A stretch of DNA of 64,000 nucleotides, taken from positions 3,658,001 to 3,722,000 of the forward strand of contig NZ_JAGIOI010000001.1 of NCBI RefSeq assembly GCF_017876675.1. The letters run 5' to 3'. Below the pieces are notes generated by a model. That model did not search any database. It was not told where the DNA came from and worked only from the letters and a program-made list of their open reading frames with translations. Every line of letters starts with the position of its first letter. Positions within the stretch are counted from its first letter, which is position 1. This document shows, piece by piece, positions 1-64,000 of this stretch. Position numbers and translations under genes: made by a program. Origin of the DNA: Arthrobacter stackebrandtii (GTDB lineage: Bacteria > Actinomycetota > Actinomycetes > Actinomycetales > Micrococcaceae).

Positions 1-1
1 G

Positions 2-538
2 CGCGGCTCCGACGTCGACGCCGCCCTGCACTACCTGGCCCGCATGCTGGAGGCGGGGGAGGACCCGCGTTTCATCAGCCGCCGCATCATGATCTCCGCC
101 TCCGAGGACGTGGGCATGGCCGACCCCACCGCCCTGCAAACTGCAGTCGCCGCGGCCCAAGCCGTGGCGTTGATCGGCATGCCGGAGGCCCGGATCATCC
201 TGGCGCAGGCCGTGGTGCACGTGGCCACGGCGCCCAAGTCCAATGCCGCCTACAGCGGCATCAACGCCGCGATCGCCGACGTCCGCGCCGGCCGCGGCAC
301 CACCGTCCCGCCGCCGCTGCGCGACGCCCACTACGCCGGATCCGCCGGCCTGGGCCACGGCAAGGGCTACATCTACTCCCACGATTCCCCGCACTCGATC
401 GCCACCCAGCAGTACCCGCCGGACGACCTCGTGGGCAGGAACTACTACACGCCCACCGCCAACGGGCATGAGCGCGACCTGGGGCCGCGCCTCACCCGGC
501 TGCGGGAGATCATTCGCGGCACCGGCCCGGCGAAATAG
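2..538 (+). CDS. rarA: RarA/MgsA replication-associated recombination protein, C-terminal part
   Basis: The reading frame is open from the first bases of the window, so this is the last 178 residues of a gene that starts outside. The visible part opens with [20 protein letters not shown], continues with a stretch rich in [12 protein letters not shown], and ends with [10 protein letters not shown]. This is the conserved C-terminal helical and tetramerisation region of the RarA (MgsA) AAA+ clamp-loader-like ATPases, which act at stalled replication forks. The Walker motifs must lie upstream and cannot be checked. The gene ends with TAG and is followed by the rpsD leader. Confidence 0.9.
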
Positions 539-845
539 GGTTTGGTGACCTCCGACGCCGGACCCCGCCGCCGGGGTGGCCGGCACCCGGGCGGGGCAAG
601 GCTGGGAGACGGGACGCGCCGTCGTGCTTCATGCGGGGCGGATGGTAGAGTTGATGGCGCACTGGCAAGCTCTGGCTCCATGCACAACATCCATGTACGG
701 TTCGCGCGGTTTTGGCCGCGTATTTCATGTGCTTTCAAGGATTTGTTGCGTATGCCCAGGTGCTGCAGCGAAGGGCCGCAATAGCCCCAGCTCTCCACAA
801 TGGAGGCCAGGTAAAACACTTATTGCACATATTGGAAGGACACAA
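539..845 (+). other. rarA-rpsD intergenic leader
   Basis: About 307 bases with no convincing gene. The frame that extends rpsD upstream lacks recognisable protein sequence. A possible -10 box TAGAGT lies at 646-651 without an obvious -35. Two small hairpins are visible: CGCGG/CCGCG around 706-721, and CTCCA-caa-TGGAG near 791-805. Bases 618-634 carry one copy of a dispersed 17-mer that is also found at pyrF and after glpK. The long leader could carry S4 autoregulation, but I see no sequence that proves it. Confidence 0.5.
618..634 (-). repeat. Dispersed 17-bp repeat, copy 1 (reverse orientation)
   Basis: The + strand reads GCCGTCGTGCTTCATGC, the exact reverse complement of GCATGAAGCACGACGGC found at 22888 and 43609. 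About 30 bases beyond the core this copy also shares the 12-mer CGCCCGGGTGCC with the pyrF copy. At glpK the same core forms one arm of a terminator; here no second arm is present. Confidence 0.7.
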
Positions 846-1472
846 GTGGCTAACAACACACGTGCCCGCCGTCAGGCCCGCCTTTCGCGGTCCCTCGGCA
901 TTGCTCTGACTCCGAAGGCAGCCAAGTACCTCGAGCGCCGCCCGTACGGCCCCGGTGAGCACGGCCGCGCCCGCAAGAAGCAGGACAGCGACTACGCAGT
1001 ACGCCTCCGCGAAAAGCAGCGTCTGCGCGCCCAGTACGGCATCCGCGAAGCACAGATGACCCGTGCCTTCGAAGAAGCCAAGCACACCAAGGGCATGACC
1101 GGTGAAAACCTGGTTGAGATCCTTGAAAGCCGTTTGGACGCCCTGGTCCTGCGTGCAGGCTTCGCCCGCACCACCGCCCAGGCACGCCAGCTGGTTGTCC
1201 ACCGCCACATCATGGTTGACGGCGCCCGCGTGGACCGCCCGTCCTACCGCGTTGCCGAGGGTCAGCTGATCCACGTGCACCCGCGCAGCCAGACCATGGT
1301 TCCCCTGCAGCTTGCTGCAGCCGGCGCCCACCGCGACGTGCTCCCCGCCGTCCCGGCCTACCTGGATGTGAAGCTGGAGAGCCTGCAGGCCCGCCTGGTT
1401 CGCAAGCCCAAGCGCTCCGAGGTTCCCGTAACCTGTGAAGAGCAGCTGGTTGTTGAATTCTACTCACGCTAA
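846..1472 (+). CDS. rpsD: 30S ribosomal protein S4
   Basis: S4 (208 aa) is a primary 16S rRNA binding protein that nucleates assembly of the small subunit body. The N-terminus VANNTRARRQARLSRSLG, the RRPYGPGEHG segment and the S4 RNA-binding domain around LESRLDALVLRAGFARTTAQARQLVVHRHIMVDG are diagnostic. The GTG start at 846 is set by the ribosome site GGAAGGA at 834-840 and by homology. The frame is open further upstream, but that stretch does not resemble S4. The gene stands alone here, as in many Micrococcaceae, rather than in the alpha operon, and ends at a strong terminator. Confidence 0.97.
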   Translation: MANNTRARRQARLSRSLGIALTPKAAKYLERRPYGPGEHGRARKKQDSDYAVRLREKQRLRAQYGIREAQMTRAFEEAKHTKGMTGENLVEILESRLDALVLRAGFARTTAQARQLVVHRHIMVDGARVDRPSYRVAEGQLIHVHPRSQTMVPLQLAAAGAHRDVLPAVPAYLDVKLESLQARLVRKPKRSEVPVTCEEQLVVEFYSR

Positions 1473-1524
1473 ATCCCTTGGGAAGCAGCGAGAAGTAGGG
1501 CTTGCAACACGCAAAGCTTGAAAC

Positions 1525-1562
1525 ACAAAACAGCCCGCGGCACGCGCCGCGGGCTGTTTTGT
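1525..1562. terminator. rpsD terminator
   Basis: Perfect 17-bp stem (1525-1541 with 1546-1562) around a 4-base loop. The GC-rich core CAGCCCGCGGC is flanked by A/T tracts on both sides, so it could work in either direction. Confidence 0.9.
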
Positions 1563-1672
1563 AGCCAAAACCGGTTGAAAGCCGAAACCGAACGGCATTT
1601 GTGGGTAAGGTACTTTGGGAGAAACGTCCGGAACCGAGCCGGGACCCAAGCAGGAATTGAGGCGGCACATTC

Positions 1673-2047
1673 ATGAGTGGTGGCGACATTGCAGGACTCA
1701 TAGCGGCAGGCGTGTTCGCCGTGCTTGTGGCATTGCTTGCCGTGCCCATCATCAAGCTGGGCAGGGTGTTCGATGAAATGCGCACCACCATCAAGGAGAT
1801 CAGCGACGGAACCACCCCGCTGATTGAGGAGGTCACCGCCACGGTGGCCACCACCAACACCCAGCTGGGCAAGGTTGACGGGATATCCAACAACGTCTCG
1901 GACGCCACAGCCAATATTTCGGCGTTGTCCGCGCTGGTTGCGGCCACGATCGGGCAGCCGCTGATCAAGGTCTCCGCCTTCTCCTACGGCGTGCGCCAGG
2001 CGTTTGCCGGGCGCCGCAAGCCCGGCCGCTCCAGGCACAGCCGCTGA
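1673..2047 (+). CDS. DUF948 family membrane protein
   Basis: A 124-residue protein with one N-terminal membrane helix (about residues 5-27, LIAAGVFAVLVALLAVPIIKLG) followed by an amphipathic, coiled-coil-like region (VFDEMRTTIKEISDGTTPLIEEVTATV) and a basic tail RRKPGRSRHSR. This layout and length fit the DUF948 family, whose role is unknown. It sits directly before a small YtxH-like gene and alaS, a common actinobacterial order. The ATG has a GAGG motif about 10 bases upstream. Confidence 0.85.
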   Translation: MSGGDIAGLIAAGVFAVLVALLAVPIIKLGRVFDEMRTTIKEISDGTTPLIEEVTATVATTNTQLGKVDGISNNVSDATANISALSALVAATIGQPLIKVSAFSYGVRQAFAGRRKPGRSRHSR

Positions 2048-2086
2048 GCCGGCCGCACCCGGGACAAAATTCAAGGGATAAAATTG

Positions 2087-2320
2087 ATGAAGAAGATCTT
2101 TTGGCTAGGCGTGGGCATCACGATCGGCGTCATCGCCGCCCGCAAGATTGCCGCGGCGCAGGGCGCCATCGGCCCGGAAGGGCTGAACCGGGCGGTCGGC
2201 AGGGCTGCCGACGCCGTCCATGACTTCGCCGACGCGCTTCGTGAGAACATGAACGAGCGCGAAACAGATTTGCGGCTGGCCCTGGGCGTTGACCAGGACC
2301 CGGCCGGGCCGCGCCGCTAG
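2087..2320 (+). CDS. YtxH-like small membrane protein (DUF6167-like)
   Basis: 77 residues beginning MKKIFWLGVGITIGVIAARK, a single N-terminal hydrophobic helix, then a soluble tail with helical character (AADAVHDFADALRENMNERE). It resembles short YtxH/DUF6167 proteins found between DUF948 genes and alaS; the biochemical role is unknown. A TTG codon immediately precedes the ATG and could also serve as start; AAGGGA lies about 9 bases upstream. The gene is 39 bases after the DUF948 stop and is probably cotranscribed with it. Confidence 0.75.
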   Translation: MKKIFWLGVGITIGVIAARKIAAAQGAIGPEGLNRAVGRAADAVHDFADALRENMNERETDLRLALGVDQDPAGPRR

Positions 2321-2417
2321 GCGCTGCACCAGGCACAGCCACGCCGCCAAGGCGCAAGGCACCAGGCAGGGACAAGGGTTCCTGCCGGCACGAACTATTG
2401 AAGGAGCCACCAGGCTA

Positions 2418-5099
2418 ATGAAATCGCACGACATCGCACGCCGCTGGGTAGATTTTTTCGCCGGCAAGCAACACACCCCCGTGCCCTCTGCCTCCCTGGT
2501 GTCCTCCGACCCTTCGCTGCTCTTCACCGTCGCCGGCATGGTCCCCTTCATCCCGTACCTGACCGCCCGCGAGGTCCCGCCGTTCAAGCGCGCCACGAGC
2601 GTGCAGAAGTGCATCCGCACCGGCGACATCGACGAGGTCGGCAAGACGGTCCGCCACGGCACCTTCTTCCAGATGTGCGGCAACTTCTCCTTCGGCGACT
2701 ACTTCAAGGAAACCGCCATCCCCTACGCCTGGGAGCTGCTCACCTCGTCCATTGACGACGGCGGCTACGGACTCCCGGCCGAGCGCCTGTGGGTCACGGT
2801 GTACACCGAGGACGACGAGGCCTACGGCATTTGGCGCGACAAGGTGGGCGTCCCCGCAGACCGCATCCAGCGCATCGGCAAGGAAGACAACTACTGGTCC
2901 ACCGGCCAGCCCGGCCCGGCCGGTCCGTGCTCGGAGATCTTCTACGACCGCGGCCCCGAATACGGTGTCGACGGCGGCCCCATCGCCGATGAGACCCGCT
3001 ACATCGAGATCTGGAACCTCGTGTTCATGCAGTACCAGATCGACAACGTCACCTCCAAGGTCGACTTCGACGTCGTTGGCGAACTGCCCAACAAGAACAT
3101 TGACACGGGCCTGGGCCTGGAACGCCTCGCCATGATCCTGCAGGGCGTGGAGAACATGTACGAGACCGACCAGGTCCGCCCCGTCCTGGACAAGGCCGCA
3201 GAACTCTCCGGCAAGAAGTACACCTCCACCGAGGACCCGGCCGACCCGCACCACGTGGATGACGTCCGCATGCGCGTTGTCGCCGACCACATCCGCTCCT
3301 CGCTCATGCTGATTTCCGACGGCGTCACCCCCTCCAACGAAGGCCGCGGCTACGTGCTGCGCCGGCTCATCCGCCGTGCCGTGCGCGCCATGCGCCTGCT
3401 CGGCGTCGAGACCGCCGTGCTGCCTGAGCTGCTGCCGGTCTCCCGCGACGCCATGAAGGGCGCCTACCCCGAGGTGGAGGCCGACTTCGCCCGCATCTCC
3501 CGGATCGCCTACGCCGAAGAGAAGTCCTTCCTGCGCACCATCGCCAGCGGCACCGCCCGCCTGGAGGAAGCAGTGAAGGAATCCAAGGCAGCCAACACGT
3601 CCCTGTCCGGTGAAGAGGCCTTCGCCCTGCACGACACGTACGGCTTCCCGATCGACCTGACCCTGGAAATGGCCGCCGAGGCCGGCCTGGCCGTGGACGA
3701 GGCGGGCTTCCGCGCCCTCATGCTCGAACAGCGCCAGCGCGCCCAGAAGGATGCCAAGGCGAAGAAGAGCGGCCACGCAGACCTCTCCGTCTTCCACGAG
3801 CTCCTCGCCCAGGGCGAAACCGTGTTCACCGGCTACACCGAGCTGGAGGGCAAGGGCCGCGTGCGCTCCATCCTCTCCAACGGTGCCGCCGTGGCGCACG
3901 CCTCCACCGGGGACGAAATCTCCCTGGTCCTGGATGAGACCCCGTTCTACGCCGAGGCGGGCGGCCAGGCAGCAGACACCGGCCTGATCACCGGCGACGG
4001 CTTCGTCGTCGAGGTCCTCGACGTCCAGCGCCCCATCAAGGGCCTGAGCGTCCACAAGGCCATCGTGCGCGAAGGCGAACTGCCGGCAGACGCCGTGGTG
4101 CGTGCCGCCGTCGACCGTGAACGCCGCCACGCAGCGGAGCAGGCGCACACGGGCACGCACATTGTGCACGCAGCCCTGCACCAGATCCTCGGCCCGGAGG
4201 CGCTCCAGCGCGGCTCCTACAACAAGGCCGGCTACCTGCGCTTCGACTTCGCCTGGGGCGAGGGCCTCAGCGCGGCAACGCGGTCGGAGATCGAGGAAGT
4301 TGCCAACATCGCCATCCGCAACAACTACAAGGTGGACACCAAGGTCATGGACCTGGACGCCGCCAAGGCCCTGGGCGCCATGGCGCTGTTCGGTGAGAAT
4401 TACGGCTCCGAGGTCCGGGTTGTGGAGATCGACGGCGCCTGGTCGCGCGAGCTCTGCGGCGGCACCCACGTGGACAGCACCTCCCGCATCGGCTCCCTGA
4501 CCCTGCTGGGCGAGCAGTCCGTGGGTTCCGGAAACCGCCGCGTCGAGGCCTTCGTTGGCATGGACGCGTTCCGCCACCTGGCCGCCGAGCGGGCCCTGGT
4601 CAGCGAACTGACGGACATGCTCAAGGTTCCCTCGAACCTGCTGCAGGAGCGCGTCGCTGCAACCTTGGCGAAGCTCAAGACTGCCGAGAAGGAACTGGAG
4701 CGCCTGCGCAAGGAGCAGCTCAGCGCGGCAGCCGCCAACCTGGTGGGCACAGCCGTGGACGCCAACGGCGTGCGCGTCATCGCCCACAACGCCGGGGAGG
4801 TCTCCAGCGCCGATGACCTGCGAGGGCTGGCACTTGACCTGCGCAACCGCCTCGGCTCGGCGCCGTCGGCCATTGCCGTTGCCGGCGCGAGCAACGCCCG
4901 CCCCATCATCCTGGTGGTGACCAACGAGGCCGCCCGCGAGGCAGGCATCAAGGCCGGAAACCTGGTCAAGCTGGCCTCGGGCATCCTGGGCGGCGGCGGC
5001 GGCGGCAAGCCGGACATGGCCCAGGGCGGCGGCTCTGACGTGACGGCGATCGACGCAGCCCTGGCGGCCGTGTCCGATGCCGTGAAGAACCGGTCCTAG
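2418..5099 (+). CDS. alaS: Alanyl-tRNA synthetase
   Basis: Charges tRNA-Ala with alanine and edits misacylated Ser/Gly. The 893 residues are full length: an N-terminal class II catalytic domain (VPSASLVSSDPSLLFTVAGM; TSVQKCIRTGDIDEVG), the editing domain with zinc ligands HTGTH (about 577-581) and CGGTH (about 680-684), and a C-Ala domain ending in the glycine-rich loop LGGGGGGKPDMAQGGG. The frame is open upstream of the chosen ATG, but KSHDIARRWVDFF matches the family N-terminus and GAAGGAG precedes it. It is followed 7 bases later by ruvX. Confidence 0.97.
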   Translation: MKSHDIARRWVDFFAGKQHTPVPSASLVSSDPSLLFTVAGMVPFIPYLTAREVPPFKRATSVQKCIRTGDIDEVGKTVRHGTFFQMCGNFSFGDYFKETAIPYAWELLTSSIDDGGYGLPAERLWVTVYTEDDEAYGIWRDKVGVPADRIQRIGKEDNYWSTGQPGPAGPCSEIFYDRGPEYGVDGGPIADETRYIEIWNLVFMQYQIDNVTSKVDFDVVGELPNKNIDTGLGLERLAMILQGVENMYETDQVRPVLDKAAELSGKKYTSTEDPADPHHVDDVRMRVVADHIRSSLMLISDGVTPSNEGRGYVLRRLIRRAVRAMRLLGVETAVLPELLPVSRDAMKGAYPEVEADFARISRIAYAEEKSFLRTIASGTARLEEAVKESKAANTSLSGEEAFALHDTYGFPIDLTLEMAAEAGLAVDEAGFRALMLEQRQRAQKDAKAKKSGHADLSVFHELLAQGETVFTGYTELEGKGRVRSILSNGAAVAHASTGDEISLVLDETPFYAEAGGQAADTGLITGDGFVVEVLDVQRPIKGLSVHKAIVREGELPADAVVRAAVDRERRHAAEQAHTGTHIVHAALHQILGPEALQRGSYNKAGYLRFDFAWGEGLSAATRSEIEEVANIAIRNNYKVDTKVMDLDAAKALGAMALFGENYGSEVRVVEIDGAWSRELCGGTHVDSTSRIGSLTLLGEQSVGSGNRRVEAFVGMDAFRHLAAERALVSELTDMLKVPSNLLQERVAATLAKLKTAEKELERLRKEQLSAAAANLVGTAVDANGVRVIAHNAGEVSSADDLRGLALDLRNRLGSAPSAIAVAGASNARPIILVVTNEAAREAGIKAGNLVKLASGILGGGGGGKPDMAQGGGSDVTAIDAALAAVSDAVKNRS

Positions 5100-5106
5100 G
5101 GGACCC

Positions 5107-5697
5107 GTGGCGGATCAACGCTTCCCGCAGGGGGTCAAGCTGGGAATTGACGTGGGCATGGCCCGTGTCGGCCTGGCCTCCTGCGACCCCGACGGCATCC
5201 TGGCCACACCGGTCAAGACCCTGAGCCGGGATGCCAAGCGCAACAGCGACATCAAGGTTGTGGTGAAGGAGGCCGCCACCCGCGGTGCGGTGCAGATTTT
5301 TGTCGGGCTGCCCAGGACCATGAAAGGGGAGGAAAAAGCCTCCGCCGAGATGGCCCGCAGCTATGCGGGGCTGCTGGTTTCACTGCTCCAGGACGCCGGA
5401 CTGGATGTTCCGGTTCACCTGATCGACGAGCGGCTGACCACCGTCAGCGCCCACCAGGCACTGAACAAGGCTGGCCTTGACAGCAGGGAACACCGTAAAG
5501 TGGTAGATCAAGTGGCCGCTGTGGAAATTTTGCAGCACGCCCTTGACATGCAGAAAGCGCGCAACGCCAATGTTGGCCAGCTTGTGCGCCCACGTAAGCC
5601 GGATGTTGTGGGGACTGACGGACCAGCGCAAAACGAAGAGGTTTCCACCATTTCCACGCAAATCGGCGTGCCCGAGAAGAATGCTCCGGCATCATGA
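5107..5697 (+). CDS. ruvX: Putative pre-16S rRNA nuclease / Holliday junction resolvase RuvX (YqgF)
   Basis: A 196-residue RNase H-fold protein of the YqgF/RuvX family, implicated in 16S rRNA 5'-end maturation and formerly called a Holliday junction resolvase. Visible motifs are GIDVGMARVGLA with the first catalytic Asp, the GLPRTMKGEE loop, and IDERLTT. The C-terminus is about 40 residues longer than a minimal YqgF and low in complexity. The GTG start is 7 bases after alaS; the gene end overlaps mltG by 4 bases (ATGA), so the alaS-ruvX-mltG order is a coupled operon. Confidence 0.93.
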   Translation: MADQRFPQGVKLGIDVGMARVGLASCDPDGILATPVKTLSRDAKRNSDIKVVVKEAATRGAVQIFVGLPRTMKGEEKASAEMARSYAGLLVSLLQDAGLDVPVHLIDERLTTVSAHQALNKAGLDSREHRKVVDQVAAVEILQHALDMQKARNANVGQLVRPRKPDVVGTDGPAQNEEVSTISTQIGVPEKNAPAS

Positions 5698-7907
5698 CCG
5701 AGTATCCGAGCCGTCGGGCTCTCAGGGAAAATCCAGACTTGGTCTGGAAGGCCCCGGACCAGGACAACGACGCACGCACTGACGGCGGCCAGGCCGGCTA
5801 CACCCCGGCCGGGCAGACGCAGCCCGGGTACGCGGGGCATGACGGCGCGGTGCAGGACACCGGGCCGCAGGAACAGTCCCTCCCGTCGTGGCTGGACCAG
5901 CCCTTTGACCAGGACAACTTCGCCGGGCCGGCCTCCCGCTACGAGCTGCCGCAAAGCTTCGATGCCGCCCCGGGCTACACGGTGCCGACCGCCTTCGCAC
6001 CGCCGGCCCACACGTCGCCGGCCGCCTACGAGCCGCCGGCCCGCTTTGAGAACACCCCGGGTTTCGAAACTCCGGCCCACCATGGCGCCGGGTATGGCGC
6101 ATCTCCCTATGAATCCGTGCCGGAGCCTGCACCCTTCCAGTCGCAGCCGCAGATCCCGGCCCGTGTGTCCGACGAATCATATTTCCAGGAAACCCCGCGC
6201 GGCGGCAGCAGTAACCAGGCGGAGCAGCCCGGCGAGTTCCTGTACCAGGAGACACTGCACCGGACAGGACAGTTTGAAGCTGTCCAGCAGCCGGCGGCAG
6301 AATTCAACGACCCGCGCTACTCCGCCCCGGCCTATGAGCCGCAGCAGTACGCGATGCCCTCCTTTGAGCCCCAATACACGGCACCCGGACCCCGATACAC
6401 GGCCGCCGAGCCCCAGTACACGACACCCGGGTTTGAAACAGGCCAGTTCGCGGTTCCGGCTTTCGAGGAACAGCAGTTCGAAGTCCCCGTGCTGCATGCC
6501 GGGAACAGCCCGGAGCCAGGGCAGTTTTCGCCCGGCACGGCCCGGCAGGAGGGCCTTGGCCGACAAGGCCTGCTCGCCCAGGCGGCCGCGGAATATGAAT
6601 CTAGTGCCTACGAGCCGGAGGGCCGGGACGTCCAGCACGGCGCCTACGGGGCCCCTGCGGCCGCTGCCGGAAACAGCCACCAGGGTCCCGCTGCCAACTC
6701 CTTCGGGGAGCACGGAACCCACGCCTACCAGGCGCCGGAGGAAGGCTCCTACGAGGACGAATACCACGACGGCGCCGGGGACCACTACGACGACGGGGAC
6801 GACTACCTCGAGCCGCGCCCAGCCCCCGGATCCAGCCGGTCCAAGCGTGTACGCAAGCGCCGGCGCAGCCTCGTCTTCCTTGTCGTCGTGCTGCTGTTCG
6901 CCGCCGTCGTCTATTTTGTTTTCCAGTCGGTCAAGCCGATGCTGGCCGGCTTCCAGACTCCGGACTACCCCGGCCCCGGCACCGGTTCGGTGTCTTTTGT
7001 GGTCCCCGACGGCGCCACCGGGCGCTCCATCGCCACCGACCTCAAGACCGAGGACATCGTCGCCAGCGAGCAGGCGTTCCTGGACGCCCTCACGGCAGCG
7101 GACGGCGCCTCGGCGCTGCAGCCCGGCACCTTTGAGATGAAGCACCAAATGAAGGCCTCCGATGCCGTCACCGTGTTGCTGGCCACTGATGACAACAAGG
7201 TCCACTACACCGCCATTGCCCAGAACCTGCGCATCGGGGAAACCCTGCAGGTCCTGGCCGACAGCACAGGCCTGCCGCTGGCGGAATTTGAGTCGCTGGC
7301 CAACCAGCCCGCCCTGTTCGACCTGCCTCCGCAGGCCAAGAACCTTGAAGGCTACCTGGCCCCGGGGGAGTACCGTTTCCCCATCGACATCGATGCCAAG
7401 GGTGTGCTGGACGAACTCGTCAAGGCCACCAAGGACGAACTCGTGGCAACGGGCGTCACCGACCCGAATGAGCAGTACCGGATCCTGACGGTTGCCAGCA
7501 TCATCGAGTTCGAAGGCAACGTGGAGAACTACGCCATGATCTCCGGCGCCATTGAGAACCGCATCAACAAGCCCAACGCTGAAACCGGCGGCAGGCTGGA
7601 GTCGGACGCCACCGTGGCCTACGGGCTGGGCAAGAAGACGTACAACATCACGGCCGAGGAAAAGGCAGACGCCTCCAACCTCTACAACACCTTCGCCAAC
7701 GCCGGACTGCCCGTGGGCCCCATCGGCTCACCCGGGAACAAGGCAATCGTGGCCGGCGCCCACCCGGAGGAGAACCCTTACTACTTCTGGGTGACCATCA
7801 ACCTGGACACCGGCGAGACGCTGTACGCAGCCACCTTCGCCGAGCACCAGGCCAACGTGGCCAAGTATGTCGCCTGGTGCGACGCCAATGCAGGGAAGTG
7901 CGAATAA
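5694..7907 (+). CDS. mltG: Endolytic transglycosylase MltG (YceG-like) with long disordered N-terminus
   Basis: Membrane-anchored lytic transglycosylase thought to terminate nascent glycan chains. The catalytic YceG domain fills the C-terminal half, with ASIIEFEG around residues 601-608 (E605 as the expected catalytic Glu) and the conserved NAGLPVGPIGSPGNKAI. A single membrane helix spans about 393-412 after a basic KRVRKRRR stop. The first ~380 residues are unusual: acidic, cytoplasmic and disordered, rich in Pro, Gln, Tyr and Phe with repeated YTAPG/PQYTTPGFE-like units. Typical MltG is 340-400 aa; this one is 737. It starts within the ruvX stop codon. Confidence 0.93.
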   Translation: MTEYPSRRALRENPDLVWKAPDQDNDARTDGGQAGYTPAGQTQPGYAGHDGAVQDTGPQEQSLPSWLDQPFDQDNFAGPASRYELPQSFDAAPGYTVPTAFAPPAHTSPAAYEPPARFENTPGFETPAHHGAGYGASPYESVPEPAPFQSQPQIPARVSDESYFQETPRGGSSNQAEQPGEFLYQETLHRTGQFEAVQQPAAEFNDPRYSAPAYEPQQYAMPSFEPQYTAPGPRYTAAEPQYTTPGFETGQFAVPAFEEQQFEVPVLHAGNSPEPGQFSPGTARQEGLGRQGLLAQAAAEYESSAYEPEGRDVQHGAYGAPAAAAGNSHQGPAANSFGEHGTHAYQAPEEGSYEDEYHDGAGDHYDDGDDYLEPRPAPGSSRSKRVRKRRRSLVFLVVVLLFAAVVYFVFQSVKPMLAGFQTPDYPGPGTGSVSFVVPDGATGRSIATDLKTEDIVASEQAFLDALTAADGASALQPGTFEMKHQMKASDAVTVLLATDDNKVHYTAIAQNLRIGETLQVLADSTGLPLAEFESLANQPALFDLPPQAKNLEGYLAPGEYRFPIDIDAKGVLDELVKATKDELVATGVTDPNEQYRILTVASIIEFEGNVENYAMISGAIENRINKPNAETGGRLESDATVAYGLGKKTYNITAEEKADASNLYNTFANAGLPVGPIGSPGNKAIVAGAHPEENPYYFWVTINLDTGETLYAATFAEHQANVAKYVAWCDANAGKCE

Positions 7908-8819
7908 TTGAATCAACCGCCCAAGGGCGCGGTGCTGGGACATCCGATCGGACATTCCAAGTCACCCGCCATGCACAATGCCGCCTACGCCGCTCTCGGC
8001 GCCGACATGTCCTACGGGGCGATCGACGTTGACGTGCCCGACCTGGCCGGCCTCCTGGCCCGCGTCCGCTCGGAAGGGGGCTGGTACGGGCTCTCCGTCA
8101 CGATGCCGCTGAAGAATGCCGCAGTGGACCTGGTCGATGAGTTGACGCCGGTGGCTGCCGCCCTTGGCGCCGTGAACACCATAACTGCCACCTCGCCCGA
8201 CGGCGGTCCGGCCCGCCTTCGGGGGGACAACACGGACGTGGCCGGGATCGTGAACGCCCTCCTGCATGCCGGGGCGGGGGAGCGCCCGCGCGCAGCCATC
8301 CTTGGCGGCGGCGGCACGGCAGTCTCGGCCATTGCCGCCCTCGCCCAGCTGGACGCAGCAGCCATCCACCTCTTTGTCCGCAACCCGCAGAAGGCCGCCG
8401 GAACCGCCGCCGTCGCGCAAACCCTGGGCACCGCCGTCGAACTTAAAGCCTTTGCCGGGGCTGCGCAGGAACTGGCGGGTTACGACATTGTCATCTCCAC
8501 GCTGCCCCCGCGCGGTGCCGACGCCATGGCCCGGGAGTTTGCAGCGGCGGCGCCGGCGGTGCCGGGCGCACTGCTGCTGGACGTGGCCTACGACCCGTGG
8601 CCCAGTGTTTTGGGGCAGGCATGGGAGCATGCCGGCGGAACCGTCGTGGCAGGGATCGAGATGCTGCTGTACCAGGGCGTGGATCAGGTGCGCCAGTTCA
8701 CCGCCGCGGCCGGATTCGGCACGCTTGACACAGAGCAGCTGGGCGGCGTCATCAATGTGATGTGCGACGCATTGGGCATCCCCCGGCGAAATCCCTACGA
8801 CCAGAACATGGCAGGATAG
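7908..8819 (+). CDS. aroE: Shikimate dehydrogenase
   Basis: NADPH-dependent reduction of 3-dehydroshikimate to shikimate. The 303 residues show the shikimate-binding motif [14 protein letters not shown], the catalytic lysine in [14 protein letters not shown] and DNTDVAG, and a dinucleotide-binding loop ([15 protein letters not shown]). The TTG start directly follows the mltG TAA stop; GGGAAG at 7893-7898 serves as ribosome site. It heads the cluster aroE-aroC-aroK-aroB, four steps of aromatic amino acid biosynthesis. Confidence 0.94.
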
Positions 8820-8824
8820 AGAGT

Positions 8825-10024
8825 ATGTTGCGTTGGTTGACAGCCGGTGAATCTCATGGCCCGGCACTCGTTGGAATTATTGAAGGCGTTCCTGCCGGTG
8901 TGGAGCTCACGAGCACCCACATCCAGGACGCCCTGGCCCGCCGCCGCCTGGGATATGGCCGCGGCGCACGGATGAAGTTTGAGCAGGACGTCGTGACCAT
9001 CCTGGGCGGGGTCCGCCACGGCCTGACCCAGGGCGGGCCCGTTGCCATCCAGATTGGCAACTCCGAATGGCCCAAGTGGGAGCAGATCATGTCCGCCGAC
9101 CCCGTGGACGCCGCCGAGCTGGAAGGGCAGGCCCGCAATGCGCCGCTGACACGCCCGCGCCCCGGCCACGCCGACTTCACGGGCATGCAGAAGTATGGCT
9201 TCGACGAGGCCCGCCCCGTCCTGGAGCGTGCCAGCGCCCGCGAGACCGCCACCCGCGTGGCCCTCGGCGCCGTCGCCGCCCAGATGCTGGCCGCCGTGGG
9301 TGTTGAGCTGGTCAGCCACACCGTGCAGATCGCCGGGATCGCTTCCCCGGAGGATGCTGTGCTGCCGCACCTGTCCGACGTCGCCGCACTGGACGCCGAC
9401 CCGCTGCGCTGCTTTGATGCAGCCACCTCCGCCGCCATGGTTGAGGAAGTTGACACGGCCCAGAAGCAGGGCGAGACACTGGGCGGCGTCGTTGAGGTCT
9501 TGGCCTACAACCTGCCACCCGGGCTGGGCAGCTACGTCCACTGGGACCGCCGCCTCGACTCCCGCCTGGCCGGGGCCCTCATGGGCATCCAGGCCATCAA
9601 GGGCGTGGAAGTGGGCGACGGCTTCGCCACTGCCGCACGCCGCGGATCCGCCGCACACGACGAAATTGTGCGCGACGAATCCGGGCGCATCACCCGCACC
9701 TCCAACCGTGCAGGCGGCATCGAGGGCGGCATGAGCATCGGTGACGTGCTGCGAGTGCGCGCCGCCATGAAGCCCATCGCCACCGTGCCCCGCGCGCTGA
9801 AGACCATCGACGTGGCCACCGGCGCGGCCGCCAAGGCCCACCACCAGCGTTCGGACGTCTGTGCGGTGCCGGCAGCCGGCGTCGTCGCCGAGGCCATGAC
9901 GGCCCTGGTGCTGGCGGAGGCCCTCGTGGAGAAATTCGGCGGTGACTCCATGGCCGAAACCAAGCGCAACATGGACAGCTACCTGGCGGCCATCCCCGCC
10001 AATCTGGACACACAGGGGCACTGA
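8825..10024 (+). CDS. aroC: Chorismate synthase
   Basis: FMN-dependent conversion of EPSP to chorismate, the last shikimate pathway step. The 399-residue protein begins [21 protein letters not shown] and carries the FMN-site motifs [10 protein letters not shown] and [14 protein letters not shown]. The frame is open further upstream, but the ATG at 8825, five bases after aroE, matches the family N-terminus. Its TGA overlaps the aroK ATG by one base. Confidence 0.97.
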
Positions 10025-10593
10025 TGGCAACGGGCAAGGACCCGGCCGGGGCACCGGATTTCACGCCCCACCGGCCCATTGTCGTGATCGGGCCCATGGC
10101 CGTGGGCAAGTCAGTCATTGGAGCTGAACTTGCCCGCGTGCTCCGGATCGAATTCATCGATTCAGACCACAAGATCGTGGCCAAGCACGGCCCGGTTCCC
10201 GGGATCTTCGCCGCCAAGGGCGAGCACCACTTCCGCCAGCTCGAGGCCCGTGCCATCGCCGACGTCCTGGACACGCCCAAGGCGAAGCCGCTCGTGCTCT
10301 CGCTCGGCGGCGGCGCCGTGCTGGATTCAGGCACGCAGCAGTTGCTGGCCCGCGCCACGGTTGTCTTCCTGAGCGCCGGGGTTGATACCGTGAAGGAACG
10401 CATCACCCGCAATACCGGCCGACCGCTCCTGTCGGCGGACCCCATCGCCACGTGGGAGAGGCTTGCCGCCGTGCGCGGACCCGTCTATGCCCGCCTGGCC
10501 GACATCACCCTCGATGTCAGCAAATCAAATGTGCCGCAGTTAGTTGAGCGGTTGATAGGCCTGCTGGCCGAAGAGTCAAGGAAAGAGAACTGA
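10024..10593 (+). CDS. aroK: Shikimate kinase
   Basis: Phosphorylates shikimate to shikimate 3-phosphate with ATP. The 189 residues contain a P-loop GPMAVGKSVIG (a variant of the usual GxMGxGKS), the shikimate-binding FIDSDHKI and the SLGGGAV motif, with an R-rich LID region around NTGRPLLSA. The start overlaps the aroC stop by one base (TGATG), and aroB follows 6 bases after the stop. Confidence 0.93.
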   Translation: MATGKDPAGAPDFTPHRPIVVIGPMAVGKSVIGAELARVLRIEFIDSDHKIVAKHGPVPGIFAAKGEHHFRQLEARAIADVLDTPKAKPLVLSLGGGAVLDSGTQQLLARATVVFLSAGVDTVKERITRNTGRPLLSADPIATWERLAAVRGPVYARLADITLDVSKSNVPQLVERLIGLLAEESRKEN

Positions 10594-11700
<1,107 letters not shown>

Positions 11701-11701
11701 C

Positions 11702-12202
11702 ATGGGTTTGAAGGATTGGCCTTCGGCCGGCTTCCCGGGCACCGCCGTCAACCCGCAGACACTTCTGCCGGAGGTTGTTGACGAGGAGGCGTGTGCGGCG
11801 GCGCTGGCCGTGTCCAACGACGTGGGGGACCAGATCTTTGTCCTGCTTGCCCGCGGACTGACGTCCGAGGCGGCCGAGCTCGCAGCAGACGCCCGCCTCA
11901 GCGACCCCGGGTCCCTGCGCCTGCAGGTCTTCGACGCCGACATCCTTCGGGCCAGCAAGCACTTTGACCGGGCCGAGGGAATCCTGCGCAGCCTGCTGCC
12001 CGAGGTGGCAGGCACGCCGCTGGAGCCCTGGGTGCACCAGCAGCTGGGCAAGGTGCATTTCAACAGCGGCGCCTATGAAGCCGCCGCCAAGGACTTCAAC
12101 AAGTCGCTGGAACTGCGGGTCGCCTCCGGCCACGACGCCACGGCCATTTATTCCGCAACGGTCTCGCTCAAGCGCGCCCTCGACCTGGCCGAACGCGAAT
12201 AG
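11702..12202 (+). CDS. Tetratricopeptide-like protein of unknown function
   Basis: 166 residues starting MGLKDWPSAGFPG one base after the aroB stop. The C-terminal half reads as paired helices, with HQQLGKVHFNSGAYEAAAKDFNKSLEL as a good TPR unit. The rest is acidic and alanine-rich with no catalytic motif. I do not recognise a specific family. The spacing implies translation from the aro transcript. It may serve as a protein-interaction module, but this is inferred only from the repeat. Confidence 0.8.
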   Translation: MGLKDWPSAGFPGTAVNPQTLLPEVVDEEACAAALAVSNDVGDQIFVLLARGLTSEAAELAADARLSDPGSLRLQVFDADILRASKHFDRAEGILRSLLPEVAGTPLEPWVHQQLGKVHFNSGAYEAAAKDFNKSLELRVASGHDATAIYSATVSLKRALDLAERE

Positions 12203-12294
12203 TGGCACTCCGCCCCGCGCAGCCGAGCCGGGCCAGTGGCGGGGGCACCGGGCGTGGTGTGGCAAATCATGCGGCGCGGCTCGACGGTGTGCGG

Positions 12295-12300
12295 TAGTAT
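12295..12300 (+). promoter_or_regulatory. Candidate -10 box for efp-nusB
   Basis: TAGTAT at 12295-12300 would place transcription start near 12307, leaving a leader of about 37 bases that ends in AAGAGG before the efp GTG. No clear -35 is visible. Confidence 0.4.
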
Positions 12301-12343
12301 GGTCAATGGATTTTTGATAACACTTATAGGCTAAGAGGCAACT

Positions 12344-12907
12344 GTGGCAACGACTAACGACATCAAGAACGGCACCGTTCTCAAACTTGAGGGCCAGCTT
12401 TGGAACGTCATGGAATTCCAGCACGTCAAGCCGGGCAAGGGCGGCGCGTTTGTCCGCACCAAGATGCGCAACATCCTCTCGGGCAAGGTCGTTGACAAGA
12501 CGTTCAACGCCGGCCTGAAGATTGAGACCGCCACGGTTGACCGCTCGGACTACCAGTACCTGTACCAGGACGGCGAAGACTTCGTGTTCATGGACCTGGA
12601 CAACTACGACCAGATCACCGTGCCCGGCAAGATCGTTGGCGACGCCACGAACTTCATGCTGGAAAACATCAACGTCACGATCGCGCTGCACGAGGGCTCG
12701 CCCCTGTACATCGAACTGCCGCCGTCGGTCCAGCTGCGCATCACCTACACCGAGCCCGGCCTGCAGGGCGACCGCTCCTCCGCCGGCACCAAGCCCGCCA
12801 CGGTGGAAACCGGCTACGAGATCCAGGTTCCGCTGTTCCTCGAGAACAACACCCTGGTGAAGGTCGACACCCGCGACGGCAGCTACCTGGGACGTGTCAG
12901 CGAGTAG
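12344..12907 (+). CDS. efp: Translation elongation factor P
   Basis: Binds between the P and E sites of stalled ribosomes and promotes peptide bond formation at polyproline. The 187 residues have the three beta-barrel domains, the tip loop [12 protein letters not shown] (K32 at the tip) and the signature [16 protein letters not shown]. The GTG start has AAGAGG five bases upstream. No modification enzyme (EpmA/B or YmfI type) is seen nearby, so modification is unknown. The stop overlaps the nusB start (TAGTG). Long proline-rich proteins such as MltG and ComEA in this window are plausible clients. Confidence 0.96.
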
Positions 12908-13353
12908 TGGCAAGCTCTCACAACAGCCCTTCGGGCAAACCAAATTCGGCGCGCAGCAAGGCCCGCCGCCGTGCCTTGGACATCCTGTTCGAGGCGGAGC
13001 AGCGCGAGGTCAGTGCCGCATCGGCCATGACGGCGCGGCGCGAAAAGACCGACCAGGTCATCAACGTGTACACGGTTGAACTGATCGAGGGCGTCACCGC
13101 CATGGCGGAGAACATCGACGAGTTCCTGGCAACCTACTCGCAGGGCTGGACGCTGGAACGGATGCCCGCCGTGGACCGCATCATCCTGCGCATCGGCACC
13201 TGGGAACTGCTCTACAACGACGACGTCCCCGACGCGGTTGCCGTCAGCGAGGCCGTGGAGCTGGCCAAGGTTCTCTCCACCGACGAGTCCCCGCAGTTCA
13301 TCAACGGGCTGCTCGGCCGCCTGCAGCAGGTCAAGCCTTCACTGCTCGCATAG
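12907..13353 (+). CDS. nusB: Transcription antitermination factor NusB
   Basis: Partner of NusE (S10) at boxA in rRNA antitermination. The 148 residues show the all-helical NusB pattern: KARRRALDILFEAEQR near the N-terminus, then LERMPAVDRIILRIGTWELLY and AVSEAVELAKVLSTDESPQFINGLLG, the family signature. It overlaps efp by one base and ends at a very long hairpin shared with the convergent prsW-like gene. Confidence 0.96.
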   Translation: MASSHNSPSGKPNSARSKARRRALDILFEAEQREVSAASAMTARREKTDQVINVYTVELIEGVTAMAENIDEFLATYSQGWTLERMPAVDRIILRIGTWELLYNDDVPDAVAVSEAVELAKVLSTDESPQFINGLLGRLQQVKPSLLA

Positions 13354-13367
13354 CCGGCCCCGCCCGA

Positions 13368-13425
13368 CCCGCAGGCAGCGCCGAAAACCCCTGACAACCA
13401 GGGAGTTTTCGGCGCTGCCTGCGGG
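13368..13425. terminator. Convergent nusB / prsW-like terminator
   Basis: A perfect 21-bp stem (13368-13388 with 13405-13425), extended inward by 5 more pairs (CCCTG with CAGGG) past one bulged A. It lies between the two convergent stop codons and should act on both strands. Confidence 0.9.
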
Positions 13426-13433
13426 TTCGTTCT

Positions 13434-14723
13434 TTAACGGCGGGGGAGGGCTGCGGCGTGGCTGGCCAGCAGCGCCCTGCGGACCTCCACCACCTTCCCC
13501 AGCAGCTCCAGTTCCCGTGCCTGCCCCTCGCGGAAGCGCGCGGCGGAGGCAGGTCCGCCGGTCCGCGCATCCACGATCAGCCGCTGCCGAACAAAGGCCA
13601 GTCGGGTGGTGAGGCGGATGAATTCCTTCATGGCGGCCCCGGCAGCGAAGCTTTTCGCCCATGCCAGCGCACGACGGCGGCCGGCACCGGTCGCGAGCAT
13701 CGGCACCTCCTGGGGGGTGAACCAGCCGGACGCCACGTAGTCGGCAAGCCGGGCGCGGGTAAGTTTGGCCTCGGACCTGCGCAGCAGCACGATGCCGGTG
13801 ATGAACAGGATGAACAGCGGCACCTGCAGCACCACGTACATGGCAAAGAAGCTTGCGCCCAGGAACGAGGTGGCGTTCCACAGCCCGTGCAGCGCCATGG
13901 CAGGCAGGAGGCCCACCACCCAGGCGCCCAGGACCAGGGCGGTGCCGCCGTGCCGGGCAGCCCAGCCGACGCACATGCCCAGCATGGCGGTGAACATGAC
14001 GTGGGCAAACGGTGACATCATGCCCCGGACAATGAAGATGCCCACCAGTCCGCCTGCGGCGCCGTCGGCTTCCTCCAGGGCCTGGCCAAAGTAGAGGATG
14101 TTCTCCGTGAAGGCGAAGCCGGCAGCGATCAGACCGGCATACACCACGCCGTCCACCGGCCCGTCGAAGGTGCGCCGGCGCAGGAAGAACAGCAGGAGCA
14201 GGCCGGCACCCTTGCAGATCTCCTCCACCACTGGGGCCTGCACGACGGCGCCAAGCATGTCGGCGTCGGCGGCCGGGGCGTTGCCGATCAGCAGCGGCTG
14301 GACCCAGCTGCCCAGGACCAGGGTGGTGATGACGGCCATGCCGGCACCCCAGCAAAACGCGACAATGAGGGCGGGCACGGGCTCCGGCTCCCACCGGTCG
14401 ATCCAGACCAGCGTTGCAACACAGATGCCCAGCGGAATGAGTGCCAGGGCCCCGCAGATCAGGAACACGTTCACGCCCAGCGAGGCGGCGAAGAACGCCA
14501 GCGTGCCCACGGTCACCAGTATCAGCACGCACAGCAGGATGATGTTGGTCACCTTCAACTGCAGCCCGCGGCTCCCGGCCGGCGGCCCGGACGGTGCGGG
14601 ACGGGGCCAAAGGACGGCGCCGGCGGGGTTGGCTGCTGCGGTCTGGACGGCGTTGGGAAGCGGGGCAGGGGGAGCGCCTTGCGCTCCGGCGGCCGGGCCT
14701 TGCCACGGTGCGGGTTCAGTCAT
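13434..14723 (-). CDS. PrsW family intramembrane metalloprotease-like protein
   Basis: 429 residues with a proline-rich cytoplasmic N-terminus (about 1-58), then roughly eight hydrophobic segments. The PrsW active-site motifs are present in order: EEICK (E167, E168, K171), FAFTENILY (E207), HVMFTAML (H241) and HGLWNA (H279). The prototype PrsW of Bacillus cleaves an anti-sigma factor; the substrate here is unknown and no anti-sigma gene is adjacent. The ATG at 14723 was chosen because the upstream extension has no family similarity. It is divergent from pyrR and convergent with nusB. Confidence 0.88.
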   Translation of the reverse strand: MTEPAPWQGPAAGAQGAPPAPLPNAVQTAAANPAGAVLWPRPAPSGPPAGSRGLQLKVTNIILLCVLILVTVGTLAFFAASLGVNVFLICGALALIPLGICVATLVWIDRWEPEPVPALIVAFCWGAGMAVITTLVLGSWVQPLLIGNAPAADADMLGAVVQAPVVEEICKGAGLLLLFFLRRRTFDGPVDGVVYAGLIAAGFAFTENILYFGQALEEADGAAGGLVGIFIVRGMMSPFAHVMFTAMLGMCVGWAARHGGTALVLGAWVVGLLPAMALHGLWNATSFLGASFFAMYVVLQVPLFILFITGIVLLRRSEAKLTRARLADYVASGWFTPQEVPMLATGAGRRRALAWAKSFAAGAAMKEFIRLTTRLAFVRQRLIVDARTGGPASAARFREGQARELELLGKVVEVRRALLASHAAALPRR

Positions 14724-14862
14724 GGCTACAACACTAGGGCCAGCAGGTGCGCACCCACAGCCGCCGCGCGGGAACATTTCGCCCGCGGCCACGGCCATGG
14801 GGGTCCCGCGACAGCGCCCCGGCAGGGCTGGCCGCGGCCCCTGGCGGGTCCGGGCCCTGTGG

Positions 14863-14868
14863 TAGTTT
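14863..14868 (+). promoter_or_regulatory. Candidate -10 box of the pyr operon
   Basis: TAGTTT would start transcription near 14875, giving a leader of about 57 bases that contains the PyrR-binding loop. No good -35 is visible. Confidence 0.35.
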
Positions 14869-14893
14869 GAAGTGTACGCAATCAACCTTTTAA

Positions 14894-14913
14894 TTCCGTC
14901 CAGTGAGGCGGGG
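14894..14913 (+). promoter_or_regulatory. PyrR-binding RNA loop in the pyrR leader
   Basis: The loop sequence TCCAGTGAGG at 14899-14908 fits the PyrR binding-loop consensus UCCNGNGAGG exactly. It is closed by TTCCG (14894-14898) pairing with CGGGG (14909-14913), including G-U pairs. The ribosome-binding purines AAAGGGG start directly after the hairpin, so UMP/UTP-bound PyrR could lower translation of pyrR and hence the coupled operon. I see no terminator/antiterminator pair, so translational control seems more likely than attenuation. Confidence 0.8.
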
Positions 14914-14931
14914 AAAGGGGACGCGAGAATA

Positions 14932-15539
14932 ATGAATACTTCCTCCGACGCGTTTGGGGACATTCAGAAAACCTCGGCGCCGGGCACCGTGTCACGTGTG
15001 GTTCTATCCGCAGCAGACATTGACCGGGCACTGACTCGTATCGCCTATGAGATTCTGGAAGCCAACAAGGGCAGCGCCAATCTGGTGCTCCTGGGCATCC
15101 CCCGCCGTGGATTCCCGCTCGCGCAGCGCCTGGCCGCCAAGCTCGCCGCCAGCGATCCCGCCGTGGATCCGAGCACCATCGTTGGCCAGCTGGACGTCAC
15201 CATGTTCCGCGACGACCTGGCCCAGCACCCCACCCGTGCACCCCAGCACACCCAGCTCCCAGCCTCCGGCATCGACGGCAAGACCGTTGTCCTGGTGGAT
15301 GACGTCCTGTACTCGGGCCGCACCATCCGGGCAGCCCTCGACGCACTGGTCGACCTGGGCCGTCCGCGCGCCGTGCGCCTGGCAGTCCTGGTGGACCGCG
15401 GGCACCGCGAATTGCCCATCCGTGCGGACCACGTGGGAAAAAACCTGCCCACCTCCTCCAGCGAAAAGGTGCGGGTCCGGATCTCAGAAATAGACGGCGG
15501 CGACCCCGCCGGCGACCAAGTGGTAATTGAGGCCGGCGC

Positions 15540-15543
<4 letters not shown>
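14932..15543 (+). CDS. pyrR: Bifunctional pyr operon regulator / uracil phosphoribosyltransferase
   Basis: Binds pyr mRNA when UMP/UTP is high, and has uracil phosphoribosyltransferase activity. The 203 residues contain the PRPP-binding motif [18 protein letters not shown] and the PyrR-typical [10 protein letters not shown] and [20 protein letters not shown]. The ATG at 14932 matches the family, though the frame is open upstream; it is preceded by AGGGG about 11 bases away. First gene of pyrR-B-C-(PH)-carA-carB-pyrF; its TGA overlaps the pyrB ATG. Confidence 0.96.
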
Positions 15544-16543
<1,000 letters not shown>

Positions 16544-16547
<4 letters not shown>

Positions 16548-17872
16548 CTTCCCCGAGTTACTTGATTCGTTCAGCCTCCCTGCTGGGCAGGGACACCGCG
16601 GACATCCTGGTGCGCGACGGCGTCATCGCCGCAGTCGGCCCGGCGCTGGCCGCCGATGTGGTGGGCGATGCAACGGTCATTGACGCCGCCAAGCTGGTGG
16701 CCCTGCCCGGCATGGTCGACCTGCACACCCACCTGCGCGAGCCCGGCCGCGAGGACGCGGAGACGGTGGAAACCGGCACCCGCGCCGCGGCCCTGGGCGG
16801 CTTCACCTCCGTGCACGCCATGGCCAACAGCTCACCCGTGGCGGACACCGCCGGCGTGGTGGAGCAGGTCCACACCCTGGGCCGCGAGTCCGGCTGGGTT
16901 GACGTGCGCCCCGTCGGTGCCGTCACCGTGGGCCTGGCCGGCGAACAGCTGGCCGAACTCGGCGCCATGGCCGATTCCCGCGCCCAGGTCCGCGTTTTCT
17001 CCGACGACGGCATCTGCGTCAGCGACCCCGTCCTGATGCGCCGCGCCCTGGAATACGTCAAGGCGTTCGACGGCGTGATCGCCCAGCACGCGCAGGAACC
17101 GCGCCTCACCGAGGGCGCCCAGATGAACGAGGGCGCTGTCTCGGCAGACCTCGGCCTGGCCGGCTGGCCCGCCGTCGCCGAAGAGTCCATCATCGCCCGC
17201 GACGTCCTGCTGGCCCACCACGTGGGATCCCGCCTGCACATCTGCCATGTGTCCACGTCCGGCTCGGTGGAGATCATCCGCTGGGCCAAGGAGCGCGGCA
17301 TCTCCGTCACGGCCGAAGTCACCCCGCACCACCTGCTGCTGACCGAGGAACTGGTCCGCAGCTACAACCCCGTCTACAAGGTCAACCCGCCGCTGCGCTC
17401 CGACGCAGACGTGCACGCCCTGCGCGCCGCACTGGCCGACGGCACCATCGACATCGTCGGCACCGACCACGCCCCCCACCCCAGCGAGGCCAAGGAATGC
17501 GAATGGGCCTCCGCAGCCATGGGCATGACCGGGCTGGAAACCGCACTTTCCGTGGTGCAGGAAACCATGATTGAGACCGGCCTGATGACCTGGGCAGACT
17601 TTGCCCGCGTCACCTCCACCACCCCCGCGCAGATCGGCCGCGTCGCAGACCAGGGCCGCCCCCTGGAAGTGGGCGAGCCCGCCAACATCGTGCTCGTCGA
17701 CCCCGCCGCACGCTGGACCGTGGACCCCTCCGCCATGGCCACGAAGGGCCGCAACTCGCCCTTCGCCGCCATGGAACTGCCCGGCCGGGTTGTCGCCACC
17801 TTCTTCCACGGCCACCCCACCGTGTTGGACGGGACGCTGAACACTCCCCGGAAGGCCGGCGCCGGCGCATGA
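16544..17872 (+). CDS. pyrC: Dihydroorotase
   Basis: Zinc amidohydrolase that closes N-carbamoyl-aspartate to dihydroorotate. In the 442 residues the metal-binding [16 protein letters not shown], the HICHVST segment and [13 protein letters not shown] are all present, so the enzyme looks active rather than a pseudo-DHOase. It overlaps pyrB and the next gene by 4 bases each. Confidence 0.97.
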
Positions 17873-18393
17873 GCAAGGAAACCCTCATCGTCGTCTCGGC
17901 CGTGGTGCCGCTGGCGGTGGTTCTCGTCCTGATGTGGCTGGGCTGGCGCGGCAAGCTCAAGCGCCAGGCGGGCGTGGCGGAGCTCCCGCCCGTCCCCGGC
18001 GGCCTCGGCCCGGCCGTGATCAGCGTCCCCGGCCAGTACGTCGTAACCACCTCCGCGGGGGACTGGCTTGACCGGCTGGCCGTCCACGGCCTCGGCATCC
18101 GCACCCCGGGCACCGTCCACGTCCACCCGGAAGGCGTTCTCATCGAGCGCAAGGGAGCCCAGGATCTCTTCATCGCCCGGGATGCCATGACACAGGTGGC
18201 GACGGCGGCCGGAATGGCCGGTAAGTTTGTGGAGAAGGACGGCCTCGTCTCCATCAGCTGGCAGCTGGCGGACATGGAGGTCGACACCGGGTTCCGCACC
18301 ACAGAGGCCGGGGCGAAACGCCCCTTGATTGAAGCATTGCAGGCACTGCTGCCTGAAGACAGCGATACTGAGCGCAACGGAAAGAACAATTGA
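17869..18393 (+). CDS. Membrane-anchored PH-like domain protein of the pyr operon
   Basis: 174 residues: one N-terminal membrane helix (about 5-26, [21 protein letters not shown]), then a basic segment and a compact beta-rich domain ([32 protein letters not shown] in two parts) typical of the PH-like proteins between pyrC and carA in actinobacteria; Rv1382 in Mycobacterium holds the same position. Function is unknown. Its constant place inside the operon suggests a link to pyrimidine or carbamoyl-phosphate synthesis, but no catalytic motif is visible. Confidence 0.85.
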
Positions 18394-18395
18394 GA

Positions 18396-19576
18396 ATGAG
18401 TGATGCAACCATGCCGGCACAGGCACTTTTGGTCTTGGAAGACGGCCGCACTTTCCGTGGCAGCAGCTACGGGGCCCAGGGCACAGCCCTCGGCGAAGCC
18501 GTTTTCACCACCGGCATGACCGGTTACCAGGAGACCCTCACGGACCCCTCCTACGCACGCCAGCTGATCGTCCAGACGGCACCCCACATCGGCAACACCG
18601 GCGTGAACCAGGCAGACAACGAGTCCGCCAAGATCTGGGCCGCCGGCTACGTGGTGCGTGACGCCGCACGCCGCCCCTCCAACTGGCGCTCCGAGGGCAC
18701 GCTCGACGACGAACTCACCACCCAGGGCGTCGTCGGCATCCAGGGCGTTGACACCCGCGCCATCACCCGGCACCTGCGCGAGCGCGGCACCATGAAGGCC
18801 GGCATCTTCTCCGGCGCGTCGGCTGCCCGCCCGGCAGCGGAACTGCTTGCTGAAGTGCAGGCGCAGCCTTCCATGGCGGGCCTGCGCCTGGCTGAAGAGG
18901 TCAGCGTGAAGGAAGCCTACGTCGTCGAACCTGCCGACCACGGCTGGGACGGTGAGCCGATTTTCAACATCGTGGCACTGGACCTGGGCATGAAGGCCAT
19001 GACCCCGCACCGCTTTGCCGAGCGCGGCGTGCGCGTGCACGTCCTGCCCGCCACCACCACCTTCGAGGAGGCGCAGGCGCTGAACCCCGACGGCGTGTTC
19101 ATCTCCAACGGCCCCGGTGACCCCGCCACGGCCGACCGCCAGGTGGGCTTCGTCCGCAGCTTCCTGGACGCCGGCGTGCCGTACTTCGGCATCTGCTTCG
19201 GCAACCAGATCCTGGGCCGGGCCTTCGGTTTCGGCACCTACAAGCTGCGCTACGGCCACCGCGGCATGAACCAGCCCGTCCTGGACCGCAGCACCGGCAA
19301 GGTGGAGATCACCAGCCAGAACCACGGCTTCGCCGTCGACGCCCCGCTGGACGGCGCCCCGCTGGCGCCGGAGGAGCGCTACGGCCGTGTCGAGGTCAGC
19401 CACATCAGCCTCAACGACCAGGTGGTGGAAGGCCTGTCGGCCCTGGACATCCCCGCATTCTCGGTCCAGTACCACCCCGAGGCCGCGGCCGGCCCGCACG
19501 ACGCCGCCTACCTGTTCGACAGGTTCATCAAACTCATGACCGACTACAAGACCGCACAGAGCCAGGAAAACAAGTA

Positions 19577-19577
<1 letters not shown>
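18396..19577 (+). CDS. carA: Carbamoyl-phosphate synthase small (glutaminase) subunit
   Basis: Hydrolyses glutamine and passes ammonia to CarB. The 393 residues have the CPSase small-chain N-terminal domain ([32 protein letters not shown]) and a class I amidotransferase domain with the nucleophile Cys in [16 protein letters not shown] and the His/Glu pair in [11 protein letters not shown]. Starts are ambiguous: TTG 18390, ATG 18396 or ATG 18411; 18396 fits GGAAAG at 18379-18384. The stop overlaps carB (TAATG). Confidence 0.96.
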
Positions 19578-22877
<3,300 letters not shown>

Positions 22878-22885
<8 letters not shown>

Positions 22886-23750
22886 GGGCATGAAGCACGA
22901 CGGCGGCGCCCGCCCGGGTGCCCCGGGCACCTTTGGTTCCCGGCTGGCTGGCGCGATGGCGGCCCGCGGGCCCCTGTGTGTGGGCATCGACCCGCACCCG
23001 GGCCTGCTGGCCGCCTGGGGCCTGGACGACTCCGTCCAGGGCCTGCGCAGCTTCTCCCTGGCGGTGCTGGAGGCGGTGGCCCCGCTGGCCGCCGCCGTCA
23101 AGCCGCAGGTGGCGCTGTACGAGCGCCACGGCTCGGCCGGCCTGGCCGTCCTGGAGGAGCTCCTTGCCGCCTCGTCGCAGGCGGGCGTGCTGTCAATCGC
23201 CGACGCCAAGCGGGGGGACATTGGCTCCACCATGGCCGGCTACGCCGACGCCTGGCTGCGCGACGGCTCGGCCCTGGCCGCGGACTCCGTGACACTGAGC
23301 CCCTACCTGGGCTTTGAGTCGCTGCGCCCGGCCCTGGACCTTGCGGCAGACAACGGCCGCGGCGTGTTTGTGCTGGCGCTGACCTCCAACCCGGAGGGCG
23401 CCAGCGTGCAGCATGTGGGCGGTGCCGAATCGGTGGCCAAGCACATTGTGCAGGCGGCCGCCGTCGAAAACCAGCGCTATGCAGGCCAGGCGCTGGGCTC
23501 CGTCGGCCTTGTGGTCGGGGCAACCGTCGGCACGGCACTGTCGGACCTTGGGATCGACCTTGCCGCCGTCCACGGACCCATCCTGGCCCCGGGCCTGGGG
23601 GCCCAGGGCGCCACGGGTGCCGACATGCGTGAGACGTTCGGCGCGGCCTACCCGGCCGTGCTGGCGACCTCCAGCCGCGGCATCCTGGCGGCAGGGCCCG
23701 ATATCGCGGCCCTGCGCGCCGCCACTGCCGAAACCCTCTCGGGTTTGTAG
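22878..23750 (+). CDS. pyrF: Orotidine-5'-phosphate decarboxylase
   Basis: Decarboxylates OMP to UMP, the last step of this operon. It is the longer actinobacterial type (290 aa), with [18 protein letters not shown], the catalytic [15 protein letters not shown], and the phosphate-site stretch ending [16 protein letters not shown] at 22878 overlaps carB by 8 bases; ATG 22890 (MKHDGG) is the alternative. The first ~15 residues ([13 protein letters not shown]) are encoded by a dispersed DNA repeat and look non-ancestral. orotate-related pyrE and pyrD are elsewhere. Confidence 0.94.
22888..22906 (+). repeat. Dispersed repeat, copy 2, inside the pyrF start
   Basis: GCATGAAGCACGACGGCGG, identical over 19 bases with the copy after glpK and over 17 with the copy upstream of rpsD. 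Here it supplies the second in-frame ATG of pyrF and codes for MKHDGG. It is followed by CGCCCGGGTGCC (shared with the rpsD copy) and CACCTTTG (shared with the glpK copy). Confidence 0.75.
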
Positions 23751-23771
23751 CCTGCGCCGGGCACGCCCCGA

Positions 23772-23800
23772 TTGATTTGCGCCCCCGGTGCGGATAGGTT
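23772..23800 (+). promoter_or_regulatory. mihF-gmk promoter
   Basis: TTGATT (23772-23777), a 17-base spacer and TAGGTT (23795-23800) form the best sigma-70-type promoter in the window. Transcription should start near 23807, with a leader of about 55 bases. Confidence 0.75.
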
Positions 23801-23835
23801 CGATGAATCACCATCGCACGCCTCCCGCACCGGGG
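23783..23835. repeat. 11-bp inverted repeat straddling the mihF promoter
   Basis: CCCCGGTGCGG at 23783-23793 (between -35 and -10) is the exact reverse complement of CCGCACCGGGG at 23825-23835 (in the leader); 31 bases separate the arms. Could be an operator, possibly for autoregulation, or a structural element. Confidence 0.6.
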
Positions 23836-23861
23836 AGCGCCATCAACAGGGAGTCCGTTAC

Positions 23862-24182
23862 GTGAATTTGCCGCAGTTGACCCCGCAGGACCGGGAAGAC
23901 GCTCGCAACAAGGCACTCGCGGCACGGACCCTGCGCTCCCGGGCAAAACAAGATTTGAAGACAGGGCGGACCTCCGTCACGGCCATCCTGGAGACGGCCG
24001 CGGCCGAGCCCGCCCTGGACAGACTTAAAGTGTGTGACTTATTGGAAGCCCTCCCGGGCATTGGAAAGGTACGTGCAACTGTGATCATGAGCGAGCTGGG
24101 CATAGCCCCAACCCGCAGGGTGCGTGGCCTGGGCGTGCACCAGCGCCGGGCCCTGTTGGAATACCTGGGGCCGGAGGCGTGA
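23862..24182 (+). CDS. mihF: Integration host factor, actinobacterial type (mIHF)
   Basis: Nucleoid-associated DNA-bending protein of actinobacteria, essential in mycobacteria. The 106 residues start [20 protein letters not shown], followed by [14 protein letters not shown] (DNA contacts) and the helix-two-turn-helix-like region [19 protein letters not shown] with [11 protein letters not shown]. The GTG start is fixed by CAGGGAG 8 bases upstream; an upstream in-frame extension is not family-like. It overlaps gmk by 4 bases, so both genes share the strong promoter above. Confidence 0.93.
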
Positions 24183-24793
24183 GCGCCCCCGCCGTGCCCG
24201 CCGAGCACACCGTCCGCACCAAGCCCCGCAGCGGCGTGACCGTCCTGGCCGGGCCCACCGCCGTCGGCAAGGGCACCGTGTCAACGTTCATCCGGGACAA
24301 CTACCCGGATGTCTGGCTCTCCGTCTCCGCCACGACCCGCCCGGCCCGCCCGGGCGAGGAAGAGGGCGTGCACTACTTCTTCAAGACGGCCGAAGACTTT
24401 GACGCACTCATCGGGCACGGGGACCTCCTCGAATGGGCAGTGGTCCACGGCGTGAACCGCTATGGCACCCTGCGCAGCACGGTGGAGGCCGCCGTCGCGG
24501 ACGGAAAGTCGGTGCTGCTGGAGATCGACCTGCAGGGCGCCCGCCAGGTGAAGGAGGCCATGCCGGAGGCCGATTTCGTGTTCCTGGCACCGCCCAGCTG
24601 GGACGAACTGGTCCGCCGCCTCGTGGGCCGCGGCACAGAAACCGCCGAGGAACAGCACCGCCGCCTGGAAACCGCTAAACTGGAACTTGCTGCCGCGCCG
24701 GAATTTGATTATGTCATCGTCAACGATGAAGTCAGCCGGGCTGCAGCGGCACTGGTTGACCTGATGGGGCTCACCCCCCGCCACACCGCATAA
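24179..24793 (+). CDS. gmk: Guanylate kinase
   Basis: Phosphorylates GMP to GDP. The 204 residues contain the P-loop [13 protein letters not shown], the GMP-binding [21 protein letters not shown], and the [13 protein letters not shown] stretch. The GTG start overlaps the mihF stop (GTGA). The order mihF-gmk-rpoZ-coaBC-metK-priA is a conserved actinobacterial arrangement. Confidence 0.96.
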
Positions 24794-24828
24794 CCTGTAC
24801 CAACCCTTTTAGATTTTTGGAGAAGTAA

Positions 24829-25086
24829 TTGACTACACAACCCGAAGGCATCATCAATCCCTCGATTGATTCACTGCTTGAAGCTGCCGACAACAAGTAC
24901 GGCCTGGTCATCTTTGGTGCCAAGCGCGCCCGCCAGATCAACGCCTACTACGCCCAGCTCCACGAGGGCCTCTTCGAGTACGTCGGCCCGCTCGTCGACA
25001 CCAAGCTGAACGAGAAGTCCCTCTCCATCGCCTTCCGCGAAATCGAAGAGGGCCTGCTGGTTTCCACCCCCGTCGAGACCGCGTAA
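24829..25086 (+). CDS. rpoZ: RNA polymerase omega subunit
   Basis: Assists folding and assembly of the beta' subunit. The 85 residues contain the omega core [23 protein letters not shown] and the C-terminal [11 protein letters not shown]. The TTG start is supported by GGAG at 24819-24822. It sits 35 bases after gmk and 8 bases before coaBC. Confidence 0.95.
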
Positions 25087-25094
25087 GCGGATCC

Positions 25095-26411
25095 TTGAGC
25101 GCCACGGTGCCTAATCTGAACATTGTTTTGGGGGTGGGCGGCGGCATCGCCGCCTACAAGGCGGCCCTGCTGCTGCGCCTCTTCACGGAGGCCGGCCACC
25201 AGGTCACGGTCATCCCCACCGACGCGTCCACGAACTTCGTGGGCGTTGCCACGTGGGAAGCCCTGAGCGGGCGGCCCGCCACCAACAATGTCTTTGACGC
25301 CGTGGACCAGGTCAACCACGTCCGGATCGGCCATGAGGCCGACTTGATCGTGGTGGCGCCGGCAACGGCAGACCTTCTCGCGAAGGCTGCCGGCGGCCAC
25401 GCCAACGACCTCCTCACCACCACCCTGCTCATGGCGCGCGGGCCTGTGCTCTTTGCCCCGGCCATGCACACGGAAATGTGGGCGCATGCCGCCACGGCGG
25501 CCAATGTGGCCACGCTGCGCTCCCGCGGCGTGCACGTGCTGGACCCGGCTGTCGGACGCCTCACCGGCGTCGACAGCGGTCCCGGCCGGCTGCCCGAGCC
25601 TGAAGAAATCTTCGCCGCCGCCATGGCCCTGGTTGCACCCGGCCCGGCCCAGGACTCCCCGCAGCACGACGGCGCTGAAGCAGGCACGGCTCCGGAAGCT
25701 TCCGGACCGTTGTCAGGATTGCTCGCCGGGAAGCACGTGCTCATCACAGCCGGCGGCACCCGCGAACCCCTCGACCCCGTCCGCTACCTGGGCAACAAGT
25801 CCTCCGGCAAGCAGGGCGTGGCCCTCGCCGAAGCGGCACTGGCCGCCGGCGCCGACGTCACCCTCGTCCATGCCCCCCTGGAGGTGCCTGCTCCTGCCGG
25901 CGCGCGGCTGCAGCCCATTGAGACGGCCCTGGAACTGCGGTCTGCAACACTTGCCGCAGCCGCCTCCGCCGACGTCGTGATCATGGCCGCCGCCGTGGCG
26001 GACTTCAGGCCGGCCAACATTTCCACCGGCAAGATCAAGAAGCGCGACGACGTGGCCGACCCCGTCATCACCCTGGTCCGCAACCCGGACATCCTTGCCG
26101 AAATCGTGGCCCACCGTGCAGCGCAAAACCAGCAGCAGCTCATCGTCGGCTTTGCCGCCGAAACCGGCGACGACGAGGCCGATGCCCGCACCTACGCCCA
26201 AGCCAAGCTGCGCCGCAAGGGCTGCGACCTCCTCGTGGTCAACGAGGTGGGCCCGGGAGAGACCGGCAGCGAGCGCGTCTTTGGCCGGGACAGCAACCAG
26301 GTCGAGATCATCGCCCTTGACGGAGCGGGCCCCGTGCTGGCCGGAGGGTCCAAGCGCGAGGTGGCAGACGCCGTCGTGCGCGTCATTGCCGGACGCCTTG
26401 GCGCACCCTAG
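25095..26411 (+). CDS. coaBC: Bifunctional phosphopantothenoylcysteine decarboxylase / phosphopantothenate-cysteine ligase
   Basis: Two consecutive steps of coenzyme A synthesis. Of 438 residues, the first ~180 form the flavoprotein CoaC domain (VLGVGGGIAAYKAALLLRLF, APAMHTEMW). A Pro/Ala-rich linker follows, then the CoaB domain (LITAGGTREPLDPVRYLGN, KSSGKQGVALAEAAL, VADFRP, FAAETGDD, VNEVG). TTG at 25095 or GTG at 25107 are both possible starts. Confidence 0.95.
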   Translation: MSATVPNLNIVLGVGGGIAAYKAALLLRLFTEAGHQVTVIPTDASTNFVGVATWEALSGRPATNNVFDAVDQVNHVRIGHEADLIVVAPATADLLAKAAGGHANDLLTTTLLMARGPVLFAPAMHTEMWAHAATAANVATLRSRGVHVLDPAVGRLTGVDSGPGRLPEPEEIFAAAMALVAPGPAQDSPQHDGAEAGTAPEASGPLSGLLAGKHVLITAGGTREPLDPVRYLGNKSSGKQGVALAEAALAAGADVTLVHAPLEVPAPAGARLQPIETALELRSATLAAAASADVVIMAAAVADFRPANISTGKIKKRDDVADPVITLVRNPDILAEIVAHRAAQNQQQLIVGFAAETGDDEADARTYAQAKLRRKGCDLLVVNEVGPGETGSERVFGRDSNQVEIIALDGAGPVLAGGSKREVADAVVRVIAGRLGAP

Positions 26412-26483
26412 CCAGCTTTCACACGTTTTGGCCACTATGTGACCGTCCAAGTCCTGCGGGCGGCGCGGGCACCCCAATCCAAG

Positions 26484-26489
26484 TAAAGT
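26484..26489 (+). promoter_or_regulatory. metK -10 box implying a leaderless mRNA
   Basis: TAAAGT is followed by exactly six bases and then the metK GTG at 26496, the distance at which transcription normally starts. No ribosome-binding purines fit. The same arrangement is seen at the leuS leader peptide. Confidence 0.55.
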
Positions 26490-26495
26490 AGATAC

Positions 26496-27698
26496 GTGAC
26501 TTCAGTAAATCCCCTGCGCCTGTTTACCTCCGAATCCGTGACGGCGGGCCACCCCGACAAAATCTGTGACCAGATCAGCGACGCCATCCTCGACGCGCTG
26601 CTCGCGGAAGACCCGGACTCCCGCGTGGCCGTGGAGACCATGGCCACCACCGGCCTGGTCCATGTTGCCGGCGAGGTGACCACCAACGCGTACGTCGAAA
26701 TCCCGCAGATCGTGCGCAACACCATCCTGGACATCGGCTACGACTCCTCGGCCAACGGCTTCGACGGCGCCCGCTGCGGCGTATCCGTCTCCATCGGCCA
26801 GCAGTCCCAGGACATTTCCGACGGCGTGTTCAACGCCCTCGAGGTCCGCGAGGGCACCGCCGTGGACAAATACGACTCCCAGGGCGCCGGCGACCAGGGC
26901 CTGATGTTCGGCTACGCCAGCAACGAGACCGCCTCCTACATGCCCACGCCCATCTACCTGGCGCACCGCCTGTCGGAGCGGCTGACGGATGTGCGCAAGT
27001 CCGGCGAGCTCGCCTACCTGCGCCCCGACGGCAAGACCCAGGTCACCATCGGCTACGACGGCGACGTGCCCGTCTCCGTCGACACCGTCGTCATTTCCAG
27101 CCAGCATGCGGAAGGGACGTCCCTGGAGCGGCTGCGCGCAGACCTTGCCGAATTTGTGATCGACCCCGTCATGGCCGCCTCCGGACTGGACATCTCCCAT
27201 GTGAAGACCTTCCTGAACCCGGCCGGCCCCTTTGTGGTGGGCGGCCCGGTGGGCGACGCCGGCCTGACCGGACGGAAGATCATCGTGGACACCTACGGCG
27301 GCATGGCCCGCCACGGCGGCGGCGCGTTCTCCGGCAAGGACCCGTCCAAGGTTGACCGTTCGGCCGCCTACGCCATGCGCTGGGTTGCCAAGAACGTCGT
27401 GGCTGCCGGCCTGGCCGCCCGCGCAGAGATCCAAGTCGGCTACGCGATCGGCGTGGCCCGCCCGGTGGGTGTCTATGTTGAGACCTTCGGCACCGAAACC
27501 GTCGACCCCCGCCGCATCGAGGACGCCATCGCCGCCATCTTCGACCTGCGCCCGGCAGCCATCATCGACAGCCTGGACCTGAAGCGCCCCATCTACGCCA
27601 AGACAGCCGCCCACGGCCACTTCGGCCGCGACGACGCCGACTTCACGTGGGAAAACCTTGACCGGGTGGATGCGCTGAAGGCCTTCTTCAACGCCTAG
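26496..27698 (+). CDS. metK: S-adenosylmethionine synthetase
   Basis: Makes SAM from methionine and ATP. The 400 residues have the N-terminal [20 protein letters not shown], the ATP-site [12 protein letters not shown] and the phosphate loop [19 protein letters not shown], all intact. The GTG start lies at the predicted transcription start. An 84-base gap separates it from coaBC, and a good terminator follows. No SAM riboswitch is visible in the short upstream region. Confidence 0.97.
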
Positions 27699-27754
27699 GC
27701 GCGCCACAGCGGCCGGCGGCAGTTTTCCACGCGGGCACTGTTCGCCAGCATCCG

Positions 27755-27780
27755 CTGTCCACAATCGGACATTGTCCACA
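27755..27780 (+). promoter_or_regulatory. DnaA-box-like pair between metK and priA
   Basis: CTGTCCACA (27755-27763) and TTGTCCACA (27772-27780), 17 bases apart in the same orientation. The second matches the high-GC actinobacterial DnaA box. A weaker TTTTCCACG lies at 27723-27731. Confidence 0.5.
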
Positions 27781-27783
27781 GCC

Positions 27784-27830
27784 AAGCACAGTGCACCGGC
27801 ATCATGTCGGTGCACTGTGCTTAGCTTGTT
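27784..27830 (+). terminator. metK terminator
   Basis: A 15-bp perfect stem (27784-27798 with 27808-27822, AAGCACAGTGCACCG arm) with a 9-base loop, then AGCTTGTTTT. It lies 85 bases after metK. Confidence 0.85.
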
Positions 27831-27884
27831 TTAAGGCGCCGTGCAGCATGGCCGCCGCTGCACACAACATCCCGGGAGGACCTC

Positions 27885-30038
27885 ATGGCTGATGCACTGA
27901 ATCATGACGCACCCGGCGAGGGCGTGCAGATGAGCCTGCTCAGCGGCTTTGTGGCGAAGGAACGCGTGGCTGACCCCCACAGCGGCGTGGTCCTGGCCCC
28001 GTCCCTGCCCGTGGCGCACGTGGTCATCGACTCGCCGCTGCCGCACCTGGACCGGATCTTCGACTACTCCGTGCCCCTCGAGCTCGACGCCGAGGCGCAG
28101 CCGGGAGTGCGGGTGCGGGTCAAGTTTTCCGGCCAGGACCTCAACGGTTTCCTGGTGGCGCGGGCTGCGGTTTCCGAGAGCGAGCGGCTGGTTCCGCTCG
28201 CACGCGTGTACTCGGCCGTGCCCGTGCTGGCACCGCAGGTCCTGGAGCTGGCCCACCGGGTGGCAGCACGCTACTGCGGAACCGTCGCCGATGTCCTGCG
28301 CGTCGCCGTTCCCCCGCGTGTTGCCAGCCTGGAAAAGGTGTACCTGAAAAAGTTGGCCGTCGACGCTGCGGCGGCTGCCGCTGCCGGCGCCCCGGGGGCA
28401 CCTCCCGAGCCGGTGCCGGACATGCCGGATGCGCCCAGGCCCGGCCACTCGCTTTTCGCCGACTACCCGCATGCCGAGGACTTTCTCACCCGGCTGGCCA
28501 TGGGGGAGAGCCCCAAGGGCGTCCTGGGAGCCCTACAGGGCTACGGCGCCGGCTCATGGCAGCACCAGGTGGCCCAGGTTGTGGCGTACTGCCAGCTTTC
28601 CGGCCGTGGCGCCATTGTGGTGGTGCCCGACCTGCGCGACCTCGACCTGCTCGAGCGGGCCTTCGCATCAATGCTGCCGGCGGACAGCTTCGTCAAGCTC
28701 ACCGCAGACGACGGCCCCAGCGCCCGCTACGCCAACTTCCTAAAGGTCTTGTCCGGGGACGTAAGGATCGTGATCGGCACGCGGTCGGCAGCCTATGCAC
28801 CCGTCGCGGACCTGGGGCTCGTGGTGTGCTGGGACGACGGCGACGAACTCCATGTTGAGCGCCGGGCACCGTACCAGCACAGCCGCGACGTGCTGCTGCT
28901 GCGCTCCGAGGTGGAAGGTGCGGCCGTGCTCATGGCCGGCCACAGCCGCAGCACCGAATCCCAGCGGCTGGTGGCCACGGGCTGGGCCCAGGAGATCACC
29001 GCCGCCCGCCCCGCCGTGCGCAAGGCCACGGCCCGGGTCATCAGCACCTCCGATTCCTTCGAGCAGGAACGGGACCCGGCCGCCGCACTGGCGCGGCTGC
29101 CGCACCGTGCCTGGGCCACGGCCAAGGCGGCCCTGAAATTCGGTCCGGTCCTGGTCCAGGTGGCACGGACGGGCTACGCGCCGGGGCTGGCATGCCAGCG
29201 CTGCCGGGAAGTGGCCAGGTGCCGGCACTGCACGGGGCCGCTCATGCAGTCGCGGGCCCCGGGCTCCTCCTCCACCATGGTGACCTGCAAGTGGTGCGGG
29301 CAGGCCGAAACCGCCTTCAGCTGCCCCACGTGCGGATTCAACCAGTTGCGGGCCATCGCCGTCGGCGCCCTGCGGACAGCCGAGGAGCTGGGGCGGGCCT
29401 TTCCCTCCGTTCCCGTGGTGTCCTCGTCGGGCGACCACATCAAGGCCACGGTTCCGGACAGGCCCTCGATCGTGGTGGCCACCATCGGTGCCGAACCCGT
29501 GGCCCCGCACGGCTACGCCGCCGCCCTGCTGCTCGACGGCGACTCCATGCTGCGCCGTGAATCGCTGAGGGCGGGGGAGGAGGCGCTGCGGCGCTGGATG
29601 AATGCCGCGGCGCTTGTTAAGCCGGCCAGGGACGGCGGCATGGTGGTGGTCACGGCGGAGGAATCCGTGGAGGTCGCCGCGCTGGTCCGCTGGGACCCGG
29701 CAGGCCACGCGGAACGGGAATTTGCCCTGCGCCATGAGCTGGGACTGCCGCCCGCCATGCGCCTGGCATCATTGACCGGGTCCGAATCCGACGTGGCAGC
29801 CTTTGAGGCGGCCCTGAAGCTGCCGGCAGCCGTGCGCAGCATCGGGCCCGCGCCGGTCATGTCTCCCTTGGCCGGGCCGGCCACGGATGAGGTGCCCGAC
29901 TACAGGACCATCCTGCTCTTTCCCTACGCCATGGCTGCGCAGGTCACGGCCGACATCCGGGCGCTGAAGGCTGCCAATGCCGCACGCAGGATCGGCTCGC
30001 CGGTGCAGGTGCGGTGCGACGGCCTCGACGTCCTTTAA
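27885..30038 (+). CDS. priA: Primosomal protein N' (PriA), helicase-motif-deficient actinobacterial form
   Basis: PriA restarts collapsed replication forks. The 717 residues contain the 3'-DNA-binding N-terminal domain (HVVIDSPLPHLDRIFDYSVP, GVRVRVKFSGQDLNGFLV) and an eight-cysteine zinc region (CQRCREVARCRHC, CKWCGQ, CPTC). The ATPase motifs are gone: the Walker A position reads GYGAGSWQHQVAQ with no GKT, and the DEEH box is WDDGDE. Actinobacterial PriA proteins typically show this loss, so it likely acts as a loading scaffold. GGGAGGACC precedes the ATG. Confidence 0.92.
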   Translation: MADALNHDAPGEGVQMSLLSGFVAKERVADPHSGVVLAPSLPVAHVVIDSPLPHLDRIFDYSVPLELDAEAQPGVRVRVKFSGQDLNGFLVARAAVSESERLVPLARVYSAVPVLAPQVLELAHRVAARYCGTVADVLRVAVPPRVASLEKVYLKKLAVDAAAAAAAGAPGAPPEPVPDMPDAPRPGHSLFADYPHAEDFLTRLAMGESPKGVLGALQGYGAGSWQHQVAQVVAYCQLSGRGAIVVVPDLRDLDLLERAFASMLPADSFVKLTADDGPSARYANFLKVLSGDVRIVIGTRSAAYAPVADLGLVVCWDDGDELHVERRAPYQHSRDVLLLRSEVEGAAVLMAGHSRSTESQRLVATGWAQEITAARPAVRKATARVISTSDSFEQERDPAAALARLPHRAWATAKAALKFGPVLVQVARTGYAPGLACQRCREVARCRHCTGPLMQSRAPGSSSTMVTCKWCGQAETAFSCPTCGFNQLRAIAVGALRTAEELGRAFPSVPVVSSSGDHIKATVPDRPSIVVATIGAEPVAPHGYAAALLLDGDSMLRRESLRAGEEALRRWMNAAALVKPARDGGMVVVTAEESVEVAALVRWDPAGHAEREFALRHELGLPPAMRLASLTGSESDVAAFEAALKLPAAVRSIGPAPVMSPLAGPATDEVPDYRTILLFPYAMAAQVTADIRALKAANAARRIGSPVQVRCDGLDVL

Positions 30039-30270
30039 CCCCTCCGACCCTGTATCAACTCTGGCACATTCTCCTGGCACGCGGTCAGTTCTGGCCCTGC
30101 GCTGCCGCGGCCACAGGCTCGGTCACCGAAACGGTGGTGAACAGGCGAAAGGACGGGAGGCGCAACCCCCGCTTTGTGCCCGAGAAGCCCAGTGCCGTCG
30201 TTCTCCATGCCGGAGCTGATACCAAGCCTGTGGAATGGCCGCCAGAAGTGATTCGCTGTCGTGGGGAAGG

Positions 30271-32760
30271 TTACCTTGCTGTCCGCACGCCGGCGAGGAG
30301 TTTTTGGCTGCGCCGCTCAACGTCCGAATCGGTGCCGGTGAGGGCTGCGACAAGGTGAACAAATCGTTCCACTTGAGCCGAATAGTCCCCGTCGAGGCGC
30401 CCTGCCAATGGAGTGGCGGCCAGGGCATCGCGCTGGCGGCAGGCTATGGTGAGGGCGCTTTCGAAGATCCGTTGTTCGGTTTCGGCGCTGTTGGCGGAGG
30501 GCCCGGTGCCGAGGATTGCCACGGCGTTGATCCGGGTCTCGTCCAGACCCAGCAAGAGCCTGTCCAGTTCCTTGTTTGTGTACCGCAGTTCGGCCGACCT
30601 GACGCCAAAACGGCCGAGTCGGGTCGACATGGCGGATACGTAGATTGCTGCCATGGCCAGGAGCGCCAGGCTCAGTGCAATGGTCGTTGTCAGGAGCAAC
30701 AGCTTTGCAGCTTCACTAATTTGCGGCTCGGCATAGTTGTTGTTTTGCAGGCCGCGGGCAAGATCTCGCATTGCGGAGCCAACTTCAACGCCACCGTTGT
30801 TTGAGAAGTAGATTTTGCTCAGGCCGAAGAGGCGATTTCCATTCCACGCCGCCTCGCCTCTGGAAACTGCTCCTGGCAAGACTGTTGGGGCGCTGAAGAA
30901 GTTACCGGAGCTACGAAAAACGGGAATGATTGCTTGGTCGAGTTGCAGCTCAAGGCCATGTTGATCGTGCAGTTGCGGGAACTCGGCCTTGATGCGCCAC
31001 AGCGCGGCAAGGAACTTCTCAGGGTCTATTTCCTCGAAGGGACCATGGTCGGCACCATGGCCAGGAATGCCGAGATAGTCCTTGGCGTCGCGCACTGCCA
31101 CGGTTATGTGAACGGAATCTGAAAAAGAATTTTGAAAGTACCCTTCGATCAGATCTATGTCAATGTTGGAGGTGTCTCCGTCATATTGGACCGACGCTGG
31201 TGGCAGCTGGCCGGCAAGCTTGGAAGTGGGTCCGTCGTCGGAGGCAGCAACGATGAAGGTACTGGCGAGGAATGACAGGACCAGAATGGCCCCGCCGCCA
31301 ACAAAAATGGTGGATTTTTCGCGCAGGAACTCCACGGGTGTCTGGGTGGCGCGCGTAGATGGAGTTCTCCGCGAATCGGTGCGGGGCAGGGGCTCATGGT
31401 TCCGCGCCACAACGAGTGGCAATGCGGCCATCGCCGTTTCCATGGCACTAAGCACATCCTGCGAGAGCGTGGGGGGCAGTCCCATGCTTTTGCGCAGTTG
31501 GCTGAAATCCTGTGTGGCCGGTGCCGGTGGCGGGACGGGCCCCCGGACCTTTTTGACGAGTGTGCGGGCAGCTGCCTTCGCGCTGCGAAGGAGTTCCAGC
31601 TCGGCCTTGCCCCACGCGGCGAGAGTCTCGGTACCGCCAGTTCCACTGCCGGGAACGCTTAGCAGGGATTCCAGTGAACTGCTCAGCCACTTCACCCGGT
31701 GTTCGGCGATGACGCCGGGAGGACGGTCATTGAGCTCCACCAAAAGTGCACGGCCTGCCAGCGCGATAGGCATGGCCAACTGATCTAAAACGCCGCTGCT
31801 CCCCTTGAATCCACTCCACACGGTGCTGGCGTTGCTGAGCGCCGCGGCTTTCTGTTCCAGCGTCTGTGCGCTGCGTTCGAATTGCGAAACCATTGTTTCG
31901 GTCTCGATTCTCAAAGCCGTCCGGGCGCTGTAAACAGCTGCCATGGTTGCGTCCTCCGTGCGCGCCAACGCGAGCGTGTCCTCGCGAATATCGGTCCACG
32001 TGGTGTCCAGCCCGGCTGTTCCACCCTGCTTTTGGGCCGTCCAATAGCTCGCCTCGAGCGCCTCCAGTTCAAGCACGCCGGCGGCCAATTGGCTTTGTGC
32101 CTTCGTCAACCTATGGAAGAGCTGCTCACGGCGCCTGCGCCGGGAGAGCGAGTACGCCAAGGCTGCGATTGAAAGAGCCAGCCCAATGATTGTGCCACCG
32201 AGCCAGAAGGAAAGATCTTGCAGGGGCGCTTCATCCAGGACGGTGGCTGCACGTTCTGCCGCTGCGGCTACGGCCTTGGGGCCATGGCCCAGTACCACGT
32301 TGTCTGAATAGGAATCGGCGACCTCTTCGGCCAACGAATTGTTGTAGCTGTCCAGCCGTGGGTCGACGGCGGCGCCGGCATGGCGCTGGTCCGGCAGGTT
32401 GTCATCCTTGGAGCCCGGCAAACTCTCCAGGCTTGAAGTCTTGGTTGTCAGTATGGCGTCGGCACCCAAATCGAGCCCGCCCCTTTTTTCGTCACTGCGC
32501 AGACACCTGTCGGTGACGATTAGGCGAAGCGGGCGCCACGTGGTGATTGGCTGCGGCATGACGGCAGCAAGCGATTCGGCACTGATCCCATACGGATGCT
32601 CGGTGCCCTCAAGGACAATCTCCAGCTGGGCTGTCTTCGTGGCCGCCATGGATGTCCAGCCCTGCATGGCAAAGGCTGCAGTTGCCACACCCAGCAGAAC
32701 GGCCAACCACGGCAGCCCAAAGTGTGGCTTGCGCCGGGCACGGATCAAGGAAATGCTCAT
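30271..32760 (-). CDS. Giant four-helix membrane protein of unknown function, paralog 2
   Basis: 829 residues, colinear almost without gaps with the upstream paralog. Layout: cytoplasmic RARRKPHFG, helix 1 (about 15-35), extracytoplasmic module A (about 40-185), helix 2 (about 186-205), RRRRR stop at 207-211, a long cytoplasmic helical region (212-480), helix 3 (about 484-506), extracytoplasmic module B (about 515-685), helix 4 (about 687-709), and a cytoplasmic tail with LLLGLDETRINAV. I do not recognise it firmly; it may belong to what databases call DUF5129. Last gene of the minus operon, 42 bases after its paralog. Some stretches are notably AT-richer than neighbours (about 45% GC at 31081-31140). 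Confidence 0.85.
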   Translation of the reverse strand: MSISLIRARRKPHFGLPWLAVLLGVATAAFAMQGWTSMAATKTAQLEIVLEGTEHPYGISAESLAAVMPQPITTWRPLRLIVTDRCLRSDEKRGGLDLGADAILTTKTSSLESLPGSKDDNLPDQRHAGAAVDPRLDSYNNSLAEEVADSYSDNVVLGHGPKAVAAAAERAATVLDEAPLQDLSFWLGGTIIGLALSIAALAYSLSRRRRREQLFHRLTKAQSQLAAGVLELEALEASYWTAQKQGGTAGLDTTWTDIREDTLALARTEDATMAAVYSARTALRIETETMVSQFERSAQTLEQKAAALSNASTVWSGFKGSSGVLDQLAMPIALAGRALLVELNDRPPGVIAEHRVKWLSSSLESLLSVPGSGTGGTETLAAWGKAELELLRSAKAAARTLVKKVRGPVPPPAPATQDFSQLRKSMGLPPTLSQDVLSAMETAMAALPLVVARNHEPLPRTDSRRTPSTRATQTPVEFLREKSTIFVGGGAILVLSFLASTFIVAASDDGPTSKLAGQLPPASVQYDGDTSNIDIDLIEGYFQNSFSDSVHITVAVRDAKDYLGIPGHGADHGPFEEIDPEKFLAALWRIKAEFPQLHDQHGLELQLDQAIIPVFRSSGNFFSAPTVLPGAVSRGEAAWNGNRLFGLSKIYFSNNGGVEVGSAMRDLARGLQNNNYAEPQISEAAKLLLLTTTIALSLALLAMAAIYVSAMSTRLGRFGVRSAELRYTNKELDRLLLGLDETRINAVAILGTGPSANSAETEQRIFESALTIACRQRDALAATPLAGRLDGDYSAQVERFVHLVAALTGTDSDVERRSQKLLAGVRTAR

Positions 32761-32802
32761 GTGTTCACATACTTCGTCGAAGGGGGAGGCAACCGCGTGA
32801 GT

Positions 32803-35325
32803 TTAGCGTTTTCTGTGCGGGGCGTTGGGGGGCCTGCCAAAGCTGGCGTCCAGGAGCCTGCGGCTTTGCCGTTGCACGTCGTTGTCACTGGTGGCCAAGG
32901 CCGTGGCGAGATCGGCCAGCTTGCTGACCTGGGCCGCGTAGTCTGCACTGAGGCGCTGTGCCAGGGGAGTTGCGGAGAGGGAATCCCGCAGACGCCAGGC
33001 CATGGCGAGTGCGCCCTCGAAAATGCGTTGGCCGGTTTCGGCGCTGTTGGCGGCCGGGCCGGCGCCCAGGAGCATTACCGCGTTCAGTCGGGACTCATCC
33101 AGTCCCAGCATGAGCTTTTCCAGTGTCCGGTTGGCGGCACGGAGGTTCGCGGAGCTTCGGCCAAAGCGGCCCAGTTGCGTAGACATGAGTGAACCGTAGT
33201 AGATGACGAGGACAAGCAGGAGTGCAGACAGCGACACTGCCAGGGTCAGCAACCAGAATTTCAGGCCCGATCCAATGCGAGGTTCTTGGAGACCGTTGTT
33301 TTGGAGCCCCCTGGCAAGGTCCTCAAGGGCATCGACGATCTTGTAGTCGCCGTAGTCGCCATAGTCGCTGAAGCCGTATATGCCGTGTTTCCAGCGCCCG
33401 TCGTTGAGCCACGAGACCTTGCCCAATGCCAAGGCGCCGGTGATCACCGTCGGGGCACTGAACCTGTCATCGGCGGTGCGGAAAACAGGAATGATGGCCT
33501 GCTCGGCAGACATTTCCAAGCTTTCCGGCTCCAGCAGGGCCGGAAACTCCTGCTTGATGCGCCATAGGGCATCGAACAACACCTGTGGATCATTCTCACC
33601 CACGGCGCCATAGTCGGGTGACTCACCCAGGGCACTCAGATACTCGTCCGCATCGCGGATGGCCACTGTAATATGCATCGGACGCGAAAACGCGGTGGCC
33701 ACGTTTCTGCGAATGTAGTCCGTGTCGAGGCCGGTGGTGTCCCCATCGAAGAGCAACGATGCCGGTCCTTGCTTGCCCTTGAGTTCCCATTGCGGCGAAT
33801 CACCCAGCCCGGCCAGGACGCTGCCACTAACGATCATGGCGACCACCACAGTGGCGGCACTTCCAATGATCCACACGGTTTTATCCCGGATGGCCAAACC
33901 GCCCACGAAAGCAGCCACGCCAGCCACGACGGAGCCGGCCGAGGCTCGATTCGAGATGCCCCGCACCTTGTCAAAGACCTCCGGCAGGGCCAGATTCGCC
34001 ATGTCGAGCGCGGCCAGCAGATCGCGTGAGAGGGCTGGCGGCAGTCCAAGGCCGCGCCGGATCTCGCTGTGGTCATCGTACTGGCGTTTGCTGCGGGCCA
34101 GCGGATGCTTGAGGTGGTGGCGGAGCGTTCGGTTGATTGAGCTGACCTGGCGCAGGAGCTCGGTTTCGCCAGCCCGCCAGGCGGCAATTGTTGCCGCGCT
34201 TTGCCCTCCACGTCCCGGCACGCCAAGCAGTGTCTCCAACGCTGTCCGCAGGGCGGCCACACGCTTTTCCCTGATGACGCTGCCCGGCCGCTGCTCCAGC
34301 GTGGCAAGAAGCTCCTTGCCGCCCAAGGCAATCGGCGCAGCCAGGCGCTCCAAGACACTGCGGCCACCGGCAAAGCCACCCCGAACAGAGCTGGCCGCCA
34401 TGAGCGCCTCCGCTTCCCGTGCCAGCCGCGCAGCCTTCGTGGCAAAGTCGGCCACCATGGTGCGCGTGTCCTGACGCAGTGCCAGCCGGGAGTCGTAGGC
34501 GGCGGCCACGGTGGCGTCCTCGGTACGGGCCAAGGCGAGCGAATCGTCCCGGATCACGGCCCACGTCGCAGCGAGGGCCGAATTTTCGTCTTGGTCCACG
34601 GCACTGTGGTAGCTCGCCTCGAGTGCCTCGAGTTCAAGCACGACGCCGGCCAGCTGGCTTTGCGCCGCAGCGAGGCTGTGGAAGAGCTGCTCACGGCGAC
34701 GCCGCCGCGACAGCGACCACGCCAGGGCAACGATGGAAAGAACCAGCCCAGCAACAAAGCCGGTGAGCCAGAACGCAAGGTCTTGTATGGGCCCGCGGTC
34801 CACAAGGTCGGCGGTGCGTTGCGCTGCAGCCGCCACGGCCCCAGGCCCGTGACCCAGGGCAAGGTTGTCTCTATAGGCGTCGGCCAGATCAAATCTGTCG
34901 TAGCGGGCCTCACCCGAAGAATGCCCGTAGATCCCTGCGCCTGTGAAACGCCGCTCCGGCGGTCGCTCAGCAGCGGCCAGCTGGGAGGTGTCAAGGGGCG
35001 TCAGTGCCGTGCTGAGGATGGCGTCGGCACCCGGATTGCTGCGGCCGCTGAGTTCGTCATGGCTCAGCAAGCGATCCGTCACGAGCAGCCGCATTGGCCG
35101 CCACGTGGCAACCGGCCCCGGCAATGCTGCAGCAACGGTCTGGGCATTGATCCCGTACGGGTGATTGCTGCCCTCGACAATGATCTCCAGTTGGGCGGGC
35201 TTGTTGGCCGTCATGGCCTGCACCCCTGCAATGCCAAAGCCGGCCGTCGCAACACTTAAGATGAAGGCCAGCCAGGGCAGGCCAAAATGAGGCCGCTTCC
35301 GGACCCCAATGAGCTGGGTCGTCAT
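32803..35325 (-). CDS. Giant four-helix membrane protein of unknown function, paralog 1
   Basis: 840 residues. Helix 1 (about 15-35) follows VRKRPHFG; module A (about 43-180) contains EIIVEGSNHPYGIN and WRPMRLLVTDR and ends LALGHGPGAVAAAAQR; helix 2 is about 186-205, then RRRRR. A helical cytoplasmic region (QSQLAGVVLELEALEASY; LALARTEDATVAA) leads to helix 3 (about 484-506). Module B (about 519-685) repeats a SRPMHITVAIRDA version of the module A core. Helix 4 is about 689-710, and the tail holds GLDESRLNAVMLLGAGPAANSAE. Its ATG overlaps the glycosyltransferase stop (ATGA), so the two are translationally coupled. Function unknown. Confidence 0.85.
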   Translation of the reverse strand: MTTQLIGVRKRPHFGLPWLAFILSVATAGFGIAGVQAMTANKPAQLEIIVEGSNHPYGINAQTVAAALPGPVATWRPMRLLVTDRLLSHDELSGRSNPGADAILSTALTPLDTSQLAAAERPPERRFTGAGIYGHSSGEARYDRFDLADAYRDNLALGHGPGAVAAAAQRTADLVDRGPIQDLAFWLTGFVAGLVLSIVALAWSLSRRRRREQLFHSLAAAQSQLAGVVLELEALEASYHSAVDQDENSALAATWAVIRDDSLALARTEDATVAAAYDSRLALRQDTRTMVADFATKAARLAREAEALMAASSVRGGFAGGRSVLERLAAPIALGGKELLATLEQRPGSVIREKRVAALRTALETLLGVPGRGGQSAATIAAWRAGETELLRQVSSINRTLRHHLKHPLARSKRQYDDHSEIRRGLGLPPALSRDLLAALDMANLALPEVFDKVRGISNRASAGSVVAGVAAFVGGLAIRDKTVWIIGSAATVVVAMIVSGSVLAGLGDSPQWELKGKQGPASLLFDGDTTGLDTDYIRRNVATAFSRPMHITVAIRDADEYLSALGESPDYGAVGENDPQVLFDALWRIKQEFPALLEPESLEMSAEQAIIPVFRTADDRFSAPTVITGALALGKVSWLNDGRWKHGIYGFSDYGDYGDYKIVDALEDLARGLQNNGLQEPRIGSGLKFWLLTLAVSLSALLLVLVIYYGSLMSTQLGRFGRSSANLRAANRTLEKLMLGLDESRLNAVMLLGAGPAANSAETGQRIFEGALAMAWRLRDSLSATPLAQRLSADYAAQVSKLADLATALATSDNDVQRQSRRLLDASFGRPPNAPHRKR

Positions 35326-36449
35326 GGCTGGGTGCGCAGCTCCTCCGCGATCGCCAGCAGCTCCCGTGCGGAGGAATCCCAGCTGAACGTGGCCGCCTGG
35401 GCCACGGATGCCATGGAGCTTGCAGCCCATTGGCCCGGCTCTGCCAGCGCCTGCACCGCTGCGGAGAAGCCCGACGGCGAATCGGCTGCCACATAGTGCG
35501 CTGCCGTGCCGCCGACTTCCCGGAAGATGTCGGTGTCGGCCACCACCACGGGGGTGCCCAGTGCCATGGCCTCAACGAGCGGCAGCCCGTAGCCCTCGGC
35601 CTTGGACAAGGTGACCAGGGCAGTGGTGCGCAGCAGCAGCTCGTCGTACTCCGCGTCGGACACGCCGTTGTGGAACACCACCTGCGCCCCGTCGGGCACC
35701 AGCGCTTCAAGCTCCGCGCGCCGCCCGGGGGTGATGCGGCTGAGAAGGTGCAGCGTGAAGTCGGGCAGCCCTGCCATGCCGCGGATGAGCGTTTCCACGT
35801 TCTTGTACGGCATGAACGAACCCATGTAGGCCAGCGACTTCTCGGGCGCCACCGACGGGTCCCGCGGCGTCCGTTCACCCTGGGGAGCGTTGCCGATGAT
35901 GCGGACGGGCCTCTTCGTCAGTCGGTGTTTGCCCATCAGCGAGAGTGTCGTGTTGCTGATGGTCGCCACCACATTGGCACGGTTGAGCAGCACCCGCTGC
36001 GGCCAGTACGCCTTGTGGTAGAGACGCCACAGCAGGCGCACCGGCGCGGGAAGGAAGCCGGGGGGAGCCGGGTGCTCGTAGTAGATGAGGTCGTGCAGGG
36101 TCAGCACCAGCGGATACTTGCGCCCCCAGCTGCCCATGGTCTGCATGGGGCAGAACACCAGGTCGGCGTCGAGCCTGTTCACGTGCCGGGCCACAAACAG
36201 CTCCATGGGGGACAGCGGTGAGTTGACCTTCACCCAAGGCAAGTCCGGCAGCAGCGCCAGCTGGCGTTCATCATGAATGAGCATTGTCACATCCGCATAA
36301 GGTGCGACGGCGGCCATGAGGCTTGCGCCGTAGCGGCTGATGCCGTCGTGGTGGTCCATGCGGGTGAACCTGGCATCCATGACGATGCGCGGCCGGGTGC
36401 CGGCCGGTGTTTCGCCGGCGTGCTGCTGTGGGGGGACGGGCGGGGTCAC
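35322..36449 (-). CDS. GT4-family glycosyltransferase
   Basis: 375 residues with the two-domain GT-B layout of family 4. The N-terminal half includes DARFTRMDHHDGISRYGASL and LTLHDLIYYEHPAPPGF. The C-terminal half has AYMGSFMPYKNVETLIRGM and the nucleotide-sugar E-x7-E motif in SKAEGYGLPLVEAMALGTPV. It probably transfers a sugar from a nucleotide donor to a surface glycan or lipid; donor and acceptor are unknown. GTG start within the hydrolase stop (GTGA). Coupling to the two membrane proteins suggests cell-envelope work. Confidence 0.88.
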   Translation of the reverse strand: MTPPVPPQQHAGETPAGTRPRIVMDARFTRMDHHDGISRYGASLMAAVAPYADVTMLIHDERQLALLPDLPWVKVNSPLSPMELFVARHVNRLDADLVFCPMQTMGSWGRKYPLVLTLHDLIYYEHPAPPGFLPAPVRLLWRLYHKAYWPQRVLLNRANVVATISNTTLSLMGKHRLTKRPVRIIGNAPQGERTPRDPSVAPEKSLAYMGSFMPYKNVETLIRGMAGLPDFTLHLLSRITPGRRAELEALVPDGAQVVFHNGVSDAEYDELLLRTTALVTLSKAEGYGLPLVEAMALGTPVVVADTDIFREVGGTAAHYVAADSPSGFSAAVQALAEPGQWAASSMASVAQAATFSWDSSARELLAIAEELRTQP

Positions 36450-37405
36450 GGGGCGGGGTGCCTTTCCAGGAAGTTGTTGATGGCCTCGGCGGCGGGCTCC
36501 GGCGTCTCGTAGTGGATCAGGTGGCCCACCTTGTCGATGACCACGAGTTCACCGTCGGGCAGCAGCCCAAGCAGCTTGTGCTGGTTGGGAAGGGTTGCAA
36601 TCTCGTCCTCGGACCCGGCAATGAGCAGGGTGGGCAGCGCCAGTTTGGCTGCGACCTCCCGGACGGTTCCGCTGACGGATGCCTGGAATGCCTCCAGCAG
36701 CATGTCCCGGTTGGCGAAGCCGCTGAAGTAGGCGTGGTGCTGTCCGTGGATGAAGGCCAGCAGCGCCTTGTCGCGCGTCTTCGCCATGGTCACGCTCATG
36801 ACGTAAACAATCAGCTTGCTGCGCAGCAGCGCATTGCCCAGCCGGGCCGGCAGCCTGGCAGAGGCCCAGTAGTAGAAGACCGCCAGCTTGGTCATGACGC
36901 CCTTGGGCCCCTCCAGGGCGGGGGAGGCGATGGGGTTGACCAGGATGAGCGGGAAGACGCGCCCCGGGTTGGCCGCAACAAAGTGGCTTGTCACGATGGA
37001 GCCGAAGGAGTGGCCCAGCAGGACTGTGTCCGGGCCGAGCCCCAGTGTGTCCAGGAAGCTGGCGAGGAAGGCACCATAGCCCGGAACGTCGTGCCGGCCA
37101 GTTCCGTGGGTGCCCGGGGCAAACGCGGGGGAGGCGCCAAAGCCGGGGAGGTCGGGCATGATGATGCGGTGTTCGGGGAGCAGCTCCACCACCCTCTCGA
37201 GGCCGTGGTGGTCGCCGCGGAAGCCGTGGACCATGACGATCGTGCGGCTGGCTGGCGTGTCACAGGCCGGGGCATACTCCCAGTAGTGGACCCGGGTGCC
37301 GGAGCAGTCCGCGGTGCGAGCGGTGGCCCGGTCCGCCAGGTCCACGGCGATGGGTGCGCCGTCCGCCGTCGAACTTCGCTTGAAGGGCAGGAACTTCAGG
37401 GCCAC
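36446..37405 (-). CDS. Alpha/beta hydrolase
   Basis: 319 residues with the fold's landmarks: VMVHGFRGDHHGLERV (oxyanion region), nucleophile elbow GHSFGS (S133), acid candidate in AGSEDEIATLP and the histidine in IDKVGHLIHYETPE. A cap-like helical insertion lies around FYYWASARLPARLG. There is no signal peptide, so it is probably cytosolic. The substrate cannot be told. GTG start two bases after the aldo/keto reductase stop. Confidence 0.88.
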   Translation of the reverse strand: MALKFLPFKRSSTADGAPIAVDLADRATARTADCSGTRVHYWEYAPACDTPASRTIVMVHGFRGDHHGLERVVELLPEHRIIMPDLPGFGASPAFAPGTHGTGRHDVPGYGAFLASFLDTLGLGPDTVLLGHSFGSIVTSHFVAANPGRVFPLILVNPIASPALEGPKGVMTKLAVFYYWASARLPARLGNALLRSKLIVYVMSVTMAKTRDKALLAFIHGQHHAYFSGFANRDMLLEAFQASVSGTVREVAAKLALPTLLIAGSEDEIATLPNQHKLLGLLPDGELVVIDKVGHLIHYETPEPAAEAINNFLERHPAP

Positions 37406-37407
37406 GG

Positions 37408-38241
37408 CTAGTTGACCTCATTGGGGTGCGAGCCGGACCGCTGCCCGCGGTCCAGGGAGTCAATCTCGGCCATCTGGGCGTCGCTGAGGGCAAAGCCAAA
37501 CACGTCCAGGTTCTCGGCGATGCGGGTCGCAGAGCTGGCCTTGGGAATGACCAGGTGGCCCGACTGCACATGCCAGCGCAGCACCACCTGGGCCACGGAC
37601 CGGCCCACTGCGGCGGCCACGGAGGCAAGCACCGGGTCGGTGAAAATGGCGCCGCGGGCCAGCGGGCTCCACGCCTGGGTGGCGATGCCCAGCGAGGCAT
37701 GCAGCTCGCGCAGTTCCACCTGCGCCAGCCACGGATGCAGCTCGACCTGGTTGACGGCCGGCACCACGTCGGTGGCGTCAAGCAGGCGGTGCAGGTGCTC
37801 GGGCTCGAAGTTGCTTACGCCGATGGCCCGCACCCGGCCGTCGCGGTACAGGGACTCCAGGGCCTTGTACGTGGGGATGTACAGTTCGCGCGCCGGGGCG
37901 GGCCAGTGGATGAGGTACAGGTCCAGGTAGTCCAGGCCGAGCTTTTCCATGCTCGCGTCAAAGGCGGCCAGGGTGGAGTCGTAGCCCTGTTCCGTGTTCC
38001 ACACCTTGGAGGTGACAAACAGCTCCTCCCGCGGCGTGCCGGCAGCCACCGCGCCGCGGACCGCCGCACCGACGCCCTCCTCATTGGCGTAGAGGGAGGC
38101 CGTGTCCACCGTGCGGTAGCCGGCATCGATGGCCGTGGAGACCAGTGCGGCGCAGTCGTCGGCGGGGACCTTGTAGACGCCGTAGCCGAGGACATCGATG
38201 GCCGTGCCGTTGTTCAGTGTGTGTTTGGGGGAGCGTTGCAT
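37408..38241 (-). CDS. Aldo/keto reductase, 2,5-diketo-D-gluconate reductase type
   Basis: NADPH-dependent carbonyl reductase of the AKR5-like group, 277 residues. The catalytic tetrad is visible: Asp in TVDTASLY, Tyr in SLYANE, Lys in VTSKVWN and His in YLIHWP. IGVSNFEPEHL and IPKASSATRI mark the cofactor site. The physiological substrate is unknown. It begins 18 bases after the SorC regulator and continues the minus operon. Confidence 0.92.
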   Translation of the reverse strand: MQRSPKHTLNNGTAIDVLGYGVYKVPADDCAALVSTAIDAGYRTVDTASLYANEEGVGAAVRGAVAAGTPREELFVTSKVWNTEQGYDSTLAAFDASMEKLGLDYLDLYLIHWPAPARELYIPTYKALESLYRDGRVRAIGVSNFEPEHLHRLLDATDVVPAVNQVELHPWLAQVELRELHASLGIATQAWSPLARGAIFTDPVLASVAAAVGRSVAQVVLRWHVQSGHLVIPKASSATRIAENLDVFGFALSDAQMAEIDSLDRGQRSGSHPNEVN

Positions 38242-38259
38242 ACCAACGAGCCTACCGTT

Positions 38260-39270
38260 TCAGGCGCCGTCAAGGCCGTGCAGGAAGCCGAAGATGGGGT
38301 CCGTGGCGGCGCTGTCCTGCTCCACCAGTTCACGGGCGGTGGTCTCGTCCAGGATGAGGTCCGTGGCGAGCCCGGCGGCCAGGGCACCTCGCAGCCCGGT
38401 GATCTTCTTGCTGCCGGACACCACGCAGATCCGGCGCCGGACCCTCCGCAGGCTGTCCAGGCTGGGCCCGCTGGTGCGCTCGTTGAGCACAATGCCGTCG
38501 TCGCTGCCGTCGGAGCGGAAAAACACGGTGGCCACGTCCCCGGCGACACCGCTGGCCTCAAGCGCCTCGAGGTCGGTGGAGTCAAGGTAGCCGCCGCTGT
38601 AGACGTGGCTGGGGATGTCGGCATCCATGGAACCCACCCCGAAGATGGCGATCGTCATGCGCTCCTGCAGGTCCAGGATGCGGCGGACGCTGCGCTCCTG
38701 CCACATCATCGCCTTTGTTTCGGCCCGGTCAAAGAAGGCCGGGACCGGGAACTGTTCCACCTTCGCCCCGTAGGCGGTGCCGAAGCGGCGGATGATTTCC
38801 GAGGCGTAGGTGATGCCGGAGGTCTGCGTGTTGCCGGCCCCGTTGAGCTGGACGATCGTGGTGCCGTGCGTGGTCTTCCTGGTGAGGTGGCGGCTGACCG
38901 TGCTGACTGTGGAGCCCCAGGCGACGCCCACCACGGCGTTCGAGTCCACGAGGGGGCCGATGGTCCGGGCTGCCTGCATGCTGACCCGCTCCAGCACCTC
39001 GACCTCGCTGAGCATGTCGGAGACCGGCACGACATGGACCTCCACCTTGTAGCGCTTGCGGATGACCCGTTCCAGGTCGGGGGCGCGGTCCGCCGGGGTC
39101 TTGATCTGGATTTGCACCAGGCCAGTCTCGCGCGCCATGGACAGGAGCCGGGAAACAGTTGAGCGGGACGTGCGCAACTCCCGTGCAATCGCATCCATGG
39201 TTTGGTCCTGCAAGTAGTACATTTGTGCAGCACGCAGCGCATCCTGCTGCTTAATCCGCTTAGTTGGCAT
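38260..39270 (-). CDS. SorC-family sugar-binding transcriptional regulator
   Basis: 336 residues: an N-terminal helix-turn-helix (about 23-44, MDAIARELRTSRSTVSRLL) and a SorC effector domain related to sugar-phosphate isomerases (VVGVAWGSTVSTVSRHL, ICVVSGSKKITGLRGALAAG). Such proteins usually respond to a phosphorylated sugar or polyol. It is divergent from glpD, so glycerol-3-phosphate is a reasonable ligand guess. The ATG at 39270 has AAAGG 11 bases upstream; a TTG 9 bases earlier is too close to that site. Confidence 0.9.
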   Translation of the reverse strand: MPTKRIKQQDALRAAQMYYLQDQTMDAIARELRTSRSTVSRLLSMARETGLVQIQIKTPADRAPDLERVIRKRYKVEVHVVPVSDMLSEVEVLERVSMQAARTIGPLVDSNAVVGVAWGSTVSTVSRHLTRKTTHGTTIVQLNGAGNTQTSGITYASEIIRRFGTAYGAKVEQFPVPAFFDRAETKAMMWQERSVRRILDLQERMTIAIFGVGSMDADIPSHVYSGGYLDSTDLEALEASGVAGDVATVFFRSDGSDDGIVLNERTSGPSLDSLRRVRRRICVVSGSKKITGLRGALAAGLATDLILDETTARELVEQDSAATDPIFGFLHGLDGA

Positions 39271-39292
39271 GAGAAGCAACGCCTTTCTGCAC

Positions 39293-39304
39293 GTTTGTGC
39301 AAAC
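39293..39304. promoter_or_regulatory. Palindromic candidate operator between the SorC gene and glpD
   Basis: GTTTGTGCAAAC, a perfect inverted repeat (GTTTG-TG-CAAAC). It overlaps the -35 region of a possible glpD promoter with TATATT at 39313-39318. A further half-site CAAAC lies at 39330-39334. Confidence 0.45.
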
Positions 39305-39389
39305 CGGTTGACTATATTTTCCGTCTATTCAAACAATAATGGGAAGAGGCGCACAAGGCGCCACGGAACGTGACGCAAGTGAGGTCGTT

Positions 39390-41165
39390 GTGGGCATCTT
39401 AGGCAAGGCAGACAAAAACCAGGACTCAACCGGCGTGCAGCCACTGGCCCGCCCGCAGGTCGAAGCCCTCAAGGAACGCCCGCACGCCAAGGTCCTGATC
39501 ATTGGCGGCGGCATCAACGGCGTCGGCACCTTCCGAGACCTGGCCCTTCAGGGCGTCGACGTGGCGCTCGTGGAGCGGGGCGACTACTGCCAGGGCGCCT
39601 CCGGGGCGTCCTCCCACATGATCCACGGCGGCATCCGCTACCTTGAAAACGGCGAGTTCCGCCTCGTCAAGGAGTCCGTGGTTGAGCGCAACGGCCTCCT
39701 GAAAATTGCGCCGCACTATGTCAAGCCGCTGCAGACCACCATCCCGATCTTCAGCACCTTCTCCGGCATCCTCAGCGCCCCCATGCGCTTCCTGACGCAC
39801 AAGCAGGGCAAGCCCCAGGAGCGCGGGGCGTTCCTCATCAAGGCCGGCCTGACCATGTACGACTCCTTCTCCCGCGACGGCGGCACCGTTCCCCGCCATG
39901 ACTTCAAGGGCCGCAAAAAAGCACTGGCCGAAATGCCGCAGCTGCACCCGGAGATCAAGTACGCGGCCACCTACTACGACGCCTCCGTCCACAACCCGGA
40001 ACGCCTCACCCTGGACGTCCTGCAGGACGGGGAAAAGGCCGGCGCCGCCGCGCCCGGTGTCGAGCAGGCGCGCGCCACCAACTATGTTGCGCTGACGGCT
40101 GTCACGGACGACGGCGTTGAGCTCACCGACCAGCTCACCGGCGAGACCTTCACCTTCACGGCCGACGTCATCGTCAACACCACCGGCGCCTGGGTGGACA
40201 TGACCAACGCGGACATGGGTGCGGCCACCCGCTTCATGGGCGGCACCAAGGGATCACACATCGTCCTGGACCACCCCGAACTGCTGGCCGCCTGCAAAGG
40301 CCGGGAGATCTTCTTCGAGCACACCGACGGGCGCATCGTGCTGATCTACCCCATGGGCGACCGTGTCCTGGTGGGCACCACGGACATCGACGCGGACATG
40401 ACCAAGGACGCCGTGTGCACCGAGGCGGAGATCGACTACTTCTTCGATCTCGTGGGGCACGTCTTCCCCAACATCCTCGTGACCCGCGACGAGATCGTCT
40501 ACAGCTTCTCCGGCGTCCGTCCGCTGCCCCGCCACGACGAGACCGCACCCGGCTTTGTCTCCCGCGACTACCGGATCGAACGCGCAGACCGCACCATCGG
40601 TGGCAAGGTTGTGCCCGTGCTGAGCCTGGTGGGCGGCAAGTGGACCACGTTCCGGGCCCTGGCCGAGCACATGGCCAACGACGTCCTGGCCATTGTGGGC
40701 ACGCCCCGGAAGACATCCACGGCAAAGCTGCCCATCGGCGGCGGTGTAAACTTCCCGACCAGCAACGCCGGCATTGAGTCCTGGATCGCCTCCCACACGA
40801 GCGAGTCGGTGGACGCCGCACGCTCCGGCGTGCTCCTGACCCGCTACGGCACCCGTGCCGCGGACGTCATCGAGTACCTGGGCCGCGGCAAGGACACCGT
40901 CTTCAACTCAACCAGTGAGCTCAGCGACCGTGAGGTGGCCTTCATGGTGGAGAACGAGCAGGTCGGGCACCTGATCGACGTCATGATCCGCCGCACATCG
41001 CTCGCCTTCCGCGGCCTGGTCACGAGCGAACTGCTCGCCGAGACGGCGGAGGCGCTGGCAGGCCCGCTGGGCTGGAACGCGGCCCGCGTGGCTGACGAGA
41101 TCGCCCAAAGCAAAGATGTTCTGGCCCGTTTCCACGGTGTCCAGGTCCAAAGCTTGATTGCCTAA
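39390..41165 (+). CDS. glpD: Glycerol-3-phosphate dehydrogenase (FAD-dependent)
   Basis: Oxidises glycerol-3-phosphate to DHAP and feeds electrons to quinone at the membrane. 591 residues with the FAD-binding IIGGGINGVGTFRDLALQG, SSHMIHGGIRYLENGEFRLVKE, VNTTGAWVDM, GTTDID and VGGKWTTFRALAEHM. The start is uncertain: ATG 39339 has no ribosome site, while GTG 39390 has GTGAGG five bases upstream, so I chose the latter. First gene of glpD-glpF-glpK. Confidence 0.94.
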   Translation: MGILGKADKNQDSTGVQPLARPQVEALKERPHAKVLIIGGGINGVGTFRDLALQGVDVALVERGDYCQGASGASSHMIHGGIRYLENGEFRLVKESVVERNGLLKIAPHYVKPLQTTIPIFSTFSGILSAPMRFLTHKQGKPQERGAFLIKAGLTMYDSFSRDGGTVPRHDFKGRKKALAEMPQLHPEIKYAATYYDASVHNPERLTLDVLQDGEKAGAAAPGVEQARATNYVALTAVTDDGVELTDQLTGETFTFTADVIVNTTGAWVDMTNADMGAATRFMGGTKGSHIVLDHPELLAACKGREIFFEHTDGRIVLIYPMGDRVLVGTTDIDADMTKDAVCTEAEIDYFFDLVGHVFPNILVTRDEIVYSFSGVRPLPRHDETAPGFVSRDYRIERADRTIGGKVVPVLSLVGGKWTTFRALAEHMANDVLAIVGTPRKTSTAKLPIGGGVNFPTSNAGIESWIASHTSESVDAARSGVLLTRYGTRAADVIEYLGRGKDTVFNSTSELSDREVAFMVENEQVGHLIDVMIRRTSLAFRGLVTSELLAETAEALAGPLGWNAARVADEIAQSKDVLARFHGVQVQSLIA

Positions 41166-41254
41166 GGCCCCTGGGGGCAAAGGGGGCTCAAGAGGCCCCA
41201 TCCGAACGGGTGGGTCCTTCCTGCAGTAACTAACCAAACACAAGGAGTACAAAG

Positions 41255-41995
41255 ATGTCTCTTGGCATAGTGTTCGCATCCGAGGTCATGGGCACCATGA
41301 TGCTCACCCTTCTCGGTTGCGGCGTCGTTGCAAACGTCGCACTGAAGGGCACCAAAGGAAATTCCGGCGGCTTCCTGCTCGTCAACTGGGGCTGGGGCCT
41401 GGCCGTCATGGCCGGTGTCTTCGTCGCCGCCAAGTCGGGTGCACACCTCAACCCGGCCGTGACCGTGGGCCTGCTGGCCAACGGCAAGGCGGAGTACGCC
41501 CCGGACGTGGCCGTCACGTTTGCATCCACCATGACGTACTTCGGTGCGGAAATGCTCGGTGCATTCCTTGGCGCCGTCGTCTGCTGGCTGGCCTACAAGG
41601 AGCACTTCGACGGTGAGCCGGATGCGGCCACCAAGCTCGGCGTGTTCTCCACCGGCCCGGCCATCCGCAACTACGGCTGGAACACCGTAACGGAAATCAT
41701 CGGCACCTTTGTCCTGGTGTTCGTGATCCTCATGCTGGGCAACGGACCGGCCGAACTTGGGCCGCTGCCCGTCGCCCTGCTGATCGTCGGCATCGGCGCA
41801 TCCCTCGGTGGTCCCACCGGTTACGCCATCAACCCTGCCCGTGACCTCGGACCCCGCATCGCCCACGCACTCCTGCCCATCAAGGGCAAGGGTTCCAGCG
41901 ACTGGAGCTACGCCTGGGTTCCCGTGGTGGGCCCCCTCGTCGGTGGCGCACTGGGCGGCCTTGCAGCCAGCTGGCTGCCGCTCGTGGTTGGCTGA
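41255..41995 (+). CDS. glpF: Glycerol uptake facilitator (aquaglyceroporin)
   Basis: 246-residue MIP-family channel with six predicted membrane helices and the two pore half-helices HLNPAVT (NPA near residue 66) and INPARDLGPR. The Asp after the second NPAR is typical of glycerol facilitators rather than water channels. AAGGAG precedes the ATG. It lies 89 bases after glpD and 94 before glpK. Confidence 0.95.
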   Translation: MSLGIVFASEVMGTMMLTLLGCGVVANVALKGTKGNSGGFLLVNWGWGLAVMAGVFVAAKSGAHLNPAVTVGLLANGKAEYAPDVAVTFASTMTYFGAEMLGAFLGAVVCWLAYKEHFDGEPDAATKLGVFSTGPAIRNYGWNTVTEIIGTFVLVFVILMLGNGPAELGPLPVALLIVGIGASLGGPTGYAINPARDLGPRIAHALLPIKGKGSSDWSYAWVPVVGPLVGGALGGLAASWLPLVVG

Positions 41996-42089
41996 CACCC
42001 GGCAGCCAGGTCTCAAACCGAACCGCTGGCCGCATGCCGGGCCAGCTGAACCCGTTCGCAATGTGAAGCACTAAGCAAAGGAAACAAAG

Positions 42090-43604
42090 ATGTCTCAGTA
42101 CGTAATCGCCATCGACCAGGGCACCACCAGCAGCCGCGCCATCGTGTTTGACCACGACGGCAACATCGTCTCCACCGGCCAGCTGGAACACGAGCAGATC
42201 TTCCCCAAGGCTGGCTGGGTGGAGCACGACGCCGCCGAAATCTGGAACAACACCCGCGAGGTCATCGGCACGGCCCTGGCCCAGGCCAACCTGACCCGCC
42301 ATGACATCGTGGGCGTGGGCATCACCAACCAGCGCGAAACCGCAGTCGTCTGGGACAAGAACACCGGCGTCCCGGTCTACAACGCGATCGTCTGGCAGGA
42401 CACCCGCACCCAGGACATCGTGGACCAGCTTGCTGCCGACGGCGGCGTGGAACGGTTCAAGGCCAAGGTGGGCCTGCCGCTGGCCACCTACTTCTCCGGC
42501 ACCAAGATCAAGTGGATCCTGGACAATGTCGAAGGAGCCCGTGAAAGGGCGGAGGCCGGGGACCTGCTCTTTGGCAACACCGACAGCTGGGTCACCTGGA
42601 ACCTGACCGGCGGCACCGACGGCGGCGTGCACATCACCGACGTGACCAACGCCTCCCGCACCCTGTTCATGGACCTGGAAACCCTCCAGTGGGATGAGGA
42701 GATCCTGGGCATCTTCGGCGTGCCGCTGTCCATGATGCCCGCCATCAAGTCCTCCTCCGAGGTCTACGGCACCGTGCACGGCAGCCAGCTGCTGCGCGAG
42801 GTCCCGGTCGCCGGCATCCTCGGCGACCAGCAGGCGGCCACGTTCGGACAGGCCGCGTTCGGCACCGGCGAGGCCAAGAACACCTACGGCACCGGCTGCT
42901 TCCTGATCTTCAACACGGGAGAGGAAATCGTCCACTCGAAGAACGGCTTGCTCACCACGCTGGGCTACAAGCTCGGCGACGCCGCACCGCACTACGCACT
43001 GGAAGGCTCCATCGCCGTCACCGGCTCGCTGATCCAGTGGCTGCGCGACAACATCGGCATGATCAAGTCCGCCCCCGAGGTGGAGGAGCTCGCGGCAGCG
43101 GTCGAGGACAACGGCGGCGTGTACATCGTCCCCGCTTTCTCCGGCCTCTTCGCCCCGTACTGGCGTGCCGACGCCCGAGGCGCCATCGTCGGACTGACCC
43201 GCTTTGTGAACAAGAACCACATTGCCCGGGCCGCACTGGAGGCCACCGCCTTCCAGACCCGCGAGGTGCTTGACGCCGTCAACGCCGACTCCGGTGTCGA
43301 CCTGACCGAGCTGAAGGTCGACGGCGGCATGGTCGCCAACGATGCGCTGATGCAGTTCCAGGCCGACATCCTCGGCGTCCCTGTCATCCGCCCGAAGGTC
43401 ACCGAAACCACCGCCCTCGGCGCAGCCTACGCTGCCGGGTTGGCCGTCGGATTCTGGAAGGACCTGGGCGAACTCTCCAGCAACTGGTCAGAGGACAAGC
43501 GCTGGGAGCCGCAGATGGACGCCGCCGAGCGCGACCGCCAGATGCGCCTTTGGAAGAAGGCCGTCACCAAGTCCATGGACTGGGTTGACGAGGACGTCAA
43601 GTAA
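42090..43604 (+). CDS. glpK: Glycerol kinase
   Basis: Phosphorylates glycerol to glycerol-3-phosphate. The 504 residues are full length: [18 protein letters not shown] (ATP phosphate site), [20 protein letters not shown], and the FGGY signature region [20 protein letters not shown]. Together with glpF and glpD it completes entry of glycerol into glycolysis. It ends at a strong hairpin that carries the dispersed repeat. Confidence 0.97.
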
Positions 43605-43608
43605 CAAG

Positions 43609-43627
43609 GCATGAAGCACGACGGCGG
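43609..43627 (+). repeat. Dispersed repeat, copy 3, forming the glpK terminator
   Basis: GCATGAAGCACGACGGCGG, identical to the pyrF copy. Here most of it is the left arm of the terminator stem, and an inverted partial copy (CCGCCGTCGTGCTT) supplies the right arm. Confidence 0.75.
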
Positions 43628-43671
43628 GAGCCCACCTTTGCAGCAAAAGGCGGCCTCCCGCCGTCGTGCTT
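43614..43671 (+). terminator. glpK terminator
   Basis: Perfect 17-bp stem: 43614-43630 with 43655-43671, extended by an inner CCTTT/AAAGG pairing. The run of T at the end is short. Confidence 0.85.
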
Positions 43672-43680
43672 TAAGTGCGG

Positions 43681-43686
43681 TAAAGT
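43681..43686 (+). promoter_or_regulatory. leuS operon -10 box, leaderless leader peptide
   Basis: TAAAGT, followed by six bases and the GTG of the leader peptide, exactly as at metK. Transcription would start at or next to the leader peptide start codon. Confidence 0.55.
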
Positions 43687-43692
43687 AAAGGG

Positions 43693-43719
43693 GTGCATAC
43701 ATTCCTCCTTCTTATCTAG
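43693..43719 (+). CDS. leuL: Leucine leader peptide of the leuS attenuator
   Basis: GTG CAT ACA TTC CTC CTT CTT then ATC TAG codes for MHTFLLLI: three consecutive leucine codons just before a stop. The stop codon overlaps the first base of a hairpin (43719-43738, GCCGCG/CGCGGC), which is followed by a terminator. This is the classical layout of ribosome-stalling attenuation. The peptide is far too short for ordinary gene finding; support is from codon content, position and structure. Confidence 0.75.
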   Translation: MHTFLLLI

Positions 43720-43739
43720 CCGCGAGCAACACCGCGGCC

Positions 43740-43770
43740 GCCCCTTGCTATGTCGAGGGGCTTTTGTGTG
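43740..43770 (+). terminator. leuS attenuator terminator
   Basis: GCCCCT (43740-43745) pairs with AGGGGC (43756-43761), followed by TTTTGTGTG. A competing pairing, AGCAA (43725-43729) with TTGCT (43745-43749), would enclose and block the left arm. It becomes available when a ribosome stalled on the Leu codons covers the first hairpin. Confidence 0.75.
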
Positions 43771-43821
43771 TAAAAAGCAGGAATGACCAGCAAGCCATTG
43801 ATGAATGAAAAGGCAGGGTAC

Positions 43822-46326
43822 GTGAGCGTGCAGTCCCAGACTGAAGAGAACAGCGAAGAGGGCGTCTACAGTTTCGCCTCCATGGAGGCCAAGTGGCCCG
43901 CCGTGTGGGATGAACTAAATGTCTTCGCACCGCTTGATGACGGATCCAAGGAACGCCGCTACGTCCTTGACATGTTCCCGTACCCCTCCGGCGACCTCCA
44001 CATGGGCCACGCCGAGGCCTTCGCCATGGGCGACGTGGTCTCGCGCTACTGGCGCCAGCTGGGCTTTGACGTGCTGCACCCGATCGGCTGGGACTCCTTT
44101 GGCCTGCCCGCCGAGAACGCCGCCATCAAGCGCAACGCCCACCCCAGCGAGTGGACGTACGCCAACATCGACACGCAGGCGGAGTCGTTCAAGCGCTACG
44201 CCATTTCCGTGGACTGGTCCCGCCGCCTGCAGACCTCCGACCCCGAGTACTACAGGTGGACGCAGTGGCTGTTCAAGCGCTTCCACGAGCGCGGACTGGC
44301 CTACCGCAAGAACTCACCCGTCAACTGGTGCCCCAAGGACCAGACCGTGCTCGCCAACGAACAGGTCGTCAACGGCGCCTGCGAACGCTGCGGCACCATC
44401 GTCACCAAGAAGTCCCTGAACCAGTGGTACTTCAAGATCACCGACTACGCCGACCGCCTGCTCGATGACATGGACGCGTTGAAGGGCCACTGGCCGGACC
44501 GCGTGCTGGCCATGCAGAAGAACTGGATCGGCCGCTCCGAGGGCGCCCATGTGACCTTCGTGATTGAGGCCGCCGGGGAGGAGAAGGTCCAGCAGGAGCT
44601 GACCGTCTTCACCACCCGCCCCGACACCCTCTACGGTGCAACGTTCTTCGTTGTCGCCGCCGATGCGCCGCTGGCACTGGACCTGGTCACGGCCGAGCAC
44701 GCTGAGGCCCTCAGCGACTACCGCGAGCAGGTCAAGGCACTGAGCGACATCGAGCGCCAGTCCACCGAACGCCCCAAGACCGGCGTGTTCACGGGCCGCT
44801 ACGCGGTCAACCCGCTGACCGGGGAGAAGCTGCCGGTGTGGGCCGCCGACTACGTCCTGGCCGACTACGGCACCGGCGCCATCATGGCCGTCCCCGCCCA
44901 CGACCAGCGCGACCTCGACTTCGCCAAGGCCTTCGGCCTGCCCGTCCGGGCCGTCCTGGACACCGGCGCCGAGGACCCCGCCGTGACCGGCACCGCCACC
45001 ACCGGCGAGGGCACCCTGATCAACTCCGGCGAACTCAACGGACTGTCCAAGTCCGATGCCATCCCGGCCGCCATTGAGATTTTGGAGAAGCTGGGCACGG
45101 GCGAGAAGTTCGTGAACTTCCGCCTGCGCGACTGGCTGCTCTCCCGCCAGCGCTTCTGGGGCACACCCATCCCCATCATCCACTGCCCCGACTGCGGCGA
45201 GGTCCCGGTGCCGGACGACCAGCTGCCCGTGCGCCTGCCGGACAACCTGCGCGGCGAGGCACTGTCCCCGAAGGGCACCTCCCCGCTGGCCGCGGCCGAG
45301 GATTGGGTCAACGTCGCCTGCCCCAAGTGCGGCGGCGCCGCCAAGCGCGACACCGACACCATGGACACCTTCGTGGACTCCTCCTGGTACTTCCTGCGCT
45401 TCGTCTCCCCGCAGTTCACGGAAGGCCCCTTCGATCCGGCCAAGGTCAACGACTGGATGCCCGTGGGCCAGTACGTGGGCGGCGTGGAGCACGCAATCCT
45501 CCACCTGCTCTACGCACGCTTCTTCACCAAGGTCATCCACGACCTCGGCCTGCTGGACGCCACCGAGCCCTTCAGCGCCCTGCTGAACCAGGGCCAGGTG
45601 CTCAACGGCGGCAAGGCCATGAGCAAGTCCCTCGGCAACGGTGTCGACCTGGGCGAGCAGCTGGACCGCTACGGGGTCGACGCCGTCCGCCTCACCATGG
45701 TCTTTGCCGGACCCCCGGAGGACGACGTCGACTGGGCGGATGTTTCGCCGTCGGGCTCCGCGAAGTTCCTGGCCCGCGCCTGGCGCCTGGCCCGCGACGT
45801 TGCCAGCGCCCCGGGGACGGACGCAGCCGGCGGCGATGCTGCCCTGCGGTCGCTGACCCACCACACCGTGCATGACGCCAAGGCCCTCCTGGAAGGCCAC
45901 AAGTTCAATGTGGTCGTTGCCAAGCTCATGGAGCTGGTCAATGCCACGCGCAAGGTCATCGACTCCGGAGCCGGAGCAGCCGACCCCGCCGTGCGCGAGG
46001 CCGCCGAAGCCGTTGCCATCGTGTTGAGCCTGTTTGCCCCGTACACGGCCGAAGACATGTGGGAGACCTTGGGCCATCCGGCATCGGTTGCCAACGCGGG
46101 CTTCCCCGCCGTCGATCCGGCCCTCCTGGTGGAGGCGAGCATCACGGCGATCGTCCAGATCAAGGGCAAGGTCCGTGCCCGCCTGGAAGTCGCCCCGGAC
46201 ATTTCCGAGGACGATCTCCGCGAGCTGGCCCTGGCCTCGGAGGCCGTGCAAAAGGCGCTCGACGGCGCCGCCATCCGCACCGTGATCGTCCGTGCGCCTA
46301 AGCTGGTCAATATCGTTCCTGCCTAG
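43822..46326 (+). CDS. leuS: Leucyl-tRNA synthetase
   Basis: Charges tRNA-Leu. 834 residues of the bacterial class Ia type: [15 protein letters not shown] (HIGH box), zinc-binding [22 protein letters not shown], the CP1 editing region with [12 protein letters not shown], and [11 protein letters not shown] (KMSKS-type box). Two starts compete: ATG 43783, with purines too close, and GTG 43822 ([10 protein letters not shown]), with AAAAGG 8 bases upstream, which I prefer. Expression is probably set by the leucine attenuator just upstream. Confidence 0.96.
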
Positions 46327-46363
46327 GCAGCGCGAGAGACACCGCAGACACCATTGATACAGT

Positions 46364-46403
46364 GCAAAAGTGCCCTCGCCCGCACAGGGCAGGGCACTTT
46401 TGC
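46364..46403 (+). terminator. leuS terminator
   Basis: 13-bp stem (46364-46376 with 46391-46403, arm GCAAAAGTGCCCT), with an inner GCCC/GGGC pairing. It lies 38 bases after leuS. Confidence 0.85.
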
Positions 46404-46449
46404 GTGTCGGGGCGGCCAGTGAAGGCCTTTTTGTGAGGGGATGAACGCC

Positions 46450-47499
46450 ATGAACGAGAAGGACCCCGTGCCGGGGAAGGGGCGCGCGGCCGAAACCGGC
46501 GCCACGCCCGAGAAGGGTGCTGCGCGCAACTGGCTGCGCCAGCAGGTCGGACGCATGCGGCCACGGGCCGCCCAGCAGGAGCCGAAGGCGGGCGCCCCGC
46601 CCAAGCCCAGGATCGCCGTTGTGACTGATTCCGCGGCCGCACTGCCTCCGGAATGGGTTGCCGGGATCTCCCTCACGGGACTGCTGACCGTTGTGCCCAT
46701 TCCCGTCATCATCGGAGACAACGTCTACTCCGATGACGACGTGGAGCTGGAAACCCACATCTCCCTCGCCCTGGCCAGCGGTAAGCCGGTCAAGACCTCC
46801 CGCCCCTCACCCGGGCAGTTTGAACGCGCCTTCCGGCAGGTTGCGGCGGCCGGGTTTGACGAGATCGTCTCCGTGCACCTCTCTACCAAACTGTCGGGCA
46901 CCTTTGAGGCGGCGATGCTGGGTGCGGAACGTTCTCCCATACCCGTCCATGTGCTGAATTCCGGCACGGTTGGCATGGGCCAGGGCACGGGCGTGCAGGC
47001 GGCCGTGGCGGCGTCGCTTTTGGGGCATGGCGTCCCGGCGGTGGTGCAGGAGTGCAACCGGGCGGTGGCGGCAACCGCCACATACTTCTACGTCCCCAGC
47101 CTGGAACAGCTGCGCCGCGGCGGGCGCATCAGCCTTGCCTCCTCGTGGTTGGGCACGGTCCTGGACATCAAGCCGCTCCTGGGGATCCGGGACGGTGGCA
47201 TTGTTCCCCTGGAAAAGGTGCGTTCGGCACCCAAGGCGGTGGCCCGGCTCCAGGAGATGGCGGCCGCCGACATCGCCGCCCGGGGCCCGGAAGCCACGCA
47301 AATCAGCATCCACCACTTTGGCAACGAGGCCCAGGCGCTGGCCCTGGGCGAGTCCCTTGAACTGGCCTCCCCCGGGCTGGCCGCGGCAACCCTGACGCGG
47401 CTGCCGGCCGTGCTGGCCGCCCACGCCGGCCTGGGCGTGCTGGTTGTTGTGGTTGCCGACGCACTCATTCCTCCACAGGAGGAGCCGGACGCCGGCTAG
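46450..47499 (+). CDS. DegV family fatty-acid-binding protein
   Basis: 349 residues. A basic, disordered N-terminus (to about 55) precedes a DegV domain: IAVVTDSAAALPPEW, VKTSRPSPGQFERAF, HLSTKLSGTFEAAM, and the C-terminal region with LEQLRRGGRIS. Family members (FakB) bind a fatty acid and present it to a kinase FakA; no fakA-like gene is adjacent. ATG 46450 sits 9 bases after GAGGGG; the earlier ATG 46441 abuts it. Confidence 0.9.
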   Translation: MNEKDPVPGKGRAAETGATPEKGAARNWLRQQVGRMRPRAAQQEPKAGAPPKPRIAVVTDSAAALPPEWVAGISLTGLLTVVPIPVIIGDNVYSDDDVELETHISLALASGKPVKTSRPSPGQFERAFRQVAAAGFDEIVSVHLSTKLSGTFEAAMLGAERSPIPVHVLNSGTVGMGQGTGVQAAVAASLLGHGVPAVVQECNRAVAATATYFYVPSLEQLRRGGRISLASSWLGTVLDIKPLLGIRDGGIVPLEKVRSAPKAVARLQEMAAADIAARGPEATQISIHHFGNEAQALALGESLELASPGLAAATLTRLPAVLAAHAGLGVLVVVVADALIPPQEEPDAG

Positions 47500-47556
47500 T
47501 CCACAATCGGCCCTGCCGCCCTGCCAGGGGTGGCGCGGGAGGCCTACTGTGGCTGC

Positions 47557-48543
47557 ATGACAGGCGCAGGCGAGGAGTTCAGCTGGCCCCCGGAGGCCCC
47601 GCACGGCGGTGCCTCCGGCCGGCGCGCCGGTGCGCCCCGGCAGCCCGGCGCGTCTGGCCGCTCGAGGGTGTCAGGCGGGTTTGGCGGGTCCGTTCCGTTC
47701 GAATTGCCCGGCGGTTCCGGCGTGCCCGCTCCGTCCGCGGGCAGGATGCGCGGGCCCCGCTGGGTTGTCTCCCTCCGGGCCCTCGTGGTGGTCCTGGCAA
47801 TGCTGGCGGCGGCCCTGGGCGTGCTGTGGCTTGAGGCCGCGGGTGTCCAGGGCGTGTCGGCGCAGCGCGGTTCCGCCGGTGCGGCCGCCGTGACCGTGCC
47901 GCCCATGGCGACTGGAACGTCAGAGCCACAGGCCATGGCCGATTCCGGGGTCCAGTCCGGCGCGGGAGATGTACCAGGGAATGCCGCCGGGGGAGTGGAC
48001 GAGGCGGCCCCGGGGACGGGCCCCTCTCAGGGCGCGGGCGGTGCCGGGACAGGGAAAATCGCGGCGGGCGGACTGACGGTCCATGTTGTGGGGGCGGTCA
48101 ACCACCCGGGCGTGTTTGTGCTGGGTGAAGGCAGCCGTATCTTCCAGGCCGTCGAGGCGGCCGGAGGCGCACTGCCGACGGCAGCCCTTGCAGCCCTGAA
48201 CCTGGCCGCCCCCATCAGCGACGGGCAGCAGATTGTGGTTCTGACACAGGAGCAGGCGGCCAATCCGCAATCCAACCCCGGCACCGGGGCAGCTGCACCG
48301 GGCGCGGCCGGCGGGGCAGCCGGCGGCGCGGGGGCGGCGGCGCCCCTGGGGCCCGTCAACGTCAACACGGCCACGGCCGCGGACCTGGATGTGCTCCCGG
48401 GCATCGGTCCGGTGCTGGCGCAGCGGATCGTCGAATGGCGCACCGGGCACGGCCCGTTCTCTTCCGTGGACGCGCTCGACGCCGTCCCGGGCATCGGCGC
48501 CAAACTGCTGGAGAACCTCCGCAGCCTGGTGGCGGTGTCGTGA
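47557..48543 (+). CDS. comEA: ComEA family DNA-binding competence protein
   Basis: Binds incoming DNA outside the membrane. 328 residues: a long Gly/Pro/Arg-rich cytoplasmic N-terminus (1-68), a membrane helix (71-91), a low-complexity Gly/Ala linker, an SLBB domain (about 172-230, LTVHVVGAVNHPGVFVLGEG), a second linker, and a C-terminal double helix-hairpin-helix (about 267-324, VNVNTATAADLDVLPGIGP and VPGIGAKLLENLR). An upstream in-frame GTG is possible but has its purines directly abutting. Confidence 0.92.
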   Translation: MTGAGEEFSWPPEAPHGGASGRRAGAPRQPGASGRSRVSGGFGGSVPFELPGGSGVPAPSAGRMRGPRWVVSLRALVVVLAMLAAALGVLWLEAAGVQGVSAQRGSAGAAAVTVPPMATGTSEPQAMADSGVQSGAGDVPGNAAGGVDEAAPGTGPSQGAGGAGTGKIAAGGLTVHVVGAVNHPGVFVLGEGSRIFQAVEAAGGALPTAALAALNLAAPISDGQQIVVLTQEQAANPQSNPGTGAAAPGAAGGAAGGAGAAAPLGPVNVNTATAADLDVLPGIGPVLAQRIVEWRTGHGPFSSVDALDAVPGIGAKLLENLRSLVAVS

Positions 48544-48553
48544 CCGGCGCGCC

Positions 48554-50359
48554 ATGAGGCTGCAGGAACCCCGTTGGGCGCGCTACGTTGACGCGGCGGT
48601 GGGCGGCTCCGGTGCCATGGCGCCCAACCGCCGCAGGGGCCGCCTGCGCCGGGAGCTCGCGGAACTGCGCCGCCGGCTCGCCGCCGCCCACGAGGAACAG
48701 GCAGCTTCACAGGAGCACCTGCGCCCGGATGTGCGGCTGCTGCCCACCGTTGCCGGAGTATGGCTGACGGCAGCGCTGGCCACTGCCGTCCCCGGCGGCT
48801 ATCTGCCAAGGCTGCTGCCGGGCCTCGTCCTGCTGTCCGTTGCTGTGCCCTTCTTCCTTCCCCGCAGGAAGGCCGGGCGACGCGGCAAACGCCGGGGTGC
48901 CACCTTTATCCTCGCGGGATGTTGCGCCCTTGCCGTGGTCGCTGTGGTGGGATTGCGGGCCCACGCGGGCGCCGCATCCGCCTTGGCCCAAACGGTTGCC
49001 TCAGACGGCAGCGCGGCCGTAACCCTTGAAGTTGTCACCTCGCCCCGCAGCCTGCAGGGCGGAAACGGTCCGCCGAGGCTCATGTTTGAAGCCGTCATCA
49101 TCCGTGCCGCTGCCGGCGGACGGGAAGCCTCAGGCCGCCTGCCCGTGCAGGTGATCGCGGGCCAGGCGTGGGGGTCCGTGCGCCAGGGCCAGGTGGTGGG
49201 CACTGCAGGCGCCGTGGAGCTTGGCGCTGCACAGGGCGGGAAGCAGGATGCGGGCCGCATCGGCACACTGCGTCCCGCCACCAGGCCGTTGCCCGCCGTA
49301 GGCTCGGCAGGCAGCGGGCCCCTGGCCGTCGCCGCCGTCCGCAGCAGCTGGATTGCGGCAGCGAATGGGGTGTGGGCGGAGCCTTCACCCGACACAGCGG
49401 CGCTCCTTCCCGGCATGGTCATGGGGGAGCGCAGCGGCATGCCGGCTTCACTCAACGACTCCATGAAGGCCGTGGGATTGACCCACCTGACAGCCGTCAG
49501 CGGCGCAAACTGCACCTTGATACTCGCCACGATCATGCTCGGGCTGCGGTCCCTCCGCACCCCTCGCCACGCAGCGTTTGCCGTCTCCCTTGCCGCCTTG
49601 CTCGGCTTCGTGCTGGTCGTGGGCCCGGACCCCAGCGTGCTGCGTGCCGCCGTCATGGGTGGGCTTGGTGCCATGGCACTGCTCAGCGGCCGGCCAAAAC
49701 GCGTGGGGGCGCTGCTGTCCGTGAGCATTGTGCTGCTCCTGCTGGCCGATCCGTGGCTCGCCGCCGACTTCGCCTTCATACTTTCGGTCCTGGCCACCCT
49801 GGGCCTGTACCTCGTCGGTCAAAGGTGCGTGCGGTGGCTGTCGGTGCTGATGCCGTTGTGGCTGGCCCAGACGATCGCCATTCCCTTGGCGGCCCAGCTG
49901 TTCTGCGCCCCCGTGATTGTTTTGCTGCAGGCACGGCTGACCCCCTACACGGTGCCGGCCAACATGCTGGCAGCGCCTGTCATTGCCCTCGTGACCACGG
50001 TGGGCACCCTCGGCATGGCGTGCGCCGTCGTGGTGCCGCCGCTGGCCTCCCTGTGTGCTGCGGTCAGCGGGGCCGGCGCATGGTGGGTTGCCGCCGTCGC
50101 GCGGTGGATGTCGGCGCTTCCGGCAGCGAGCCTGCCGTGGCCCGAGGGGATGGTGGGTGCGGTGCTCATGGCAGTCATGAACGCCGCCGTCCTGCTGGCC
50201 CTGCTGGCGTTTGTGGAGCGGCAACGGGCCGCCGCTGCAATGCGCATGGCTGTGGGCTGGCTGCCGCCCTGGTGGCGCCGGCGCTTCGGCTTCGCCACGC
50301 TCGCGGCCCTGGCCATGGTGGTTGCTGCCGGCTGGTGTGCCGCGGTGGTGATGCTGTGA
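48554..50359 (+). CDS. comEC: ComEC/Rec2 membrane channel protein lacking the metallo-beta-lactamase domain
   Basis: Channel for single-stranded DNA entry. 601 residues: a basic helical N-terminus, two or three hydrophobic helices, an extracytoplasmic region (about 145-280), then the Competence domain with multiple helices (MKAVGLTHLTAVSGANCTLI; GPDPSVLRAAVMGGLGAMAL; LADPWLAADFAFILSVLATLGLY in parts). Many ComEC proteins continue with a lactamase-like nuclease domain starting near DVGQGDA; here the gene stops after the helices, and the next 175 bases show no such motif in any frame. Starts 10 bases after comEA. Confidence 0.9.
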   Translation: MRLQEPRWARYVDAAVGGSGAMAPNRRRGRLRRELAELRRRLAAAHEEQAASQEHLRPDVRLLPTVAGVWLTAALATAVPGGYLPRLLPGLVLLSVAVPFFLPRRKAGRRGKRRGATFILAGCCALAVVAVVGLRAHAGAASALAQTVASDGSAAVTLEVVTSPRSLQGGNGPPRLMFEAVIIRAAAGGREASGRLPVQVIAGQAWGSVRQGQVVGTAGAVELGAAQGGKQDAGRIGTLRPATRPLPAVGSAGSGPLAVAAVRSSWIAAANGVWAEPSPDTAALLPGMVMGERSGMPASLNDSMKAVGLTHLTAVSGANCTLILATIMLGLRSLRTPRHAAFAVSLAALLGFVLVVGPDPSVLRAAVMGGLGAMALLSGRPKRVGALLSVSIVLLLLADPWLAADFAFILSVLATLGLYLVGQRCVRWLSVLMPLWLAQTIAIPLAAQLFCAPVIVLLQARLTPYTVPANMLAAPVIALVTTVGTLGMACAVVVPPLASLCAAVSGAGAWWVAAVARWMSALPAASLPWPEGMVGAVLMAVMNAAVLLALLAFVERQRAAAAMRMAVGWLPPWWRRRFGFATLAALAMVVAAGWCAAVVML

Positions 50360-50534
50360 ACAGGGCAGTGGGGGATGGCTGCGGCGCCGCGGTGCCGCGT
50401 CCCGGGGTGCACGCGGGCGCCGACCGCGCGCGCCGGTACCGCCCCGGGCGCCTTGGGCGGCGGACCGGGTTGGGAATAGCCGGTGGTGGTGGCACAGTAG
50501 ATGCTGTGAATATTGCATCGACAGGAAACCAGCC

Positions 50535-51545
50535 GTGAGCCCGGCGCCAAGGACAACGTCCCGGGCGGGAGCAGCCGGTGCTGATTGGCGCGATGTGCCG
50601 CTGGCCCCGGTGGTTCTGCTGTTTGGCCCCGAGGATTTCATTGCCAGCCGCGCAGTGGATGACGTGCGCCGGAAACTGCGGGCCCAAAACCCGGAACTGG
50701 AATTGACCACCCTTGATGCCGGCCACTACACCGCGGGGAACCTGGGCATGGTGGCCAGCCCGTCGCTGTTCAGTGAACCCAAGCTGATTGAGGCTTCCGG
50801 GCTGGCCGCCATGAACGACTACTTCCTCCAGGACGCCCTCGCCTACATCAAGGACCCGGCCCCCGATGTGACCCTGGTGCTGGTTCATGGCGGCGGGGTG
50901 CGCGGCAAGAAGCTGCTGGATGCGCTCAAGGCCCTGGGTGTTCCCCGCGTGGAGTGCCAGCCGTTGAAAAAGGACCAGGACAAGGCACAATTTGTCAGCA
51001 CGGAGTTCCAGCTGGCCCGGCGCCGCATCGATGCGCAAGCCGTGCGTGCGCTGGTCGCCGCCGTGGGAGCCAGCCTTTCAGAGCTGGCGGCCGCGTGCTC
51101 GCAGCTGATCGCCGACACCACCGGCATGGTGAGCACCGACGACGTCGACAAATACTATGGCGGACGGGTTGAGGCGACTGCGTTTCGCGTGGCCGACGCC
51201 GCACTTGCCGGCAATGCTCCGGTCGCACTGTCCACCCTGCGCCATGCCCTGGCCACCGGCGTGGACCCGGTGCCGCTCGTTGCCGCCCTCGCCATGAAGG
51301 TCCGCACGGTGGCCAAGGTGTTCGGCGTGCGCGGCGGCTCCGCGCAGCTGGCCAGCACCCTCGGCATGGCGCCCTGGCAGGTGGATGCTGCCCGCCGCGA
51401 CGCCGGCCATTGGAGCGGCCCGGCACTGGTTCAGGCCATCAAGGTCCTGGCCGAGGCGGACGCCCAGGTCAAGGGTGGCGCCAAGGACCCGGTGTTTGCC
51501 GTGGAGCGTGCCGTCACCGTTATCGCCACCGCAGCCCGCCGCTGA
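50535..51545 (+). CDS. holA: DNA polymerase III delta subunit
   Basis: Clamp-loader subunit that opens the beta ring. 336 residues: the N-terminal domain has VVLLFGPEDFIASRAVDDVR and ASPSLFSEPKLIEASG; the middle has LVHGGGVRGKKLLDALK; the C-terminal collar includes GRVEATAFRVADAALAG and LAMKVRTVAKV. The GTG start follows a 175-base gap after comEC. comEA-comEC-holA is a widespread gene order. Confidence 0.93.
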   Translation: MSPAPRTTSRAGAAGADWRDVPLAPVVLLFGPEDFIASRAVDDVRRKLRAQNPELELTTLDAGHYTAGNLGMVASPSLFSEPKLIEASGLAAMNDYFLQDALAYIKDPAPDVTLVLVHGGGVRGKKLLDALKALGVPRVECQPLKKDQDKAQFVSTEFQLARRRIDAQAVRALVAAVGASLSELAAACSQLIADTTGMVSTDDVDKYYGGRVEATAFRVADAALAGNAPVALSTLRHALATGVDPVPLVAALAMKVRTVAKVFGVRGGSAQLASTLGMAPWQVDAARRDAGHWSGPALVQAIKVLAEADAQVKGGAKDPVFAVERAVTVIATAARR

Positions 51546-51696
51546 GACTGCGCCCGCCCGTGCGCAGGCGCCCTGCCCGTTGAAAAGGGACGGGGCCCAG
51601 TTCAGGAAGGGACCAGGCTGTACGGCCGTCCCCTTCCGCAACCACCGTCCGAATTCATTGTCCGTCAACAGTTGCGTCCGCCAGCCGGGTTAAACA

Positions 51697-51731
51697 CGTT
51701 GGGCCCGCACCGTAACGGTGCGGGCCCAACG
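51697..51731. terminator. Convergent holA / rpsT terminator
   Basis: Near-continuous palindrome: 17-bp arms 51697-51713 and 51715-51731 (CGTTGGGCCCGCACCGT arm). It can form a hairpin in RNA of either strand and lies between the convergent stops. Confidence 0.9.
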
Positions 51732-51759
51732 ATTGAGTTGCGAAGCGGATCGGCTTCCC

Positions 51760-52020
51760 CTAGAGGGCGTTGACCTTCTTGGAGATGGCCGACTTGCGGT
51801 TGGCAGCGTTGTTGGCGTGCAGGACGCCCTTGCTGACAGCCTTGTCCAGCTTGCGGCCGGCATTCACCAGTGCGGCAGCTGCTGCATCCTTGTCGCCTGC
51901 GGCCACTGCCGTGTTTACTGCACGGATAGCGGTCTTGACGCCTGAACGAACGGCGAGGTTGCGCACGCGCGACTTCTCGTTGGTCAGGATGCGCTTCTTC
52001 TGGGACTTGATATTAGCCAC
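51760..52020 (-). CDS. rpsT: 30S ribosomal protein S20
   Basis: Binds 16S rRNA in the body of the small subunit. The 86 residues begin [21 protein letters not shown] and end [15 protein letters not shown], the S20 pattern. The GTG start at 52020 was chosen over a longer frame because this is the family N-terminus; AGAGAG lies upstream. A single-gene unit on the minus strand. Confidence 0.97.
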
Positions 52021-52197
52021 GTTGTTTAACTCTCTTTTGATACGAAAATACGGTCGTAGAGGGCGTAGCCTGACCGTCGACAGCGGCGTGGGGATGCTCG
52101 AATTATGGTGAACGTCTGGCCAGGCTGTTGCATCCGCCGACCTGCACGGACACACACAGGAGAAAATTCTACCAGACGGCGGCCCCGCGGGAGCCCG

Positions 52198-52806
52198 TCA
52201 CCTCCAGCCGTGGCGTTTCCGCAGCCCCGCAGCCACAACGCCGAACCTCTTGGCGTCAAGGATGGCACCCTCGCGGCGCATGTCGGCGGGCGAGACCTGC
52301 AGGATCCTGTCCAGCTTCACCTCGCTGGGCCGGCCCTGCCTGTCCCAAGAGCCCGTGCCGATGTCCACGTAGTCGTTGTCGCCGCGGTGGTCGTTGCTGT
52401 GGTCCTTGCTTGTGAGCATCAGGGCCAGCAGCCGCCTGCCATTGCGCCCCACCACCAGCACCGGACGGTCCTTGCCCTGGGTGTAATCCTCCTCATACGG
52501 CACCCAGGTCCACACAATTTCCCCGGGGTCTGCGGCGCCGTCGGGCTTGGGCGAGTAAGTGACGGTGGACGTGCCGGAGAAGTCGCCCGGATAAGGTGCG
52601 CTCAGCCCGGTGATGGTGCTCGACGCCGGACGCCCGCCCGGGTGCGCGCCGCCCCTGCCGCTGGGCTTGGCGCCGGGACGGCCGCCCTTTCCGGTGCCGG
52701 GCCGTGTGCCGGCCCCGCCCTTCGGTGCGGCGGTGCTGCCCGGCTTGAACAAGGTGCGCGCCAGGGAGCCAAGAAGCTTGAAAATGCGGTCGGAAGTGGA
52801 AGACAT
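52198..52806 (-). CDS. Solitary PemK/MazF-like protein
   Basis: 202 residues. A basic Gly/Pro-rich N-terminal half (about 15-75) is followed by a PemK/MazF-like barrel: GEIVWTWVPYEEDYTQGKDRPVLVVGR, LMLTSKDHSNDH, DIGTGSWDRQGRPSEVKLDRIL. MazF toxins are ribosome-independent RNases with a similar GEIxW start, but no antitoxin gene is next to it, and the gene sits in a housekeeping region beside lepA. It may be a domesticated, non-toxic member. ATG at 52806 precedes the barrel by about 95 residues. Confidence 0.8.
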   Translation of the reverse strand: MSSTSDRIFKLLGSLARTLFKPGSTAAPKGGAGTRPGTGKGGRPGAKPSGRGGAHPGGRPASSTITGLSAPYPGDFSGTSTVTYSPKPDGAADPGEIVWTWVPYEEDYTQGKDRPVLVVGRNGRRLLALMLTSKDHSNDHRGDNDYVDIGTGSWDRQGRPSEVKLDRILQVSPADMRREGAILDAKRFGVVAAGLRKRHGWR

Positions 52807-53036
52807 GAACCCCAGAATAGCGAATCGGGCAGGCCCGCCCGGTGCCGGTGCCACACCAGACCGGTGTGTGGGGAGAAATTAGTGCCATGGCCGGGCGATC
52901 CGGTTCTGTGCCGGGGCCCCAAACGTGGGAGACTTGAGGGCAATGAGTGTCCGGCGCCAACGCGTGCGGCCACATTCCTGCACGGTTCGGCGCCAGCGCT
53001 GCAATCCCTGCATCCATGCAACAGTAAGGAACCCTA

Positions 53037-54893
53037 GTGTCACCCATGGCCCGCACTGCCCCGGTGCCCGCCGCGACCGATCCGGCGATCATCAGGAACT
53101 TCTGCATCATCGCGCACATCGACCACGGCAAGTCCACCCTGGCCGACCGGATGCTCCAGCTCACCGGAGTCGTTGAACAGCGTGACATGAAGGCGCAGTA
53201 TCTTGACCGCATGGACATTGAGCGCGAACGCGGCATCACCATCAAGTCCCAGGCCGTCCGCATCCCGTGGGAGGTCGACGGCACCTCGTACTGCCTGAAC
53301 ATGATCGACACCCCCGGCCACGTCGACTTCACCTACGAGGTCTCCCGCTCGCTGGCCGCCTGTGAGGGCGCCATCCTGCTGGTCGACGCCGCCCAGGGCA
53401 TAGAGGCGCAGACCCTCGCGAACCTGTACCTGGCCATGGAAAACAACCTGACCATCATCCCGGTGCTGAACAAGATCGACCTGCCTGCGGCGCAGCCCGA
53501 GAAGTACGCTGCAGAGCTGGCCAACCTCATCGGCGGCAACCCGGAGGACGTGCTGCAGGTTTCCGGCAAGACCGGCATGGGTGTCGAGGCCCTGCTGGAC
53601 CAGATTGTCCGCGACCTTCCGGCACCCGTGGGCGACCCGGAGGCCCCGGCCCGTGCCATGATCTTCGACTCGGTGTACGACACCTACCGTGGCGTGGTCA
53701 CCTACGTCCGCGTCATCGACGGGCACTTGAGCCCTCGCGAGAAGATCCAGATGATGTCCACCCGGGCAACCCACGAACTGCAGGAAATCGGTGTCAGCTC
53801 CCCGGAGCCCAAGCCGGCCAAGGGCCTGGGCGTGGGCGAGGTGGGATACTTGATCACCGGCGTGAAGGACGTGCGCCAGTCAAAGGTGGGCGACACCGTC
53901 ACCACGTTCCACAAGCCTGCCGCCGAGGCACTGCCCGGCTACCATGAGGCCAAGCCCATGGTGTTCTCCGGCCTCTACCCGCTGGACGGCACCGACTACC
54001 CGGTGCTGCGCGACGCGCTGGAAAAGCTGATGCTCAACGATGCCGCCCTGGTCTACGAGCCCGAAACGTCCGCGGCACTGGGCTTTGGCTTCCGCGTGGG
54101 ATTCCTTGGCCTGCTGCACCTGGAAATCACGCGCGAGCGCCTGGAACGCGAATACAACCTGGACCTGATTTCAACGGCCCCCAACGTGGAGTATGAAGTC
54201 ACGCTGGAGGACAAGAAGGTCATCCAGGTCACCAACCCCAGCGAATACCCCACCGGCAAGGTCGCGGAAGTCCGCGAGCCCATGGTTGCCGCCACCATCC
54301 TGGCTCCCACAGAGTTTGTCGGTGCCATCATGGAGCTGTGCCAGACCCGCCGCGGCATTCTCGGCGGCATGGACTACCTCTCCGAGGACCGTGTTGAGAT
54401 CCGCTACCGCCTGCCGCTGGCCGAGATCGTGTTCGACTTCTTTGACATCCTCAAGTCCAAGACGCGCGGCTACGGCTCGCTGGACTGGAAGGCCGACGGC
54501 GACCAGGTCGCCGACCTCGTCAAGGTCGACATCATGCTCCAGGGGGAGCAGGTCGACGCCTTCTCCGCCATCACACACCGCGACAAGGCCTACGCCTACG
54601 GCGTCATGATGACCGGCAAGCTGCGCGAGCTCATCCCGCGCCAGCAGTTCGAGGTGCCCATCCAGGCCGCCATCGGCTCGCGCATCATTGCCCGCGAGAA
54701 CATCCGCGCCATCCGCAAGGACGTCCTGGCCAAGTGCTACGGCGGCGATATCTCGCGCAAGCGCAAGCTGCTGGAAAAGCAGAAGGAAGGCAAGAAGCGC
54801 ATGAAGATGGTGGGCCGCGTGGAGGTTCCCCAGGAAGCCTTCATCGCCGCACTGTCCTCCGAGGAGCCGGCAAAGGACAAGTCCAAGAAGTGA
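53037..54893 (+). CDS. lepA: Elongation factor 4 (LepA), back-translocating GTPase
   Basis: Ribosomal GTPase that acts in ribosome assembly and on mistranslocated ribosomes. 618 residues: G1 [15 protein letters not shown]2 in [11 protein letters not shown]3 [13 protein letters not shown]4 NKIDLP, then EF-G-like domains and the LepA-specific C-terminal domain ([23 protein letters not shown] in parts, with [18 protein letters not shown]). GTG 53037 has AAGGA 6 bases upstream; an ATG follows 9 bases later. Its stop overlaps hemW (GTGA). Confidence 0.97.
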
Positions 54894-56122
54894 CCCCCAG
54901 CGTTCTGCCCCTCGGGGATCCGGCCCCGGCCGACGGCGTCCTGCCCGCGCAGGCCGCCGCCGGCGCGGCCGGGCGCAAGTTCAGCTTGTACGCGCACATT
55001 CCGTTTTGTGCCGTGCGCTGCGGCTACTGCGACTTCAACACCTACACGGCCACCGAACTGGGCGGCGGCGCCTCACAGGCCGCCTACGCCGAAACAGCCG
55101 TGCAGGAGGTGGAATTTGCCGCCCGCGCCATGAAGGCTTCGGGCCTGCCGGAGCGCAGGCTCAGCACTGTCTTTTTTGGCGGCGGCACCCCCACCCTCCT
55201 GCCCGCCGGCGACCTTACCCGAATCCTGGGCGCCGCCGTCGAGCAATGGGGCATTGAAGAAGGCGCCGAGGTCACCACCGAGGCCAACCCGGACTCCGTG
55301 ACCCGCGAATCGCTGCAGGAACTGTTCGACGGCGGATTCACGCGTGTGTCCTTCGGCATGCAGTCCGCCGTGCCGCACGTGCTCAAGGTGTTGGACCGCA
55401 CCCACAATCCCGAGAAGGTGCCGCAGGCTGTTGCCTGGGCGCGTGAAATCGGCCTGAGCGTGAGCGTCGACCTCATTTACGGCACTCCGGGGGAGTCAGT
55501 CGCCGACTGGGAAACGTCCGTGCGTGCGGCCCTCAGCTACGAGCCCGACCACATTTCCGCCTACTCGCTGATCGTTGAGGAAGGGACCAAGCTGGCCGCG
55601 CAGATCCGGCGCGGCCAGGTGCCGAACATTGACGACGACGACCACGCCACCAAATACGAACTCGCCGACAGGCTGTTCAGCGAGGCCGGACTGTCCTGGT
55701 ATGAGGTCAGCAACTGGTCACGCACCCCGGAGGACGCCTGCCAGCACAACCTCGCCTATTGGCGCGGGGACGACTGGTGGGGGATCGGCCCCGGCGCGCA
55801 CTCGCACATGGGCGGCGTGCGCTGGTGGAATGTCAAGCACCCCACCGCCTACGCCAACCGGCTGGACAAGGGAGAGTCGCCCGCCGCCGGCCGGGAGACC
55901 CTCGACGCAGACACGCGCGAGCTGGAACGCATCATGCTCGTCTCCAGGCTCTCGGAAGGGCTGCCCACGGACACGCTGTCGCCAGCCGCCCGCAAGGCCG
56001 TTGCAGGGCTCATTGCACAGGAACTTGTGGACCCCGCGAAGGCGTTCGCCGGCACCCTCGTGCTGACCCTGAAGGGCCGCCTGCTGGGTGACGCGGTCAC
56101 CCGCGCGCTCCTGGTGGACTGA
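54890..56122 (+). CDS. hemW: HemW-like radical SAM protein
   Basis: Heme chaperone of the radical SAM class, often mis-annotated as coproporphyrinogen III oxidase. 410 residues with [20 protein letters not shown] (the CxxxCxYC cluster plus a further Cys-free Phe in place of the HemN fourth Cys), [21 protein letters not shown] and [10 protein letters not shown]. The GTG start overlaps the lepA stop by 4 bases, so the pair is cotranslated. Confidence 0.94.
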
Positions 56123-56138
56123 GCAACCCGTTAAGGCA

Positions 56139-56198
56139 AACTGACCCGCAGAACTCACAAAGAATCACTGGATTCTCGATGAGTTCTGCGGGTCAGTT
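56139..56198. terminator. Convergent hemW / DUF4870 terminator
   Basis: 19-bp perfect stem: 56139-56157 (AACTGACCCGCAGAACTCA) with 56180-56198. The outer flanks TTAAGGC and GCTTAA extend it imperfectly. It lies between convergent stops. Confidence 0.88.
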
Positions 56199-56213
56199 GC
56201 TTAAGGTGTGGGG

Positions 56214-56606
56214 CTACTTGAGCCAGCGCAGGTTCAGGGAGTAGCGGTACGGCTGGCCCTTGTTGACCTGGAGGGCGGCAATCACGGAGAACACCGTCAG
56301 GAAGATCCAGACCAGCAGTGCCAGCATGGAAAAGACCGTGGCAACCTGGGGGTTGATGAACACGAACACCAGTGCCAGCAGGTTCAGTGCCACGGCAACG
56401 AGGGTGGGAGGCAGCGTAAAGTTCAGGGCCTCGAGCGACTCCTGCTCCGTGAACCGGCCCCGCGGGCCGACGTACTTGTGGATGAAGAACGACGGGATGC
56501 AGCCGAGAATGCCGCCGCAGTGGGACATGAAAGCCCACTGCTTGTCCTCGGAGGGGGTGAGCGGAGGTTGGGGGGAACCATTGGTGTGGGTTGTCGGATG
56601 ACTCAC
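56214..56606 (-). CDS. DUF4870 (Tic20-like) small membrane protein
   Basis: 130 residues: a polar N-terminus (HTNGSPQPPLTPSEDKQW) followed by three hydrophobic segments (AFMSHCGGILGCIPSFFIHKY; LPPTLVAVALNLLALVFVFI; VFSMLALLVWIFLTVFSVIAAL in parts). Composition and length fit DUF4870; function unknown. The GTG start at 56606 has AAAGG about 9 bases upstream. It lies 66 bases downstream of the same-strand DUF3097 gene. Confidence 0.85.
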   Translation of the reverse strand: MSHPTTHTNGSPQPPLTPSEDKQWAFMSHCGGILGCIPSFFIHKYVGPRGRFTEQESLEALNFTLPPTLVAVALNLLALVFVFINPQVATVFSMLALLVWIFLTVFSVIAALQVNKGQPYRYSLNLRWLK

Positions 56607-56672
56607 AGGGACGGGCCTTTCAACGTGCTGCACAAGGAAACGATGCGCCGGACACAAGCCCGGCCGCTGTCT

Positions 56673-57587
56673 CTAGGATACGGGTGCCGTGAGGAAATCA
56701 ATGACTTCCTCGACCCTTCCCAGCAGTGACGGCTCCAGATCGGCGTAGGAATTGACGCGTGAGAGCAGCCGCTGCCAGCCAAGGCCCACGTCTTCGGCGG
56801 TGGTGTGCGGCCAGCCGAAGGCCTTCAGGATGCCCAGTTTCCACTCCATGCTGCGCGGCACCACGGGCCAGGCCGGGATGCCCAGGGTGGAGGGCTTGAT
56901 GGCCTGCCACACGTCCACGTACGGGTGCCCCACCACCAGAACGTTGCGGCCCATGCCGGGGGACGCCATGAGATTTGCCACAATCCGGGATTCCTTTGAC
57001 CCGGGCACCAGGTGGTCCACCAGAATGCCCAGGCGCCGGTTGGGCCCCGGGGAGAAATCGGCCACGGCGGCGGCAAGGTCGTCGATTCCGCGCAGCGGCT
57101 CCACCACTATCCCCTCCACCCGGAGGTCGTCTCCCCACACCTTCTCGACAAGCTCGGCGTCGTGCTTGCCCTCCACCCAGATGCGGCTGGCCTTGGCCAC
57201 CTTGGCGCGGGTGTCGGCCACCTTCACCGAGCCGGACGCGGTGCGCAGCTTCTGAACTGTTGGCGCCTGCACCGGTGCAATGAGCTCCACGGGCTCGCCC
57301 TCATGCAGGAATCCGAAGCCGAGCGGGAAGGCGCGGACCTTGTTGCGCCGGTCGGCCAGCTCCACAATGTGCATGCCGCCGGATTTTTCCAGCCGCACGA
57401 CGGCGCCGGCCCACCCGGTCTGCACGTCCTCCACGACCAGGCCCGCGCGGGCCTCGAGCTTGGGCAGCACCCTGGCTGCGGGGGCGCTGAGGTCCTGGGG
57501 CCCCCACTGGTTGTAGTGCACTAAGAAACCTGTCTGTCGCATGGTTCGGGCAACGCTCTTGGCGAACGCTGCAGGCTGAAAACCCAT
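56673..57587 (-). CDS. DUF3097 family protein with a TOPRIM-like motif
   Basis: 304 residues from the first ATG; ATG 57542 or GTG 57521 (VHYNQWGPQD) may be the real start, since none has a clear ribosome site. An N-terminal beta-rich part (to about 110) is followed by RIWVEGKHDAELVEKVWG (138-144 core) and GILVDHLVPGSKESRI (190-196 core). These resemble the Glu and DxD strands of a TOPRIM domain such as RNase M5, although the second Asp is replaced. The family is actinobacterial and uncharacterised. Confidence 0.85.
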   Translation of the reverse strand: MGFQPAAFAKSVARTMRQTGFLVHYNQWGPQDLSAPAARVLPKLEARAGLVVEDVQTGWAGAVVRLEKSGGMHIVELADRRNKVRAFPLGFGFLHEGEPVELIAPVQAPTVQKLRTASGSVKVADTRAKVAKASRIWVEGKHDAELVEKVWGDDLRVEGIVVEPLRGIDDLAAAVADFSPGPNRRLGILVDHLVPGSKESRIVANLMASPGMGRNVLVVGHPYVDVWQAIKPSTLGIPAWPVVPRSMEWKLGILKAFGWPHTTAEDVGLGWQRLLSRVNSYADLEPSLLGRVEEVIDFLTAPVS

Positions 57588-57666
57588 GCTATCCGGTGGG
57601 CCCGCCCGGGACCGCGCATTTGGCGGTGCGGTGCGGCCGGGAAGGGCCGGGCAAAAAGTATTAGAA

Positions 57667-57693
57667 TTGGCACTTGATTGGGTAGAGTGCTAA
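57667..57693 (+). promoter_or_regulatory. CIRCE element upstream of hrcA
   Basis: Left arm TTGGCACTT (57667-57675), nine-base spacer, right arm GAGTGCTAA (57685-57693). The right arm matches the CIRCE consensus exactly; the left arm differs at two of nine positions. HrcA bound here would repress hrcA-dnaJ. Confidence 0.88.
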
Positions 57694-57756
57694 TAAAAGT
57701 GCCCGGCCGCTGCACGTTTGTCAGCTGCACGTTTGTCATGGAGAGGAGGTGCCGGC

Positions 57757-58770
57757 ATGAGTGAACCGCGGAAACTGGAAGTCCTTCGCGCCATTGTTGA
57801 AGACTATGTCCACACGCGCGAGCCCGTGGGCTCCAAAGCGCTCGTCGAGCGGCACCACCTGGGCGTCTCCAGCGCCACCATCCGCAATGACATGGCGGCA
57901 CTGGAGGACGAGGGCCTGATCATGGCCCCGCACACCAGCTCCGGCCGCATCCCCACTGACAAGGGCTACCGCCTCTTCGTCGACCAGCTTTCCACCGTCA
58001 AGCCCCTTTCCGCCGCTGAGCGCCGCGCCATTTCGGTGCTGCTGGAGGGGTCCACCGACCTCGACGACGTCCTGGAGCGCACCGTCCGCGCCCTGGCCCA
58101 GCTGACACACCAGGTGGCGGTGGTCCAGTACCCGCGCTCCGGCGATGCCGCCGTGCGGCACATTGAGTTTGTCTCGCTGGCCGCCCGCCAGGTCCTGGTG
58201 GTGCTGATCCTGGCCTCCGGCAAGGTGGAGCAGAACGTGATCGACGTCGGAGCGGTGTTGGAGGATGCCGAACTCGCGGCCCTGCGCCAGGTGTTCCTCG
58301 CCGCCCTGCACGGCGTGGCCGTCGCGGCCCTGCCCGACGCCGTTTCCCGCATTCCACTGTCCCTGCCCCCGGCGGAGCAGGGCCCGGCCGCCCGGCTGGC
58401 CCAGGGGCTGGCGCTGCTGGCCCGCAATGCCCGCGAAGACAGGATTGTCATGGCCGGCACCGCCAACCTGGCCCGCTCCAACAACGACTTCCCGCTGAGC
58501 ATCGGCCCCGTCCTCGACGCGCTTGAGGAGCAGGTGGTGCTGCTGCGCCTGTTGGAGGCGATGGCGCAGGACTCCCTGGGCATGGCGGTGGTGATCGGGC
58601 GGGAAAATCCCCACGACTCGCTTGCCGAGGCATCCGTGGTGGCCAGCAGATACGGTCCCGGCGAGGGCGCCAAACTGGGCATTGTCGGCCCCACCCGCAT
58701 GGACTACCCCAACACCATGTCCAGCGTGCGCGCTGTGGCACAGTATCTTTCCAGAATTTTGGCCGGCTAA
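57757..58770 (+). CDS. hrcA: Heat-inducible transcription repressor HrcA
   Basis: Represses chaperone genes through CIRCE, with GroEL controlling its activity. 337 residues: winged helix at the N-terminus (LEVLRAIVEDYVHTREPVGSKAL, SSATIRNDMAALEDEGLI, HTSSGRIPTDKGYR) and the GAF-like C-terminal domain (AVVIGRENPHDSLAEASVV; GIVGPTRMDYPNTMSSV). ATG 57757 is set by the strong GAGAGGAGG upstream. It precedes dnaJ by 36 bases. Confidence 0.96.
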   Translation: MSEPRKLEVLRAIVEDYVHTREPVGSKALVERHHLGVSSATIRNDMAALEDEGLIMAPHTSSGRIPTDKGYRLFVDQLSTVKPLSAAERRAISVLLEGSTDLDDVLERTVRALAQLTHQVAVVQYPRSGDAAVRHIEFVSLAARQVLVVLILASGKVEQNVIDVGAVLEDAELAALRQVFLAALHGVAVAALPDAVSRIPLSLPPAEQGPAARLAQGLALLARNAREDRIVMAGTANLARSNNDFPLSIGPVLDALEEQVVLLRLLEAMAQDSLGMAVVIGRENPHDSLAEASVVASRYGPGEGAKLGIVGPTRMDYPNTMSSVRAVAQYLSRILAG

Positions 58771-58806
58771 CAGGCCACCGTTCCACCCATTACAAGAGAG
58801 CACATT

Positions 58807-59940
58807 TTGAGCAACCATTACGACGCCCTGGGCGTCTCACGCGATGCAACGGCCGAGGAAATCAAGAAGGCCTACCGCAAGCTTGCCCGGAAGCTGCACC
58901 CCGACGTCAATGACGCACCGGACGCGCAGGACCGCTTCAAGGCGGTCACGCACGCCTACGAGGTGCTCTCGGACCCGCAGAAGCGCCGCATCTACGACAC
59001 CACCGGCAACGAAAATGGCAATGACAACGGCGGCGGCGGTGGCGGCTACGGCGGCGACGGCTTCGCCTTCCAGGACATTTTCGAGACATTCTTTGGCGGC
59101 GGTGGCGGCGGCGGCCGCGGCCCCGCCTCGCGCACCCGCCGGGGCCAGGATGCCCTGATCACGGTCCGGGTGGAGCTGCGCGAGGCCGTGTTCGGCGTCA
59201 ACAAGAAGCTTGAAATTGACACCGCCATCACCTGCCCCACGTGCGACGGCAGCTGCTGCCGCCCCGGCACCTCGCCCACCACCTGCGACATCTGCCACGG
59301 CAGCGGCCAGATTGAGCGCCCCATGCGCTCCATCCTGGGCAATGTCATGACCCTGGCCACCTGCAACTCCTGCCAGGGCTTCGGCACCCAGATCCTGGAC
59401 CCCTGCAACGAATGCATGGGCGAGGGCCGCGTGCGCCACCGCCGCACCCTGACCATCAAGGTCCCCGCCGGCGTCAGCACCGGCACGCGCATCCAGCTCT
59501 CCGGCCAGGGCGAGGCAGGCCCTGCAGGCGGCCCCTCCGGCGACCTCTATGTGGAGATGAAGGTCAACAACGACGCCGAATTCGTCCGCGAGGGCGACGA
59601 CCTGCACGCCACGCTCAGCGTGCCCATGACGGCCGCGGCCCTCGGCACCGAGCTGACGTTTGAGACCTTCGACGGCGAACAGCCCATCAGCATCAAGCCC
59701 GGCACCCAGGCCGGTGAGGTTATCAACCTGCGCAACCTCGGCGTGACGCACCTGCGCGGATTCGGCCGCGGGGATTTGAAGATCCACATCCACGTGGAAA
59801 CCCCCACCAAGCCCGACGCCGCGCAGGAAGAGCTTCTGAAGCAGCTGGCCGCCCTCCGCGGCGAGACGTTCACCGAGGGCCGGCTCGTCAGCAGCGGCGG
59901 CATGTTCGCCAAGCTGCGCGACAAGCTCGGCAACCTCTAG
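58807..59940 (+). CDS. dnaJ: Chaperone protein DnaJ (DnaJ2-type)
   Basis: Co-chaperone that stimulates DnaK ATPase. 377 residues: J domain with HPD ([16 protein letters not shown]), a Gly/Phe-rich linker with long Gly runs (about 75-102), and a zinc region with four motifs: [32 protein letters not shown]. The first deviates from CxxCxGxG in its last Gly. C-terminal client domains follow. The TTG start fits the family N-terminus [13 protein letters not shown]. This hrcA-linked copy is the second actinobacterial DnaJ, distinct from dnaK-grpE-linked dnaJ1. Confidence 0.95.
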
Positions 59941-59945
59941 CCGCC

Positions 59946-60767
59946 ATGAGCAACCCCGTCTTCTACGCCGCCCCCGGGGACCTGGCACCGCTCACGCCGG
60001 GCGACTCCTTCACCCTGGGCGGGGCGGAGGGCCGCCATGCGGCCACCGTCAAGCGGCTGGCCGCCGGTGAGCCTGTTGACATGTGCGACGGCGCAGGGCT
60101 GCGTTTGGTCTGCACCGTCACCGGGGCGGACAAGTCCTCCCTGACGGTCGAGGTCCGGGAGGTCCTGCACGAGCCGGCCGCAGTGCCGGCGTTCACGCTG
60201 GTCCAGGCCCTGGCCAAGGGCGACCGCGACGAGCTGGCGGTTGAGACCGCCACCGAGCTGGGCATCGACGCGGTGTTCCCGTGGCAGGCGGAGCGCTCCA
60301 TCGTGCGCTGGAAGATGGACAAGGCCGTCAAGGGGCCCGAAAAATGGCGGGCGGTGGTCGCCGCAGCAGCCAAGCAGGCACGCCGCTCCAGCGTTCCCGT
60401 GGTGGGTCCGCTGCTCGGCACGGCCGGTGTGTGCGAACAGATTGCCGCAGCCGGACTGGCCCTGATACTCCATGAGGATGCCACCGAGTCAGTGGCGGAC
60501 ATTGCCCGCAGCTGGCGGGATGCACAGTCCGGCCAGGCCCTGGCCGGGACCGCCGCCGGCGAAGCAACGGCAGGCAACGCGCCGGTGCCGGCTGCCGGGG
60601 GCGTCTTGATGATTGTTGGCCCGGAGGGCGGCATGAGCGCCGCGGAGGTTGCCGCCTTCACCGACGCCGGGGCGCGGACCGCCCTGCTGGGCCGCCACGT
60701 CCTGCGCTCGTCCACGGCCGGGCCTGCCGCCGTCGTGCTGTTGAGCCAGGAACTGGGCCGCTGGTAG
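59946..60767 (+). CDS. rsmE: 16S rRNA (uracil1498-N3)-methyltransferase
   Basis: SPOUT-class methyltransferase for m3U1498 of 16S rRNA. 273 residues with an N-terminal PUA-like domain (HAATVKRLAAGEPVDMCDG), LAKGDRDELAVETATELGID, and the knotted SAM site IVGPEGGMSAAEVAAF with LGRHVLRSSTA. An Ala/Gly-rich insertion lies just before the SAM motif (about 205-218). Starts five bases after dnaJ. Confidence 0.95.
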   Translation: MSNPVFYAAPGDLAPLTPGDSFTLGGAEGRHAATVKRLAAGEPVDMCDGAGLRLVCTVTGADKSSLTVEVREVLHEPAAVPAFTLVQALAKGDRDELAVETATELGIDAVFPWQAERSIVRWKMDKAVKGPEKWRAVVAAAAKQARRSSVPVVGPLLGTAGVCEQIAAAGLALILHEDATESVADIARSWRDAQSGQALAGTAAGEATAGNAPVPAAGGVLMIVGPEGGMSAAEVAAFTDAGARTALLGRHVLRSSTAGPAAVVLLSQELGRW

Positions 60768-61218
60768 CAGCCGGGAGCAGTCCACGCGGTGCCCCGCCGG
60801 CGCGTGCCCACGGGGCCGGGGCCATCCGTGGCGCCGCCGCCAAACGGCGGGTGAAGGATCCGGAGCTGGCTGCCGCCAGCGAAGCGACCTGACCTGAGTG
60901 GAAGTTGCGGCCAAGACCACCCGACGTCTCCGTCTCGTGCCACGATCCTGCTGCCTGGGCACTTCCTGTTCCGGTTCGGTGTGCTCCAGCAAATGCGCAG
61001 GCGGTGTCATTGTGCCAGGCCGCCGCCTGCGGGTTCACTTGCGGATCCCGGACACCGGGAATCGATTCAGAGGGATCGGGACGGGCCGGATTGAACCAGT
61101 CGTTTCGAGCCCTCCGGGCTGCCGGTCCCGTGCCGCCCAACTTTTCTCCACGGGCGGGCCCATTGGACAGCCGCAACACCCCGGCGCCGATTCCCCGGCG
61201 GTTGGGAACGCGCGCCTG
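60768..61218. other. Gene-free stretch between rsmE and the GerMN gene
   Basis: About 450 bases between convergent genes. No reading frame here has recognisable protein character. One small hairpin (GATCCCGG at 61044-61051 with CCGGGAATC at 61055-61063, one bulge) might help termination; it has no T tract. Otherwise nothing is seen. Confidence 0.5.
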
Positions 61219-62226
61219 CTATTCGATGTTTTGCTCGGCGACCTGGACCAACTTGGTGTCGACGCCGATCCTCGTCCCGGGTGAGGCGGGGTCGTCAATG
61301 AATACGGAGAGTTCATAGGAGCCCGGCGGCGGGATCAGTGAGAAACTGAACGTTCCCAGCTCGTTGGCCCCCTCCGGAATCGCGACAGTACCGTTCAGGT
61401 ACGGCTCGTCCGCCTTGCCGTTGCTGCTCTTGGCCAGTTCCCAGGCCAGCGTTCCTGTGGGGGAGATCCCCTGGCCCTCAACCTTCAGCGGCAGGGTCTT
61501 GTACCGTGCACCCTGCGAGGGGGAGATGATCCACACCGGCGCCACGAGGGATGCGTCGCGGGTCATGGGCTTGTCCAGGGGCACGTGGCCAAAGGCGTCG
61601 TAGCCTGTGTGCCCGTCCACCAGGACGGAGACCTGGATGGAACTGCTGGGATCAACCAGCCCCGCCATGGCCGCCGCGGCGGTGGCGGTGTACACCAGCT
61701 GCGCCACGGAGCGCTGGGCGATCCCCGCATCCACCTTTTGTGCAAAGGCGTCGGCGGAAACATCCACGGTGATGACGTTCTTGGCCGAGATCGAGGCGCC
61801 AAGCCGGGAGGGCGTGTTCCACAGGGAGAAATAGTCCGGGTCCCGTGGCTTGGTCGACATCATGGTGCGCAGGGCGGCCACCATGGGGTCGTCGGTTGAC
61901 TTCGCCGGGAAGAATTCGCGGTACAGGAAGACATCGTCGTTGCTGCGCCCCAGCCAGTAGACGGGCAGCGTCTGCGAGGACGTGGCCGTCTCCAGGGGTG
62001 CCGCGGTGACGAGTGCGGAGGAGGACGATGTGGTGCTGGCCGGCATCGTGGCATCCTGCTCGGCGGAATCATTGTTGGTGCAGCCGCCCAGGGCCAGGGA
62101 AACCGCCAGGCCCAGGATGGCGCAGCGGTCCAGTACGCGGAGGCGGTCGGAGGTGCGGCGCTGTCGGCGGCTCGCATCGGCAGGGACGCTGCGGCGTCCA
62201 GGCGGTGCGGGGGACAAGGCTGACAT
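61219..62226 (-). CDS. Lipoprotein with GerMN and Gmad2 domains
   Basis: 335 residues. After a basic N-terminus, a signal-peptide core with lipobox (ILGLAVSLALGGCTNN, Cys about residue 49) predicts export and lipid anchoring. A Ser/Thr-rich spacer leads to a GerMN domain (LPVYWLGRSNDDVFLYREFF; VITVDVSADAFAQKVDAG; QLVYTATA), then a Gmad2 immunoglobulin-like domain (VWIISPSQGARYKTLPLKVEG). In non-sporulating actinobacteria such proteins are linked to the envelope; LpqB has a related domain. Convergent with rsmE and divergent from phoH. Confidence 0.88.
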   Translation of the reverse strand: MSALSPAPPGRRSVPADASRRQRRTSDRLRVLDRCAILGLAVSLALGGCTNNDSAEQDATMPASTTSSSSALVTAAPLETATSSQTLPVYWLGRSNDDVFLYREFFPAKSTDDPMVAALRTMMSTKPRDPDYFSLWNTPSRLGASISAKNVITVDVSADAFAQKVDAGIAQRSVAQLVYTATAAAAMAGLVDPSSSIQVSVLVDGHTGYDAFGHVPLDKPMTRDASLVAPVWIISPSQGARYKTLPLKVEGQGISPTGTLAWELAKSSNGKADEPYLNGTVAIPEGANELGTFSFSLIPPPGSYELSVFIDDPASPGTRIGVDTKLVQVAEQNIE

Positions 62227-62483
62227 CGGTTTGGGCGCTCGCTAATCTCGTGGTGGTGGGGTGTTGCGGCGGTTTCGCCGGCAACGGTTAAGGCGGTGGT
62301 GTTCTTCAGCATCCCCACAAGACTTCGAACTGAGTCCAGCTTGGCACAAGAGACGCCCCGGGAGGGGCCAAAATGTGCCGTGGGCGAGGAACTGAAACCG
62401 TATCGAAACACTTGCACCGCCTGACGGGCCAAAGATGCGCTGACGGCTTAACCGGGCCGGGGCCCGCCCCGCTGCCCGTGCAC

Positions 62484-62489
62484 TAGAAT
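62484..62489 (+). promoter_or_regulatory. Candidate -10 box for phoH-ybeY
   Basis: TAGAAT, 18 bases before the phoH ATG, giving a leader of about 12 bases. No -35 match is clear. Confidence 0.45.
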
Positions 62490-62507
62490 TTAGAACACCA
62501 AGTACAC

Positions 62508-63650
62508 ATGAGCACGACCGGCACGCAGCGGCCGGAAGCACCGAGGAGAGATTTCAGGCCGGAACCGGCCGGATTTATGGCAGAGACAACAGCGCACCGC
62601 CAGGACGCATATCCCGAAGAGGGCCCCGGGCGGCACTTCCCACATTCCGTTGACGGCACGCGCACCGAGGTGGTGCACTTCTTGTCCACCGAACAGATGG
62701 TCGCCGCCCTGGGCGCCGAGGATGAGGGGCTGCGGATCGTCGAAAGCCTCTACCCGGGAGTCGCCTTCATGGCGCGCGGCAATGTCCTGACCATCACCGG
62801 ACCCGATGCCGTGGTGCCGCGCATCATGCACCTGATGGAGGAAGCGCGCGGCATGGTTGCCCGCAACAACACCATGAGTGCAGCCGTGTGGGAGCAGCTG
62901 GCTGCCATGCTCAAGAGCCGCCCGGACACCTCCGTGGTGGACATCCTCAGCCACGACATCCTCTCGAGCCGCGGACGGACCATCCGCCCCAAGACAGCCA
63001 ACCAAAAAGACTATGTGGATGCCATCGACCGCAACACCGTGGTCTTTGGCATCGGCCCGGCAGGCACCGGCAAGACCTACCTCGCCATGGCCAAGGCCGT
63101 CCAGGCCCTGCAGCACAAGGAAGTCAGCCGCATCATCCTCACCCGCCCTGCCGTGGAGGCGGGGGAGCGGCTGGGATTCCTGCCCGGCACCCTGAACGAC
63201 AAGATCGACCCCTACCTGCGGCCACTGTATGACGCCCTTCATGACATGATGGACCCGGAAACCATCCCCCGGCTCATGGCCGCGGGCACCATTGAAGTGG
63301 CGCCGCTGGCCTATATGCGGGGCCGCACGCTCAATGATGCGTTCATCATCCTGGACGAGGCGCAAAACACGACGCCGGAACAAATGAAAATGTTCCTGAC
63401 CCGACTGGGCTTTGGCTCGAAGATTGTGGTCACCGGTGACGTCACCCAGATCGACCTGCCCACAGGCACCCGGTCCGGGCTGCGCGTGGTCAGGGAAATC
63501 CTCCAGGATGTGGATGACATCAACTTTTCCCTGCTGGACGCCGGCGACGTGGTGCGCCACCGCCTGGTCGGCGCCATCGTCAGCGCCTACAACGACTGGG
63601 ATGACGCCCATCCCAGCCCCACCACCCCGAAGGAAAGCACCTCGCGATGA
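62508..63650 (+). CDS. phoH: PhoH family ATPase (PhoH/YbeZ)
   Basis: 380 residues; an RNA-associated ATPase often paired with YbeY in rRNA processing. An N-terminal KH-like region (LGAEDEGLRIVESLYPGVAF) precedes Walker A GIGPAGTGKTYLAMAKAVQAL (GTGKT core), ILTRPAVEAGERLGFLPG, and Walker B AFIILDEAQNTTPEQ. ATG 62577 is an alternative start. Its TGA overlaps the ybeY ATG. Confidence 0.94.
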   Translation: MSTTGTQRPEAPRRDFRPEPAGFMAETTAHRQDAYPEEGPGRHFPHSVDGTRTEVVHFLSTEQMVAALGAEDEGLRIVESLYPGVAFMARGNVLTITGPDAVVPRIMHLMEEARGMVARNNTMSAAVWEQLAAMLKSRPDTSVVDILSHDILSSRGRTIRPKTANQKDYVDAIDRNTVVFGIGPAGTGKTYLAMAKAVQALQHKEVSRIILTRPAVEAGERLGFLPGTLNDKIDPYLRPLYDALHDMMDPETIPRLMAAGTIEVAPLAYMRGRTLNDAFIILDEAQNTTPEQMKMFLTRLGFGSKIVVTGDVTQIDLPTGTRSGLRVVREILQDVDDINFSLLDAGDVVRHRLVGAIVSAYNDWDDAHPSPTTPKESTSR

Positions 63651-64000
63651 GCATCGAAATCAACAACGAATCCGGTGTGGAGGTGCCCCAGGAGGAGCTG
63701 GTCAAGCTGATCCGGCACATCCTGGCAGCCATGTTCGTCCATCCCCAGACCGAGGTCTCGGTGATCCTGGCCGACGTCCCCACCATGGAAAAGCTGCACA
63801 TCGAATGGATGGACGAGCCCGGCCCCACGGACGTGCTCTCCTTCCCCATGGATGAGCTGCGCCCCGGCACGGCAACCCACCCCACCCCGGCGGGGCTGCT
63901 GGGCGACATCGTGCTCTGCCCCGTCGTCGCGCAGGAGCAGGGTGCAGCCGCCGGACACAGCATGGAGGAGGAGCTGCTGCTGCTCACCACGCACGGCATG
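63647..64000 (+). CDS. ybeY: Endoribonuclease YbeY, N-terminal part
   Basis: The first 118 residues; the gene runs off the window. MSIEINNESGVEVPQEEL, HIEWMDEPGPTDVLSFPMDEL and GLLGDIVLCP are the family pattern. The window ends at TTHGM, the beginning of the metal-binding H-x3-H-x5-H site. YbeY takes part in 16S rRNA 3'-end maturation and ribosome quality control. ATGA overlap with phoH. Confidence 0.93.
   Translation, partial: MSIEINNESGVEVPQEELVKLIRHILAAMFVHPQTEVSVILADVPTMEKLHIEWMDEPGPTDVLSFPMDELRPGTATHPTPAGLLGDIVLCPVVAQEQGAAAGHSMEEELLLLTTHGM

Follow-up and report, generated by a model that had tools for sequence, protein, structure and literature searches.

Twin-unit TPM/DUF5129-like membrane proteins encoded in tandem beside a conserved glycosyltransferase block in Arthrobacter stackebrandtii

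Two neighbouring genes in the window (the whole 64,000-nucleotide stretch that was analysed) encode long paralogous membrane proteins, DUFa and DUFb, each built from two copies of one TPM/DUF5129-like unit as judged from profile comparison. The reading we favour, for which confidence and doubt are about balanced, is that both are twin-TPM membrane proteins that may act as a non-enzymatic scaffold or chaperone, separate from the GT4 glycosyltransferase block beside which they stand.

Gene layout and internal duplication

On the minus strand, the transcription order is regulator, aldo/keto reductase (AKR), alpha/beta hydrolase (ABH), GT4 glycosyltransferase, DUFa and DUFb, with gaps of 18, 2, –4, –4 and 42 bases. 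The regulator (38260..39279), which has an HTH and a sugar-binding domain (PF04198), lies upstream of the AKR (37408..38241), ABH (36446..37405) and GT4 (35322..36449), all three identified by Pfam. DUFa (32803..35325; 840 aa) was delimited by ORF, Pfam and its AlphaFold2 model, and DUFb (30271..32760; 829 aa) by ORF, Pfam and alignment. PriA, a primosomal protein found by Pfam on the plus strand (27885..30038), forms the far edge of a variable GT4-priA interval. The DUFa ATG at 35325 overlaps the GT4 stop by 4 bases, and ABH and GT4 overlap likewise by 4 bases. Both overlaps, and the two genes of 840 and 829 codons, are as the initial annotation had described them. The mechanical ORF of DUFa comprises 875 aa with a start further upstream; its 840 aa are counted from the ATG at 35325.

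Pairwise alignment of DUFa and DUFb gave 48% identity and 64% similarity over 843 columns with 39 gap positions, at the sequence level an identity far beyond chance. The two had been called colinear over their first 530 residues with almost no gaps. They do align there, yet that limit was too short, because the alignment covers all 843 columns and the similarity runs end to end; over this full length the 39 gap positions temper the second part of the description. The RRRRR stretch at residues 207–211 and the tail motif GLDE[ST]R[LI]NAV were reported correctly for both proteins, the latter reading GLDESRLNAV (741–750) in DUFa and GLDETRINAV (738–747) in DUFb. A DUFa search returned only these two copies in the 4.43 Mb single-contig genome.

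Hydropathy bears out the four hydrophobic helices previously noted in both proteins, and adds a fifth, weaker segment at 461–479 in DUFa alone, where the AlphaFold2 pLDDT is under 50. The AlphaFold2 model of DUFa (33 sequences, mean pLDDT 79, pTM 0.62) has helices starting at 18, 183, 482 and 686, which are the four transmembrane (TM) places. In the first half, the model predicts a helix at 18–39, an alpha/beta module at 44–180, a long helix from 183 and a helical bundle up to ~460. The second half follows with a helix at 482–507, a second alpha/beta module at 520–680 and, from 686 on, a long helix followed by a helical tail. The C-terminal flank of TM2 carries a charge of +4 in both DUFa and DUFb, and that of TM4 charges of +2 and +3. 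These flanking charges place the N-terminus, the RRRRR stretch and the tail in the cytosol; therefore both modules would face outward, in a topology read from charge only. Module A is encoded at 34780..35208 in DUFa (alignment coordinates and structural matches) and at 32215..32643 in DUFb (alignment A3). Module B lies at 33274..33792 in DUFa (AlphaFold2 model and alignment coordinates) and at 30718..31227 in DUFb (alignment coordinates and homology between half A and half B), all on the minus strand.

The profile of residues 1–478 matched that of residues 478–838 at 82.9% over 273 columns, which span TM, module, TM and juxtamembrane helices. Reversed profiles reached at most 0.9%, and none of 30 local column shuffles exceeded 4.8%. 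The alignment behind this comparison has 58 rows, with certain loci in twice as L and G copies. Moreover, the LAGVVLELEALEASY stretch behind TM2 recurs in the tail motif as a second copy; the LAGVVLELEALEASY stretch in turn aligns with SVSLDLPVTELNA of the canonical DUF5129 protein. By profile comparison, DUFa and DUFb are each shown to be two copies of a unit with the order TM helix, extracytoplasmic module, TM helix and cytosolic helical bundle. TM segments, profiles and alignment together support the earlier description of a tandem paralogous pair of membrane proteins with twin modules.

Family placement

The initial annotation had suggested that the family may be DUF5129 (PF17173). As a Pfam match this is marginal, since DUFb scores 27.8 bits and DUFa 24.0 bits against a curated cut-off of 27.3, which leaves DUFa below it; the link itself holds at the level of profiles. 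A canonical DUF5129 profile built from 31 proteins (441–499 aa as cut) matched half A at 96.9% over 274 columns of TM and helical region (controls ≤1.5%) and half B at 26.1% (controls up to 8.3%). The same profile matched TPM proteins (PF04536, 30 rows) at 92.9% over 151 columns (controls ≤8.3%). Compared with TPM profiles directly, the long proteins gave at most 3.9% and module A alone gave nothing, and a Pfam scan (E up to 1) returned no PF04536 row for DUFa or DUFb. The chain of sequence evidence from the long proteins through DUF5129 to TPM is transitive. Because the canonical DUF5129 profile matches both TPM proteins and half A, DUF5129 appears to belong to the TPM family as one of its branches, of which the long proteins seem to be a doubled version. 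The assertion that no characterised homolog exists was therefore too strong, the TPM family having solved and partly characterised members.

Whole units were compared because comparisons between module profiles were not strong enough to decide the matter: TPM against canonical DUF5129 gave 40% and canonical DUF5129 against module B 19%. The search with each module that had been recommended thus yielded nothing for module A and a weak match for module B; the DUF5129/TPM link came from whole units. A TPM fold of the extracytoplasmic modules is supported but not proven. The best structural matches of DUFa module A are TPM-fold entries, and for module B there are the strand and helix order, taken from the full model only, and a weak profile probability of 19–21% to the canonical DUF5129 module. 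Foldseek found no significant PDB match for the whole DUFa model (best E 0.32). The whole-protein VIA rows, which are helical regions of unrelated proteins (adenylosuccinate lyase and fumarase among them), were discarded. In PDB sequence searches the genome's own TPM domain matched 2kpt (E 8e-6); those with module A, profile A2, profile A3 and the genome's own canonical DUF5129 protein gave nothing convincing. NCBIfam, PHROGs and PADLOC held no family for DUFa or DUFb.

Distribution, pairing and the glycosyltransferase block

The long family occurs in 53 of 295 family genomes and 11 of 32 genera, remnants included (E up to 1e-20). Of 198 genomes sampled from the order, 2 have it, and these belong to the same family. 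Scanning named genomes yielded 25 loci, of which 24 are titled Arthrobacter, Glutamicibacter, Paeniglutamicibacter, Micrococcus or Micrococcaceae MAG. The 25th is titled Sporosarcina, and its sequence has the same size as contig 13 of G012. Within the window's genus, the long gene is present in 7 of 23 genomes: the window's own with two copies, G011, G012 and G016 with whole genes, G020 with a split one, and G001 and G022 with remnants. Alignment A2 comprised 20 of the 25 named-genome loci and 11 of 13 search proteins beside both window proteins (P0001 is DUFa, P0003 a shorter DUFb); it leaves out L105 (internal stops), L114 (contig-cut), L101, and L119 and L121, whose match spans are not one open frame. 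In a tree of 40 rows, built without the split G020 copy, without the remnants and without most further family genomes, DUFb groups with P0002, and DUFa is the sister of the two (100/100 at each of these nodes). The duplication is therefore older, preceding the split from P0002. A recent duplication within this species alone was rejected, as the grouping of DUFb with P0002 excludes DUFa.

The initial annotation proposed a system coupled to GT4, a proposal that would fall if the paralogs usually stood apart from it. In the neighbourhood survey, the long gene stands directly after GT4 in this genus only. GT4 itself (E up to 1e-60) is near-universal in the family and independent of the TPM-type pair, being present in 270 of 295 family genomes, against 53 for the long gene, and in 23 of 23 of the same genus. 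At all 23 long-gene loci surveyed outside the genus (20 genomes, 13–16 kb fetched each), tblastn found no GT4 homolog near the long gene; this set leaves out L068–L071, L074 and L092, more distant DUF5129-type long proteins of 72–192 bits. The long gene occurs without GT4 in 13 of 46 long-gene genomes outside the genus, nine of them found directly (G089, G093, G112, G116, G151, G165, G179, G193, and G066 with a partial long gene) and four by elimination (G205, G216, G234, G260). Even on one contig the two can stand far apart, by 0.88 Mb in G194. The block of GT4, ABH and AKR is kept in 22 of 22 other genomes of the genus (in G005 with GT4 in two pieces), and 16 of 23 have it without any long gene. 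In 11 of these 16, where both edges are present, the GT4-priA interval spans 3 to 8482 bp and contains, by Pfam, an HNH/DUF222 protein in one genome. Permease- and transposase-like ORFs were also read by eye in this interval. The GT4 coupling is a feature of one genus, and the best explanation is that GT4, hydrolase and reductase form a separate conserved block that TPM-type genes joined here.

Outside the genus, the long gene keeps other company. In 13 of the 23 loci it follows a protein of ~500 aa on the same strand (L063 with a weak, 63-bit match), and for the family of this protein the profile match to canonical DUF5129 is 97.3%, although one reversed control reached 15.7%; the other 10 loci have no DUF5129-type neighbour. 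Tandem long pairs occur in G148 and, among the more distant long proteins, in G032 (L068). Since pairing of TPM-type units recurs, the suggested heteromer of the two long proteins gains support, short of proof. DUFa and DUFb may act together, and a heteromer would offer four modules, a weaker point than the scaffold or chaperone role. More tentatively still, and we think it rather unlikely in so specific a form, Micrococcaceae may have evolved a dedicated machine for membrane-complex assembly or repair from TPM-type units only, combining a four-TM twin-unit subunit with a further TPM-type subunit. The second subunit would then be a twin-unit protein here and a one-unit protein in Glutamicibacter, and each heterodimer would offer three to four extracytoplasmic modules to one client complex while spanning the membrane.

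Possible functions and comparison with known systems

An assembly-chaperone role has been proposed for the TPM-pspA partnership in an excerpt of PMC11237479, and TLP18.3/Psb32 is described in part of PMC13089150 as contacting photosystem II assembly intermediates. On these grounds we favour, by analogy, a scaffold or chaperone that would act without enzymatic activity. Like the TPM proteins at photosystem II, and as is proposed for pspA-linked ones, DUFa and DUFb would hold a partner membrane complex by their extracytoplasmic modules while it is assembled or repaired, and their cytosolic bundles would connect this complex with a partner in the cytosol or at the membrane surface. The genome's one clear pspA (C1:2850234-2850926) adjoins the ordinary TPM gene, which lies 230 bp upstream on the same strand. 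It is ~0.84 Mb from the long pair, which has no such neighbourhood.

That the modules are instead extracytoplasmic enzymes hydrolysing phosphate esters or nucleotides seems unlikely. Pfam does name the TPM family TPM_phosphatase (PF04536), and works cited in excerpts of PMC11237479 and PMC13089150 report acid phosphatase as well as ATPase/ADPase activities, but a later analysis, as excerpted from PMC12419801, considers phosphatase activity unlikely for the TPM domain. Furthermore, an Asp-containing stretch near the module start (VEDGAGIL in the genome's own canonical protein) is recognisable in module B (FDGDTTGLD) and gone from module A (VEGSNHPYG), and the modules are less conserved than the TM and juxtamembrane parts. 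The disputed phosphatase assignment and this loss make an enzymatic role less likely.

The layout of module, TM and helical part, twice over, would also suit sensors of an extracellular ligand whose cytosolic bundles pass on a signal, and Foldseek with the whole model listed PilJ chemoreceptor rows, though not significant ones (E 0.32 and 0.89). However, the Pfam scan found no HAMP, kinase, cyclase or chemoreceptor signalling domain, and an ECF sigma factor-like ORF (by eye, cluster c24) stands at 5 of the 23 loci outside the genus and is missing, as clustered, from the other 18, so we hold sensing to be doubtful.

Patchy spread, with the G001 and G022 remnants and the split G020 copy, could instead point to surface genes of an accessory or defence type that occupy a variable slot in the chromosome, are dispensable and persist for conflicts specific to a lineage. 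The variable GT4-priA interval with its other ORFs in 11 genomes of the genus fits such a role, as does the identity of 43–44% to G012, the genome with the most similar flanks, where ten other window proteins share 88–98%. Against it, neither PADLOC nor PHROGs gave a match, most fetched loci of genus g45 have a one-unit partner and dehydrogenase-type genes (by eye) beside the long gene, and divergence is not concentrated in the exposed modules; we see little likelihood in it. Hypervariability of the exposed modules was considered and is not supported by the conservation comparison.

Least probable of all is a single envelope glycosylation machine with DUFa and DUFb as membrane scaffolds of the GT4 transferase, a reading already largely refuted by the distributions above, despite the GT4-DUFa overlap, a long gene or remnant directly after GT4 in 7 of 7 same-genus genomes that have one, and, as excerpted from PMC7775120, the C. 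glutamicum DUF5129 gene cg3192, which adjoins glfT2 with a transposon from a cell-wall screen between them, its target ambiguous.

DUF5129 gains a likely home in the TPM family. Among the literature matches listed, with subscription papers and preprints outside their scope, no description of a doubled TPM/DUF5129 protein was found. To our knowledge, few clients are known for TPM proteins outside photosynthesis, and a lineage in which the unit is doubled, paired and sometimes lost is one where a client can be sought by deletion and pull-down.

Among known systems, chains of the mycobacterial bcc:aa3 supercomplex (6adq_J, 6hwh_O, 8ovc_a, 8hcr_J), which are presumably the TPM-like PRSAF1, differ in having 142–145 residues. 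Rv2169c is presumably also PRSAF1. A link to respiratory complexes is tempting and would rest only on fold similarity to these chains. Excerpts on Rv2169c (PMC6656915) and PRSAF1 (PMC11964921, PMC11189923) were not used as evidence. Psb32/TLP18.3 (8c7i), photosystem II assembly and repair factors, differ in their photosynthetic partner, and no sequence signal to them was found. The genome's own 676 aa TPM protein (PF04536) shares the TPM module, TM and long helical part, linked through canonical DUF5129, but has one module, and it is to this family that the long proteins have no direct profile link. Closest are the canonical DUF5129 proteins, which share the TM and juxtamembrane motif (SVSLDLPVTELNA in the genome's own canonical protein, LAGVVLELEALEASY in half A, LEKLMLGLDESRLNAV in half B) and the helical bundle, across the 274 aligned columns. 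Whereas canonical proteins of ~480–560 aa have one unit, and the genome's own has a hydrophobic signal-like start and a Gly/Ser-rich tail, DUFa and DUFb lack both of these features and have two units.

The variable interval between GT4 and priA

Within the genus, the interval between the GT4 glycosyltransferase gene and priA, which in the window (30038-35322) holds the long twin-unit genes DUFa and DUFb, is a variable slot (counterpart in loci L147-L162). In 11 same-genus genomes that lack a long gene, the GT4-priA spacing ranges from 3 to 8482 bp. Pfam identified an HNH/DUF222 protein inside the interval in one same-genus genome, and permease- and transposase-like ORFs were read there by eye in further ones.

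The long gene forms two separate open frames in G020 (L061) and is reduced to remnants in G001 and G022 (L090 and L091). These split and remnant genes probably reflect gene decay, with an assembly error as a possible alternative for G020 alone. The long protein (window 30271-35325) shares just 43-44% identity with the copy in G012 (L060); for ten other window proteins compared with G012, the values are 88-98%. This low identity would reflect either fast evolution or replacement.

A conserved regulator ahead of the reductase

A gene for an HTH/sugar-binding regulator (PF04198; 38260-39279) lies 18 bp ahead of the aldo/keto reductase gene and is divergent from a gene of the FAD-dependent, glycerol-phosphate oxidase type. 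A PF04198 regulator holds the same position in 22 of 22 other same-genus genomes.

Long genes and canonical DUF5129 at other loci

In a different genus (g36), long twin-unit genes again stand in tandem, as a pair at G148:C33:11552-16958, and one copy has an in-frame TGA. In 5 of the 23 loci outside the genus (L073, L076, L078, L084 and L088), inspection by eye picked out an ECF sigma factor-like ORF (cluster c24) close to the long gene. A Micrococcaceae-type locus (L098) is present in a record titled Sporosarcina beigongshangi REN13, a title that is probably wrong.

The canonical, one-unit DUF5129 gene of the window's own genome, within C1:2178108-2184475 (L093:7109-13476), adjoins Wadjet-type genes: one encodes JetD (PF09983 together with DUF3322), another a large ATPase resembling SbcC/MukB.
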